NCBI GenBank assembly: GCA_033030425.1
Contig: JAUFSD010000013.1
Coordinates: forward strand, 930,001-994,000
Length of the DNA stretch: 64,000 bases
Source of the DNA: Verpa conica
Taxonomy: Eukaryota > Ascomycota > Pezizomycetes > Pezizales > Morchellaceae
Direction: 5' to 3'
A program made the position numbers and the translations under genes. How positions within the stretch are numbered: position 1 is the stretch's first letter; each line of letters begins with the position of its first letter. The notes under the pieces were generated by a model that worked only from the letters and a program-made list of their open reading frames with translations, was not told the origin of the DNA and searched no databases. Positions 1-64,000 of this stretch are shown in pieces.

Positions 1-88
1 GGTGTCTTTGAAAGAATGCCAAGCTTGGTTAGAGTCAAATGCTATAGACATACAATTATCCCACTATTCACTCATTAGTTTTCAAATT

Positions 89-211
89 CTATATAGGGCG
101 TAAAGGAGGTATTACGGTAGCAGGAGTAGTATCAGCGACGGGAGCTGGAGTAGGAGCAGCATTAACAACTGCCAAGGCAGCGATAGAGAGGATGATGCTC
201 TTGATTTGCAT
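89..211 (-). CDS. possible small secreted peptide
   Basis: A 40-residue frame starts at the ATG at 211. It opens with a lysine, then a hydrophobic stretch (IILSIAALAVV) ending NAAP, which looks like a secretion signal peptide, followed by a Pro/Thr/Ala-rich tail. An in-frame ATG lies 29 codons further upstream, but the downstream one puts the signal at the N-terminus. The frame stops at 89-91. A possible donor (GTAATA) lies just before the stop, so the gene may continue by splicing past the left edge of the window. No family is recognised. It could be a secreted effector-like peptide, a pheromone-like precursor or a chance frame. Confidence 0.3.
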   Translation of the reverse strand: MQIKSIILSIAALAVVNAAPTPAPVADTTPATVIPPLRPI

Positions 212-975
212 TTTGTAGATGTTTGGCTGGTACGGAGGACTAAGGATATGGGCGATGGTGATCTCTGACCTGTAGGAAGGTTGAGGGGAAGAGGGCAATA
301 GGGCTGGTATTTATTTACCAGACCATAGGTAAAAGGATGGCTGGAAATAAGCTAGGCCTTGCCTCGGGGACGGCGGTGGTTATGCAGGACCACGTATCCC
401 GGACCCCGGATCGGACGGGTGTTAGATTCGTGGCGTAGATAAAGGGGGATGCTTACAAAAGACCCTTAAAATACCTTTTCTCGATTAATCGTTCTAATGG
501 TGGCTGGAATTGTTAGATGTGCAGAGGACGCTCAGAAGAGTTATTGGAGGGAAAAACAAAGATCGCCTGACAAAGGGTACTCGAGAGTTAGGTACCAAGC
601 TCAATTGTAATACTGGAAAACGCTACTCGGTGCTTAATTTTTGTGTATGATGAAGAATAGCGAAAAGGAAAGAATCACGATTAGGAACTTGACCTACCAT
701 AGTCTCTCATTACCTTTTGACCCCCCCACTCGCTAAGTTTACAAGTCTTAATTTTCCGTAAGTGATGCCAGGTTCATGCAGGTGTCAAAACGTCCACTTT
801 CAATCAGCTTCATGATGCTTTAGTTGGAGTTTAAGCCAACAGTCTCGCTTGCGTTAGCGATGTTGAAAGTAGTGACGTATTTGATCTATATTCTGGAGAC
901 TCTTACGTCCTTGTAATGGTTGAGTGATTTGGGATACTAATAGTACTTATCTCTCGCCTATATGTACTACAAAGG

Positions 976-1110
976 GTCAGGGAAGAAGTTTGGAAAAACA
1001 AGGGGGATCCCTGCGGCGAATAAGAAGTGTTCTTTCAATGATTTTTGTTCTTCTAGCCAATGAGTCTGGCTTGAAGGGTCTCCCCTGTTTTTCCAAACTT
1101 CTTCCCTGAC
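976..1110. repeat. inverted repeat / foldback element
   Basis: Arms of about 35 bp, 976-1011 and 1076-1110, are reverse complements with a few mismatches; both ends read GTCAGGGAAGAAGTTTGG. The spacer is about 65 bp. The structure resembles a tiny MITE or foldback element. No clear target-site duplication is visible at its ends. Confidence 0.6.
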
Positions 1111-2137
1111 GCGAGTACCCACGATACTGTGGGGGGAGGGTCTGGTGTTCAAATAAACCCAAGTGGGTATAGCCGTGGTACGAAACCCCGTGCGGGTCCT
1201 TATGCAAGAGCCCAAAGCTGTGCTTTCTAGCGTGCAATTCAATGTGTTTTGTTTTTTCGCATATTTAGCATATGTCTCACCATAGCTTATGCTTTTGTGG
1301 AGAAGGTATACTGAATAATATATAACCCTGGTAGATCCCTACTCCTGTACTCTACAGACTACAGTACTTTGCTAGTAAACAGGGGTTTGGCTCCACCTAA
1401 GTACATATACCTACATATAGCTAGTTGGGGGTTGATTTCCTCAGCTTCTTGATTAGAGTAGTGTGTATAACCATAAGCTAAATAGTCGTAAAAAGGCTGA
1501 GTTCACTAATTATAAAGAACCGAACCCTTATTTTTCAGCGAACCGCCCTTCCATGAACAGGCTAGAGCAAAGATATAATCTCGGGGCCGCGTAAGGCTAT
1601 GTTATACGAGTGTCTAAGACATTTCACTTGAGATATCTTGGCTGCTCGGCTCCCGGATAAGCATGCCCTAGGACGGTACCATAAGTCAGGGGTATAGAGT
1701 ACAACACCACAACCACGATAGAAACATCTATATAGTAACCCTACCCGACCCGACCCGCGCTGTGGTGGAAAAGCAACTGAGATACTATGTGGCTGATATC
1801 AAGAGACCACCATAAACTAGGTACAGTCGACACCACTTTTGCCCTATGTGACGGAGTCATTATAAGCCTAGTCATGATATTACTACAAGATTATTATTAG
1901 AAGGTGTATTTTTCCCTCATCGGCGCGCCACCGGAAGCAGCTTCCTGAGGTGAGATTTGATCTACAAGTTCTAGAAAACATTGGGTATGCTGGCTAGGCT
2001 GCCGGAGACCACCCAACCGATTCAAACTAAAACTTGAGCTATTATCCTTACTGCTCATTTTATTACCCTATGTGCCCTAGGGTACTCATATATAGCCCTT
2101 AGCGCTGTTTATGATCTTCAGTGATCTTCAGTTAAGG

Positions 2138-2256
2138 TACTCGGGGCAGGCCATAAGTACCGGATTATGCAAGTCTTGAGTATGGGTTCTTGGAGGTAAT
2201 CATCTTTAGCGAGAGTAAGACTTACATTATTCGGTACTTATGGCCTGCCCCGAGTA
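2138..2256. repeat. perfect 25-bp inverted repeat (MITE-like)
   Basis: The 25-bp arms at 2138-2162 and 2232-2256 are exact reverse complements (outer bases TACTCGGGGCAGG), separated by 69 bp. A short secondary inverted repeat (AGTCTT/AAGACT) lies inside. Size and perfect arms suggest a young non-autonomous DNA element or a hairpin-forming RNA. No unambiguous target duplication was found. Confidence 0.6.
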
Positions 2257-2369
2257 GAGTAATAAAAGACTACACGGGACAGAAGAGTACTAGCCTATAG
2301 TGATTATATATTCCTATAATTACCAAGGAGGGTTAGGGTTTGTACCCCAATAGCTATAAGATACTGGAT

Positions 2370-3144
2370 CTATAGCTTCGACCTCTCTAAAATTTCAATA
2401 TCCTTCATCGGCAGCCCTATAAACATAAACATAAAATGAAATCGATCACTTCCAAAAAACACGCTCTCGTCCCCCAACTTATTTCGCACCACAAACCACG
2501 GTGCTCCAAACGCGCCACTTTTTACCGCCTTCTCTGTGTTTTCTAGTAGCTTCTTCTTATACTCCGGCGCGTTGGTCGCTTCTATTATAGCGGTAAGCTG
2601 GTCCGTTGTAAATAGCGGTGCCCAGGTTGAGGAAAGTAGGGACTCCTGGGAGATGTCGACATCGTTTTCCCATAGCGCGACCCAGAGGAGACGGAACGCT
2701 TCGAGGTAGAAGGTTGGGTGGTTGGTTTTAATGTACACCAGTCCGCGTTGCGGCTGCACTTCTTCAGCTTTCCGTGATTTAGCAGCAGCCGACTAACATG
2801 AGGAGTACCTTGAGAGTAACAATTGGAAATACGCTCGGTGACTTTACGCTCGGAAGTCCGAAGTATCGTTTTGCATTCACAAGGTCAATACTCGAATATG
2901 CAGCCTTGGCGGGAAGCATCCATGGCGGCTTGTTGCCACTGCCGGCATTGACACCGCCTAGGAAAACGGGGATGAAGTCTATTTCTACATTGTACGCCTC
3001 GAGAGCTGGGCGGTGCTTTTGGAGGTAAGTGAACGCGAAGTAGGAGTATGGTGAGACTGAATTTTTAGCATTTGAACAAATATTTTACGGAGAAAGGGAC
3101 TTGGATTTACCGCAGTCGAGGTAGCAAGTGATTTTGGATGACAT
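2370..3144 (-). CDS. kappa-class glutathione S-transferase (DsbA-like fold)
   Basis: Three exons (3144-3111, 3056-2809, 2753-2370) give about 221 residues, normal for the family. Introns are 54 and 55 nt. The N-terminus MSSKITCYLDCVSPYSYFAF is the beta-strand/active-site start of GSTK and 2-hydroxychromene-2-carboxylate isomerase proteins. It is followed by a family-typical PVFLGGVNAGSGNKPPW segment and a C-terminal GAFGAPWFVV thioredoxin-fold cis-Pro region. The Ser in SPYSYF is the expected glutathione-activating residue. The family conjugates glutathione to electrophiles in mitochondria or peroxisomes, or isomerises aromatic breakdown products. Substrate here is unknown. Two exons lie opposite open frames on the other strand that have no family features. 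Confidence 0.85.
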
Positions 3145-4378
3145 GGTTGAGTAGAATAGTGTGAAGAGAGAGGGGGAGGGAGGTTTTTCTTCTTTTTGTG
3201 GCTATTGGAAGAGAGTAAGAAGGATCTCCGTTGGCTTTAACTCACCAAGGATTAGTGATCTGTTGCCGAAAGCTGGGGTATTTGCCGAGGCCCTTAGAGG
3301 CACGGGGTAGACCTATCGACCTGTGACCTGTGCCTGAAAAATCATGCTCGGGGATTTCGCATCTCATAGTACCTATACCTACATGTATTGATTCTTTCCT
3401 ATGGGAGTTGCTAGTAGTGGCGATATCAATGAGCAGGCAGAGTCTGGTCAAGATATGCACCGTATTTGGTTTTTTTATTCCCGGAGGGTAGGGATAACGC
3501 AGAGTTAATTGAGACCCCTGAGTCTGGGATAGAGTCTACTAAACGACGTGCCCGTGCAGTTAATCGCAGTGCACCTTTCTTTGGAGGGAAATACACGGGC
3601 CTCATCCTGTCACGTATTGTGAAAGTGTATATGCCGTTATCTAATTCTCACGAGCCTTCTATCACCATTATGTAGTGGTATGATATTACTGATTTAGGGG
3701 GGCACGTAACTACAAAAGTCCGGATTGACTTTTTGCGGGTCATGGCAACACCTACAGCACCTACTTAATTGGGGTGAACCTCAAAAGAACTTATGAACAA
3801 GAGTTACCCCCCAAGTGAAAACTGTACATAATGCCAAACTTTCAATTATTTCTGCAGTCAGATATTCTTAAGCAAAAATACAAGCATAGTACATATAGTG
3901 CTAAGTAGTTTTGCTGTTCTCTAAGCTTGGGAGGGGAATGTGCTCTGCTGTATTATATGCATTGCAACCAAGTCTCCACACCAAAAAAACAGCCCCCACA
4001 AGCGCCAGGGGTTAAGTGTCCTAGTGAACTAGAAAAAGAACTGACAGCTTTTCAGGTACTGTTAGTTACTTAAGCAATGAAAAATTCTAGCTGTAAAATA
4101 AATCACAGACTTTGCTCTTGTTAGTCAATTGCGGGTCTTTATTTATTCAGTGGGTGTTGGATGCTGGGTGCTGCGCGCAAGCGTTGCTACCCACGAAAAG
4201 TCGATCCGGACTTTTGTAGTTACGTGCCCCCGTACTGATTACTTACGAAACATGGGGTGCAGCCGAGGCGTTGACTCCGCCGAGCCCCCAGCTATTTAGC
4301 AGCCATTCCCACAGCTCTCGACCTCACTTCAGTCACCTCGAGAACAATCCCCGAAAGATTATCTCTTACGCTGATATC
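3145..4378. other. divergent intergenic region (GSTK / SDR) containing a MITE
   Basis: This spacer separates the divergent GSTK and short-chain dehydrogenase genes. A 538-bp hAT-like MITE (3695-4232) fills nearly half of it and ends 146 bp before the dehydrogenase ATG. The remainder shows no coding frame with recognisable features. Confidence 0.6.
3695..4232. mobile_element. hAT-like MITE with 8-bp target duplication
   Basis: Terminal inverted repeats of about 30 bp (left end TAGGGGGGCACGTAAC, right end the near-complement) enclose 538 bp with no transposase frame. The element is flanked by the identical 8-mer TACTGATT at 3687-3694 and 4233-4240. An 8-bp duplication and a YAGGG-type terminus are what hAT transposases leave, so this is most simply a non-autonomous hAT element. 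The last one or two bases of the right end differ from the left. It sits directly upstream of the dehydrogenase start and may carry part of its promoter. Confidence 0.8.
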
Positions 4379-5565
4379 ATGACTCAAAGCGATAAAGTGG
4401 CGCTAGTTATTGGTGCTTCTCGTGGAATTGGGAGACAGGTTGCGATTGACTTAAGTAGAGCTGGATACACAGGTATGTCTATATTTGGCCAGTTGGTTGT
4501 TCATTGGTACTCTATCATTTGGTACTTATTAACTGAAGAGTCCTTAAATAGTTGTCGTATCTGCAAAGAGTACGTCTGACGTGTCCGCTACTTCCCAATT
4601 CCCGCCAGATCCGAACTCACGAAATGTATATATAGAGTCTGCTTTTTGACTAGTAGATAGTGACTAACACGCTGCAAAAATAGTCTACTATAACGACTGT
4701 AGCTCGCGAAATTAATGAACTTCATGGTGGTAAAGCTATTGCGATTCCGGTAGATGTGCAGCACATTGAGAGCATTGAGAAACTAATCTCTGAGGCCGTA
4801 TCCGTGAGTCTTTGCTTTTTACTCCTTGATATCTTATTTACTAAATTTTGTTTTCCGCTATTTCCTAGAAGCTTGGTCGTATCGATTTTGTTTTCTATAA
4901 CTCTGGTGCAATCTGGTGGAGCTCCGTCTCTACTACGCCTCTAAAACGTTTTCAGCTTATGCAACGTATCAACCCCGAAGGTCTCTACAAAGTCATTCAG
5001 ACGCTCCTCCCTATCTTCGCAAACCAAGGCTGGAGCGGACGTATCATCGTTGTCTCCCCACCAATCTATTCCCGCTTCTTTAGAGGGAAGACTGCATATG
5101 CAATGGGAAAGGTCGGGATGAGCGTGTTGACAAAGGGCCTCGCTATGGAATGGGATTGCGATGAAAAGAAAGACATGGCAATTACGAGTATTTGGCCGGC
5201 AGCGGCCATTCAAAGTGGCGCGACTGAGGGCGTCGATCTTTCACAGCTCAGGAGTCCGGTATATATGCTATTTCCCCGTTTGTATTGGATTGATGCTGAT
5301 AATGTGAGAGGTAAAGATGATCTTTTCCGACGCTATTCTCGCGATGCTGGAAGCGCCGATAAAGGTTGTGAATGGCTTAATTGATACAGATGAAGACTTC
5401 TTACGTCGTCATAAGGGGATAACGGATTTTTCAAAGTATGCACTTGTAGAGGGGAGCATACCAAGGAGGATCATGCCCGCTGAATTTCCAGACTTGATGG
5501 TTGTGGAGCAGGATGATGAAGGCGATAAGAGAGACAGTGTTAAGCTGAGGGAATCAAAACTGTGA
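4379..5565 (+). CDS. short-chain dehydrogenase/reductase (SDR)
   Basis: Five exons (4379-4472, 4552-4625, 4684-4803, 4869-5258, 5317-5565) give about 308 residues. The cofactor glycine motif is GASRGIG near residue 10. YNSG corresponds to the NNAG motif, followed by IIVVSPP and the catalytic Y-x3-K as YAMGK. Exon 2 encodes a Pro/Ser insertion (PPDPNSRN) between the first fold elements, which as I recall occurs in fungal relatives of HSDL2-type SDRs. The start is the ATG in ATCATGACTC; the longer upstream frame has no ATG. NAD(P)-dependent oxidation or reduction is expected; the substrate cannot be read from sequence. The gene converges on MRD1. Confidence 0.85.
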
Positions 5566-6680
5566 GAATAGTAGAAGTCTTGGCGTATGTAGCTTGACTA
5601 GCATATAGCCTAAAGTTTCAGTGCGGCTCTGGGCTTCAGGTATTCTCATCTTGTAATCATAAATCATCACTCGTCCGGAACATTCGTTTGGACCCTATGG
5701 GGTAGTGGGTAGGGGTTTGTTTCAATGATGGGTTTTCCTTGAAATTTCATAACTTTTAAGAAGTCTAATCCTAGGGTTCACTGTAGAGTAATTAACCATG
5801 CATAGCCAGGAATAATACCGATCAAACCCTTCCTAAGTCTTGGGGACTCGATTTGGATCTATATATTCCCTCCTTATTCTATTCCACTAGAATATTTTCT
5901 ATTTATGGCCTCTATCTCTGGGTAGGGGGAGGGCGAGGCTGTTATTTAGAATATAATAGTGACTAATTTTCTATATACGACCTTATTTTAATCCTAGCTA
6001 TTGTAGGGGGACAAAAATAACCACGCATTTACGTAGCAACACCTCATGTTCGGGCTAGCTTCTAGTAGACATTTCACAGCCACAATTGGCAGAAAAATGA
6101 GGGTGGTATATCAATACTTTTGTACTATCCATCTATCCTCAATTGGAGTGGTATCTGATACCTAGGGGCGTGTTGTGGTATGAGGTGGTCAGCTTGGGTG
6201 CTACGTGGATGCGTGGTTATTTTTGTCCCCCTACAATACGTATATTGTTTCCAGCCTATTTTGTTAGATAGTATCTGCGGGCACCATAGCACTGGCTCTA
6301 ATTTCTGGTAGAAGGGTAATTGCCCTGCGGGATAATGAAAGGGGTAGATAGTGGAGTAGATAATACGGGTTGGTATAAAAATATCACGATAACTGGAATT
6401 GGGTCCTCTAGCTCTAATTAAGGTGCCCTCAAGTTGGCTCCTAGGATCCTACTAATAAGTAGAATAGATCGGATTAACCAGCCACCCCACCCAGAGTTTC
6501 GAAATCATTAGTAAAGGGTGGTTTGAGCGGTGCTCATGAGTATGTAGACAAGTACCATCCGATTACTGTATTATAACCCCAAGTGCCCCATAGACCTTTA
6601 CTATTACACAAGTGTAAAACATATTTCGACTACTCTGAACTTTTACACGCTCTTGTCCCGAAATGGTAGTTTTTGCATCC
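5566..6680. other. convergent intergenic region (SDR / MRD1)
   Basis: A 1.1-kb spacer between two converging genes. It contains a 236-bp MITE (6001-6236); nothing else recognisable. Confidence 0.6.
6001..6236. mobile_element. Tc1/mariner-like MITE (TA target site)
   Basis: The ends are near-perfect inverted repeats of at least 34 bp, starting TTGTAGGGGGACAAAAATAA and diverging only after the ACGTAGC motif. The 236-bp element is flanked by TA on both sides (5999-6000 and 6237-6238), the duplication left by Tc1/mariner/pogo transposases. It has no coding capacity. High arm identity suggests recent insertion. Confidence 0.75.
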
Positions 6681-9540
6681 TTAATTCTCTTCCACAACAC
6701 CTCCATTCTCTGCAATCTCAATTTTCTTCTTCCTATCTGCCTTTAACCTATGTAGCGCAACCATATTCGTCTGCTTCGTTACTTTCTGGTTCATCCTCTC
6801 GATCTCCTCCTCCGCATTTGCCGCATCCTGTGTCGCATACTCGAGTACCAACCGTCTCCCGAGTAAGTGCGTGTCTTTTAGCGCATCCATCGCGTTCTCT
6901 GCCTCTCTGCTTGTTATAAACTCAGCAAATGCGAAACCCCTCGTAGTACCGCTAAACTTCTTCGGAACACGGACGGTGCGAAGGGTCCCGTAGTGCCCGA
7001 ACAGCGCACGAACGTCTTTCTTAGATGCCTCGAATGGTAGATTTTTGATGATGATTTTTGTTCGCTTGTCAGCTTCCTTCCTCTTAGTGTCTTCCTTCTT
7101 CCTTTCGGCTGCTGCGTCAAGTCCTTTGTGAGAGGCTTTGATGAGGAGTTTATGGCCTTCAAGGAGAAATCCGTCCATTGCTTGTCGTGCTGCGTCTGCT
7201 TGGGCTTTGGACCGGAATTCAACGAACCCGAAGCCCATTGATAAGACTTGCCTAGGTTTCTTGGGGTTTGTTTTTGTTTTGACACGTGCAGACATGAACC
7301 CATCGATAGGGCTAAACGTATCCGATAGTAATGAACTGGTAGTTGAGAAGTTAAGATTACGGACAAAGAGGGTTGCGGTGTCAGCTGTTGTGTCTTCCGG
7401 GCCAAGGAGGTCTCTAGCAGATGGTTTTGCATCTTTCGCATGCGTGATGGTAGTAGTGGTAGTAAGCTGCCCTGCATTTGGCTGCGCCTTCGCCGGGTCG
7501 AACTCGGTGGTGAAGAGACCCCGGGGAGCCTTTTCGAGGAATAGGACCGACTCTTTGAACCGTCGGTATGCTAGTCCTGCAAATGCGACTCTGGCAGCAG
7601 GGGCGGATAAGAACTCAGCGATTGCAGTTGTACCAGTGGGGGGCATAAGGACCCTCCCCAGTTGTCCAAACTCGGAGAGAATTTTCCGGAGTTCATCAAC
7701 CTTTGTACCATATGGGAAGTTCTTGATTAGGATAACCTTGTCATCTCTGTCCTTTTTATTGAAGGCTTCTAAATCAATCCCCTGAAGTCTAAAATATGCT
7801 TTCGTCTCTTGAATAACGTGTGTCTCTGCATGTGCTTGTCTTACGGCAGCATCAGAGCTCGTGGGATTCAACAAGTCCGCTTTCGAGACGCCCAAGCGGT
7901 CGGCAACGGAGGATATGACTGCATCAGCGTTCATGTACATGCTATTCCAATTAAACTGACTTGTTGCAGCACCAGCCTTCTTCTTTATCTCACGTTGTTT
8001 TTTGAGTGGAAGTTTGGAGAGGGCGTATTCATCGAGTCTGTTTTCGCGTTTCGGGGCCGCGGGGAGAATATGGAGAAGACGCCCTTGGAATATTTTGCTG
8101 TCAAGATGTTTGTAAGCCTCAATTGCGTCGATGGGATTGGTGTAGTGGATGTAAGCAAAGCCTTTGGGTGTATTGGTTTTGTTATCGATGGGGAGGTGAA
8201 CCTAGGAGTTATTAGTAACAATAAAGAAGAGTATAGCTGGAGTTAAAATTTATAAAAGGATATACATCTGACTCAATTGTATAAACAATATGTCAGAGTA
8301 AGGCCACCTATCAGATGTATTTATGAAAGGCGTAGAAAAAATCATTGGCGTTTAGCGGAAAGCTGAAACCCAAGTCTCACCTCTTCAAGATCACCATGCT
8401 CTATGAAATACTGGCGTAAATCATCCTCAGTAACAGAGTATGATAAATTCCTCAGGAAAAGTCTCCCACTCTTTGCGATTGTCTCGAATGCAGCTTCCTC
8501 TTCGGTTGTACCCTTTTCCTCCTCTGACTTTGCAGGATCTGTTATTTTTTCTTCAGTCCCGTTCCATTCTTCCGTTTCTATTTCTACGGCTACGACCTTT
8601 TTTTCTGTTTGTTTGGTAGTCTCGTTGTGCGTTGTCCTCGCAAGGTGAGAATCAACATCATCCGTCAAGTCCAACAAGCGGCTTGTCTTGGATCTCAACC
8701 AATCCGCATCTGAAATCAGTGCTATAGGTTCTGCTCCCTTTTCACCCCCGGTTTCTTTTTCCTCTGAAATTTCCTTCTCCTCATCCTCCTCCTCACTCTC
8801 AGCTTCCTTCATCTCCACATCTTCCTCCACATCCTCGCTCTTCCTCGCTTTGGCCGGGATACTCTCATATTCATCATCACTTTCCCCTACCTCTGCTACA
8901 GCAACTGTATCCACTGACACTGTAGTAGAACCCTGGATGAAGGAGGAGAGGTCTTCATTGGCCCAGGTTTTTGACTTTGAGACAGGTGCCATGACCTCGA
9001 GGAATTCCTTGAGCTTGGAATCATTTTCGGTAGCTGGTTCCTCGGCTCGTTTACGCTTCAGTGTATTTTCAAGGGATTTGGGGGTATCGGTGGGGAGCTG
9101 AGGTTCATATTTCCGCTTATAAGCTGTGGAGCCGGGAGTGTGCTTACTCCATGCTCGTGGGAGTTCCTTATCTGCAACCTACCCTCATTTCCATGTTAAT
9201 CCTAAACCCCTAACCCAGTGGAGAAAACATACAGGTCTGGCAATCTCGACCCAGATCCTCGACATTCTTATGAAAGACTTGTTGAAATACTTGACTGCCT
9301 TTTCAGCTTCCGCGGCAGTCTTGTAACCGACATAACCGATTCGTCTAGAGGGGATGAGTTTTGCATCGGTCACCGTGCCTTGCGCGGAGAAGTGAACGCG
9401 GAAATCCGATTCTGAGAATTTTGGAGGGAGTCCGCGGACGAAGATTCTTGTTGACCTGAAGTGTGTTAGATATTGAATTTATCACTGTAGGGGGTTGCAT
9501 GAGTAGTGGGGGGGAGGAGGGGATTGAGAGGAGCATACAT
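6681..9540 (-). CDS. MRD1: MRD1, multiple RNA-binding domain protein for pre-rRNA processing
   Basis: Four exons (9540-9539, 9455-9233, 9178-8381, 8201-6681) give 847 residues, close to known fungal MR​D1. Five RRMs are visible: about residues 5-75, 313-390, 496-566, 617-698 and 722-798. RNP1-like segments include RRIGYVGY, KGFAYIHY, MGFGFVEF and RGFAFAEF. A strongly acidic linker separates RRM1 and RRM2. MRD1 binds 35S pre-rRNA and U3 in the nucleolus and is needed for early 18S cleavages. The start codon is read as split AT|G by an 83-nt intron (9456-9538), giving MSTRIFVRGLPPKF; without that splice there is no ATG in frame ahead of RRM1. It diverges from the dynein light chain gene. Confidence 0.93.
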
Positions 9541-10116
9541 GCCGGCAGACTCCGGGGACTGAGATAGAGAAAGATGGCAATTTAAATTTAAAACAAATCT
9601 GTTGGGATGGGTGAAGAGGAGGAGGAGGATAATGAGAGAGGGGTAAGAAAGGTGAAGTTTAGTTTCTACCTAGATAGCAGAACTTTTTATTTTTATTTTT
9701 ATTTGTTAATGATAAGGACTATTATGTAAGTCGATTCGTTGAGGCTCGTTAAAGCTCTATTTCGGGTATAATTAACACTAGGAACACACTCTGGGAGCAA
9801 TTAACACACATTAACACACCCCGGTTTAATTCCTCTTCCGGTTGCCTTTGGCTGATTGGACAAAGGCTTGACGTGCATATGTGCTGGTAAACTGTTTGTG
9901 CCGCGCCTGGTCCTCTGGACAATAACAGACAGCCACCCCCCCCGAAACAAAGGCTCTTCTTCCCTTCTTCCCCCCTCCCCCCTCGACATCTTCCTCCCTT
10001 TGTTATTCTCCTATCGCTCATCTCTCTTCTTCTTCATAAGCATCCCACTACTTGTCCTTATTCTAGCATCACCGAATTCTCACACTGAATACTCTTAAAT
10101 CATTAATCTATCAACA
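9541..10116. promoter_or_regulatory. divergent promoter region MRD1 / dynein light chain
   Basis: The 576-bp spacer between two divergent start codons must hold both promoters. The side next to the light-chain gene (about 9950-10050) is strongly CT-rich on the coding strand, a common core-promoter or leader feature of fungal genes. No TATA box is convincing. Confidence 0.5.
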
Positions 10117-10732
10117 ATGTCAACAACTGTTTCATCCGCAGAGACACCTGCGCAAAAGAGTACGGCTCCCCTACACCCCCCGCTCCTCCTGCTCCTCTAC
10201 ACACATGGCTGATCCTTGTTCAATTGAGTAGCGCAAGTCAAGAGTGTAGATATGGTATGAATAATCTACTCTATTATTTACATGTCCCAACTCTAACATG
10301 ATCCAGACGGAGGAAATGGAAGCAGAAGCTCTTGCAGTTGGTAGGCTTCTTCTCCCTCCCCCCTCCCTCTAGTTTCTTCAGCTGACGTTTCACCAGCCAA
10401 GAACGCGGTCTTGACTAACAATGTCGAGAAGGATATCGCACAGTTCATCAAGAAGGACGTAAGTGTCCAGGTGGAGCTATTAAGGTAGATTAGAGCGGGA
10501 GAACTAATGTATAGATGTGATAGTTTGATCAAAAGCACGGAAACACATGGCATTGTATTGTTGGGAGGAATTTTGGAAGCTTTGTTACTCATGGTATGTG
10601 ATCTCACTGCAGCTCAATTGAATGGTCATGCACGGGTGGTAAAGACTGATACGAGAGGGTAAAACAGAGACCAAACACTTTATATATTTCTACGTCGGGA
10701 ACCTTGCCGTACTTTTGTTCAAGACCGCCTAA
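10117..10732 (+). CDS. DYN2: cytoplasmic dynein light chain, LC8 type
   Basis: Six small exons (10117-10159, 10232-10254, 10307-10340, 10397-10458, 10524-10593, 10668-10732) join in frame to 98 residues. The body carries LC8 hallmarks: [46 protein letters not shown] and the closing FYVGNLAVLLFKTA. The N-terminal 18 or so residues form a short Ser/Thr-rich extension. LC8 dimers bind short linear motifs in dynein intermediate chain and many other partners. No single exon would be noticed as a gene; the call rests on the splice phases all agreeing. Confidence 0.93.
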
Positions 10733-11499
10733 TCGGATCGGGTGTTCTGGTTTTGAATAGTTAATGAACGAGATGAAGGGAGGGAAAAGAAAGGAGAAGA
10801 AAGGAAAGAATGGTAGAGCCATCTTTTCTATGTTTGTCTAGTCAGACAAAATGGACGGATGGAAATAGCTCTCTTTGTGTGTATGTGTGAGTGATTTTGA
10901 TTGGAGGATTCGTTTTCGGTCGATGTACGGTGTATTGTGGGTGGGTTTGGGAGATGATGTAAGCTGGGTTTGGTGTAATTCATAGCAATGGGATGATTTT
11001 ACTTCTTGGAGCTTGAGTATAGAGGGATTGGGTTATGGAGCGGGTTTCGTGATGATAGAGCACAGCTGTTATAGTAGAGTGGAAGCCGCAGCGGGGAATG
11101 GATAGGCAGGCAGGTAGTGGAATTGAACAGACATCTTACGCTGCACGAATACCCGACATGTATCATAAGCCTCTTTGGTGATTCTCTGATCATCGCGTTG
11201 CTGACAAAAGTAAAGGGTCCGTCTTGGCACTTTCGCCGCCAAGACACATGGTCAAAGGGTAGCCGCACTCTGCGTGAAAGCTCTCCCTCTCTCTCAACAG
11301 ACAACGGATACCCCCCTCCATCCTACATCCGCCACCGTCTGTACCTCTATCTCTATCAATAGGCCATTCAGTAAGCTGTCTGTACGCGTCTTTGACATCG
11401 GAAAAATAAAATAAAAAACGGTTTCTCCTGCGCTCTGCCGTTAGGCACAATTCATTCTCCCCTCTTGAAGGCTCTCACGCAACTTGAATTCTTGCCATT
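10733..11499. other. intergenic region upstream of RPB2
   Basis: 767 bp between two genes in the same orientation; no coding frame I can support. It holds the light-chain 3' end and the RPB2 promoter. Confidence 0.5.
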
Positions 11500-14400
11500 A
11501 TGGCTGACGCCGACTACAATGATGATATTGCTGCGGAGGACTGCTGGCAAGGTATCTCCTAAGAATTCCCCTGTACATTTCTTTTTTCCAAAAGGAACAT
11601 TGATTGAACACCAGAAATAAAAAATCTCCAGTCATTTCCGCCTTCTTTGACCAGAAGGGTCTCGTGTCTCAGCAGCTCGATTCCTTCGACGAATTTGTTG
11701 GTACGACTATGGTTGAGATGATTGAGGAGGATAGCGTCCTCACGCTTGATCAGAATACCCCACAGAGTGAGGATGGGATCGTGTTACGTCGCTATGAGAT
11801 CAATTTCGGTCCCTGCTTCCTGTCGCGGCCAACCATGACTGAAGGTGATGGGTCGACGCAGCCCATGCTGCCACAAGAGGCGAGGTTGAGGAATCTGACA
11901 TATTCGGCGCCAATGTACTGCGAGCTTAAGAAGAAGGTCATGGTGGCGAGAGAGGTGGAGGTGGGGAGCGATGAAGAGGAGGATGAAGAGGAGGGTGCAG
12001 CCCCGAAGGAGCGGATACGGTATGAGTGGGAGATTGAGGAGGAGGATATGGAGCCGACAAAGGTTTTTATAGGGAAAATGCCGGTAATGCTGAAGAGTCA
12101 CTACTGCATCCTGAAGGACTTTGCGGAAGAGGAGCTATACTCGTTGAATGAGTGTCCTTATGATCAGGGGGGTTACTTCGTCATCAACGGCTCAGAGAAG
12201 GTCCTTATTGCACAGGAAAGGTCTGCAGCGAATATTGTGCAGGTTTTTAAGAAGGCATTGCCATCACCAACACCTTACGTTGCCGAAATTAGGTCAGCTG
12301 TGGAGAAGGGGAGTCGATTGATCTCAAGTATGCAGATTAAGCTGTACTCAAAGGGGGAGGCGCGAGGTGGCTACAATGCGACGATTAAGAGTACGTTACC
12401 ATATATCAAGAGTGATATTCCAATCGTTATCGTATTCCGAGCTCTCGGGGTCGTGTCAGATGAAGATATCCTTAATCACGTTTGCTATGATCGCAATGAC
12501 ACTCAGATGCTCGAGATGATGAAGCCCTGTATCGAGGAAGCCTTCGTCATTCAGGATCGAGAGGTTGCTCTGGACTTCATCGGGAAGCGTGGTAGTTCCC
12601 AAGGTATCAACAAGGAAAAGCGTATCCGGTATGCAAGAGACATTATGCAGAAGGAGCTACTCCCACATATCTCACAGAGTGAAGGAAGCGAGACGAGGAA
12701 GGCTTTCTTTTTGGGGTATATGGTCCATCGGATGCTTCAGTGCGCTTTGGAGCGGCGGGAGGTCGATGATAGGGATCATTTCGGGAAGAAGAGGCTTGAT
12801 CTTGCGGGGCCATTGCTGGCGGGATTGTTTAGAACACTGTGGAAAAAGCTTACTAAGGATGTCTACAAGTATTTGGAAAAGTGTGTGGAGACAAGCAAGG
12901 ACTTTAATCTTACGCTGGCGGTCAAGAGTAATACTATTACCAATGGGTTGAAGTATTCACTTGCGACTGGTAATTGGGGGGAACAGAAGAAAGCGGCAAG
13001 CTCAAAAGCGGGTGTGTCACAGGTGCTAAATAGGTATACTTTTGCGTCTACACTATCTCATTTGCGACGAACAAACACACCTATCGGACGTGATGGTAAA
13101 ATTGCAAAGCCTCGACAGCTCCATAATACCCATTGGGGACTCGTGTGTCCTGCCGAAACACCCGAAGGTCAGGCTTGTGGTCTTGTCAAGAACTTGTCAC
13201 TCATGTCCTACATCACCATCGGAACCCCCGGGTACCCGCTCGTCGACTTTTTGTCGTCTAACGACATGGAACTCCTCGAGGAGTACGAACCTCAGAGATC
13301 TCCCAACGCAACCAAAGTCTTCGTCAACGGTGTCTGGGTCGGAACCCACCGCGACCCCCTTATGCTCCACAAAGTCGTCCAGGACGTCCGTCGCCAAGGT
13401 GTTGTCAATCATGAGGTTTCCATCATTCGTGATATTCGTGATCGCGAGTTTAAGATATTCACTGATGCTGGTCGTGTGTGTCGTCCGTTATTCGTCATTG
13501 ACAACGATCCCCGTAGTGAACGGCGGGGGCAGTTGGTGCTGCAGAAAGAACACATCGAGAAGCTGGAGGATGACCATGCCATACCAGTGGAGGATAGGTT
13601 TGGGTGGGAGGGGCTACTGTTTTCGGGAACCGTCGAGTATTTGGATGCTGAGGAGGAGGAGACAGTCATGATTGTTATGACGCCGGAGGATCTCGATATG
13701 AGTAGGCAGATGCAGCTAGGATATGAGGAGCCAAAGGATGAGTTTAGCGCCAAGAGAGTCAAGGCGCCAATTAATCCTCATACAGCGCACACGTGGACAC
13801 ATTGCGAGATTCATCCAAGTATGATATTGGGGATTTGCGCAAGTATTATTCCATTTCCAGATCATAATCAGGTGAGTTTGAGTGGAACTACTAGTGGACG
13901 TATCCTGGGATATATGCTGATCTGGGCGGTAATAGTCTCCGCGTAATACTTATCAGTCTGCTATGGGTAAGCAAGCTATGGGTGTGTTCCTTACGAACTT
14001 TGCAGAACGTATGGATACTATGGCAAATATTCTGTACTACCCGCAAAAACCACTTGCTACGACGCGTTCGATGGAGTACTTGAAGTTTAGGGAACTTCCA
14101 GCTGGACAAAACGCCATTGTTGCGATTCTATGCTATTCTGGCTACAATCAGGAAGATTCTGTCATCATGAACCAGTCTTCGATCGATCGTGGCCTCTTCC
14201 GATCCCTCTTCTACCGTTCCTATATGGATCAGGAGAAACGCATCGGTATGCAAGTCGTTGAAGAGTTCGAGAAGCCGACCCGCGCAAACACACTCAAGCT
14301 GAAACACGGAACATACGACAAGCTTGACGAGGACGGACTTGTTGCTCCTGGAGTACGTGTATCAGGTGAAGACATTATTATTGGAAAGACGGCGCCCATT

Positions 14401-15398
14401 GCACCGGACGTGGATGAGATGGGCCAGCGCCAAAAGTTTCACACAAAACGTGATGTGTCAACCCCACTGAGAAGTACAGAGAACGGTATCGTCGACCAAG
14501 TCATGCTCACTACCAACGCGGAGGGCCTCAAGTTCGTCAAGGTCCGCATGCGGACAACCAAAATTCCGCAGATTGGAGACAAGTTTGCATCGCGACATGG
14601 TCAAAAGGGTACAGTCGGTATTACATACCGACAAGAAGACATGCCGTTCACCTGTGAGGGTATCGTGCCAGATCTTATCATTAACCCCCATGCTATTCCA
14701 TCTCGTATGACGATTGCCCATTTGATTGAATGCCAGCTTTCAAAGGTTTCTTCTCTCCGCGGGTTTGAAGGCGATGCTACTCCATTCACGGATGTCACAG
14801 TCGAATCCGTTTCCACACTCCTTCGGCAAAACGGCTACCAAAGTCGTGGGTTCGAGGTCATGTACAATGGGTATACTGGTCGTAAGTTGGTTTGCCAAGT
14901 ATTCTTGGGACCGACTTATTATCAGAGACTTCGACATATGGTGGATGATAAGATTCACGCGAGAGCTAGAGGCCCTGTGCAGATTTTGACCAGACAGCCG
15001 GTAGAAGGTAGGGCGAGAGATGGAGGTTTGCGTTTCGGAGAGATGGAGAGAGATTGTATGATTGCTCATGGCGCTAGTGCATTTTTGAAGGAGAGGTTGT
15101 TTGAGGTCAGCGACGCGTTTAGAGTACATATTTGTGATCTATGTGGGTTGATGACACCAATTGCGTAAGTTTTCTATCCTTTTTTTGTTCTTTTTTCTGT
15201 TCTGTGGAGGTATGTACTAACGAGAGAAATAGAAACTTGAAAAAGAATCTCTTTGAGTGTAGGCCATGTAAGAATAAGACCAAGATCTCGCAGATTCACC
15301 TTCCATATGCTGCAAAGCTCCTCTTCCAGGAGCTGGCGAGTATGAATATTGCGGCGAGAATGTTTAGTCAGAGGAGTGGGGTTAGTGTTAGGAACTAG
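11500..15398 (+). CDS. RPB2: RNA polymerase II second-largest subunit RPB2
   Basis: Four exons (11500-11551, 11632-13871, 13957-15164, 15233-15398) give 1221 residues, standard for RPB2. Key motifs: an N-terminal CWQVISAFF start, the fork-loop region [30 protein letters not shown] of the active-site side, [15 protein letters not shown] of the hybrid-binding domain, and the C-terminal zinc ribbon CDLC...CRPC. It forms half of the active-centre cleft of Pol II in the nucleus. The last intron has a textbook TACTAAC branch site. No defect is seen. This gene is a standard marker for identifying the fungus. Confidence 0.97.
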
Positions 15399-16900
15399 GG
15401 GGCGGAGGGCTAGAATAATTTGTATGCTCAGCTGTGGGCTGTATGAAATGTCATTTTTTGCGGCTGATTTATCATTATTCTTTTCTCTCTTTCTCTCTAA
15501 GGTTAGCCTTGCTGTTAGGTGGACGAGCCCGTTTTTGGGAAGGAAATGGTGGGATGAATAAAATGATGGTGTGGTTTTTATTATATGAGGGTGGAAATGG
15601 GATGGTTTAAGTGAAGTAAAGGGGCTGTATAATAATTGAATATTCGAATTTCGGGATCGTACTTTTAACGACTCATGTGATCTCATTTATGAGTAAAAAT
15701 AGTTTTGTGGGGTCATGTATATAGGTTTCTGGATAAACACCCTAGAGTATGTAGTTTATAGAACTAGCATAGGTTAAAAGTCACGTTTACACATGGGCAG
15801 TATGTGGTCCATGAGGCAGGGGGTGGCCCCAAGGTGGTTCAGCTTTGTAGACTTCTGGCTTTTCCTCGCCTTGGGGATTATGAGTGAGGACTCTGCTAAT
15901 GAAAATAAATATTTCTACTTGTATCTAGTGTCCCGCTGATGTTGGACGGTTCGAATGCTTGCTAGTGGTATAAATATTCCATCTTGGGCCTAGCTCGTAG
16001 TGATTTCCCAATTGAAAAAAATAAAGGACTTATATTAATAGATAAGAGAAAAAGAATACAATGCCACGGAAAAATCCCTATATATATCTAGAATGCCACA
16101 TGTATAGAAACCGGATACAACACCTGGCAACAGAGTATAGTACAAGTAAGAAATACCTCCAAATACTTAATTTCTACTTCTTAAAGAGTGGTAAGAGAAT
16201 AGCCCCTCTGATCAGCGCTTTCCCTCTGGTTTTGCTCTCGTTTTTTCTGTTTTTTGTGGAGTGTTGTATTGTATCATGTGGGACTGGATGCGTAGCCCTG
16301 GAGTACTTTTCAGCACACTGGTTACATTTCAGGGTGTAGCCTTGATAGCCATCTACCTAGGAACCAAAAAAGATAAGAATAAAATACTAGGGGGGCTTGA
16401 TGCCTATGAGCCATTTACCTAAAACATCTTAATTCATAATAGATATTTTTTTTGTAGTCTTTTACTAGGCTTGTTCCTATCCCCACCTATTGCAAGCACC
16501 GGAGGGGCTGGAGTAGTTGCACCTCTGAGTTGGGACATAACTTTTCCATGGGTATTTTTTTGTCTCTGGTGGGTCTTGAGGGCTCGGAGAAATTCTGGCA
16601 CCTCTTAGGGAAATTCTGGTACTTCTCGGGGGTACTTCAGGCTTATTAACGTAGACCCCATGGTACATACCAATTCTTCTCAATACTATATTTTCTATAT
16701 CATAGTACTGTAGGACCTATAGCTAGTATGCTTACTCTCCGAGCTTTAGTCGGTTCTTTTTTGGACATATCATTTTTTTCTCAGAGCTTTATGGTAGGCA
16801 ATTTTGGAGCTCAGGGGTGCCACCAAGCCCACTAGGGGCTTCCGGACGCTGTGCAGACTTTTGGGGTGTCTCCGGGGCGTCTCGGAACTATATTGCCCTA

Positions 16901-16952
16901 GACCTACGGTGCTGCGCAGCAAAACAAATCTGGGGCTGGGCACGAGACTAGT
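16901..16952 (-). repeat. partial copy of the GTCTCG-ended repeat family
   Basis: Read on the minus strand this segment begins CTAGTCTCGTGCCCAGCCCC and continues through a TGCTGCGCAGCACCG-like core, matching the left halves of the copies at 18151 and 18279. Its right half is missing or diverged. Confidence 0.55.
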
Positions 16953-17498
16953 ATTTTACCGTTAAACTAACAAATTAGGGAAATAATTTCCTTATATAAT
17001 TATGGTGGGTTTGGGCCGAGTCTTATACTGAGACCTGTAGCCACACGCGACATTCTTATACATAGAATCAATTAAATTATGGTATAAGGGGGGGAAAAAA
17101 AGAAAAGGGCCCTATACTGAGAAATAAATCAATAGGTGTATACGCATAGTCTGAAAACACTATATTAATGCTACTCCGGCCACTTTATCAAATTGCAAAA
17201 CAGAAACCTAGGCACCCCTTCAAATAACATCAATTTAGAGACGAACTAAACAAATGAATTAATCATAAGTACATGGAGTTTGGAGACGAACCAATTAATT
17301 ACTACACTCTGGTGACGGAGACATAATATAGGTGTACTCTGATATATCCCAACTTTGGTTCGAGTGGGATCTGACTTATTTTGCTTCTTTTGTATATTTT
17401 ATGTCACGAAAGGGTGGTTTTAACTAGGTTAAAATCACAAGTAGTATTACCGAGTGATAAATTGTGAACGCACTACTGGTAGGCGAGGGAAGCTAAGT

Positions 17499-17867
17499 TT
17501 ATTATTATTTTATTTTATTTTTATTTTATCATAGTACATGGAGCCCTAAGGCTATGGTACTCGCACTCCACACTCTATCAGAGGTGCTTGCAGGGCTTCA
17601 CCCTACCGGGTGCGGAATACCCCAACCGGCTCAAGGCCAGCAAACACCACCAATCTCACTCCACCGCAGGTCCACATGTCCCATTTGGGCGCCGGGTGCT
17701 GGGGAAACTCTCCCTAGGAGCAGAAACCCACCCACATGCCAAGCCAGGAAAGGAATCCATGATTAATATCCCTATGAGTCGGTCCCCGGCAGGATTCGAA
17801 CCTGCGACCTCGCGCGCTATCAGAAAAATCTTCACTTAGCGAACTCGGACACCTGGCGGCCTACCCA
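17499..17867 (-). mobile_element. tRNA-derived SINE with perfect 14-bp target duplication
   Basis: On the minus strand the element starts with a tRNA-like head: a box-A-like TGTCCGAGTTCG near 17850 and a canonical box B, GGTTCGAATCC (complement of 17792-17802). An unrelated body of about 250 bp follows. It ends in an A/T-rich tail of AATAAAATAA-type repeats (complement of 17499-17530). Both sides carry the identical 14-mer GAGGGAAGCTAAGT (17485-17498 and 17868-17881), the signature of LINE-driven insertion. The head lacks a proper anticodon arm and its acceptor pairing is imperfect, so it is not a working tRNA gene. The perfect duplication implies a recent insertion. Confidence 0.85.
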
Positions 17868-18150
17868 GAGGGAAGCTAAGTGATCCAATGGAATAACTGG
17901 GAGCAGGTTCTAGAAGGACACTGACCTAATTCCTAATATACTGGTTTGATTCTCTTTCTAGTAAAGAAATTAATTACTCCTAGAATCTATTAATTATTAC
18001 CCATGCTAATCGCCTTGTTCTATAATCCACGGAACCTTTGTCCTAGTAATTTCTCATAGATCACACTACACCTTCTGATAGACTCGATATAAATCCATGT
18101 GACTCTTTCCGGGCTAATAGTCTCTCCTATGGTAAGCTTGGGAAACCTTG

Positions 18151-18233
18151 GTCTCGTGCCCAGCCCAATGGTTGCTTTTGCTACGCAGCACCGTATAGAA
18201 AGCTGCGTACGTCTTAAGGGATGGGCACGAGAC
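18151..18233. repeat. short inverted-end repeat, copy 1
   Basis: Starts GTCTCGTGCCCAGCCC and ends GATGGGCACGAGAC, so the ends are inverted repeats; the 83-bp body includes GGTTGCTTTTGC and a GC-rich CGCAGC core. CCTTG occurs close to both ends and could be a short target duplication. It is highly similar to the copy 45 bp downstream. Confidence 0.65.
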
Positions 18234-18278
18234 CCCTTGAATCTTATGCTACATGTATCTAAGGTATATAAGCACTTA

Positions 18279-18363
18279 GTCTCGTTCCCAGCCCCAATGG
18301 TTGCTTTTCCTGCGCAGCCACCGTAGACGCAGCAAGCTGCGCCGTAGGGGATGGGCACGAGAC
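18279..18363. repeat. short inverted-end repeat, copy 2
   Basis: An 85-bp relative of copy 1 with ends TTAGTCTCG...CGAGACTAA, including a flanking TA on each side that fits a TA-targeting transposon. Body and orientation match copy 1. Together with 16901-16952 it defines a local family of tiny elements. Confidence 0.65.
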
Positions 18364-18637
18364 TAATAAGCACTGTATATATCTGACACCCCTCTACCTA
18401 TTCATTCAAATAAAGGTGTTTCCAGCAACATATTTTGTTTAATCGGAGGGGATAAAGGAATCATCCACGATGCTTTACTATAAATTTGACTTTCTAGATT
18501 TGTGGGAACATACTATTTAAGGGCTACTAAAGTAATTCATTTATTTTTATTATTTTCTTGGATGACTACATTTTTGAAACCCCGAACTGAGTCTAATACA
18601 ATAATTCACACTAGAAAGTCTCTAATCTGCTCCCAGC

Positions 18638-19899
18638 TTAATTATTTGAGTGTTTCTCATTCACCAAAACAATCCTATACCTCGGCTCTCCATTATGAAA
18701 CGCAGCCAAAGCCTCATTGACCTTTGACATGGGCCAAGGGTTTACCCAACTCTTAATACCCTTATCTGCAGCCAAGTGCAACATCTCTTTGATCTCCGCC
18801 GGCGAACCGATAAGGGATCCACCCATCTTAATCCCCTTTTTAATTAGAGGGAACATACTAAATTCCGGAACTTTGTCTTCGGGGGCACCAACTTGGATAT
18901 ATGTGCCATGGGGCTTGAGGAGTTGAAGGTACTTCTCAATAGGCATCTTCGGGGCGTAGATTGTACAGATGATGAGGTCAAGAGTATTGGCATTCTTGTC
19001 AGCCCATTCTGGATCTTCTTCGGTGGCAATGACATCGGTGGCACCAAGCTTTTTGGCATCCTCAGCTTTGCCAGAGCCGCGGGAGATCGCAACTACTTTG
19101 TCGGCCCCGAGAGCCTTTGACCAGAGAAGCCCGTAGTGACTAAGAGAATGGAGTCAGTATATGGCGTAGGGAAGAGTTAAAATATAGTTACTGACCCAAG
19201 ACCACCAATACCGATAATCCCAACCATCTTTCCGGGCCCAGCACCGTTCCTCTTCAAAGGGCTGTACATTGTGACACCAGCACAAAACATAGGAGCTGCA
19301 ATGTCACTGGCAATGGCATCAGGAATCTTGAAGACGAAATGTTCATGAACACGGGCATAGTCTCCATATCCTCCCATCGATTTCGACCCTTAATGTATCC
19401 AATACTGGTTAGCGTTTTTTTTTTGTATAAGTTATACTCAATACCTACCATCAGGATATATTTCACCGTAGGTACCTACTGATTTGTCACAGTATGGCTC
19501 GTTGTTGTTTGAGCATTGAGAGCAATCTGACTTCATGCAGGAGCAAGACTGAGCACCAACGCCAACTCTGTCGCCGATTTTAATCTCTTTGACGTTTTTC
19601 CCGATCTTTATAGCAGTTCCGACGATTTCGTGGCCAACACAGATAGGATAGGGAGTTTGACCCCATCCACTACTTAGGGTGTGAACATCAGATCTTCTAT
19701 AACTTTAGTATTGACTTTGCTTTACTTGTTTCATTGGTTGAACATACCCACAAATACCACAATGGGTGATCTTTATATCAATGTCAGAGTCACCAAAGGG
19801 TTTGGGTGTGAACTCTTGCTCTTCCAAAGTTCCTTTCTCGACGCAGTCCTTATCGAGACCCACCCATCCCTTGAACTTGTAATCTTGAGATGCTGGCAT
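18638..19899 (-). CDS. zinc-dependent alcohol dehydrogenase, ADH6/ADH7 (cinnamyl alcohol dehydrogenase) type
   Basis: Four exons (19899-19748, 19693-19449, 19388-19196, 19139-18638) give 363 residues. The catalytic-zinc Cys is in HCGICGSD, the GHE motif is VGHEIVGT, and the structural zinc cysteines lie in SCSCMKSDCSQC...YC. The NADP-binding glycine motif is GIGGLGHYG. These match fungal NADP-dependent medium-chain dehydrogenases that reduce cinnamaldehydes, furfural and other aldehydes. All intron phases agree. The enzyme is probably cytosolic. It diverges from TOM6. Confidence 0.92.
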
Positions 19900-21225
19900 T
19901 TTGCTAATAACTGATGAGGTAAGGCAAATAGTGACCTGAAATTTCTTGTATGTGACTGATGTTTCGATGGAATAAGTTCCTGTAAAAATCCAGAGGCGCG
20001 ATTTAGTAGACTCTACAGATATTTAAACCCTCCGATCCCGCGGGCTTAACTCCTTTACTTTCTCCGTAATCGCCGCCATCCCGTCTGAGGGTTTTTTTTT
20101 CTTCTTCGTGGCAGGCTTTAGTTTCATGACGTTCTCATGGTATGCAACGAGGAATTACTCCGGAGACGCCAAAACGCTATATTAGGAAAAGTCTAGAATC
20201 AGCTAAGGCAAAGATAGATTGAACGAGGAGTAAGGAAACGTCTGTGGACAGATGCTTGTAATTACGGAGAATGGAAATACGGAGCAATCTGATCTTAACG
20301 GAAGAATTCTTGGATTCTCTGATGCCTGGTACACATGTGGAGCGTGGAGCTATGACGGCACATCTCCGGCATTATTGACCTTTGCATGGGATTTTGCACT
20401 GAGAACCAGATTAGCGAAGGACTGGGTATGGATCCAAGAAGAAAGCAGCATAGCTTCATAAATCGGCGTTCTGTTCAGTGAAAAATTTATAGGGCAGAGG
20501 TTCCAACCCTTGAAAGTATCAAGGCTTTTCTATAAATAAGGAGCTACTGAACAATCCATAGGATAGAATATTTAACTCGAGTGAGCTCATAATATAGGCT
20601 TTCCTATAAATAAAGAGCTCAGATTCCACAGGAAAGCTTTACTGAACCGGGTGACTTCTCCTGTCTTTCGGCAGCGAAAAATCTGCAAGCAGCCCAAATC
20701 TTCAAACGTTCGCCCTAGGTCTCGAACTACAGTACACGGAGTTGAGTCCCGAGTGCCAAGTTCCAAGGTGTCGCGGTCTCCGACAGTGCCGTGAGCCGCA
20801 AGGGATACCAGGGTTTGAGCGATATAAAAATTGGATTAGGGGAATCTTTAGTCTTAGAAACCTTCTGGATTGAATTATAAATTGTCAATTGTACTTGTGC
20901 TTGCACTTCTCGGCCCCGAGTTCGTCCGTTTCTGGGGGGCACTGAGATATAACCAAATACAGCTTAAATACAAACCTGACAAAGTCTTAATAATTGTATA
21001 AGCATGAATGTCCTTTATTATGAGTGACCTCGACTCTTGGTAAGTAGTGTTGATGATGTTAAAGTAGTAGCCCTCGATCACCACGTGGTGGGTAAGGGTT
21101 AGGTTCCTTCTTGGCGCTTGACGTCGGCACTACCGAAAAATGCTTTGCTTTATCACAATCGTCACTGAAAAGACTGCCCCACTTCCATCAAGACCATCGA
21201 AACATCAAAAGAAGAAACTATAGAC
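19900..21225. other. divergent intergenic region (ADH / TOM6)
   Basis: 1.3 kb without a supported gene. A pair of imperfect direct repeats of about 45-50 bp (near 20520-20568 and 20596-20644, sharing CTATAAATAA...GAGCT) is present. A 69-residue frame at 20252-20461 has no recognisable feature. Confidence 0.5.
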
Positions 21226-21544
21226 ATGCCTTCAAAATCTCGTCAAGTCTCGCTCTCGACTAACTCCGCTCCCAAGCGTGGGCTTGTGTCATCACTTTAC
21301 AGTGAGATCAAGTCGCCCGAAAACGCGAGCTGTGTGAGGAGCATTGCTGTTTTTGTGGTATGTTTATCATACATGTGTGCTTACCTTATCTGATTTTTTT
21401 GTTCTAATGGTTTTCTGGTAAACAGGTTGCAGTATCTATTTTTGCTTCTTCATATGCGGAATACTTACTTCCTCCGTAAGTTCTCCAGCAATCTACCAGG
21501 GACCACAAGAAAATGAAGCACACTAACAATAAAGCAGAGTTTGA
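21226..21544 (+). CDS. TOM6: TOM6, small subunit of the mitochondrial import pore
   Basis: Three exons (21226-21357, 21426-21475, 21538-21544) give 62 residues. After a basic, Ser-rich N-terminus comes LYSEIKSPENASCVRSIAVF, then a hydrophobic helix (VVAVSIFASSYAEYLLPPV) as the tail anchor. The SPEN...SV..F helix and LLPP end agree with fungal Tom6 as I recall it. Tom6 stabilises the TOM core complex in the outer mitochondrial membrane. The last exon codes only seven bases (A GTT TGA), so automated callers could easily lose or truncate this gene. Confidence 0.82.
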
Positions 21545-22222
21545 GCAAGGCAGTCGTCCCTCCACCAAAAAAAGCCGTAGACAAGTCGTCACCGTATATG
21601 TACGTACATCCATATCACTTTCGGATTGACCCTTCATACGATGGGGATGGGGAAATGGCGCTAAGATAGCCTCTTCGAAATTTAGATTTCCTAGAGACTC
21701 GCGTAGAAATTCATGGTAGGGAACAGTAAAACAATGAGGAAATGGCAAATTGTATATAGATTCGCAAGGTGCCTCTACCAATCACCGACTCATTCTCTTA
21801 CAGTATCTCTATAAATAGTCAAGTCTTTTGCGTTGGTCATTAGCAGGTTTTCAAGATAAGATGGTCCCGTATCTAATACTCCGCTGAATAGATGTTGATT
21901 TTATCTTTATTCATCAATCGTTCATTTCAGAAGTTGTGAATATTGACACATCCCCATGATGATGATGCAATACACATGATTTTGATCTAGACTTCTTCGC
22001 TATATTCTTAATCCACTTGCCCCCTACGAGTTATCCCCTATCCCAAAAAGAGATTTGAGAGGCCAATCAAATTATGACGGAGGCATCGCTAGTGCTGTAT
22101 AATGTTGGTACAAATACTCTTTAATTTATTTGCAACTATTCTCGGAGTCTCGCGCTCCAATATCTACATTCCATCCTGCCCTATAATATATAAGCCTCTT
22201 TCCCCCTCATACTTAGTTTGAA
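21545..22222. other. intergenic region
   Basis: 678 bp between two genes on the same strand; nothing recognisable beyond an expected 3' end and promoter. Confidence 0.5.
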
Positions 22223-23264
22223 ATGCTATTACGGAAAGCCCCACCGTCTCCTAAACTCTGGTCAGAAATCTGTAAACGTCAAAACACAACCACTCTTGCA
22301 TCCCTTGCAACATTCATCTCCATAATCTTCTTAGTCTTGGTTGTAATCGGGAGCACAGCACCCACACCTATGTTGGGGAATATCTACTTCCTCCGTATAG
22401 ATGTTTCAAACATCATCCCAAGGTCCTACCCAAGCGCAACAATAATAAATAGTATAGCACAGACCCTCGGACTAAGAGACTTTTACCAGGTTGGACTGTG
22501 GAATTATTGTGAAGGGTATAATGGGAAAGGGGTGACGTATTGTGCACCAGGGAAGGCCCTATATAGCTTTAATCCAGTCAAGATATTTTTGAGTCAGCTA
22601 TTGGCAGGGGCTGAAGGTAGGTTCTCAATTATATTTTCTAGATTACTTTATTATAAACATATCGGGCTTGGCTCCAAGGCTGTTAGATAAACTCAGGATA
22701 ATCATTCGGGGACCTTGTTTAATTATTTTTTTTTTAGGCCGAGCTGATTATTGTGGTGATAGTTGTAATCCCTAGTAGTATCGAAGATGGACTCAATATG
22801 GCAAGAGCGGTGAGCCATTGGATGTTTGGCTGCTACTTTGTTGGAATCTGTTTCTCCACAATCACGTTTACAATCGGTCTGTCCCTCCTCCCTCCTCCCT
22901 CCTACCCCCTATTCTTCCTACTGACTCCTTAGGTTGGATAAAATGCACCCACTATACAATTCCGCCCCTCACAACAATCTTCTCCTTTATTGCAGCTCTC
23001 TTCACCACTCTCGCCGCTGTAATCTCAACGGCGCTTTTTTCCGTTTTCCGTAGTGTATTTGAAGACCGCCCAGACTTCAATATCAGGGGAAGTCTAGGGA
23101 AGAAGATGTTTACATTCATGTGGGTGGCAGTTGGGTTCTCAATGGCCGCATTTTTATTAAATTTTTCAATGTGCTTTATAAAGGTGAGAGAAGAAGCAGT
23201 CATACAAATCTGGCGGAGATGGAGACGAGTAGCTAGGGAGCATATAGTAGTTAGTAGTTGTTGA
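22223..23264 (+). CDS. SUR7/PalI-family plasma-membrane protein
   Basis: Three exons (22223-22616, 22763-22876, 22933-23264) give 279 residues. The layout is one N-terminal membrane segment (LATFISIIFLVLVVIGSTAP), an outer loop with FYQVGLWNYCEGYNGKG and a second Cys (the W..YC...C signature of claudin-like SUR7 proteins), and three further membrane segments. One of these contains FIAALFTTLAAVISTALF. The intron 1 acceptor was placed at 22762 because only it restores LLAGAEVVIP in frame. SUR7/PalI proteins organise eisosome-like cortical domains or ambient-pH sensing. Which branch this belongs to is not resolved. The C-terminus is short and basic. Confidence 0.8.
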
Positions 23265-25743
23265 TGTGAGTCAAAAGGAGGGGGGGGGTTTAAGTATTGG
23301 GAATAATTCTAGCAGGAGATAATTATTAATAAGTGGGAACGCACCGAATGATGCGGGGGTTAAGGTTGAGACCTTATGGGGTAGCTGTAGAATTTCGATC
23401 ATCTATTCTTTATAAAATATTGCTGAATGACATATTATGATATTAATATATATAGAGTAAAGTGGCTGTGGATTTATACGCTCTTGATATCAAGTTAAAA
23501 CCAATTAGTAAGTCCTCCAATATATATATGGACGAGCTACATAGTCTATGTCTTTTTTTCCAGGGGACTATATATATGCAATATGTTGGATTTGGAGATC
23601 TTAAGTTCATTTAGATACACTATAAAATATATAGTTTACTTCGTTATTATATAGATATATATCTATATAATAAGTATTATTTCTAAACCTAAATATAAAA
23701 GGCTTATAAGGGGAAGTTGCATATGTACGTACGTATACTTTATGATCGGAGCAGACAACCAGGTATACAAGTCTTATCTAGGCATATATATACCTAGTTA
23801 TCTACTCCGACCACGAAGTGAATTTTAATACTATTAGCTTTTGTTTCTTAATTGGCGTTTTGATGAGAGTAACGACAATAATTATGTACTATATATGTAT
23901 ATAGTTTCTAAGATCATTCGAGTTCTTGGTAGGCCATACATATCAGTTCCCATCTAAATCCCCTGACTTCTAGGAGAGCTTCATTAGTTCAAGACCCACA
24001 AAGAAAAAATTAAGTCACATCGATCCAAGTTACATATTGGAGTTATATTAGTGGAATATCTATTGACCTCCTAGGGGACGCACTACTCCTCGCTGAGTTA
24101 CCCAAGATAGTCAGGCTCCTCTTGAAGGGAGCCTAGAGGGAGCGTCCCTGGGGTAGCTATTTAGGAAGTCTCCAATATTACATATTGGAAGAGAAATTAG
24201 ATTAAGTATGATTTAACTTAAGAAATCTGTCATGCTGCGGAGATGGGCGCTCTAAAGATTAAGCCACCAGCAAATGAGTCACGTGGGCGTGGATTACCTC
24301 GAATACCATATATATTGCACGAGTGGTACCTCATGACTTCACTATCAAATCTAGCTGGTCCTAAATTTAGATAAAAATGTAATTCCGTTCCTATTCCTAC
24401 AGCTTTCAGTACACTAATTATCTAATGTCATATAAAGTATGTCTAGGCGGGTATGTTTATATTATCTATGAACTGAGAAGCCTTCAAACTTGCTTTCCAG
24501 TGTCCTTTCGATCCCGAGTGGGACTGTGTTTGTAATATCCATCAAGCCCAATAATAGCTGTTCTATTTCAACACAAAAGACCTTAATTAGGTAGCTAGAT
24601 GACATATATATATGTTTCAGTAAGCCTTTCAGCAACGTTGTAAGGTCCTTTCTGAGAATGATCCACACATCAACACAGATATATATATCCTAGTTGAGAC
24701 ACTTAGAAAATATTTGGGTACTGTTAGCTATAGTAATGTCGCCCCAGGGCGAATCAAAGGGTAGAACGCAATAGAATCAGGAGTTCATACTAACTTCTAC
24801 TGTGGCCATTAATTCTGTATAGGGCTTTAAAGAACTAGATGAAAACTAACTTCGTCATTACCATCACGATTACTACTGGGGCAAAGAGAACTAATATTAA
24901 TCTATCAAGTTCTCAAGTTGTTATCAGTTAGTAAATCTATTGACTACTCTCGCTCAAGCCAGGTTATATGTACAGCTATGTCCAACTAATCCCCAGAGCC
25001 TTCTAGCAAGAGGCCACTTCTTGCGTTACGACACCCACAAAGAGAAGCATTTAGGATAAGTTAAATATAGTTAATTGAGCCTACAGCAAATTTTAAGGTC
25101 ATTTAATTCATATGTAGAGGACTACCCAAAACCACAAAAGTTTATGGATAGTTCTATCTCAGAGTGCAGATAAACATTGGGGGTTTAAAAAATGCAACAA
25201 TAGCCTTCAAATTAGATATAATATATATTATGTGCCGTTGCCATGTGAAGGGCTCCAGAAATTAGTTGGGCATGACCGGCTGCAAAACCAGCAAGAAAAC
25301 GACCCGATTCAACCAATATATAAATATACCTCAATCTCAGCAATTAAAAACTACTCTTCGACGTCAAGATCGAAAACTAGTGAAACAGAAGTAACAAAAT
25401 CCCTATGTATGGTCACACTTATTCAAGTGATAGGCGAGGTTTAAGAGGCGCAGTTTCAAATACCCAAACATAAAGACCATTTAAAAAAGACTAACTAGAG
25501 CAGAGGAGTATTAGTCACATACAACTTCTTAATTAACCTAATTACTTGTACGGGTCAACAAATAACCCTAGACCAAATTGAGGCACGTGACATGACGCAG
25601 GGAGTCGGTGGAACAACAACGCGACAAAACTCCAAACTTCAAGACCAGAACAAAGAAGACCAGGAGAAGAGGGAACGTAGTTACATCATATACTATTGTG
25701 CCAGTTTCAAAGTCACCAATCTCATTCAAAATTACCAACCACA
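23265..25743. other. AT-rich gene-free region
   Basis: About 2.5 kb of AT-rich sequence with TA-dinucleotide runs (for example around 23640-23680) and no supported gene. A weak foldback near 24030-24190 has CATATTGGAG motifs on both sides and a GGACGC/GCGTCC core. Confidence 0.55.
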
Positions 25744-27505
25744 ATGTCCACACCAAACGAGAAAGCCGAGAAACTCCAGCGGGAGGGACAAAACGCCTAT
25801 CGAAGAAAGGAGTTCGGCACAGCACTCCAGCTGTTCTCACAAGCCCTCGAAATTCGGAAAATTACCCCAATACTACAAATCCAAATCTTAGACAACCGCG
25901 CCGCAGCCCAGGAAAAGATTGGGGGTGTTGAGATCCTCCGAGCTGCTCTCGCAGATGCAAAGAAGATGATACAACTACAAAAAACTAGTGCCAATGGATA
26001 CCTTAGGGCAGGAAAGATTCTCCAACTCCAAGGAAAAAATAACCTTGCGTTGGATATCTATCAGTACGGACTTAAAAGACTCTCATCGAATGATAATGAA
26101 GGGAGGGGCCTCCTCGAAGGGATGTACCAAAAGGCTCTCACTCGAATTGAGGGCCCAAAAGCGGCTAAAACATTGGATGTGATGTTTATACTTCCACTAG
26201 AACTAGTGGAGATGATTTTACAATATTTACCGTTTCAAACTCTCATACTCGCCCAGCGCGTTTCAAGATCATGGCAACGATTTCTTAGCAAGCACCACAG
26301 GACATACACCACCGTCGACTTCTCCGCCGCTAAACGACCAGTGAGCAAATATGCGGTCAAGATGTGTGTCAAGCATTCAAAAGGCAACATCAAGAAACTC
26401 ATCTTAAGCCAGCTAGGGTTCTCAGACAGCGAAACTTTGGTATATCTTGCCTCGAGGTGCAAAGACCTATCACATGTTGAGATGCTAGGAACCGACTTCA
26501 GCAGTCTCTCGCTCACAGAAATGACCAAAGTCACAACCAACCTAAAGAATTTAATCATAAGTAACACCACAAGCGCTAGTGCTATCTCAAAAATCATAGA
26601 CCAATGCCCTACTCTTGAATGTCTTGAATGCTCAAACGTGGATTTCAGGAAGCCCGCATTCTGGCACCCTGGTGACAAAAAGAACCTCCGGAGACTTCTC
26701 CTCGCCTTCAACGAAAAACCTATAGCGCTCCGATACCTACAGCTAGTAAGCCCCCCCATCTCTTCTTGCCGATAGCTCTAACTCTCCATAGCAAACGCTG
26801 CTAGAGCAGCTTCCAGAACTCCGCGAATTCGAACTCATAGATTTTTCACATTCGTTCGGGGTTAGACAACTCGAACAACTCGACTTCACGATTGTCCCCC
26901 ATCTTAAATTACTTACACTATTTAACACCCCACTGACCCGTCTTCCACTTCTCCCTCCCACAGTCTTACACCTCAACCTCGCCCGCAACCCTATGCTAGC
27001 CATAACCCTCACCGACATTAATGCCTCCCCTCTTCCAGTGCTTGAATCACTCAACATAGGCTTTAACCCCAAAATCAACAATACCCTCCTCCTCCACCTC
27101 CTCTCTACACATTCGCTTCGTAAGCTGATACTGGAGATGTGCCCCAGTCTCGACTTTGAGTCCCTCGATTGGCTGCTTGATCCGGGTCACGGTACCCAGC
27201 TTAAAGAGTTATCAGTTGCCGGAAATTCTACGTTTGGAGATAGGGTGAGTAAAGAACTAGGAAGATTAAAGGTGCTTAGAAAGTTGGATGTAGGGTGTAC
27301 AAAGATTTCAGGAATTGGGGTGTTGAATCTTGTTAGGATGCATCAAAAAGATGAAGTGGGTGGATTGGATTGGATTGGGTGTGATGGGTGTGAGGAGGTG
27401 GGACATGATGCTGTGGCGGTGGTAAGAAAGATAGGAGTATCAGTGTCACATAGGATGGGGAGGGGGGAGGGGAGGAAGGGAAGAAAACTTCGATATGGAG
27501 ATTAA
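25744..27505 (+). CDS. DIA2/Pof3-type F-box protein with TPR and leucine-rich repeats
   Basis: Two exons (25744-26745 and 26792-27505; 46-nt intron) give 571 residues. Residues about 6-118 form TPR-like helical repeats (EGQNAYRRKEFGTALQLFSQ...). An F-box lies at about 147-187 (LPLELVEMILQYLP...SRSWQRFL), and leucine-rich repeats fill the remainder. That order is the architecture of S. cerevisiae Dia2 and S. pombe Pof3. These are substrate receptors of an SCF ubiquitin ligase that travels with the replisome, removes CMG helicase and protects stalled forks. The start is the ATG in ACAATGTCC; the longer open frame upstream has no ATG. The DIA2/Pof3 role is inferred from domain order. Confidence 0.8.
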
Positions 27506-30500
27506 GAGAGAATAATAGAGTACGAAGGGATGTGGATTTAAGCTTGTGACTATTAAAAGGCTTGGTAGAAATTTTGAATTACTTGTCCGAAACCCTGTTA
27601 TAACCACATGAGTCACGGTAGATATGTCCATAATGTGGTTTTAGGTGAGGCAGCGCATTATTCCTAGTGGGATTCACCCAACTTTGAAAATCTACTAGAA
27701 AATACAGTAGATACTAAGGGTAAAACTTATTATTTAAGATGTACTTGGGGCGAAATTAAATATTTTCCCTCGCTTTCTTTCAACGCAATACAAATCGAAC
27801 TTAAAACCTGAAAACATTTAATTTCGCCTCAAGTAGATATCTCACATTATAAAATATTTTTTGAAATTTTATGATAGATCCCACCTCTGTACTCATTTTA
27901 AAATAATAATTGAATTATGCCTAAAAATGCTAACTCTACCACCGAGACTAAGTTCTACACCACCTAGAGAGCCGGGGCCAAAGCATCATTCGATCAATAA
28001 GCTTTAAAAATCTACTAAAAAAACGAAAAGGCATATGAAAAATTTCAAATAAAATATATAGACGTGATCACGTGACTGTATATTAGTTAGGGTTTCGAAA
28101 CACTACACCTTAGCCACCAATAGAAATAACTTCTAAGCTATATAAATACGGAATAGAAAATATTTGTGATTCATTCATTCATTAGAGAAAACCTTGGGCT
28201 CCATGTACTTATGATTAATTCATTCATTCATTCATTAGAGAAAATATATTTCGGTACTTCGAGTGATAATTCATGAGTATCAGGTGTAGATCACATATTA
28301 CTATACTATGATGGCTCATTTCTTCTAGTCAAGGTAACCACTTCCTTCTCTATTACCCCTTTCAAGATGTATGCCGGTGAGCCTGATCGAGGTACTCCGG
28401 ATAAATTAATCCCCCCTTTTCTCTCGCACATGATAATATCGAATGTCACCCGAGGTTCTCCCCATAGAAACTACAAAAACAAAGAAACAGTGTTTTGTAG
28501 TTTAGTTTGAAATGTTTGCTGTTCCTTTAATCATTGATAATTCTGTTATTTCTAGGTTAGTATATATATGTAACTCCTATGTTATAATTATGAGCATATT
28601 TGATATACTTGATTTTTTTACGGACCTCTTATAACCTATTTGTTCTGGGATCCCAAAGCTACCTTCCGTAAAGTATTAGAGTGAGCGTGAGGCATTATAA
28701 AAGCCGGAGACGTCTCTCGTACCGCATTCCCTAAATACTTTACGTACAAATTTATGGCTCTACTCTAGGAAATTTTAGACCCCTTATAGAAGTATCTATA
28801 CGTAGAAAGATCCCTAGTTCTCGTGTATAAGTCATTTTCCTGAGTTTGTGACTATGTCCACGCTCTGAAATTCTGGGGTTAAACGAAATCTCGGGTGACC
28901 CTTTAAATCCGTGGACAAAATCCTAGGTTGAGACTATCTATAGTCCCAAAGTTTCAGCCTTAAAGTTTTATCTATCGCAGGGACACAACTTCTCTCTTCG
29001 TCGGCAATGCTTTATGAGACATTTTCCAAACGATGTGCCTTGCATTGAGCCTACATATGTATGTAGATCCGGGACAGAGAGCTGATACCCATTAATTAGT
29101 TCCCGCTTCCTTCTTACATGGGAACAAAAACATCTTTTCGGTCAGTGTATCATCCTATAGTAGAGCCGTTTGGGATATTTATGTTGAGGGTCTGAGTTTG
29201 TTCTCAGCAACCTTCTGCATCTGTGCCAAGATATTTACTGAGGCAAGCTAGTTCAGAGTTCAGATTAAAACAATCAACAAGTGGGGGAGCTATTCGTCGC
29301 CTAGTTTTTTTTACTTCCCGTAAAAATGTGCTCTGGCTGTGGGCCCGGAAAAATGGCTTATACGTCCCACTAATAATCTCATTGGATGGATTGAATACCA
29401 ATCTTGCAGTTGCACGTAGAGGGCTCAAGCAGTCTTGAAACGGGTAACTACACACGTCATGGTATAGGTGGGGAAGAAATATGAGCCCGGTAATTCACCC
29501 GACATGTACTTACAGAGCAGAGTATAGATCATACCTAGATCTATAAACTCTCCGGGATCGATATTTTCATCTAGCCCGATTACCGGCATATACCATAGGG
29601 CAGGGCGTGGTTGGGTGTAGCTGTACACATGTACTGCGATGTGCTGTTGCTGTAGGTACCAGAGATTAAGCGGGGGGCCGGGATCTGGAACAGTGGGATG
29701 AAGGGAGACTATTATGTAGGCATTCGCCTGCAAGAATCTGTTCGGCACAATCACTCCACGAGTCTGGTGAAACAACTTATATCTAGCAAACGAGTACTGT
29801 CATGAAGGGGAATGCACACAGACATGCACAACGTCTCGAGAATGGGCAGGGTAGTTGCCCTCATATTCTGGTTTTCTATAAATGTTAGCCATCTTGCTAT
29901 TGTGAATATTTGGGTTATACTACTATACAGCTGACAGACAATATGGTATAAAAACAAAAGTTACTGGCTAACCGGCCCAGAGAGTGATATAAATATCATT
30001 GATGTTTTTAGGGTAAAAGCGGCGCATGCCAAGATTTGCCAGCTCGAGCTACAAAATAAGTGAGACTAAACCTGTTCTAGGCGAGTTTTTTTTTAAAAAG
30101 CCCCACTTCTAGGTTTAGGCGGGTGGGCCCGAAGCGGTGATGGCTCTAGGGTAGGACGGATAATCTGTCTTTGACAGTGTCAAGCATATGGAGGGGCAGC
30201 ATCTGGCCGATACAGGAATCCGTCTAGAACTAAGAGAACATTCAAAACAGAACTTGGAGACGTCACGCGCCTGTTCCATACCCCTCAAAAATAATCTGCT
30301 TCATGAATTAACTCGGTGCCCTCCGTTTTGAAACATTACGTTACTGTACTGTCAGTCCATTTCCGAAGGCTTCTATTTTCTTGGGCCGGCGGCCGCGCGG
30401 GGTACTGTGGAAACCAGTAAGGGTCTCCGGGTACAACAACGAAATATAATTTCCCTTGTGATACCCTTGTCGATATTTCCGCCCCCACTCAACGTGCTGG

Positions 30501-31117
30501 ATACCAAGCCTTTTGATGCCAACTGGACCAATGACTTCAAGCGGGGATTCCCTATCTCCTAAAGTATACACCCTGAACATCGGATGGACAGGGACGCTAG
30601 CATGGAGACTAATCCGTTAGGCCTAGCTGTTCTTTTGTTGCAGGGAGAGCGAGTCCTTTGAATGTTGTTAGATAGGGAAGGCACACGAATGCTGGAATCT
30701 TTCCTTGATACCTTAGTGAGAGATGAGGGGGTAAGAAGGGGATAAAAGAAAACTGATATCAACTTTTTGTGCCGACGGAATTGCCGATGGCTGAGATCAC
30801 ACGCAAAACGGTAGATGCGGTACCCTACTCAAGCATCATCATCATCATCAGGCAGTGCGGCGGAAAAATAAAAGAATAATAGTAATATGATCCCTGTTAC
30901 GTTATGCAGAGTAAACGAACGGAAAAACTGAATGGAAGAGAAAGGAGGGGGAATATTTGTTTCATGCGAGCTCTCGTCATTACAAAAGAAAATAGCAATT
31001 AACTGCAACTCTCGGTAAACCTGATAACCCACGTGCACATCCCAAATATACGTATCACGCCTGCGCAATTCAGTTCCCAATATAACAGTCCTTGTCAAAT
31101 ATTGTATTCCATGTTCG
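27506..31117. other. long AT-rich gene-free region
   Basis: 3.6 kb with no supported gene. It contains tandem TCAT repeats flanking duplicated ATTAGAGAAAA segments (about 28168-28247) and a foldback element (27738-27841). Several short frames (for example 29425-29775 and 30341-30580, minus) have no recognisable domain. Confidence 0.5.
27738..27841. repeat. inverted repeat (foldback/MITE remnant)
   Basis: Arms 27738-27767 and 27810-27841 are reverse complements with a few mismatches (shared core CTTGRGGCGAAATTAAAT), with about 43 bp between them. No clear target duplication. Confidence 0.55.
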
Positions 31118-33319
31118 TTAACCTTGTCCCGTGAAAACTGCTTCTTTTGATAAAACCGCCACTTTCTAAATTTTTCTGTGAGTAAAAGGAGTTAAAGAAC
31201 CAAAAAAAACCAAAACCAAAACCCCCTGCATCACCACAGGTAATTACGTACGTACCTTAAAGAACCTTCTCCACTCTAGTGGATCCCCAATACTTTTCGA
31301 GAAACTAACTTGCAGGACATCGGGTGCCATTCTCTCTACTAGGATCTCACCTCTCAACGGGCATTTCCTACTGTCCAATGTCTTTACAGATATCCAAGTT
31401 TCTACGTTGCCATCTGTAAGATCATTTCTTTTGAATGGAGGGACTACAATTCCCAAGCGGTGGAGAGCACTTCCCAGAATAGGTAGTATTTGGCGGAAGG
31501 AATAAGAAGAATAAAACCTAGTCATGCGTTGTGAGGGGCATATGTCTTCAAAGCTACGGGCATTTTGGGTCTTTACTAACTAATCAGCAAGCTCAATGGA
31601 GGGGCTAAAGCGAACATACGAAGCTAATAATTAAAGTGAATAGTAACAGTTACTTACCAAAGACAACGGGAGCTGGGGCTGAGGTGCAAACTGACTCATT
31701 GCTGGGTCTTCAGTAAGACTGGTCCAGAAATCATGAGAATCGAAATTCTGTGGTGTATGTAATGGCTGGGATGCAGACTGCCATGGACGGTCCCATTCAA
31801 ATTGTACATCGTTGTTTGCTGTCTCTGGCTGGGTGGAAGACATTCTGCTGAAATTATCACTGTGTGTGAATGATTCTGGTGTGATGGTTGTGTCGGCATC
31901 GAAGTCTACATGAAGTCCTTCTATAAGTTGCGTCGCCAGATTGACTCCATCAAGGCATAGCCCATCAGCCGTAAGATGGGGATTCGGTCTTTGTAGAATC
32001 CAATATTAACTATGAAGGAAGAAAAATGACAGGAGAAGTAGAAATCTACCTCGTAAACCATGGATGTCGCCTGATCTCTTCAAACGTGAAACGGCTTGCA
32101 GGGTCAACCCTCATCATGCCTCTTAATAAAGCTGGGTTATAGTTAGTGAGGTGTAGTCTAAAAAATTCGGGGGGGGGGGGGGTCAAAAGCCTAGGAGACA
32201 ACAAACACAAAACATTTGTTGGGAGGCTGGGCCACGGCTCATAGGTTGGGCGTCCGTTTGACCGTCGGAATTCTTCAAATTCCCATGACATCCTTGTAGG
32301 CTCATCCCATGGTGTATTTCCTGCTAATAGCACAAATAATACTACAGCGCAAGACCATATATCAACTTGATCACCGCGATACTGACTATTTAGTACCTAC
32401 GAAGAGTAGAAGTTAATGGGCGAAAAAAAAATAGGGAGTGTTGAATAAAATAGACCTCTGGCGCCACATAAGGAGGAGATCCACAAATGGTTGAATTGAG
32501 TTTATATTTTCCTTGGTAACCGAAAAGCGTTGCCAAACCGAAATCTGCAATTTTAAGGTTACCGTGGCTATCCAGAAGGATATTTTCCGGCTTTATGTCT
32601 GTAGATGAGATACAAATGTTATGGTCGCTGCTGTAACAAGAGAGTCCAAGGGTTCCGGGAATTCAGTTATTACCTCTATGCGCTACACCCTGTCCATGTA
32701 TGTAGGACACCCCCGCAACCAATTGTGTGAAGTAAAAGTGGCAGATATCCTCAGCAACCCCGACATCCGGTTCTTAAAAGAATCGACCCATCAGTAAATT
32801 CCAAAAGGAACAGGGGATCTTATAGATAGAGATAACTTATTACCAATCTTATCAAAAAGATCACCACCAGAGGCGAATTCCATTCCTATCCAGGTCCATA
32901 TTTCGTCCTCCCCAAAGTCGTAAAATTGAATTAAATTGGGATGGTTTCCACAGTGTTTGTGGAGGGTAACTTCGGAGTTTATTTGCCGAAGCGATATTCT
33001 ACCCCTCTCGATGGCAAATCTTTTGTGGATGAATTTGACAGCGAAAACCTCTCCTGTTGAAGGCACTCTGCCCTTCTTGACACTAGTGAACGGCAAACGA
33101 GACAATCAGCTGTCTTAAACTTTAGACGATGCTTGTAAATTCTGAGAAAAGCGAAGGATCCTCACGAAGCATACGCGCCTCGCCCAATTGTTTTCGATAT
33201 TATCTCAAACGGGAGGTTTTGAGGGAGCGGGTCGAGTTGTGAATGTGCTGTCGTCTAAGGAATAATCAGCCATCATGTTTGACGGAGCATCTATGCGACA
33301 GGGAAGTCCAGCCTACCAT
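31118..33319 (-). CDS. CHK1: CHK1, DNA-damage checkpoint kinase
   Basis: Ten exons (33319-33317, 33254-33166, 33082-32844, 32772-32674, 32598-32456, 32396-32207, 32131-32050, 31988-31658, 31570-31256, 31165-31118) join to 512 residues. Kinase motifs: GRGAYAS loop, VFAVKFIHK lysine, HRDIKPEN, ADFGLATLF and PPYVAPE. TPWDEPT and LLRGMMRVDPASRF are Chk1-type. The C-terminus has the KA1-like regulatory fold ending DPLEWRRFFKKVAVL. Chk1 relays ATR signals to block mitosis through Cdc25 and Wee1. The coding part of exon 1 is only the ATG. Intron 6 (32132-32206) is 75 nt with no in-frame stop and contains a 14-C tract on the coding strand. Confidence 0.9.
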
Positions 33320-34223
33320 GATACCAAATGAATCCAAGAGAACTTTACAATACGAGAATTAAAGGATAGAAAGAAGTGAATGTGTAGCTGAGGTAGCTCC
33401 TGAATACTCTGAGTTTAGGGTGCACCAGGAAGTCGTGTTATTTGAGCCATTACTGCTCATCAGTCATTTACCGACCGTGGAACAGCCTCGCTATTCAAAA
33501 GTAGTTAGTAGTGCTATGCGGCTCAATAAGGTATTCATATTACGTCACTGCTGGCAGCTACGCCCACAGGACTAACGTGCTACTTGGCCCGCGTTAGCAA
33601 TTTACGAATCTAATTTTTTTATAATTAGCGGTAATTCTTTGAAGTAGGGGATCTTGAAGCGCAATGAGCACCGAGTAGTGCTATAGGTGATGACAAGAGG
33701 CTGTGCAGGCGGGCATGTGAGAAGAGCAAGGGTCGAGTTTGGATGAAGAAACGTGGGGGGAATTGTAAGTTACTAAGGTGGATCACTCCAGTCTACGCAA
33801 AGATGCGTACCAGTGTTCGATTCGTAAAAGAGTAAATGTTGCAAATTGCTACGGATATCAAATAATGCACACCAGGCCCTCCTGTGCCTAGATTTTCGAG
33901 CCGTATACCATACATGGTTATGCTAGGAGAAAAGAGAAGAAAAATACAGAGGAAAGGCTGGTAAGACAACTAAATGGATCCTTTTGGGAACCGATATTTA
34001 AGGAATTGTAGGCAAGAACTTAAAAACAGAACCCAAGCATAGAAAAAGGGAGGGGGAAAAAAAGAACAAATTGCGCCGGATTTTATCTCAATCATGCTTA
34101 ATCACCTGTAACTCCAAAAACTTGCCCCATGAAACAATGCCACCACCTGGTCTTCAGGTATAAAAGCAGATCTGTAATACCCAAGAAAACCAAAAGAGTA
34201 ACCACCACTACCGTGCTGCGCAC
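33320..34223. other. intergenic region (WC-2 3' end / CHK1 promoter)
   Basis: About 900 bp between two minus-strand genes; no coding frame I can support. Confidence 0.5.
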
Positions 34224-35856
34224 TCAACCTGGCAGTGACCCACCTCCGGAACCAGGTGGAGGTATCGAAACAACACCTGAATTTTGATTGCGTTTTTTTT
34301 CTTTTCTGGAAATAAGAGTCAGCCTTTTACTCGAGGATAATTTATAGAGCACAGAACAAGACATACTTTGCCCATCTTAGCCCGCAAGCGTTGCATAGTG
34401 TTTTCGGGCCTTTGGGACCTTTCCTCCACTCTGGACTATCTAAAGTGCCACAATCCGTGCACACATACTCATCTGCAATCTTCTGCTTCTTCTTCTTCTC
34501 TGAAGTATGACGACTCTCTTTATCAATTGGTATTGGGACACCGGCATCTCCACGGATTAGAGCCGGAGATGTATCACCCGTACTAATGCCCTTGGATCGT
34601 TCTCCTTCCCGATATCGTAACCCAGTCAACATCTCGATAGTATCCATATGGGTTACTCCATCAAACCGAGCCATCTTATCCCGGATACTATCAGTTTTTG
34701 CAAGATTCGACTGCTCCATGCGATCTAGGTTTTGCCGAGTTAGAGCTGCAGATGTTTGTTGTTGTGTGGGTTTTGCAGGTGGGGGCATAGCGTCAGACCC
34801 ATTGGGTGTTTGGGCTGTGGTCATTGGTGTATCATTCCCTACATTGGAAGTCATACTACTTCCAGCAGTCCCACTATCTGTTCGTGTTCCGTTGGGATAT
34901 TGTTGTCTCTGTCGTTGTTGTTGTTGGTGTTCTTCATACTCTTCTTTTCTCAGCTCACTTATCCTTTTTACCAGCCGCTCGTTTTCGATTTTATGTTCCA
35001 AGAAAGAATCCAGAAGGGCGGCGTTTCGTGTAGGATATGGTCGAGACATCATGAAGAACCCCTTGCACACTGATTGAATAGCTGAAGGTCCAAATTGAGG
35101 GGCCTCGCCAATATGAGGGTGACCGTTTGTCTCGAAAATCGCATAAGCTCCATCGGTCTTTTGAAATCTATAGAATAATCGCAAAGGTTGTCCAGTGGCT
35201 ATCGACTCGTTAAATTCTCGCACAAACCTTCAAAGTACGTTAGTGACTTTACACCTAGTGAGTTGCGTGAGAAGGTAAACGTACAGCCCTGAATCATCCG
35301 GGTGAATAAACTCGGTAATGAATTTCCCCATCAACTCCTCGGGATCGAATCCCGTTAAAGATTTTGCAGACGGTGATGCATAGACTATTTTTCCGGTGGG
35401 TGAGAGAATGTGCAGGAAGTCCTGTAGCTCTTCTAAGATACGTTGCGACCAGTTCCTCCTTTTTGTGAATTCAGTCAAGGTACTGCCACCCCCGAGATTC
35501 CCATACTCATTCATCATTGAAGTTGGTGGAGCAGATGCTGACATTGAGCTGAATTGGTCGCCACATAGTTGAGGGTCCAGCGGCATCCCATCGTCCGGCG
35601 ACATATTCATAGACATCATCATTCCTGGGTCTAAAATTGAGTTGACGTGGTTGTGGTCTCCCAACAAGCCTCCAGCAGCCATGGCCTGTTGGGCAGCAGC
35701 GAGGGACGAAATCTGCATGTTCTGGAGTTGACCATTGACACCATTTACAAGGGGCATACCACCCCCATTAAAAAGATGAGAATTTCTGGTGCCAACTATG
35801 CCACCCGGCATGTAGCTATGGGTGGGAGAGGACGATGAGGCGTGATTCATCATCAT
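34224..35856 (-). CDS. wc-2: white collar-2, PAS/GATA zinc-finger transcription factor
   Basis: Three exons (35856-35285, 35227-34367, 34305-34224) give 504 residues. A Met/Gly/Ser-rich N-terminus precedes one PAS domain (about 138-250: [34 protein letters not shown]-type core), a coiled-coil stretch with Gln runs, and a C-X2-C-X18-C-X2-C GATA finger at about 448-479, followed by a basic tail. That is exactly the WC-2 layout. WC-2 pairs with the flavin photoreceptor WC-1 through PAS domains to form the white-collar complex, which drives light-induced and circadian genes. The splice after GGG CT was chosen over a downstream GT because only it restores SGLFVREF. The last intron splits the codon just after the finger. 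Confidence 0.93.
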
Positions 35857-37781
35857 AGGGAATACTGTTGGGCGAAGGAGCAGTGGGAGCAGAGGTAGAG
35901 CAACCAGCCACAGAGAAAAATATAAAGATGGAGAGAACTGGGAGAAGAAGGTATGGGAGGACTAAAGGTAGGGAGGAGGCCCACGATGTCTACTAATAAG
36001 CTCTAGATGGAAGAATGTGGGACGGGACGGAGACGAGGAGGAGGGGTATGATGACGACAAGGAGCAGGTGAAGGAAGGGCACGGGTAGAGGGAGAATGAA
36101 GCAGACGAGCCGGAGGACAATGTCGACGACGACGACAACAACGACGGCGAAGGCGAGGAGGGGATAGACGAGCCAACGCGGGGCAGCATGGGACGAAGGA
36201 GGATCGTATCTACTTACATGTACTTGACCTACATGTATGTGGGTGTGTGCTCTACAGAGTGGAGGGGGGTGTCGAAGGCGGCATGGGGGGGAGATGGGTC
36301 AGTCGATAAGTCGCTGCCGGGATATCAGAACGTTAGCCAGGCGGAGAGTGGCCGCAGCAAAGGGAGAAGAAAAAAAAACAATCAACCAGCACACTCGTTA
36401 CAAGGCAATGTGAAGCGTGTGCGTGAATGCGTGAACAAAGCGATAGGGTGAGTAGGTAAGGTGCCTGAGTGGGTGAGAAAAGCGAACTGAGAGTGGACGA
36501 GTTGAATGTCGTGCCGCCGCTCTTTTCCCTCTGGAGTCTGGCTAACCCTTACTCCCTTGCAATTACTACATGTTCTCTTCTCCTCGGCGGCTTTCCCATG
36601 TCACTTTTTTCCTTCCTACGCCCCGTAGTCCTGCTTTATTTTATTATCTGTTTTACCCAGCCCATTCTCCTCTACATCTTTACATACATGTACATGTACA
36701 TATATCATGACCTTATGGTGCCAGTGACGGGTTGAAAGAGGTGTGACTCCGTCAGCCAAGTCAGGTTTACTCTATGGCTAGCTATGGGGGGGGGGACAGC
36801 GGTGCGGGTCTTCGCAGTACATAAAGGGGAAGTGAGGAAAAAAAAACTGGCTCATTGCAAAATCTGGTAGCGAGGCAGACGGCGTGTGCTTCTACCACCA
36901 GTGCATACAGTACATCACGAGTTTGCGTGTGGTCGTGTTGGTCGTCAGTATGAAACATAATTTACATACATGTAGTGGGTTGGTTAGCATATAAAATAAC
37001 GTCCAAACTTCTGGAGCGGTCGAAAGTAGTTAGCTGCCGTTACAGCACCGCAATCGAATTACCTAGCAGATCTTGTCCCCCATAAGCTATATTCTGGCCC
37101 AAGTGTACATATCGTTGGCTCGGTACCTAACGGAGTACGCCCAGACTTTTATATCCTACACAGCAACACGACAGCTGAGGGGAAGGGGAACGTAAGAATG
37201 CCTCCGGAAATGACGTGTGGGTAGTAAAATGTCAGATTTTAAAAAAATTCTAGGATTAATCACATCTGTATCTATCATACCCTCATCAATCAATTGCATG
37301 GGCAAAACAGAGCTGGGTCGTATGTCTGTGAGATCATTTTTTTGGCTGCCCTGGCCCGGGGAAAGTGCTTTTTACCGTAAACCGTGGCACTACATATCAC
37401 ATCCCAATACTAAAGCGGCAGTGACATGTAGAGAGACTGACTGACAGTGAGCAGCAAAAATATGTAATAGAATCAAAGAAAAATATATATGAGTAATGAC
37501 AAACAATTGTGTATTTTATGAATATTGGATTTTTAGGTTATTTGGGTGTGATTGATTTCTCAGGTAACCATCACTTCGTCATCCCGTCCTGCCAAGCCGG
37601 CCGACGTCAAATTGGTTTTGAACGCGTTTCCCAGTGTCTCGTCGCGTAACTGCAAGCCCCAACTGCTACCACTCATCCAGCCTCTCGGAACGATCTAGGA
37701 ACACCCCTCGTTGCCAATACCCACTCCCAGGAGAAGCGACTGTATCTTATATTACCGGTTACTGAGATCCTTATCAGGAAA
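35857..37781. promoter_or_regulatory. divergent upstream region WC-2 / RAD50
   Basis: A 1.9-kb spacer between divergent genes. The 300 bp next to WC-2 are CT-rich on the WC-2 coding strand, probably a leader or core promoter. The perfect palindrome TACATGTA occurs five times here: 36215-36222, 36230-36237, 36685-36692, 36691-36698 and 36967-36974. No protein gene is supported. Confidence 0.5.
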
Positions 37782-40700
37782 ATGTATGATCTTAGGTCCA
37801 CTGCTTGTTCTTCCATCTGCTAACCTTTGCTCCTAGGTGTAAGTCGTGTTTGCCCTTGTAGCCCATCAGAATTTAAATGGCCAAACAAAGAGTTCAGGGC
37901 TGACTTTTTTTGGGTTTCCCCAGCGCGGATTGATAAACTTGCAATCCTTGGGTAAGCTACCCTCCACCTCCTCTTGGCTGATAGAGCTCATCAGTACCAC
38001 ATTTCTAGTGTTCGTTCGTTCGACAACACCCGCAGCGAGACCATACAATTTACTGCACCGTTGACTTTAATCGTTGGTTATAATGGCTCCGGAAAAACTG
38101 TATGTAGTAGGGAAAAAAATATTGTTTTGCACAAGAGTTCACCCGCTGATGTCCCTATCCAGACAATTATCGAATGTCTCAAGTATGTAACTACTGGTGA
38201 TTTACCTCCCAATAGCAAGGGAGGTGCCTTTATCCATGATCCAAAGGTTGCCTACTCCATTATGACCTTCTATAATCAGTCACAGCGCTGATATATGTAC
38301 GCTCCACGAAAAAAAGATATGTGGAGAAAAGGAGGTTCTCGCTCAAGTAAAGCTTTCATTCAATTCAACCAAAGATGTCAAGATGGTCTGTACTCGCTCG
38401 CTGCAGCTCACCGTGAAAAAAACTACCCGACATCAGAAGGCATTAGAAGGCCAGTTACTGGTAACTAGCAACGGCGAGCGCTCAACAATTAGTTCACGGT
38501 GTGCTGAGCTTGACACACTAATGCCTCAATATCTGGGTGTATCAAAAGCAGTGTTAGAGTATGTGATATTTTGTCACCAAGACGAGAGTCTTTGGCCAAT
38601 GAGTGAGCCTAGTGTGTTGAAGAAACGGTTCGATGAAATTTTTGAGGCACTGAAGTATACTAAAGCCATCGAAAATATCAAAGTTCTGAGGAAGAAGCAA
38701 AATGAGGAGCTTGGGAAGCTGAAAATTCTTCTTGAGCAATATCGAGTAGACAAAGATCGCGGTGAGAAGGTAAACATTTATTCTGGTGTTTAGCCATATT
38801 AGTCTCATTAAACTAATATTTGATTAGGCAAAACGTCGCTCTGATGAGCTCCATGAAGAAATTGAAGCAATGAGGGTAGAAGTTACTCAACTAAGTCAGA
38901 TGATGTCCGAAAATTCTCATGAGCGGGAGGAGCTCTTTAGCAAAGCCAAAGGATTCGAAACGATAATTGCTACTCTTCAGGCCAAGAGACAGGAAGCTCG
39001 AACCATGGAAACACACATAGTGGAGCTTTCAAACCATCTTACTCACCTCGAGGAGTCAGATTCAGATCTCCAACGAATGCAGCAAGAGTATGGCACAAGG
39101 ATGAAAACGTATCAGGACCATATTAATACTAAAAGAACTACTTACGTTGGAGCAGTCGGAGCGTTGGAGAGGGTTAGAGACCGCCTCTCAACAAAGCTCA
39201 AAGAGGAAGGTAGGATTCAAGCGGAGCATACGGTATAAATACCCAATGATAGATCTAGCTATTACTAGATCTACCTTATAGTTTATATCACTAAGGATAA
39301 CCTAGGCGTTTGAGAACCAACTTCGTGAACGTGAGGCTTTAATCAAAGAAATTAGCCGTCGACATGGAATCAAGGGGTTTGACAATGAGTTGGATGATTC
39401 TCAAATCCAGTCTTTCATGACCAAAGTCTCAAGGTTATCACGCGATCAAAATTTACAACTCGAACGCATTAAAGTGAGGCTTACTTCCGTTCGTTTCAAG
39501 GTGCTAGCTGCTGACTTCCACAGCGCGAGAACGGGGAAGAGCTAAGAAATTCCCAAGAGAAGTTAAATCAGATTACTAGCAAACGCTCATCACTTCAACA
39601 AAAGAAAGAATATGCCAGGGCAGAAATCAAGTCTTCTGACCAGAGAGCAGGTGCCCTACAACGTGAGCTTGAGGTCATAGGGGTCAACGAAGGACAGGAA
39701 TCCATTCTGAAATCAAAACTCGATGACAAGGAACAACGCCTAGCCAAGGCAAAGAGGGACCATGAAACTGCGCAATACGACGATCGCACTGAGAAAGAGA
39801 ATGCCAGGTTAAGGAGTGTGGAAGATAAGTTAGATATTGTTACAACAGAACTTGCTAAAGTGACCCGACAAGCAGACGAGAGAGCAAGGTTAGGCTTTGT
39901 AAAGAAAGAACTAGAGACTAGAAGGAAGGCGCTGGATAGTCTGTGAGTTCTATGGTAGCCCTACATTAGCATATTGTCCCGTTAATCCATTTTAGGACCA
40001 TCGCCAATAAAGACAAGATCAATAAATTTGTTCATACAAAATGGTCTGCAGACTCTGTTGAGCGGGAATTGCAAATAGTTCTTCAGTAAGTATTATCAAG
40101 TCAGTGATCAAAAATCCTAGACACTGATATTACCGAGGGACCGAGATGAGGAGATCGCAGAAGCTAGACGACAGCGGGATGGCGTCAATCAAGAATTGTC
40201 ACAAGTCGAGACTAAGATTAATCTAATCCGGGACTCACTTAAAAAAAAGAATAAGGAGGCAAAAGGTTAGCTTGATTTTTTTATGAAATTTTATAGTAGG
40301 TGTTAATATACTACAGAATGTGAGGCGGCTGTCCTAGAATCGTGGGTTCCAGACCCAGATGATGGTGATGCAAAAGATATCAGTGAATACCCTAAAGTGG
40401 CTTCTGTAATCGAGCATGATCTTCAAGCCCTCCGAGGGTAAGTTAAATATCATACCTCATTACAAGCTTAACTTAATATATTGCAGAGATTTAAAACACC
40501 TTGAATACATACAAGACTATTTTACCAAAGCACTATCAACTCTTCAAGAGTATAATGCCTGTATCATGTGTAAGAGGGGTTTTCACCAGAATGAGGTTAA
40601 AGAATTCGACGAAATGGTATGATATACGTATAATTTTCTCCTAATGCCGAATTCTTACTAGTTATATCTCGTTTAGATTAGAAAAAAACTCGGGAGCTAT

Positions 40701-42950
40701 TCGCGGGAAGCAACAGAGGAAAGCATCAAGGATGCAGAGTCTGACCTCAGATTTATCCGAGATGCCGCCCCTAGTTATGATTCCTATATTAGGTTAACTA
40801 GAACAGAGATTCCAGCTTTAAATGAAGACTTGGGAAAGTATAATATTCGTAAAGAACAATTAGTTGATGACTATAATCATGTAAGTATTATAGGATTTGA
40901 TGAGGGTTTAATTGAGGCTTACCTAGTTATAGCATGAAAAAGTGTTGAACGATTATATATCAAACAGATCAGTAGTTGAATCCTTGAAAGTCCCTGTCTC
41001 GGAGATTGCAAAATATATGAAGGAGATAGTCGACTACGAAAAGCAAGTCGAAGATGTCGCTGGCCAGTTGAAAGACATGGGAAGTGCTCGCACCATTGAA
41101 GAAATGCAGGACGAAATGCAGCAACTGAACGAGGAAGCAAAGGCCCTTAAACGTCTAATTGTTTCCCTAACTTCTGAGAAAGAGTTGTCTCGGCAGAAAA
41201 TCGGTGCCCTTGACAATCAAGTCAAAGAACACTATATGAAGCTCAACGAACTGAATTTCAAGCTCCAACAATCAAGAACGTTGGTAAGTAGAATTGACGA
41301 ATGTCGCGATAACAACCGGAACCAAAACACAGTAATCGAAGCGATAGATATGGAACTCAAGCAGCTCGCCCCGGAGTTGGCAGAGGCAGAGGCGCATGTG
41401 AATAATATCTTACGTGATGGCGCAGAGAAAGAGAATAAGCAGCAACGCGATGCCTCAAAGCTTGCTGAAAGCGATATGCAGCTGAACAGAGCGGACCAAG
41501 GAATAAAAAGCTACCTCAAGCTTGGTGGACCGGATCAGTTGGATAGATGTCGCCAGCAGGTCCAAACTCTAGAAACAGACATCAGAAAAGGTGAAGAGGA
41601 AGTAGCAAGAATTGGAGAAGAGGTCAACAACTTGGAGAAGGAATCAGCGAATGCACGTGCAACTGAGCGCAGTATTCAGGAAAATCTCAGATTCCGTGGA
41701 AACAAGAGGCAGTTAGAAGATTTAGTACGAGAAATTAAAGACCTCGAGAGTCGCAATACTGAGGCAGAACGGGATCGATTCCATCGAGATTTGCAAATAC
41801 TTGCAGATACACATACAAAACTATCCAATGAGGTATGTGATAAGACTTGCACTATAACGACAGCTTTACTGAAAAGGTTGTAGAAATCAGCGAAAGTAGG
41901 AGAGATGAGGTCGAAGGACAAGCAATTAGAGCAGTTGATTCAAGACTATTACACGGATTACGCCGACGCGAAAGGGAAATACAAAGAAACCTTGGCTAAG
42001 GTCCAGGTATGAAGTTCTCCCCCCTACCCAGTAGTTGATTTTAATAGCCGTATAGACAACTACAGGTGCCACCAACGACCTTGCAAAATATGGGACTGCG
42101 CTTGACAAGTACGTTCACCGTTAGAACTGAAATTATGTAGTTTTTGCTAACGTAGATTACCAGAGCTATTATGAAATATCATAGTTTAAAAATGGAGGAA
42201 ATAAATCGTATTATTGAAGAGCTCTGGAAGTCAACATACCGAGGCACTGATGTAGATACTATTCTCATCCGATCTGACACTGAAAGTGCTAAGGGCAACC
42301 GCTCCTATAACTATCGGGTAAGTCATTTATTCTTTACTGTCGTTTATCCTTGAAAGCTCTATTGAATTCGGTAATCTTTTTAGGTATGCATGGTGAAACA
42401 AGACGCAGAGATGGATATGCGGGGCCGATGTAGTGCAGGACAGAGGGTATTGGCATGTATTATCATTCGCCTTGCACTAGCCGAGTGCTTTGGTATCAAC
42501 TGTGGGGTATGTCCTAAACATTTTTTGTCTGAGTCAGAATTTTTTCTTGTGGCTAAAATCTTTATTTTACAGCTTATTGCACTAGACGAACCTACAACAA
42601 ATCTGGACAGTGACAATATCAGATCTCTTGCAAGGAGCTTGCATGAGATTATTAAGACCCGCCAAGCGCAATCAAATTTCCAGCTTATTGTAAGATTCCC
42701 CCATATATTCCTTCAAAGGGTTTATAAATTAGTAGGTTCCTAACACGTCGTAGGTTATTACTCATGATGAGGATTTCCTGAAAGAAATGCAGTGCCAAGA
42801 TTATTGCGATCATTACTACCGTATATCTAGGGATGAAAGGCAGAAGTCTATTATTGAGAAGTGAGTTTCAAAAACAATATATTCCCTTTTAATACGGTAC
42901 TGTAGATTAGCTAACTTCAAATTAGACAATCTATTGCTGAAGTCATATAA
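37782..42950 (+). CDS. RAD50: RAD50, ABC-ATPase of the Mre11-Rad50-Nbs1 complex
   Basis: About 22 exons join to about 1308 residues, normal for Rad50. The longest exons are 38317-38769, 38828-39232, 39524-39942 and 40933-41832; the last is 42926-42950. Motifs: [16 protein letters not shown] start, Walker [10 protein letters not shown]-loop [10 protein letters not shown], long coiled coils, the zinc-hook CIMC (near 40560), signature [11 protein letters not shown], Walker [13 protein letters not shown] and the H-loop VITHDEDF. It tethers and processes broken DNA ends in the nucleus. The preferred N-terminus uses AT (37782-37783), a 2-nt exon GT (37837-37838) and exon 37924-37951. A weaker alternative starts at 37786 with a poor GTCCAC donor. 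All other phases agree. Confidence 0.92.
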
Positions 42951-43294
42951 ACGGTTGTTTAGGTGTTGGAAAATCCATTATATGCATAATAATACTTTAC
43001 CACTCTTAGATCATGTTTTGTTTGTTTGTTTTTTAGTATATTAAACTACAAGAGTATCATGAATCATTTTTGACTTAGTTTTTAACGAGTTTTATTAGCA
43101 AAATGAGCAGATAGTGCCCAAAAACAGGATTTAGCGATAGGTAGTCGTTAATATACCTCTTAATAGCAGCTAGTGATAATTCTAATAAACCCCTATATAA
43201 TGTATTCTAAACCACCACCAGCCCTAGCGTTATAGTGACCAACCTTCCTCCATATATAACTAATTTCCTTCTAGAACGGTAGTTTTACATTCGG
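42951..43294. terminator. convergent 3' region RAD50 / RAD1
   Basis: Only 344 bp separate the stop codons of the converging RAD50 and RAD1 genes, so their 3' ends probably overlap or abut. The sequence is AT-rich; specific polyadenylation signals were not resolved. Confidence 0.4.
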
Positions 43295-44612
43295 TCAATC
43301 TTCATTATCACTATCACCTTGAAAAGGCAGATATCGAAAATCAACAAAGCTCACGACTTTATTAATAGAAATCATAAACTGCAAACTTAAAACACCTAAG
43401 CTATCCCCACGGATGCTGACTTTGCTAGCAATTGCCATCGCACGAGTAGCATGTTTGATTAAGTTGAATTTGTACCTATCCAGTATTTTTTGTTAGCTCG
43501 AGATGAGCTAGTAGGTAATTGGCGATATCTTTTCTCCATCTATTACATCCTTTTTATATATGGGGAGGTGCAGTATAGGTACTAAGAATCAATTTTGTAT
43601 AGGAAAGAAAACATACGTGTTCTGGACTGATGTAGGAACATTGAATGTCTCCAAAAGACTATGTTCATTTGAAAACTCTACACTGGTGCTCCCCATAGGT
43701 CCTGTGGAGCTCAAACTAAAAAATGGATAGCAGGGGCTCGCAGCAATGATAAGGCGGTCTGGAGAGGACCCATCCAGCTCTTGGATTGCGTCGTAAAGCC
43801 AGTCGGCCTTGATTAAGTGATATGTTAGTAGATACAATAAACTAAGATAGAAAGAACGATGGGTATAATAAAGCAAGAGTGTCGGGACTTGGACTACCTT
43901 CATAATGATCTTTTTAGTTAAAGGGGGTTCTAGTGGAAATTCTTCCATATTCTCAGACTCATATGTTGTGAGCGCGCAGGATGTAGAAAGACTATCTTCA
44001 TCCAAGCTATAAAATATAGCATATTAGCTGTAAAACGCTTTAGGGTATTTATATATTCATGTATAGTTATATATAGGCGCTCTAGAAAATCTACTTACAC
44101 TACCTTCAAAGGGTGGCCGTTACCCTGATATACCATCGTACACTTCCCAGGTTTCTTCTCCAGCTCATTCCCGGAGGCGGGTACTATGGTAGGTGGAAGC
44201 TGGCCCCATTTCTCCTTAGAAGTAGCATCAGCTCCGAAAATTTGAAGACATTCTAGTAGTGCGGATAAAGAGATCCCGAAAGACACCCCTTTGTCTAGGT
44301 CTCCAGTATAGCTTTCATCCTCTAAGTATTCGTCTGGGAGGTTGAAGATATATTGCGTGAAAAGCTTCTTATCCACGAAAACGTTACCTAAAATAGGGAT
44401 TGAGATCAATTCGAGATGCTTTGTGGATACTGAGAGAGTTGATCTACGTAGATACCTTGCATGACGCGTGAATCCTCAACCATAAAAGTCAGTCCATCAC
44501 TTGTAATTTGGACCTGGACTTTGGAGAGAAACCCAATACACTTGAGGAGAGAAAGTATCTGCCGGATTGATGTGGTCTCTGCTAGAAAAACTGGATTGCA
44601 GTTGCCGTCCAT
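43295..44612 (-). CDS. RAD1: RAD1-type subunit of the 9-1-1 checkpoint clamp
   Basis: Five exons (44612-44456, 44387-44099, 44006-43898, 43807-43617, 43475-43295) give 308 residues. Clamp-fold motifs follow in order: VQVQITSDGLTFMVEDSRVM, FVDKKLFTQYIFN, the Rad1-typical CALTTYE, ADWLYDAIQELD, PFFSLSSTG and a C-terminal FVDFRYLPF. This is the S. pombe Rad1 / human RAD1 family (S. cerevisiae Rad17), not the S. cerevisiae Rad1 nuclease. With Rad9 and Hus1 it forms the ring loaded at damage to activate ATR, whose effector CHK1 is encoded 10 kb away. The exon 2 donor is GTAAGT at 44098; the earlier GT choices break the frame. Confidence 0.9.
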
Positions 44613-44816
44613 AGTGGGAGTGGTTCAATTTATGATGTGGTGCAGATGCGGGATGTGGTTGGTTCACAGAATGATGTTTCTTATAAATTTCAATACAAGT
44701 AAAATACAGTTCTAGTCAAACGCCCCAAGATGACTATTTTATAACACCTGGGTTAAGAGACCCAATAATTTTCTATATTTATCGCCACATAGCCGCCTCA
44801 CAGGTATCTTAGACGC

Positions 44817-45262
44817 CTATACGTAAACCCCTACCGCACAAATCAAAAATACCGATCCGAATCTGCCATTGAGGGTGTCACTATCAGCAAATATATACAA
44901 AAGAAATATATAAACAGAATACTAAACATACCCGAGTGATAGCGAAGCTAAAATCGCCAACAATGGAGCGGTAGTGATTGATTTATCTAATTTCGTTGGA
45001 GGCCACGTCAGCTGCATATTCACGGGGGATGTTGGAATTATAGGTGCCGCTAAAATTCAGCAAAATGGAAAACGTACTGATAGAAAAGAGACCAGTAAGA
45101 GAGAATCCTATAGTGGGTGTTAGCTCTACACAAAGCTCCTAGAGGGACAAGCTACAAGTGAAATAACAGACCTGTTAAAACCAGCAATAGAGCGACAAAA
45201 AGCTGGCTGTCCTTTGACACAAACGGATGGAAAGGTGTTAACGAGTCCCACTGGGTATCCAT
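44817..45262 (-). CDS. OST5: OST5, small subunit of oligosaccharyltransferase
   Basis: Four short exons (45262-45172, 45107-45078, 44986-44932, 44862-44817) give 73 residues. The N-terminus reads FHPFVSKDSQLFVALLLVL, an amphipathic start plus the first membrane helix. After a loop (GLFSINKSITTAPLL) a second helix ends GFGSVFLICAVGVYV. The PFxSKDSQ start and CAVGVYV end agree with OST5/TMEM258 as I recall the family. OST5 stabilises the Ost1 subcomplex of the ER enzyme that N-glycosylates proteins. The 91-nt intron 2 acceptor (44987) was chosen because it alone gives INKSITTAPLL. No exon is long enough to be noticed alone. Confidence 0.8.
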
Positions 45263-45590
45263 TTTGTTGGCGGGTAAAGGTGTTTTAGAGAGTTGAACCG
45301 GTTTGTCCGTACTTAAACTCGAGGGAAAGAGCTTGCTTGTTTTAGTACAGAAAGTTGAAGACAGAATTGTGTTCTAAGTATTACCTATACCAAGGAACAT
45401 CTGGGCACGTCTAAAGAGATTCGTTCTACAACATAGCCTATGTAGTATGTACCGTGTACACGCATCCCCGATTCCCGACCAACCACCCCAGGCCATAACT
45501 CGCCGATATACAGCAAAGAGGCTCTTCTATTAGCGTACTCCCATCTACAGTTGTAATCAGAGTTGTTTAATTGAAAAAAATCGCGGCGGA
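45263..45590. promoter_or_regulatory. divergent promoter region OST5 / GCN5
   Basis: 328 bp lie between the two divergent start codons and must serve both genes. No convincing TATA box or named factor site was seen. Confidence 0.5.
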
Positions 45591-47236
<1,646 letters not shown>

Positions 47237-49152
47237 GTGACGTGAGATATGTCTCAAAACGGAAGTCGGGCTTGCCTTTTTTTTGGGGGGGTGGTGTTGT
47301 GCATTATGCGTCTTGGCGATAGGTGTGGCTTTAGTATAGGTACATGTAGTTCTTAGTTAGGCGTGACATTTTCAGGCGCCTCGTATGTTTCGCATGGCTT
47401 TTAGATATTGCGTAACAGTACAAAGACTCCAGATTATATATTTACCTCACATCTGAAACGACATATTTTATTTCGATCAAGAGCCGAAGCAAGCACTTAA
47501 CTCTCATCGCAGAGCCCTTTTCTCGTTTTTTCGTGTTCTTGGTGGATCCTGTGCATCATCTTACCATTGCGTATTAGCATTATAGCTACCAAGCATGTAT
47601 ATCAGGTCAACGATGGCCATCCACCTTACATGTACCTTTCTGCTGGAGCGTTGGCGTTTCCTGGTGTGTTGGGCTAGAGATTCAGACTGAAATGATTGAT
47701 TTTCTACTTTCTTGCGTTAATTGAAGCTGGTTCACTGCGACCGCACAGCCAGTGTGTATCGTCCACGACAAGAAAAACAAGACTGTAATCGTACGGTGCT
47801 GGTGTCTGTACCCATTTGTTCCCAACAGCCGGCTTTGATCACGAGAGAGGCAGCCACCACTCTTGCTGGTTCTCATGCTGAGCTCCAAAGGTAGGCACCG
47901 AAGCGTCCCTTAACCCATGGTGCCTAAGTGCGCAGAAAGCAATGTGATTGCCCATAAACATGGGCACCCTCTGACTTCCGGAGGGCGTTCCCCAAGTTCT
48001 TCTAGTGACTGTCTGCATGTAACCTATATATTTACGCGCATTTATGTATGGATGTACTTGTCCACCAGCATAAGAACCCGGAACAGGGGTCGTTTTTGTA
48101 TGGCAAAATATCAGTGCACGACGCCACACCATACAAAAACTACCCCCCTGTCTCCAGTTCTTATGCTGGCGGACAAGTATATGTACGGATGTATATGTAT
48201 GTGGTCGTCCCTGTCACACGGCCAGACCCATCATGGTCATCTTGACCATCTCCCACACCACCCACCTATGGGTGGGAAGACGAGGGATTCAAAGAGAAAA
48301 TAGAAGGCAAAGAGAAGTTGCAGATGGTTCTAGGGCAGTTAATAGAAGGGTAAGGAACGCAAGGGGAGGAACCATCATTCAATATTCGCCCACCCACGCA
48401 TACAGCTATATGGGTATGGGTACATGTAGGTAGCTGGCAGGCTCCGCGCCGGCTTTGTTTGGCTGACTTGACGGGCCCATCCTAGCGTGTGCAGTGCATG
48501 AAGGAACTCACGCCTTTCCTGTTCTGGCTGCTGGTCCCATTCTCCACCACCACGGGAAACGAGCCAGCCCTCTTCGAACCGCCCGCTGTTGCTTGGTGTA
48601 GCTCGGCCACCACTGTCCCTACTCTTCCGCCCACTATCTGTCTCCGTCTCTCCGTACCTCATTCCGCTCTCCCCCGCCGTTTCTCTCGACACTCATTCTA
48701 TCTGTCTCTCTTCCTCCCCCCACAACTTTCTTCTGGCCCTAACTCTATCTACAACTTCCTTCTTACTCCCTGTCAATACACTCCCTACCATAACTCTTCC
48801 ACCACCTCCTATCACTGCTACTACTACTGATTCTCTTCCTTCTGTCATTCCCGCTACTACTACACTTTTTGAGTTCTCCCGGCTATCTCTCTTTCTTTGA
48901 CAATCCTTGTGTTGCTCCCCCACTTCAACTTTCGCTCACTCACTTTCGCCTCAGCTATTGTCCATCTCTTGTAATTTAGGCAACTCGCTGACTGACAGAC
49001 ACTTCTACCCTGGCTGACTGGTGGCTCACACCTCTTTGAAGGCGGGTTTCTGTGGAGGAAAACGGGGTTTGCCCTCTCGTTATCTACCCGTTACCATCCG
49101 TCTACATTCCTCCTGCAAAGCTAGCGACCACTATACCCACAACTCAAACACG
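47237..49152. other. long upstream region of the ELL gene
   Basis: 1.9 kb without a supported protein gene. It contains a large foldback repeat (48044-48200), three TACATGTA palindromes (47341-47348, 47627-47634, 48421-48428) and a long CT-rich stretch (about 48489-48900) on the ELL coding strand, probably leader or promoter. Open frames in the CT-rich stretch have skewed composition and no domains. Confidence 0.5.
48044..48200. repeat. long foldback (hairpin) repeat
   Basis: Two arms of about 60-70 bp (48044-48103 and 48127-48200) are imperfect reverse complements, sharing GTACTTGTCC, CCAGCATAAGAAC and TTTTTGTATGG blocks, with a spacer of roughly 25 bp. It could be a foldback or MITE element or a transcribed hairpin. 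No target duplication was identified. Confidence 0.65.
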
Positions 49153-51588
49153 ATGCCTGGTGTCACAATTCCAGATGGCGGTGTTGCTTTAGGTACTGCA
49201 TTGAATACCGTCGGCCCTAAGACTTCCAATATCCACAGCCAGCAGGCCATGCGGATTACCTTCGCCGATAACAGCATCTTGGAGGACGTGCTCAAGCATG
49301 GAGCCGGCCTGAAGATATCCTTCGGGAAGTCTATGGTACGGAATCTCCACCGCTGGGCCTCGTGTTTAGTCTTGTTTGCTATTTTATGATATTGTACATG
49401 AATGTTTGGACATGCGAGAATCAAGAGACAGTGTGTGAAGGATGAAGCGGCTTCTGTGATAGGTTCAGTTTGGCTAACGGTTTCCTGCGTGCTTTGCCCC
49501 GTTCTACCTGCTACCAGAGATTTGGCTATGGCGATCAGACCATGGAGATATTGTCCATGGTAGAACCTAATCGACATGAGCTGTACCGGGCGTCGACCGA
49601 TCCTTCAGAGGGGGAGTTGGCGTTTACAGCAACATTTACACATCAGTTGGAAGTTCGAGAGCTCGAAGAGGACACTAAGGATGAAAGTTTACTGGCTCTT
49701 CAAGACACATATCGCCGAATTCACCAGGAGAAAGAAGCCTCTACGTAAGTTCTCTTCCAGATTTAGACTTGTGGGGGATTTTTTGGTTTAATCCTCAAAT
49801 TGGGACCAACGGCAATGATTCGTTTGCTCACAGTGTCTTTAAAGAACCGCGGTTGTGGATAGCTCATTCCCGGCAAAAGGGGGAAAGCGTACACCTTACC
49901 TGAAAAAGACCCCCCAAGTTGGCCGGACCAAAACACAACGTTCATTACCCACGACACCTCTCTTGAGAGGGGCTCGATCCCCAGCGGAAAATTCCGCCAA
50001 TCTCATTGCTAAGCTCGAGGCACTTCGGATTCCGTTAATTCATTTATTGGCGATGGGGCCAGATTCCGAGCAAAACCTAGCGTCCAAGACAAGAGTTTCA
50101 AACGAAACATGTGTTCGAATTCTACAGAAGGTTGGAAACAGGGTTGGAAAGCAATGGCAGTTGGTGGATGATATTTATAAAGACCTTGACTTATGGGACT
50201 TCCCATATCCTTCCCAAGTAGACCGGGACCAAGCCATTGCAAATTGTAGAACGGCTTTCAACAGGCTACGGTTATCAAGGGAAGCGACTGAATGGCAAAT
50301 GATTCTAGCTCCGGAGGATAGGGGCAAGGTAGATCCAAATCCTCCTGTCAAACTACCGCCAAAGCCAGCTCCTACACCCAGCATAATGGTTACACCTGAG
50401 AGTACAGAACCTTCCAAAACATCTGCACAGACTGCCACGAAGAAGATGAACGGTGGAGAAACAACGGCTCGACTGGCCTCACAAACAGCTGCAAAAGCAG
50501 GGAAACCCGCGCCGAAAGATGCGATATCACGGATTATAGGCAAAAAGGGCAAAAAGGCGGCCTCAGCGAAAGCTACAACAAAGCCAAAAGGACTGATCGG
50601 CAGACCACCGAAGTCCGCTACTGTGAAAACAAGCAAGGCAAACATAGCTAAAGAATCCACCGCCAAGCCTAAGGTCAAGTCAGCGGAAAGAGTAGAAGAC
50701 TCTGACGAAGATATTGAGATGGAAGATGTTAAACTATCTCCTCCTAAAGTACCTGAGAAGAAGGGGACTCCGCCCCCTTTGCGGCAGGCAACAGTAATTG
50801 CGAGGGCTCCATCGACTGCTGGCTCTGTAAACTCTGATCTCGATGTTGACAACTCACGACTCAAACCTAAAAAGGCTTCCACGCCCAATGTCGTCAAATC
50901 TCCTGCAAAAAAACAGCGCCGGGAAGTACCAAGGTCAAACAATTCGTCATCAACGGTCTCAAAGAAGAAAAATGGATATGTCAAGGCTCCTCCATCAAAT
51001 ATTTCTAAAGCACTTCCTTCAAGGGATTACATTGCCCGGCGAAGCTCGAGCAATTCACCTCCAAAGCCCTCTCCACTCGGGTCTTCCCCACCTATTAACG
51101 CTTCCGATATGGATAATATATCGGCAGCATCATCTCCTTCATTTCTGAATTCGGTTGCGGGAACCTCCACACCAGGCCGATCGCCTCTGGACTCAATAAC
51201 GGTGGCATCGGCGAGGACTTCCAAGCAACGCTATCTCCCGATTAACTCCCCACCTTTGAAGAGAAAAGCGGCGACTCCTGCCGAGCGCGATGATCGCTCA
51301 TCTCATTCGAGGATAGGCTCTAGTAGACCCCTCACGTCGTCTGCACCTACCGCCGGTTCAAGCTCTGCGAGCAACAAAAGGCGGAATACCAATTCCCCTG
51401 ATGCTTACATAATACAACTGGCACGCAAGTTCAAGGAGGATCATGCTCGTTATGAGCGATTATACAGAGAGGTCCAAGCGATCACAGATTCTTTTAAAAA
51501 GAAGGAGAAGCTTGATACAGTCCTCAGCATGCATCGTGACCTCGAAACACTCAAAGCTCGAATTTCTGCCTCCGCGTCTGTTCACTGA
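49153..51588 (+). CDS. ELL-type RNA polymerase II elongation factor
   Basis: Three exons (49153-49335, 49518-49744, 49845-51588) give 717 residues. The N-terminal fold contains LKISFGKSMRFGYG and VEPNRHELYR. A winged-helix-like part follows (IPLIHLLAMGP, QLVDDIYKDLDLWDFPYPSQVDR), similar to human ELL (VLHLLAL, MYKDVQKDWPGY). A long Ser/Pro/Lys-rich disordered region carries acidic patches. The end is an occludin/ELL-like helix (YERLYREVQAITDSFKKKEKL). ELL with EAF suppresses Pol II pausing. The exon 2 acceptor at 49517 is the least certain splice; 49461 would add residues in the same frame. Assignment rests on remembered family features and should be confirmed by a profile search. Confidence 0.72.
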
Positions 51589-53180
51589 TCAATGTTTTTT
51601 TCTTCCTTTTTTTAAAAAAAGGAAATTGGTTTGGGTTCTGATTCAATTTTTAAGTTCCATTTTTTAGGTCTTGCATTTCTTGTTTTCTCTATTGTTTCTT
51701 TTGCTAGGCGCTGGCATATTTTAACGCTTGACGTGGATTAATGCAACGTGGGGGAGTGAAAATATTTTTGGTATTTCATAAGTTAACTGGGGAAAAGGAA
51801 ATAATCTAGCCGGATCCAAAACACTAGGCGCTGATGCTTTACTAGAGTGCCAGAAAATCGCGACCGAAGGAGTATGATCTTCTGGTAACTTCATCATTTC
51901 TATTCTACATTTACTTTTCCTCTTGGTGTTTTATTTTATTCTTCATGGTGGATATTCATTTGGAGTTTTTTCTTATTGCAAAAAATCATCTTTAATTGGC
52001 GTTACAAAGTTGTTTTCTCCAATTAGCTTGGGTTTTCCTGTTGGTCCCTTAGTAATATGGGTTTTGTTTAAGTACTGTTATCTTTCTGTAGAAGTGGCTG
52101 TGTGTACTGTATCTGCATCAAACATGCTGGTAGCTAACATAATGGGTGCTTGTTTTGGGGTCGATACAAACATTGTTTAACGGCATGCAACTGGGTATTT
52201 GCTCTTTAACTGTAAATAGGTGTGACCCTTGGTGGAGTGAATAAAAAAATTTCTCCATGAGTACTTAGTGTAGGGGATTGAATTCGATCTGTATATGGCA
52301 AGGATTCGCCTGATTCGCTCTGATTGATGTTCGAACTTGGTAACCGTACTAGCACTACCGGTGAGGTGACAGCAACGCAGCAAAATTCACTACTCCTCAC
52401 CTCACTTACCCCGGCACCCGTAGTACGAGAGTCAGAGTACCCACATGACTATATAGCACAAACTTAGCTGCATGTAGCTAACCTCCCGATCATAATTCTT
52501 CCAAAGCGCTCACCCCCAATTGTAAAACTATGGCCGAAGTAGGTAACTAGGTATGCCTCTTGCCTAGGTATACTCTCTCAGCCTTATCTAAGCTCCTCAT
52601 AAAAAGTATACCTAGATAGGGCTTACCCCAGTACTATAAAGTATCCTTACTAGGATTATGATTCCACTAGAATATATCGTACACAAGCTCTATATTGGGG
52701 TTTAAAATACATTAGAGGTAGGGCAAATCAGCCCTCTAGTGGTTTACCTCATATTTAATCACTTCTCATAGTCTGTATAGCTAAACCATCTCATATATAT
52801 GAATCCTAGGAATTCGTCATAATCGACTGCTAAATGTATTCTCGCATTTATATTTTTATGTGGCTATTTTCCAACCTTTAAAGCAAATACAAAACGGACA
52901 AGGGAAGGGGCGCGGATTTAAGTTCAGCTACTGTAAGTAGATGAACGCCGTAGTTTGAAGAAAGAAACTACTTGCGTACGCTAGTCACGCTCAGCCAGAT
53001 TAATTCGGGTCTTGTTTAAAAAAGAATCGAAGGCCTTCCTAGACTCATGGAGAAACATACATTGTGCTTACGACCAAATAGAAAATTAAGGCAGCTAGTA
53101 GTCTAATATGGGTATTATACTCACGATCACTCTTGAGTTCTAAAATCCATTGCCCACAAATTGACTCAAAATTTAATTTA
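51589..53180. other. intergenic region
   Basis: 1.6 kb of AT-rich sequence; no supported gene. A short inverted repeat (TGCCTAGGTATAC / GTATACCTAGATAGG) lies near 52555-52620. Confidence 0.5.
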
Positions 53181-54665
53181 TCATGAAATAGTAACGAATT
53201 CTATTTTCCCCATAACACCCTGACCTCTTAAGGTATCACCTACAAAGATTCTATAACTCCTAATATTCCCATTTCTGTCTAACGGAATCCTCCAGTTTAC
53301 AGATATCTCATCCCAATAACTCAGATCTCGCCTTATAAAATCGAATCCCACCTCAACAATCCCATGTGCCCCTACACCTACCCCCTCAACTCCCCGAAGC
53401 ACATTAACTGGGAAATCAACGCCTAGAACCTCTCGGAAGCTTAGATTTTGTTGCGCAACAGACTTCCCAGGTACATAACGCGTGTTCATTAGTGTTACTG
53501 TAACATGAAAGATTGTATTATAAAGTGCCGGATGCCCGCCTTCACCACCACCACCAGCTAGAGATAATGGGTGAGCGGGATAAGAGTACTGTATGGAGTT
53601 TTTGGCGTCAGAGACATCGGTAATGTAGGGATATATGTACCACATTAATGGTGATGTTTTTTTTGGATATATCAAGTTATCAGGATTAGGGATAGTGGAA
53701 TTTAGATATGGTGCTGCAATGCTACCCAGCCTGGGTGGCGGAAACTCAGTCGGTGCGAGAGGCATCGTCATAGCCATGCCAGAGAACTTGAAAGTTGTAT
53801 GACAGCCCAAATCAAAGGGGGTACCTCGGTGATATGAAGTTCATGTTGAAATACCGGTAGTCGATATATAGCCCTTTAGTAAAGTCTTGCTAGGGAGCAA
53901 CGCCGTTAGGCTACTCTAATATTCTAGCTATAGGGCCATAGTTTTTAAAACGTTCTCCAATGGCATAAGAGGGTCTGCTGCTAGGGTTGACATTCCCATA
54001 GAGGACGTCTACTAGTGAATTTACACTATCTTGACCAAGAGGATAGGCCAATAATACAGCTTTGACATTCTCGTGTTCAACCCAAGACTCTTTACATCAG
54101 TGCCCGCTATATGAGAGAGACTATTCCTAATGTAAGGTGAAAAGAAAACTCACTTATATATCAATAGGTCCTACAGAATATATAATGGTCTCTATACACT
54201 GATCTGAAATGGATAGGATTGATTTATCCCCAGTGTGCCAAGGTTTTAAGCCATTCCTATCTCCAAGAGGGCCTTCAGCTTGCGCAAATACCTCCCCCGC
54301 GCTACTACTTGTAAAAACTAAGTAGGTGGCGTTTAGGAATTTTGTTGTGGTAACATTGATTCTGTCATAAGCATAGTCTAACACGTACTCTACCATCGTT
54401 ATATCTAGCCTATAAGGCTTCGATTGAAGTTATCTGGTATATGTACTCTACACTTCCAGAATCGGTACCCTACCCTAAAGTTCCATTATTGCATCTTCGG
54501 TCTGGGCACATATCAGGTCCCAGTAAATTTAATCTCGTGCCGCTTCCAAATATTAAGATAGCCCTCCGTGCCTCTTTACTATACTTGAATGGCAGGGTTC
54601 CATTGTAATTTTTTAGAGAGGCGATTCTTTCAGCAGCTATCTCTCTAGCAATAATTTTGTAAGCT
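53181..54665 (-). pseudogene. GH3 beta-glucosidase pseudogene (C-terminal domains only)
   Basis: Reading the minus strand gives GH3 landmarks in order: REIAAERIASLKN, CNNGTLG, GDRNGLKPWHTGD, YSVGPI, LVDVLYGNVNPSSRPSY, NGVAP.QDFTKGLYIDYRYF, FGLSY, then a fibronectin-III-like tail with EVGFDFIRRDLSYWD and a natural-looking stop at 53181. These belong to the alpha/beta sandwich and FnIII domains of extracellular beta-glucosidases. The N-terminal barrel with the catalytic nucleophile is missing. Breaks include a TAG after CNNGTLG, a TAG and frame change near 54400, a TAG where NGVAPQQDF is expected and a TGA before FGLSY. The gene is dead; the upstream sequence looks unrelated. Confidence 0.85.
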
Positions 54666-55153
54666 TATTGAATCTCTTATTTATTGAAACGAACGCTAGT
54701 ATGCTGGACTATCTGGCGTCCGGAAACATCTGGAAAGATTAGGACAAGGAAATATGACATTGTCTTGTTTTCACGGAGCGATCGGACGAACAAGAATGAG
54801 TTGCTTGGTGATTCACGCAAGGTGGAACAAGGATGGAAGAATAGCGTGATCAAGGAACAATGGTTGTCAAGAACACCCATTTCCTAGTCTGCCTTGCTTA
54901 TCTCCTTGTTTCATGTATCGTTTCATATCTTGTAGGATTCTAGTTATCATTGGTCATGTAAAGAATACGCCTCGCAGGATGAGATATCACGATGATAATA
55001 TGATTTTTAGTAAGAGAAGAAGATATTGTTTATTTATATATCAAACGAATGCTGTATGTCGAGCCCTAGCTTAGGGCTAGGGTCGCTAAGTGGCTAATTA
55101 CAAGATATTAGCCATGGATACGCCACGTACAGTGTGCTTTTCAAGGGGAGAGT

Positions 55154-55614
55154 GTAAGGGACAGCGTAACCACAGGACACAGCTAACTCAATGGCAAGGT
55201 AACTATCCGTTACAAGCAAAATACCAAAGATTTGTGAAGTGGTTTTGATGATTTCAGCGATTGTAAAGCAATCTAACAGCAGAGAGGAAGCGAAGAAAGA
55301 ACTTGTAATTGATCTAATCTGAAGAGAGAGAGAGAGAGAATTTATTTCCTATCTAGGCCTGTGGCCCATTAAGTAAGCATCAGCAAAAACAAAGATTCCG
55401 CCCTGCTCTGCTGGAGAGCGGGGCAAGCAGGGCGACGATTTCACAAACCTACTCTCCTACAGGTGCTTTACGCTGCACGTCATTTCCGGGAGATCTCAGG
55501 GCGGACACTAGCAGCCTGGGAGATGCCGGGAGAGCCTCAATAAGAGTAGAACAAAAAGTTGCGTCTAGAAGAATCTCAATTCTCAATTCTCTATGTTCTA
55601 TCTAATCCATATAC
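55154..55614 (+). mobile_element. possible LTR of another retroelement
   Basis: The purine run AAGGGGAGAG ends at 55153 and is followed by TGTAAGGGACAGCG. That arrangement resembles a polypurine tract joined to a 3' LTR. The start also loosely resembles that of the solo LTR at 61254 (TGTGAAGAATAGCG). A candidate end ...CATATACA is at 55614. No target duplication or coding region supports it, so this is tentative. Confidence 0.25.
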
Positions 55615-55668
55615 AAGAATATACCTGCTTTGCTGCCTCCTTCGCTGCCCCCCTCCGCTTGCCCCTCC

Positions 55669-55706
55669 GCCTGCCTGCCTGCCTGCCTGCCTGCTTGCTT
55701 GCTTGC
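55669..55706 (+). repeat. CTGC/CTTG microsatellite
   Basis: About six CTGC units pass into three CTTG units, ending exactly where the inverted LTR end at 55707 begins. Confidence 0.8.
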
Positions 55707-55817
55707 TGTAAAACTGGCCTATACAATTGTCCAGGCTACGTCCCGCTAAGCTCAGAGTTCAGTTCAAAGGTATAAGGTACCAGCTACCAAAGTTTCCTCA
55801 GTCAACGGTAGTTGTAA
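55707..55817 (-). repeat. LTR end in inverted orientation
   Basis: Starts TGTAAAACTGGCCTATACAA and for about 110 bp is the reverse complement, with scattered mismatches, of the end of the gypsy 5' LTR at 57332-57444. Beyond about 55817 the similarity stops. It is a piece of a related element lying in the opposite direction. Confidence 0.75.
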
Positions 55818-57331
55818 CCGCCCCTGCTGTGTTACTTTGTTCTTTGTTTTACTTGTTCAGGATACGGTTATGGCACAAACCACCTTGGGATTTCTTTATT
55901 GTTTCTTTGGATCTACTTTACTATGTTTGAGAACCCCGCCGGAAGCGGAGCAATTATTGTACCGGGATGGTACCGGATCGGGATGATTAGTATTTCTTTA
56001 GTGTTTTGATCCTGGCATGGATCGGAGATTAGGGTACCGGGATCGGGGGAACATGACAGAAATGGAGGAATGGTTGTGCCGAGTTATTTTTGATTTACTG
56101 TTTATTTGTTTTTGAACTGGAGCATGGATTGTCCCGGCTAGTTTATGTATGTTTTTGTTTTAGTATAAAACCTGTCGTGTCTAGCTAGTTTTGGGTTGGC
56201 AGGATTTAGCTACCTAAATTAGTTATCAATATATGCAATTGACCGGCTACCTTTAGTTCACATCAGTTTATTAGCCTACCGAGTTGTTGTAGGCACCTGA
56301 TAAGAGGAGTGTTTCTGGGAACCATGAAGACCACTTGTTTGACTATCTAGGTAACTAAAATCCCTTGTTCGTTTCTTGAGAAATGCGATAGGGGTTTGGG
56401 GAGAAGCACATGTGAATATTATTGCTGGCGGCTATCTCCTGCAGGACGTCCCACTGTGCCACCCACCGGGTGCTGGGGGGGGCCCCTCAGAGTTGCTGTA
56501 AAAGCATAGTAAAAACACAAGCTTTGGACCCCAAAAATAACCCCTGGAGCGTTAGGAAAATTCGTCCGTCCGAACCAAATCCGGAGGTTATATGAGAGGG
56601 CATGATTTGGAGCTGACTGGTGAAAGAATCGAGGAAATCGGATAAGAACTGACGGAGTTGTGCCCTCCGCCAGTCGGGGCAGGTTTCTTGACAAACTAAC
56701 GGTATGAAGGAAAGCCCCGCTTCCCAGTACTGCTTGCTGATTAGTACCAAAGGGCTTTGGTGACTCTCTGCCACGAGGGAACCTGCAAGGACGGAACAGA
56801 TATAGTGGTGAGTACACTTATCGGCCCATCTGCAGAGTACAGATTGGTTCACTAACAGCTTTACATGATTGCATTACTCTAGTACACCATCGGGCTTGAC
56901 TAGAATAGACGATAGGGCTGGGACAAAGTGCTTGGACTGGTCGGGATTTGTATAAGTATGGGGGGAATATATTTGTATTGGCGTTTTGAATGTGTTGTAA
57001 GATTTGTATTGTATGGCGTGATTGCTTGGCAGGTTTTCAGGGTCTTCGGGGGTTCCCAGGCGTTTGTATTAGGATTTAGAATAAATCCGCGAGCCCAAAC
57101 GGCGGTATATAAAATAGTCGGCAGATTTGTCTCTTTACCAAAAAACATCAACGGGAAGAACGAGTCTTATCAATATATTTGAATCTATCGAGCTACCTTA
57201 TAACTCTATTACCTATAACTTCGCTTGTGACTTTCGAAGCTTCAACTGAACGACTTTCCACCTTATTAAAAACTAACTCTAGTGAATCTTGACGATATCG
57301 TAGTTCGTAACTCTCTTGTGCGGTTTAAGGG

Positions 57332-57444
57332 AACAACTACTACCGTTAACTGAGGAGACCTTGGTAGTTGGTATCTTATACCTTCGAACTGAACTCTAAG
57401 CTTGACAGGACGTAGCCTGGACAATTGTATAGGCCAGTTTTACA
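57332..57444 (+). repeat. 3' part of the gypsy 5' LTR
   Basis: Ends with GGCCAGTTTTACA, a canonical ...CA LTR end, about 90 bp ahead of the gag frame. It is defined by its match to the inverted copy at 55707-55817. The LTR must start further left, but I could not place its TG end. Just after it lies a hairpin (GATACTC...GAGTATC, 57451-57477). Confidence 0.65.
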
Positions 57445-57536
57445 CTATATTGATACTCGCAAGTTCACTTGGAGTATCGGAAATCACACATTCAACAATC
57501 TAAACCTACTCGCCATATCAACAAATGGCTCAATGA

Positions 57537-59539
57537 AGAATTGGGGGCACCACATTCGGTGTACTTGGTGACTGGGCAAAAACCCAGACCCGAGTAGAAG
57601 AATTGCAGGAAGAAGATGAGGACAGTGTAATGGGAGAAATTGACCAGCTGTCAGCCCCAGGGGGACCCTCAGTGTCCGATGGAAGTGGAAGGCGCAGAAC
57701 CCAGCGACCATCCGCCCAACAAACACAGTTCCTGGAGATCTTAAACCAGTTCCTTTCCACTCATGAAGAGGACTTAAACTTCATGAGCGAAAACCAGCGA
57801 ACACTGTGGGATCAGCTGATACGCACCCACAGCAGACTCAACCAAGGGGAGAAACTCACCCAAAGAGACCTCCAACAGGCTCAGCAGAAACAGAGCAGCT
57901 TGGAGGAAGTCTTCTTGGTAGCACATAATGCCAGAGAGCAAGAAAAACAGGCCATCGAGCAAAATGCTGCCCAGGTGCAACAGCAGCTACTTAATGCCGA
58001 AGCGGAAGTCAACCGCCAGAAGGCAGTCACCCAGGAAGTAATAGCAGAACTCAACCGCCAAAGAGTGGAGGCCGAAGAGCTAAGGAATGCCCACCGCCAG
58101 GAAATAGAGGAGCTAAGGAGCCGGCTGTCTCAATACTCCCAATCCAGGCGTGGGGAACCTAGCGGCATTAGGCAGAAAACACCTAGGAGCAACATGCCCG
58201 AGGTCGAAAACTTTGTCAAAGGGGTATTGGCGGCAGGACAGGAAGAAGTCCTCAATAACCAGGAGACGCGGCGACAAGCCCTTCAACCAATTCCCCTGAG
58301 ACCAGACGTGGGCGGAGGCGGCAACATGCTGCCCCCACGAGGACCTAGGATGGTAGGAGCCGGCCATCCAGGTAGCAGCAATTCCAGCAGTGACAAAGAC
58401 AGAAGCCCATCTCCTCCACCTAGGAAGAACCTTAAGTTCAGACGTCCCCTCCGGGAAGGAACCCCTTTCTCAACAGTAAGCCAGTCGGAAGCCCACAATT
58501 CCGAAGCCCGCAAACCTGAGGACTTTGAGAACAAAAAGGATCAGAACATCCAACACTGGTTGCTCGACTGTGAGAACTACTTCATCCAGAGAGCAAAAAA
58601 CTTCCCTGCCAATAAAAATAAAATTATATTCGCAGGAAGTTACATGAAGGGTGTCCCCAAAGAATGGTTTGTAGGCTACATGACCTACAAAGCCACCGGA
58701 GAAGACGGACCGGACCGGACTACCTGACGTGGGAGCGTTTCCGTCAGGAAGTCATCAAAAAATTCCTAGGTTCCAACGAGGCGATGGAAGCGGCACAAAA
58801 GATGGGGAAATGGGAATACAAGAGCAGCATCTCTGATTATATCATGCATATGCAACTCCTAAACATGAAAGCCCGGATGTCTGGCCCTAGTTTGAGAATA
58901 GCCTTTCTCACGGGCCTCCCAGCGGCAATCAGAGATAGATTCTCCATGTTCCCCGTCACCGAAGACGACGACTTTGTCACCAACCTAGAAGCTGCGGGCA
59001 AAAGACACGAAGAGACTCTGGAGATGGAGCGCCTGCTCTCTCGAGTCTCAGGTGCCCGAGGCGAACAATCGACGCAACGCCATTCTAGGTTCAAGGCGAA
59101 GCAGGCAATGGGAGAAGAAAAAAAGGAAAAACCAGCGAGCACGGAGAAAAAGGATGATAAGTCCGCTCCTCCAGCAAAGAAAACTTACCCTCGAAAGCAC
59201 TTCAATTTCGCGGAAGCAACCAAAGGTGTCCCACGGGATGTCATGGCCAGACGCGAAAAAGAAGATACATGCCGACGGTGTGGCAAGAAGGGGCATGTCT
59301 GGGGCTATTGTGCTTCAGATATTAACACCAGTGCAGCTGTCTCAGCCTTCACCTTTACCAAGCGTCTGAGAGAGGAGGAGGAGGAATCCCCAGAAGAGCC
59401 TCCCAGACCTCGCAAGCAACGTCATCGGGCCAAGGCAAAGGCCGCCGCAGCTGCTGCTAGGATGGACAACGAAGGGGATACCCAGATGGTGTTCGATAAC
59501 GCGGGCACATCTGAGGAGGATTTTTGGAAGGGCGTCTAG
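57537..59539 (+). pseudogene. gypsy gag, frameshifted
   Basis: The first frame (from after the TGA at 57534-57536 to 58727) is a Gln/Glu-rich coiled-coil region followed by a Pro/Ser linker and the start of the capsid (IQHWLLDCENYF). The second frame (to 59539) continues the capsid from DYLTWERFRQEVIKKF and ends with the nucleocapsid CRRCGKKGHVWGYC, a CCHC knuckle, plus a basic tail. At 58707-58720 the bases GGACCGGACCGGAC contain a 5-bp tandem duplication that explains the frame change. No ATG is obvious ahead of the coiled coil in this frame. Confidence 0.85.
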
Positions 59540-59619
59540 ACTCCCCAGGTCTAGATTTGCCCCAAATTGCAACACTTTAACTGGGAGAAAAACTCAAAAA
59601 CAGTTCTAAAAGAAAAAAA

Positions 59620-62600
59620 CCGGAGGAGGAGGAATCCACCCCGAAGAAAAAACAAGCGACGGAGCCAGTACACGGAGCATGTCCTATTGCCACCTTTGAT
59701 TTTTGTTTTGCTAATTATATAAAACGCTTTAAAGTATTGTTGGATACCGGAGCCACAGGGCCGGTTTTGAGTTCGCGTTTTGTTTCCTTATATAATGTCC
59801 CAAGGGTGGAAAGAGACGTCCCCGCCCGATTAATGGGATTCGATGGAAAAATGGCATCGGGCGCGGGACAAGCCTTTACATTACCTATACTAATGATAGA
59901 AGGCATGCACCAATCCGAAATATCCTTTGAGATTGCAGATACCCCGGCAGACTTTGATGCAATCCTACCAGCCTGGTGGATACAACAACACAATCCAGTG
60001 CTCCATTCTAACGGAAGACTTGAGTTCCGTGGTAAGAATTGTCTCCATGCTTGTACCGCTAATAAGCCGGTGGTAGTCTATGACGAGAGCGTGGCAGAAG
60101 ATCCCGAAGCCCAATCAATCGGAGCAGTTAGCCGTGAGTTGACCGAAAGGGAACAGCTGGAAATCCTAATACCTAAGGAATACCACGAGCTACTTGACGT
60201 GTTTTACCCGTCAAAGGCCGACGAGTTGCCCCCTCACCGCCCATATGACCATGTCATAGACCTGGATCCAACTGCAAAGCCTACTTGGGGTCCAGTGTAC
60301 AATCTATCGGCATTGGAGTTGGGTGTGTTGAAGGAATACTTGGAAAAAATGATCCGGCTAGGTAAGATCCGCCCCAGCAAGTTGCCTTACGGCGCGCCTA
60401 TATTATTTGTCAAGAAAAAAGACGGTAGCTTGCGACTTTGCGTCGACTACCAAGGGCTTAACAGGATAACTATTAAAAATAAGTATCCTTTGCCTCTTAT
60501 GGACGAGCTCAGAGATCGAGTATCCGGCTCTACCATTTTTTCGAAGATAGACCTGAAGGAGGGGTACAACCTCGTCAGGATCAAACAAGGGGACGAAGAG
60601 AAAACAGCTTTCAGAACCCGCTACGGACATTACGAGTACTTAGTAATGCTGTTTGGCATGGTGAACGCACCAGCAACATTCCAGAACATGATGAACGATA
60701 TCCTCAGAGAATACTTGGACCAAGGTATAGTAGTCTATTTTGACGACATCCTAATCTATAGCAAAACAGCAGAGGAACACATTCAATTAGTCAAAATTGT
60801 TCTCCAGAAGTTAAGGGAAAACAATCTGGTCGCCAATCCTAAAAAATCCTTTTTTAACCAGCAAAAAATCGAGTTCCTCGGCTATATGCTAGGTTCCGAA
60901 GGTGTCTCCATGGCCAACGACAAAATCACGTCAATTCTGGAATGGCGAGCTCCACAGAGCGTAAAAGATGTGCAGGCTTTCATGGGGTTTGCCAACTTTT
61001 ATAGAAGATTCATCCATAACTTCTCAGGGGTTTGTAAACCTATAACCGACTGTACCAGACAAGATAACGCTAAGAACTTCACGTGGTCACACGAGGCACA
61101 AGAGGCGTTCGATAAGCTCAAAAACCTCTTCACCTCAGCCCCTATTCTAGTTCACTTCGACCCTGATCGCCAGACGTACGTGGAAACGGACGCCAGCGAC
61201 TTTGCGATCGCAGCCATTCTGTCCCAGGAAATCGACACTAAGTTACACCCGGTTGTGAAGAATAGCGGAGTAACAGCTTAGGACGCAAGTCCTAATGGTA
61301 TAACTCTACAGGTACGATGCACAGAAAGAAGCATAAGGCCAGTGAATTGGTGGTAGCAACAGAATAAACTATTACTATAAAGAACAGGCAGGCGAGGATT
61401 CTGAGCATGTAATACCAAACAAGATAGCGAAGTAGATTGGTGTCTATGTCTAGAGAATTACAGTCCCAGAAAGAGGGAGAACGGCCTGCTATTTATACAG
61501 AAAAGTCCTTTATCCTCCAACCGAGATAACTATGTAAAAACCGAGGTGGGAACACCATTTGACCCTGAAAACCGTAACAAAGTAAAGGTAACCAAAAGAA
61601 ATGAGTAATACAATGCTTGTAAGCGAAATGGTGTGTTGAGTAAACATAAATGAGCGTAACAAAATATGACTCATAACAAATGGCGCAATACATGTAAGTA
61701 ATAAGGTATGCGATCTTTCGATAAACATTAGAAATTATGTAAAAATATAATAAATGTAAAAATGTATCAAAAAAACAATCAGTTCTGCCGTCGTAATGAA
61801 ATGTAGCAAATGGAGATAAAATGTTATACAATCAAGGAAAGACAGACTGAGAATCTCGAAAAAATAACACCGGTCGCTTTCTATTCCCGAAAACTAGTCC
61901 CGGCGGAAGTTAATTACGACGTTTGGGATAAGGAAATGTTAGCTATAGTGGTAGCATTCAAGCAGTGGAGGCAATACCTCGAAGGCGTTGGGTATATGGT
62001 AGTCGTTTACACCGATCACCATAACCTAGAGTACTTCTCTACCACTAAGCAACTCACGAGGCGACAGGCTCGATGGGCAGAAAACCTTGCCGAGTTCGAT
62101 TTCAAAATTATTTATCGACCCGGAACAAAAAACGGAAAGGCTGACACACTATCAAGGCGTTCGGAGTACCGCCTAGAAGAGGGGGGCACCACTGATAAAC
62201 AACCCGTGGAAATGTTCTTCAAATCTGGACAGCTCGAGTTAGGACCCGGAGAAGTGGAACTGGTATTGTCAGCCTCGCTTGCTGCCATGGAAATTGTCAA
62301 CTGGGACAAGGAGTTTTTGGGAAAAGTACGGCAGGCGGGGCTGGGAGACCTGAAATGGGTAGGAATTAAGGAAAAGGTTTTCAGGAAGGAGTCAGGAGCA
62401 GCGAAGGAATTCTCAGTGTACGACAACCTGGTATATTCCCAAAACAGACTTTATATACCAGCAAGCGACGCCCTCAAAATCGAGATCGCAGAGGCAGAAC
62501 ACGACTCTAAAGTTGCAGGACATTTTGGCCAGGATAAAATACTAGAACTAATCTCACGAAACTTCTACTGGCCTAACCTAGATCACTGGGTAGACGATTA

Positions 62601-62871
62601 TGTCCGTTCCTGCGACCACTGCCAACGCAACAAACCAAGCCGACACAGAAAGTACGGTAAATTGTTGCCTCTCGAAACACCACACTGTCCGTGGGAATCC
62701 GTGTCTATGGATTTCATTACGCAGTTACCTTTGTCTGAAGGAACGACACAGATATGGGTCGTCGTAGACAGGTTCACAAAGATGTCGCACTTTATTCCTC
62801 TGAAAGAATCAGCTACGGCTCAGGACCTAGCCAAAACCTTCCTGAGCCAAATTTGGCGCTATCATGGCTTA
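59620..62871 (+). pseudogene. gypsy pol (protease, RT, RNase H, integrase), interrupted
   Basis: Part one (to 61253): protease LLDTGATG near 59734; reverse transcriptase with KKKDGSLRLCVDYQGLN, FSKIDLKEGYN, FGMVNAPATFQNMMN and catalytic YFDD; then the RNase H start VETDASDFA. Part two resumes at 61870 as PVAFYSRKLVPAE and goes on to the RNase H end (ADTLSRR) and the integrase HHCC zinc finger (H...H...CDHC). The core begins at SMDFITQLP and stops at WRYHGL where the pogo element enters. Pol lies in a different frame from gag, as usual for elements using frameshifting. Removing the solo LTR and one CCGGT leaves one unbroken frame. Confidence 0.9.
61254..61869 (+). mobile_element. solo LTR (616 bp) inside the gypsy RNase H region
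   Basis: The insert starts TGTGAAG and ends AATAACA (TG...CA ends) and is flanked by the 5-mer CCGGT at 61249-61253 and 61870-61874. Excision of the insert plus one CCGGT restores the frame K-L-H-P-V-A-F-Y exactly. It contains a TATA-like CTATTTATAC near 61490 and no coding sequence. It is the remnant of a second LTR retrotransposon that recombined away its body. Strand is nominal. Confidence 0.9.
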
Positions 62872-64000
62872 CAGGGATTGATGGTGAAACCGCCCAGCAC
62901 CGGGATTCCAATCACGTGATTTCCCATACCTCAAAAAGGAAGGTGGAGGCTTTTAGGGTGCTAATAATCAAAAAAAATACTCTAAATCTTTCAAGCTGCC
63001 CTTGCTGCTTGTATTGCTATCCTCTGAATTATATACAATGACTTCCTCATCAAACTGGACGTGTTTAGCACTATTTCTACCCCCCATAAGCCCCCTACCC
63101 CTTGCTCTACTGCTTCCTCTACCTCTACCCCCCCCGCTGCCGTGGAATGGGACTATCGCCCTGATCTAGGCTAGGGGTGCTTAGGGGTGCAGGGCTACCA
63201 ATTGCAAGAGTTATTAGAGCGTTTCCACGCCCTCTTCCATCTCTAGCTCCTCTTCCTCTACCCCTTCCTCTACCACGTGCTGCTTGAGCTGCTTGCTTGG
63301 CTGCTTTCTCGGCTTCTTTTGCTTCTTTTGCTTCTCTCAACCTCACCACATCTTCTGCAGTGATAACTCTTGCTTTTGTAAGTCTCCTCCTATCATTGAT
63401 GATAGCAGTAGACCTATTAGCAACTGCTTTGCGGTAGGTTTTGTGCAAATGCTCGGCGATCTCTTTATCAGTGATAGACTGCTGCAAACCCTTATCCATC
63501 TTGCTGATAAGGGCCCGTAGCTTCTCTGCAGAAGCTGTATGACCTTTTACTAGGGCTAGGGCTTCTTTGGTTTGCGCTCAAGCAGTACGAGAGGTGCGGG
63601 GAGTCACGGGATTGAGGCTATCAGAGTCTTTAGAGTTGCTCTTATCCTCATCAGGCCTTAGAGAGTCTAGCACCTTCCTAGCGTTGATTGGGTGGGCGCC
63701 AGCTCTACTCCAAGCTGATATGATATTAGACTTTGTATAAGCCAGTTTCCGGGCTGGGAATAGGAGTCTAATAGGGCTTAGCACCAGTCTTTTGCTTGCA
63801 ACGGGGGGTAGAGAGATAGGGGGGTAGATTACTTGATAAACAGCCCTTTATTCACCTGGGTGCAGCCCTTCTTTATCTCGTCGTCAAGAGCGTTGCTATA
63901 ATACTTCTGCAAAGGGCTAAAAAGCCCTACGTCGAGAGGTTGCAAGATATGGGTTGAATTGGGGGGTAGGCATACGGGGAGGATTTTGTTCTTTAGGGCA
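62872..64000 (-). mobile_element. pogo-like DNA transposon (partial, runs off the right edge)
   Basis: The gypsy integrase is cut at a TA (62870-62871), after which the sequence begins CAGGGATTGATGG, a CAG-type end as in pogo/Tigger elements that target TA. The minus strand inside encodes the C-terminal part of a DDE_1-type transposase. About 250 bp of non-coding sequence separates the transposase stop from the element end. The other end and second TA lie beyond the window. Confidence 0.75.
63125..64000 (-). pseudogene. pogo/DDE_1 transposase, C-terminal part, with one nonsense codon
   Basis: From the right edge the minus strand reads LPPNSTHILQPLDVGLF, the conserved end of the DDE_1 catalytic core with its QPLD motif. 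A 65-nt GT-AG intron (63768-63832) joins in frame to LLFPARKLAYTKSNIISAW, which pogo-type transposases typically carry after the core. A coiled, charged tail follows with RGRGRG repeats, and a stop at 63125-63127. One in-frame TGA at 63578-63580 interrupts the tail (TA*AQTKEAL) and would be CGA before a C-to-T change. The N-terminal DNA-binding domain is outside the window. Confidence 0.82.

Follow-up and report, generated by a model that had tools for sequence, protein, structure and literature searches.

Recursive splicing at zero-length exons is a feature of large introns, in which an acceptor abuts a donor and the two sites are used in turn. Internal exons of minimal length have also been described: Arabidopsis APC11 possesses a 1-nt exon, for which successive intron removal via intron definition plus recursive splicing has been proposed (PMC4674806), a further 1-nt exon is present in Fusarium CYP621A, and exons of 2-5 bp in Arabidopsis, Drosophila and humans are cited in the same report (PMC12940212). 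Strict stwintrons consist of an external intron in which a donor, branch or acceptor element is split by an internal intron (PMC7138796, PMC6616335, PMC5639578, PMC8469720, PMC12403724). Disruption of the start codon by an intron is described as relatively rare; the main class of start-codon introns is located after the ATG in phase 0 (PMC1626468).

We analyzed a stretch of 64,000 nucleotides of Verpa conica DNA (the window; all positions refer to it), in which the RAD50 pre-mRNA is predicted to contain two short canonical major-class introns splitting AT^G and T^CG around a 2-nt GT exon and removed successively. We regard this reading as quite probable. While 1-nt exons and start-codon introns are both known, RAD50 is predicted to combine the two, with good support at the sequence level. 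Like APC11 and CYP621A, it would have an ultra-short, frame-keeping internal exon between two introns that is missed by annotation; unlike their 1-nt exons, which were shown by cDNA or reads, the RAD50 exon has 2 nt, completes the start codon and is predicted from DNA alone (PMC4674806, PMC12940212). As in the start-codon introns described in PMC1626468, a conserved gene carries an intron at its start codon, but here the codon itself is split and its last base is placed on the 2-nt exon. Further parallels are [D]-type stwintrons of fungi and the 'stwintrons sensu lato' of Lipomyces, which share with RAD50 the two close short U2 introns, the phase-1 position, the occurrence in Ascomycota and, probably, the consecutive excision (PMC7138796, PMC6616335, PMC5639578, PMC8469720, PMC12403724).

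RAD50 gene and its N-terminus

The window encodes RNA-recognition motifs (6684-9178, -; two adjacent open frames, apparently one intron-split gene), a nuclear RNA polymerase second-largest subunit with Rpb2 domains 1-7 (11604-15168, +; its two open frames overlap and are presumably connected through an intron), a GATA zinc finger protein (34345-35229, -; upstream of RAD50) and a retrotransposon with reverse transcriptase, RNase H and integrase domains across two open frames (59581-62919, +).

RAD50 is complete (37782-42950, +), and joining its 22 exons by hand across 21 introns yields an uninterrupted protein of 1308 amino acids. The nearest protein among the matches listed is the RAD50 model of Morchella importuna (83% identity over the full length); Tuber melanosporum RAD50 is the second (66% identity), followed by other Pezizomycetes. 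These identities place the source in the Pezizomycetes, probably close to the Morchellaceae. The original assignment of the gene to RAD50 is supported. All the sequence pieces on which the original prediction was built are present where it had placed them. A 5' leader (37600-37781, +) precedes the start codon with 182 bases free of ATG, the final part of which is homologous to an extension of the M. importuna model. The coding end of the first exon, placed by sequence and joins, is the AT of the start codon (37782-37783, +). It is followed by putative intron 1 (37784-37836, +; 53 nt; GTATGA...TGCTAAC...CCTAG), which cuts the start codon between bases 2 and 3, and by the candidate micro-exon GT (37837-37838, +; 2 nt), of which the G finishes ATG and the T begins the Ser codon TCG. 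Putative intron 2 (37839-37923, +; 85 nt; GTAAGT...GCTGAC...CCCCAG) lies in phase 1 in codon 2 and is longer than all of the other 19 RAD50 introns (49-73 nt). The third exon (37924-37951, +) reads CG CGG ATT GAT AAA CTT GCA ATC CTT GG, and the sequence from 37924 is CGCGGATTGAT. In the gene model, this exon is followed by an intron at 37952-38008 (+). The remaining coding region (38009-42950, +), for which homologues are available, comprises 19 exons, 18 introns and a terminal TAA. The junction of AT, GT and CG CGG gives ATG TCG CGG, and the predicted protein starts with MSRIDKL.

The exon from 37924 encodes ...RIDKLAILG, with no Met ahead of Walker A. Upstream of this exon, the unspliced frame is open as far as a stop at 37821 and contains no ATG. 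The start therefore has to be upstream, spliced to 37924 in phase 1. Comparison with homologues points to MS as the missing residues. In the four solved RAD50 chains with listed alignments, residues 1-2 are MS and stand opposite the predicted MS. We also compared 240 homologues, i.e., 120 listed of 2,093 from the full-length search and 120 listed of 568 from a search with an N-terminal fragment (where the top identity among the listed matches, 96% over 66% of the query, begins downstream of the start region). Met is located exactly two residues ahead of the conserved block in 91 of these 240 proteins and is followed by Ser (70), Ala (20) or Thr (1).

Many public models carry something else at this position. 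Among the 120 homologues listed of 2,093, 29 start exactly with MS, 5 have MS plus an extension, 44 possess another upstream exon, and 42 are without the conserved block as searched. In the 44 models with another upstream exon, codon 2 encodes A in 18 cases, S in 16, P in 6, T in 3 and E in 1, so that A/S/P/T is found in 43/44 cases (21% background, p about 3e-28), while the preceding residue is unconstrained (A/S/P/T in 11/44). All four residues are encoded by NCN codons, as results from a phase-1 intron followed by an exon starting with C, to which arbitrary upstream exons have been attached. The position of intron 2 thus looks old in Pezizomycotina, the group from which most of the named proteins listed come. 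The short first coding exon ahead of this position is often missed in annotation.

In the M. importuna model, MSRIDKL is preceded by an N-terminal extension of 59 residues. The last 28 residues of this extension match the translated leader of the window without gaps (22/28 identical, score 115; the best of 500 peptide shuffles scores 53). This homology ends at the Lys before the M. importuna Met, which corresponds to the position just ahead of ATG 37782, and MSRIDKL comes next. Note that the matching leader frame is in frame with the start in M. importuna, whereas in the window it is shifted by one base relative to the ATG of RAD50, a difference to be expected if the leader is untranslated. 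An earlier stretch of the extension fits a second leader frame best; its score of 44 is under the shuffled maximum of 53 and is suggestive only. The extension is therefore most likely a 5' leader annotated as coding. A protein search with the read-through frames of the leader gave no matches, and pattern searches for relatives' DNA gave 20 matches in viral contigs and 50 in genome contigs, with no relative among them.

Splice signals and chance controls

The donors were scored with a six-base matrix built from the other 19 RAD50 introns. GTATGA (intron 1) reaches 6.6 bits and GTAAGT (intron 2) 8.7 bits. The acceptors are modest (2.4 bits for intron 1 and 1.4 bits for intron 2; the other 19 introns range from -3.7 to 7.9 in leave-one-out scoring). 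A CTRAC branch site is present in both introns, CTAAC at 37820-37824 and CTGAC at 37900-37904, beginning 17 nt (intron 1) and 24 nt (intron 2) from the acceptor end. The candidate micro-exon is thus flanked on both sides by canonical GT-AG introns with branch sites. The two introns of the original proposal are supported as good canonical introns.

How often such an arrangement arises by chance depends on the strictness of the model. In the strict model the acceptor is fixed, ATGN is rebuilt, the middle exon has 1-3 nt, the donors are as good as those of RAD50 introns 1 and 2, and CTRAY is present in both introns. When the 300 upstream bases were dinucleotide-shuffled 20,000 times, no case was found. 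Scanning 300 bases upstream of every YAG site in the window on both strands (3,785 sites) gave a single case, the RAD50 site itself. In a loose model (donors of at least 3 bits, branch site not required), 22/20,000 shuffles and 20/3,785 YAG sites were positive. Together with the gene model and the homologue N-termini, the shuffle controls back the original proposal of an MSRIDKL start, a split start codon and a 2-nt exon, as a prediction.

We also searched the whole genome (45.8 Mb, 25 contigs) for close acceptor/donor pairs of the type CTAAC/YAG/GTAAGT with a gap of 0-3 nt. There were 20 matches including RAD50, which is no excess over the controls (29 matches for the reversed pattern, 27 and 20 for permuted donors). 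Intron 1 and intron 2 with short flanks matched only themselves in the genome at E <= 1 (such counts are lower bounds), and an introner or repeated-intron origin was rejected, as no similar copies were detected at this threshold. A scan of the window with Rfam at gathering thresholds gave no match.

Alternative readings of the RAD50 start

Translation could start elsewhere, with an upstream exon or a different ATG spliced directly to 37924. A candidate exon is 37518-37563 (MNIGFLGYLGVIDFSARIDKL; donor GTAACC), which would be joined via a 360-nt intron; the other candidate start is MILARIDKL, via a 128-nt intron. There are 28 single-intron in-frame models leading to the acceptor at 37923 (GT or GC donors, 36900-37889), the best of which has a donor of 6.35 bits on an eight-base matrix, near the 6.95 bits of intron 1 on the same scale, and upstream exons of such kind are present in 44 of the 120 public models listed. 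However, most of the upstream exons in the public models look unrelated to each other, as erroneous predictions would. Furthermore, intron lengths of 360 or 128 nt contrast with the 49-73 nt of the 19 others, and the homology of the M. importuna leader reaches ATG 37782. The exon at 37518-37563 with its 360-nt intron was rejected on account of this length, the absence of MS and the leader homology. The MILARIDKL model depends on the donor GTCCAC, which scores only -2.2 bits on the six-base matrix and which the original prediction had rightly called poor. Only the second ATG, at 37786, opens the RAD50 frame in this model (1310 aa), and ATG 37782 gives a 7-codon peptide; the MS start is missing, and this single intron was rejected as well. 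We consider a start elsewhere decidedly unlikely. The 5' end of a cDNA derived from the micro-exon model would carry ATGTCGCGG.

A single non-canonical AT-AG intron of 138 nt (37786-37923) after a contiguous ATGT exon would invoke one intron rather than two. In fact, ATGT is contiguous at 37782-37785, since intron 1 opens with the same two bases as the micro-exon, GT. The mRNA resulting from the AT-AG intron is identical letter for letter to the product of the micro-exon model. Mature mRNA can therefore not separate the two, and the original statement that MSRIDKL is rebuilt only by the three-piece join was wrong. Judged from its protein, the M. importuna model, in which ATGT is joined straight to CG, likewise appears to have an exon ending at ATGT. 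On the other hand, the donor ATGATC has -4.8 bits on the major-class matrix and differs from the ATATCC-type donor of minor-class AT introns, and the internal CTAAC, CCTAG and GTAAGT signals would be left unexplained. A U12-type intron was rejected on the donor ATGATC; a search of the genome for U12 RNA gave no match at E <= 1, a result without positive control, as 14/14 control genomes were also below the cut-off. A lone AT-AG intron appears very improbable to us.

Just as improbable is an assembly error in which two bases were lost. In the true locus, an ordinary donor, GTATGA, would then come after ATGT and open one ordinary intron of ~140 nt. As assembled, the locus reads ATGTATGATC. Loss of GT from a GTGT run would be a small error, and the M. 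importuna model is compatible with ATGT directly ahead of a donor. But it would then be by chance that the intron contains a branch site, an acceptor, GT and GTAAGT, all in the right places. We assessed this with a second control, in which the outer splice sites were kept and the middle was shuffled 50,000 times. A rescuing 2-nt exon appeared in 0/50,000 cases at the strength of the RAD50 site and in 6/50,000 with 3-bit donors plus branch sites, although the coincidence becomes commoner (562/50,000) if branch sites are not required. For a rescuing exon of any length up to 50 nt, the corresponding figures were 4/50,000 (strict) and 3,837/50,000 (without branch sites). The same two bases could also have been lost in evolution rather than in the assembly.

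Splicing order, origin and annotation

In the micro-exon model, the intron 1 acceptor and the intron 2 donor are too near for simultaneous use. Because two exonic bases leave too little room for both splice sites at once, the introns would most likely be excised sequentially by intron definition, and because each of them is complete alone, either order is possible. This retains one part of the original suggestion of stepwise, twin-intron-like splicing, namely the successive removal. The locus is, however, no strict stwintron: both introns are complete with two exonic bases between them, and each splice signal of intron 2, namely GTAAGT (37839-37844), CTGAC and CCCCAG, is unbroken, the donor included. 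Similarly, acceptor and donor follow each other and would be used in turn as at zero-length recursive exons, but here two bases, both needed for ATG T, remain between introns of only 53 and 85 nt.

If intron 1 were removed alone, the intermediate would read ...AAAATGTGTAAGTCG..., and if intron 2 were removed alone, it would read ...CTCCTAGGTCGCGG...; after both excisions, the mature start would read ...AAAATGTCGCGGATT... With intron 1 removed first, the junction would be ATGTGTAAGT, where GTAAGT (8.7 bits) would compete with a weak GTGTAA (1.9 bits). Six splice forms were translated, and in none but the fully spliced form does the first ATG open the RAD50 frame. A 13-codon frame results if both introns are kept or intron 2 alone is removed, and an 8-codon frame if intron 1 alone is removed; skipping of the micro-exon leads to the loss of the start codon and to a 14-codon out-of-frame peptide. 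It is conceivable, though we think it unlikely, that the two-step splicing of the start codon has been kept by selection in this fungal lineage as a gate; no RAD50 would then arise from incomplete splicing or micro-exon skipping, and recursive splicing would set the level of this DNA-repair protein.

Concerning the origin of the micro-exon, intron 2 is probably the older intron, and intron 1, or the displacement of a donor that created the micro-exon, would be the later event. Two histories are compatible with the locus. An intron of 53 nt may have been newly gained two bases ahead of the old donor. Alternatively, GT may have been lost from an old ATGT/GTATGA junction, which was then rescued by splice sites within the longer intron; this course resembles the stepwise splitting described as stwintronisation in Lipomyces (PMC7138796). 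The ATGT-CG join of M. importuna is more simply explained by an ordinary donor after ATGT; if so, only the lineage of the window would have the micro-exon.

If real, the RAD50 micro-exon is among the smallest exons; among the papers listed in the open-access literature searched, we noticed no other micro-exon completing a start codon. A micro-exon sharing its initial bases with the intron upstream of it may also be disguised in transcript data, as RNA-seq aligners can report one non-canonical junction in place of two introns. For RAD50, the expected disguise would be a single gap at 37786-37923 with AT-AG ends. If the gate reading were true, such micro-exons may be hidden in RNA-seq more widely as 'non-canonical AT-AG junctions'. 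Finally, if the micro-exon is real, it offers a reason for the frequent misannotation of the RAD50 N-terminus in Pezizomycotina: a tiny first coding exon ahead of an old phase-1 intron.
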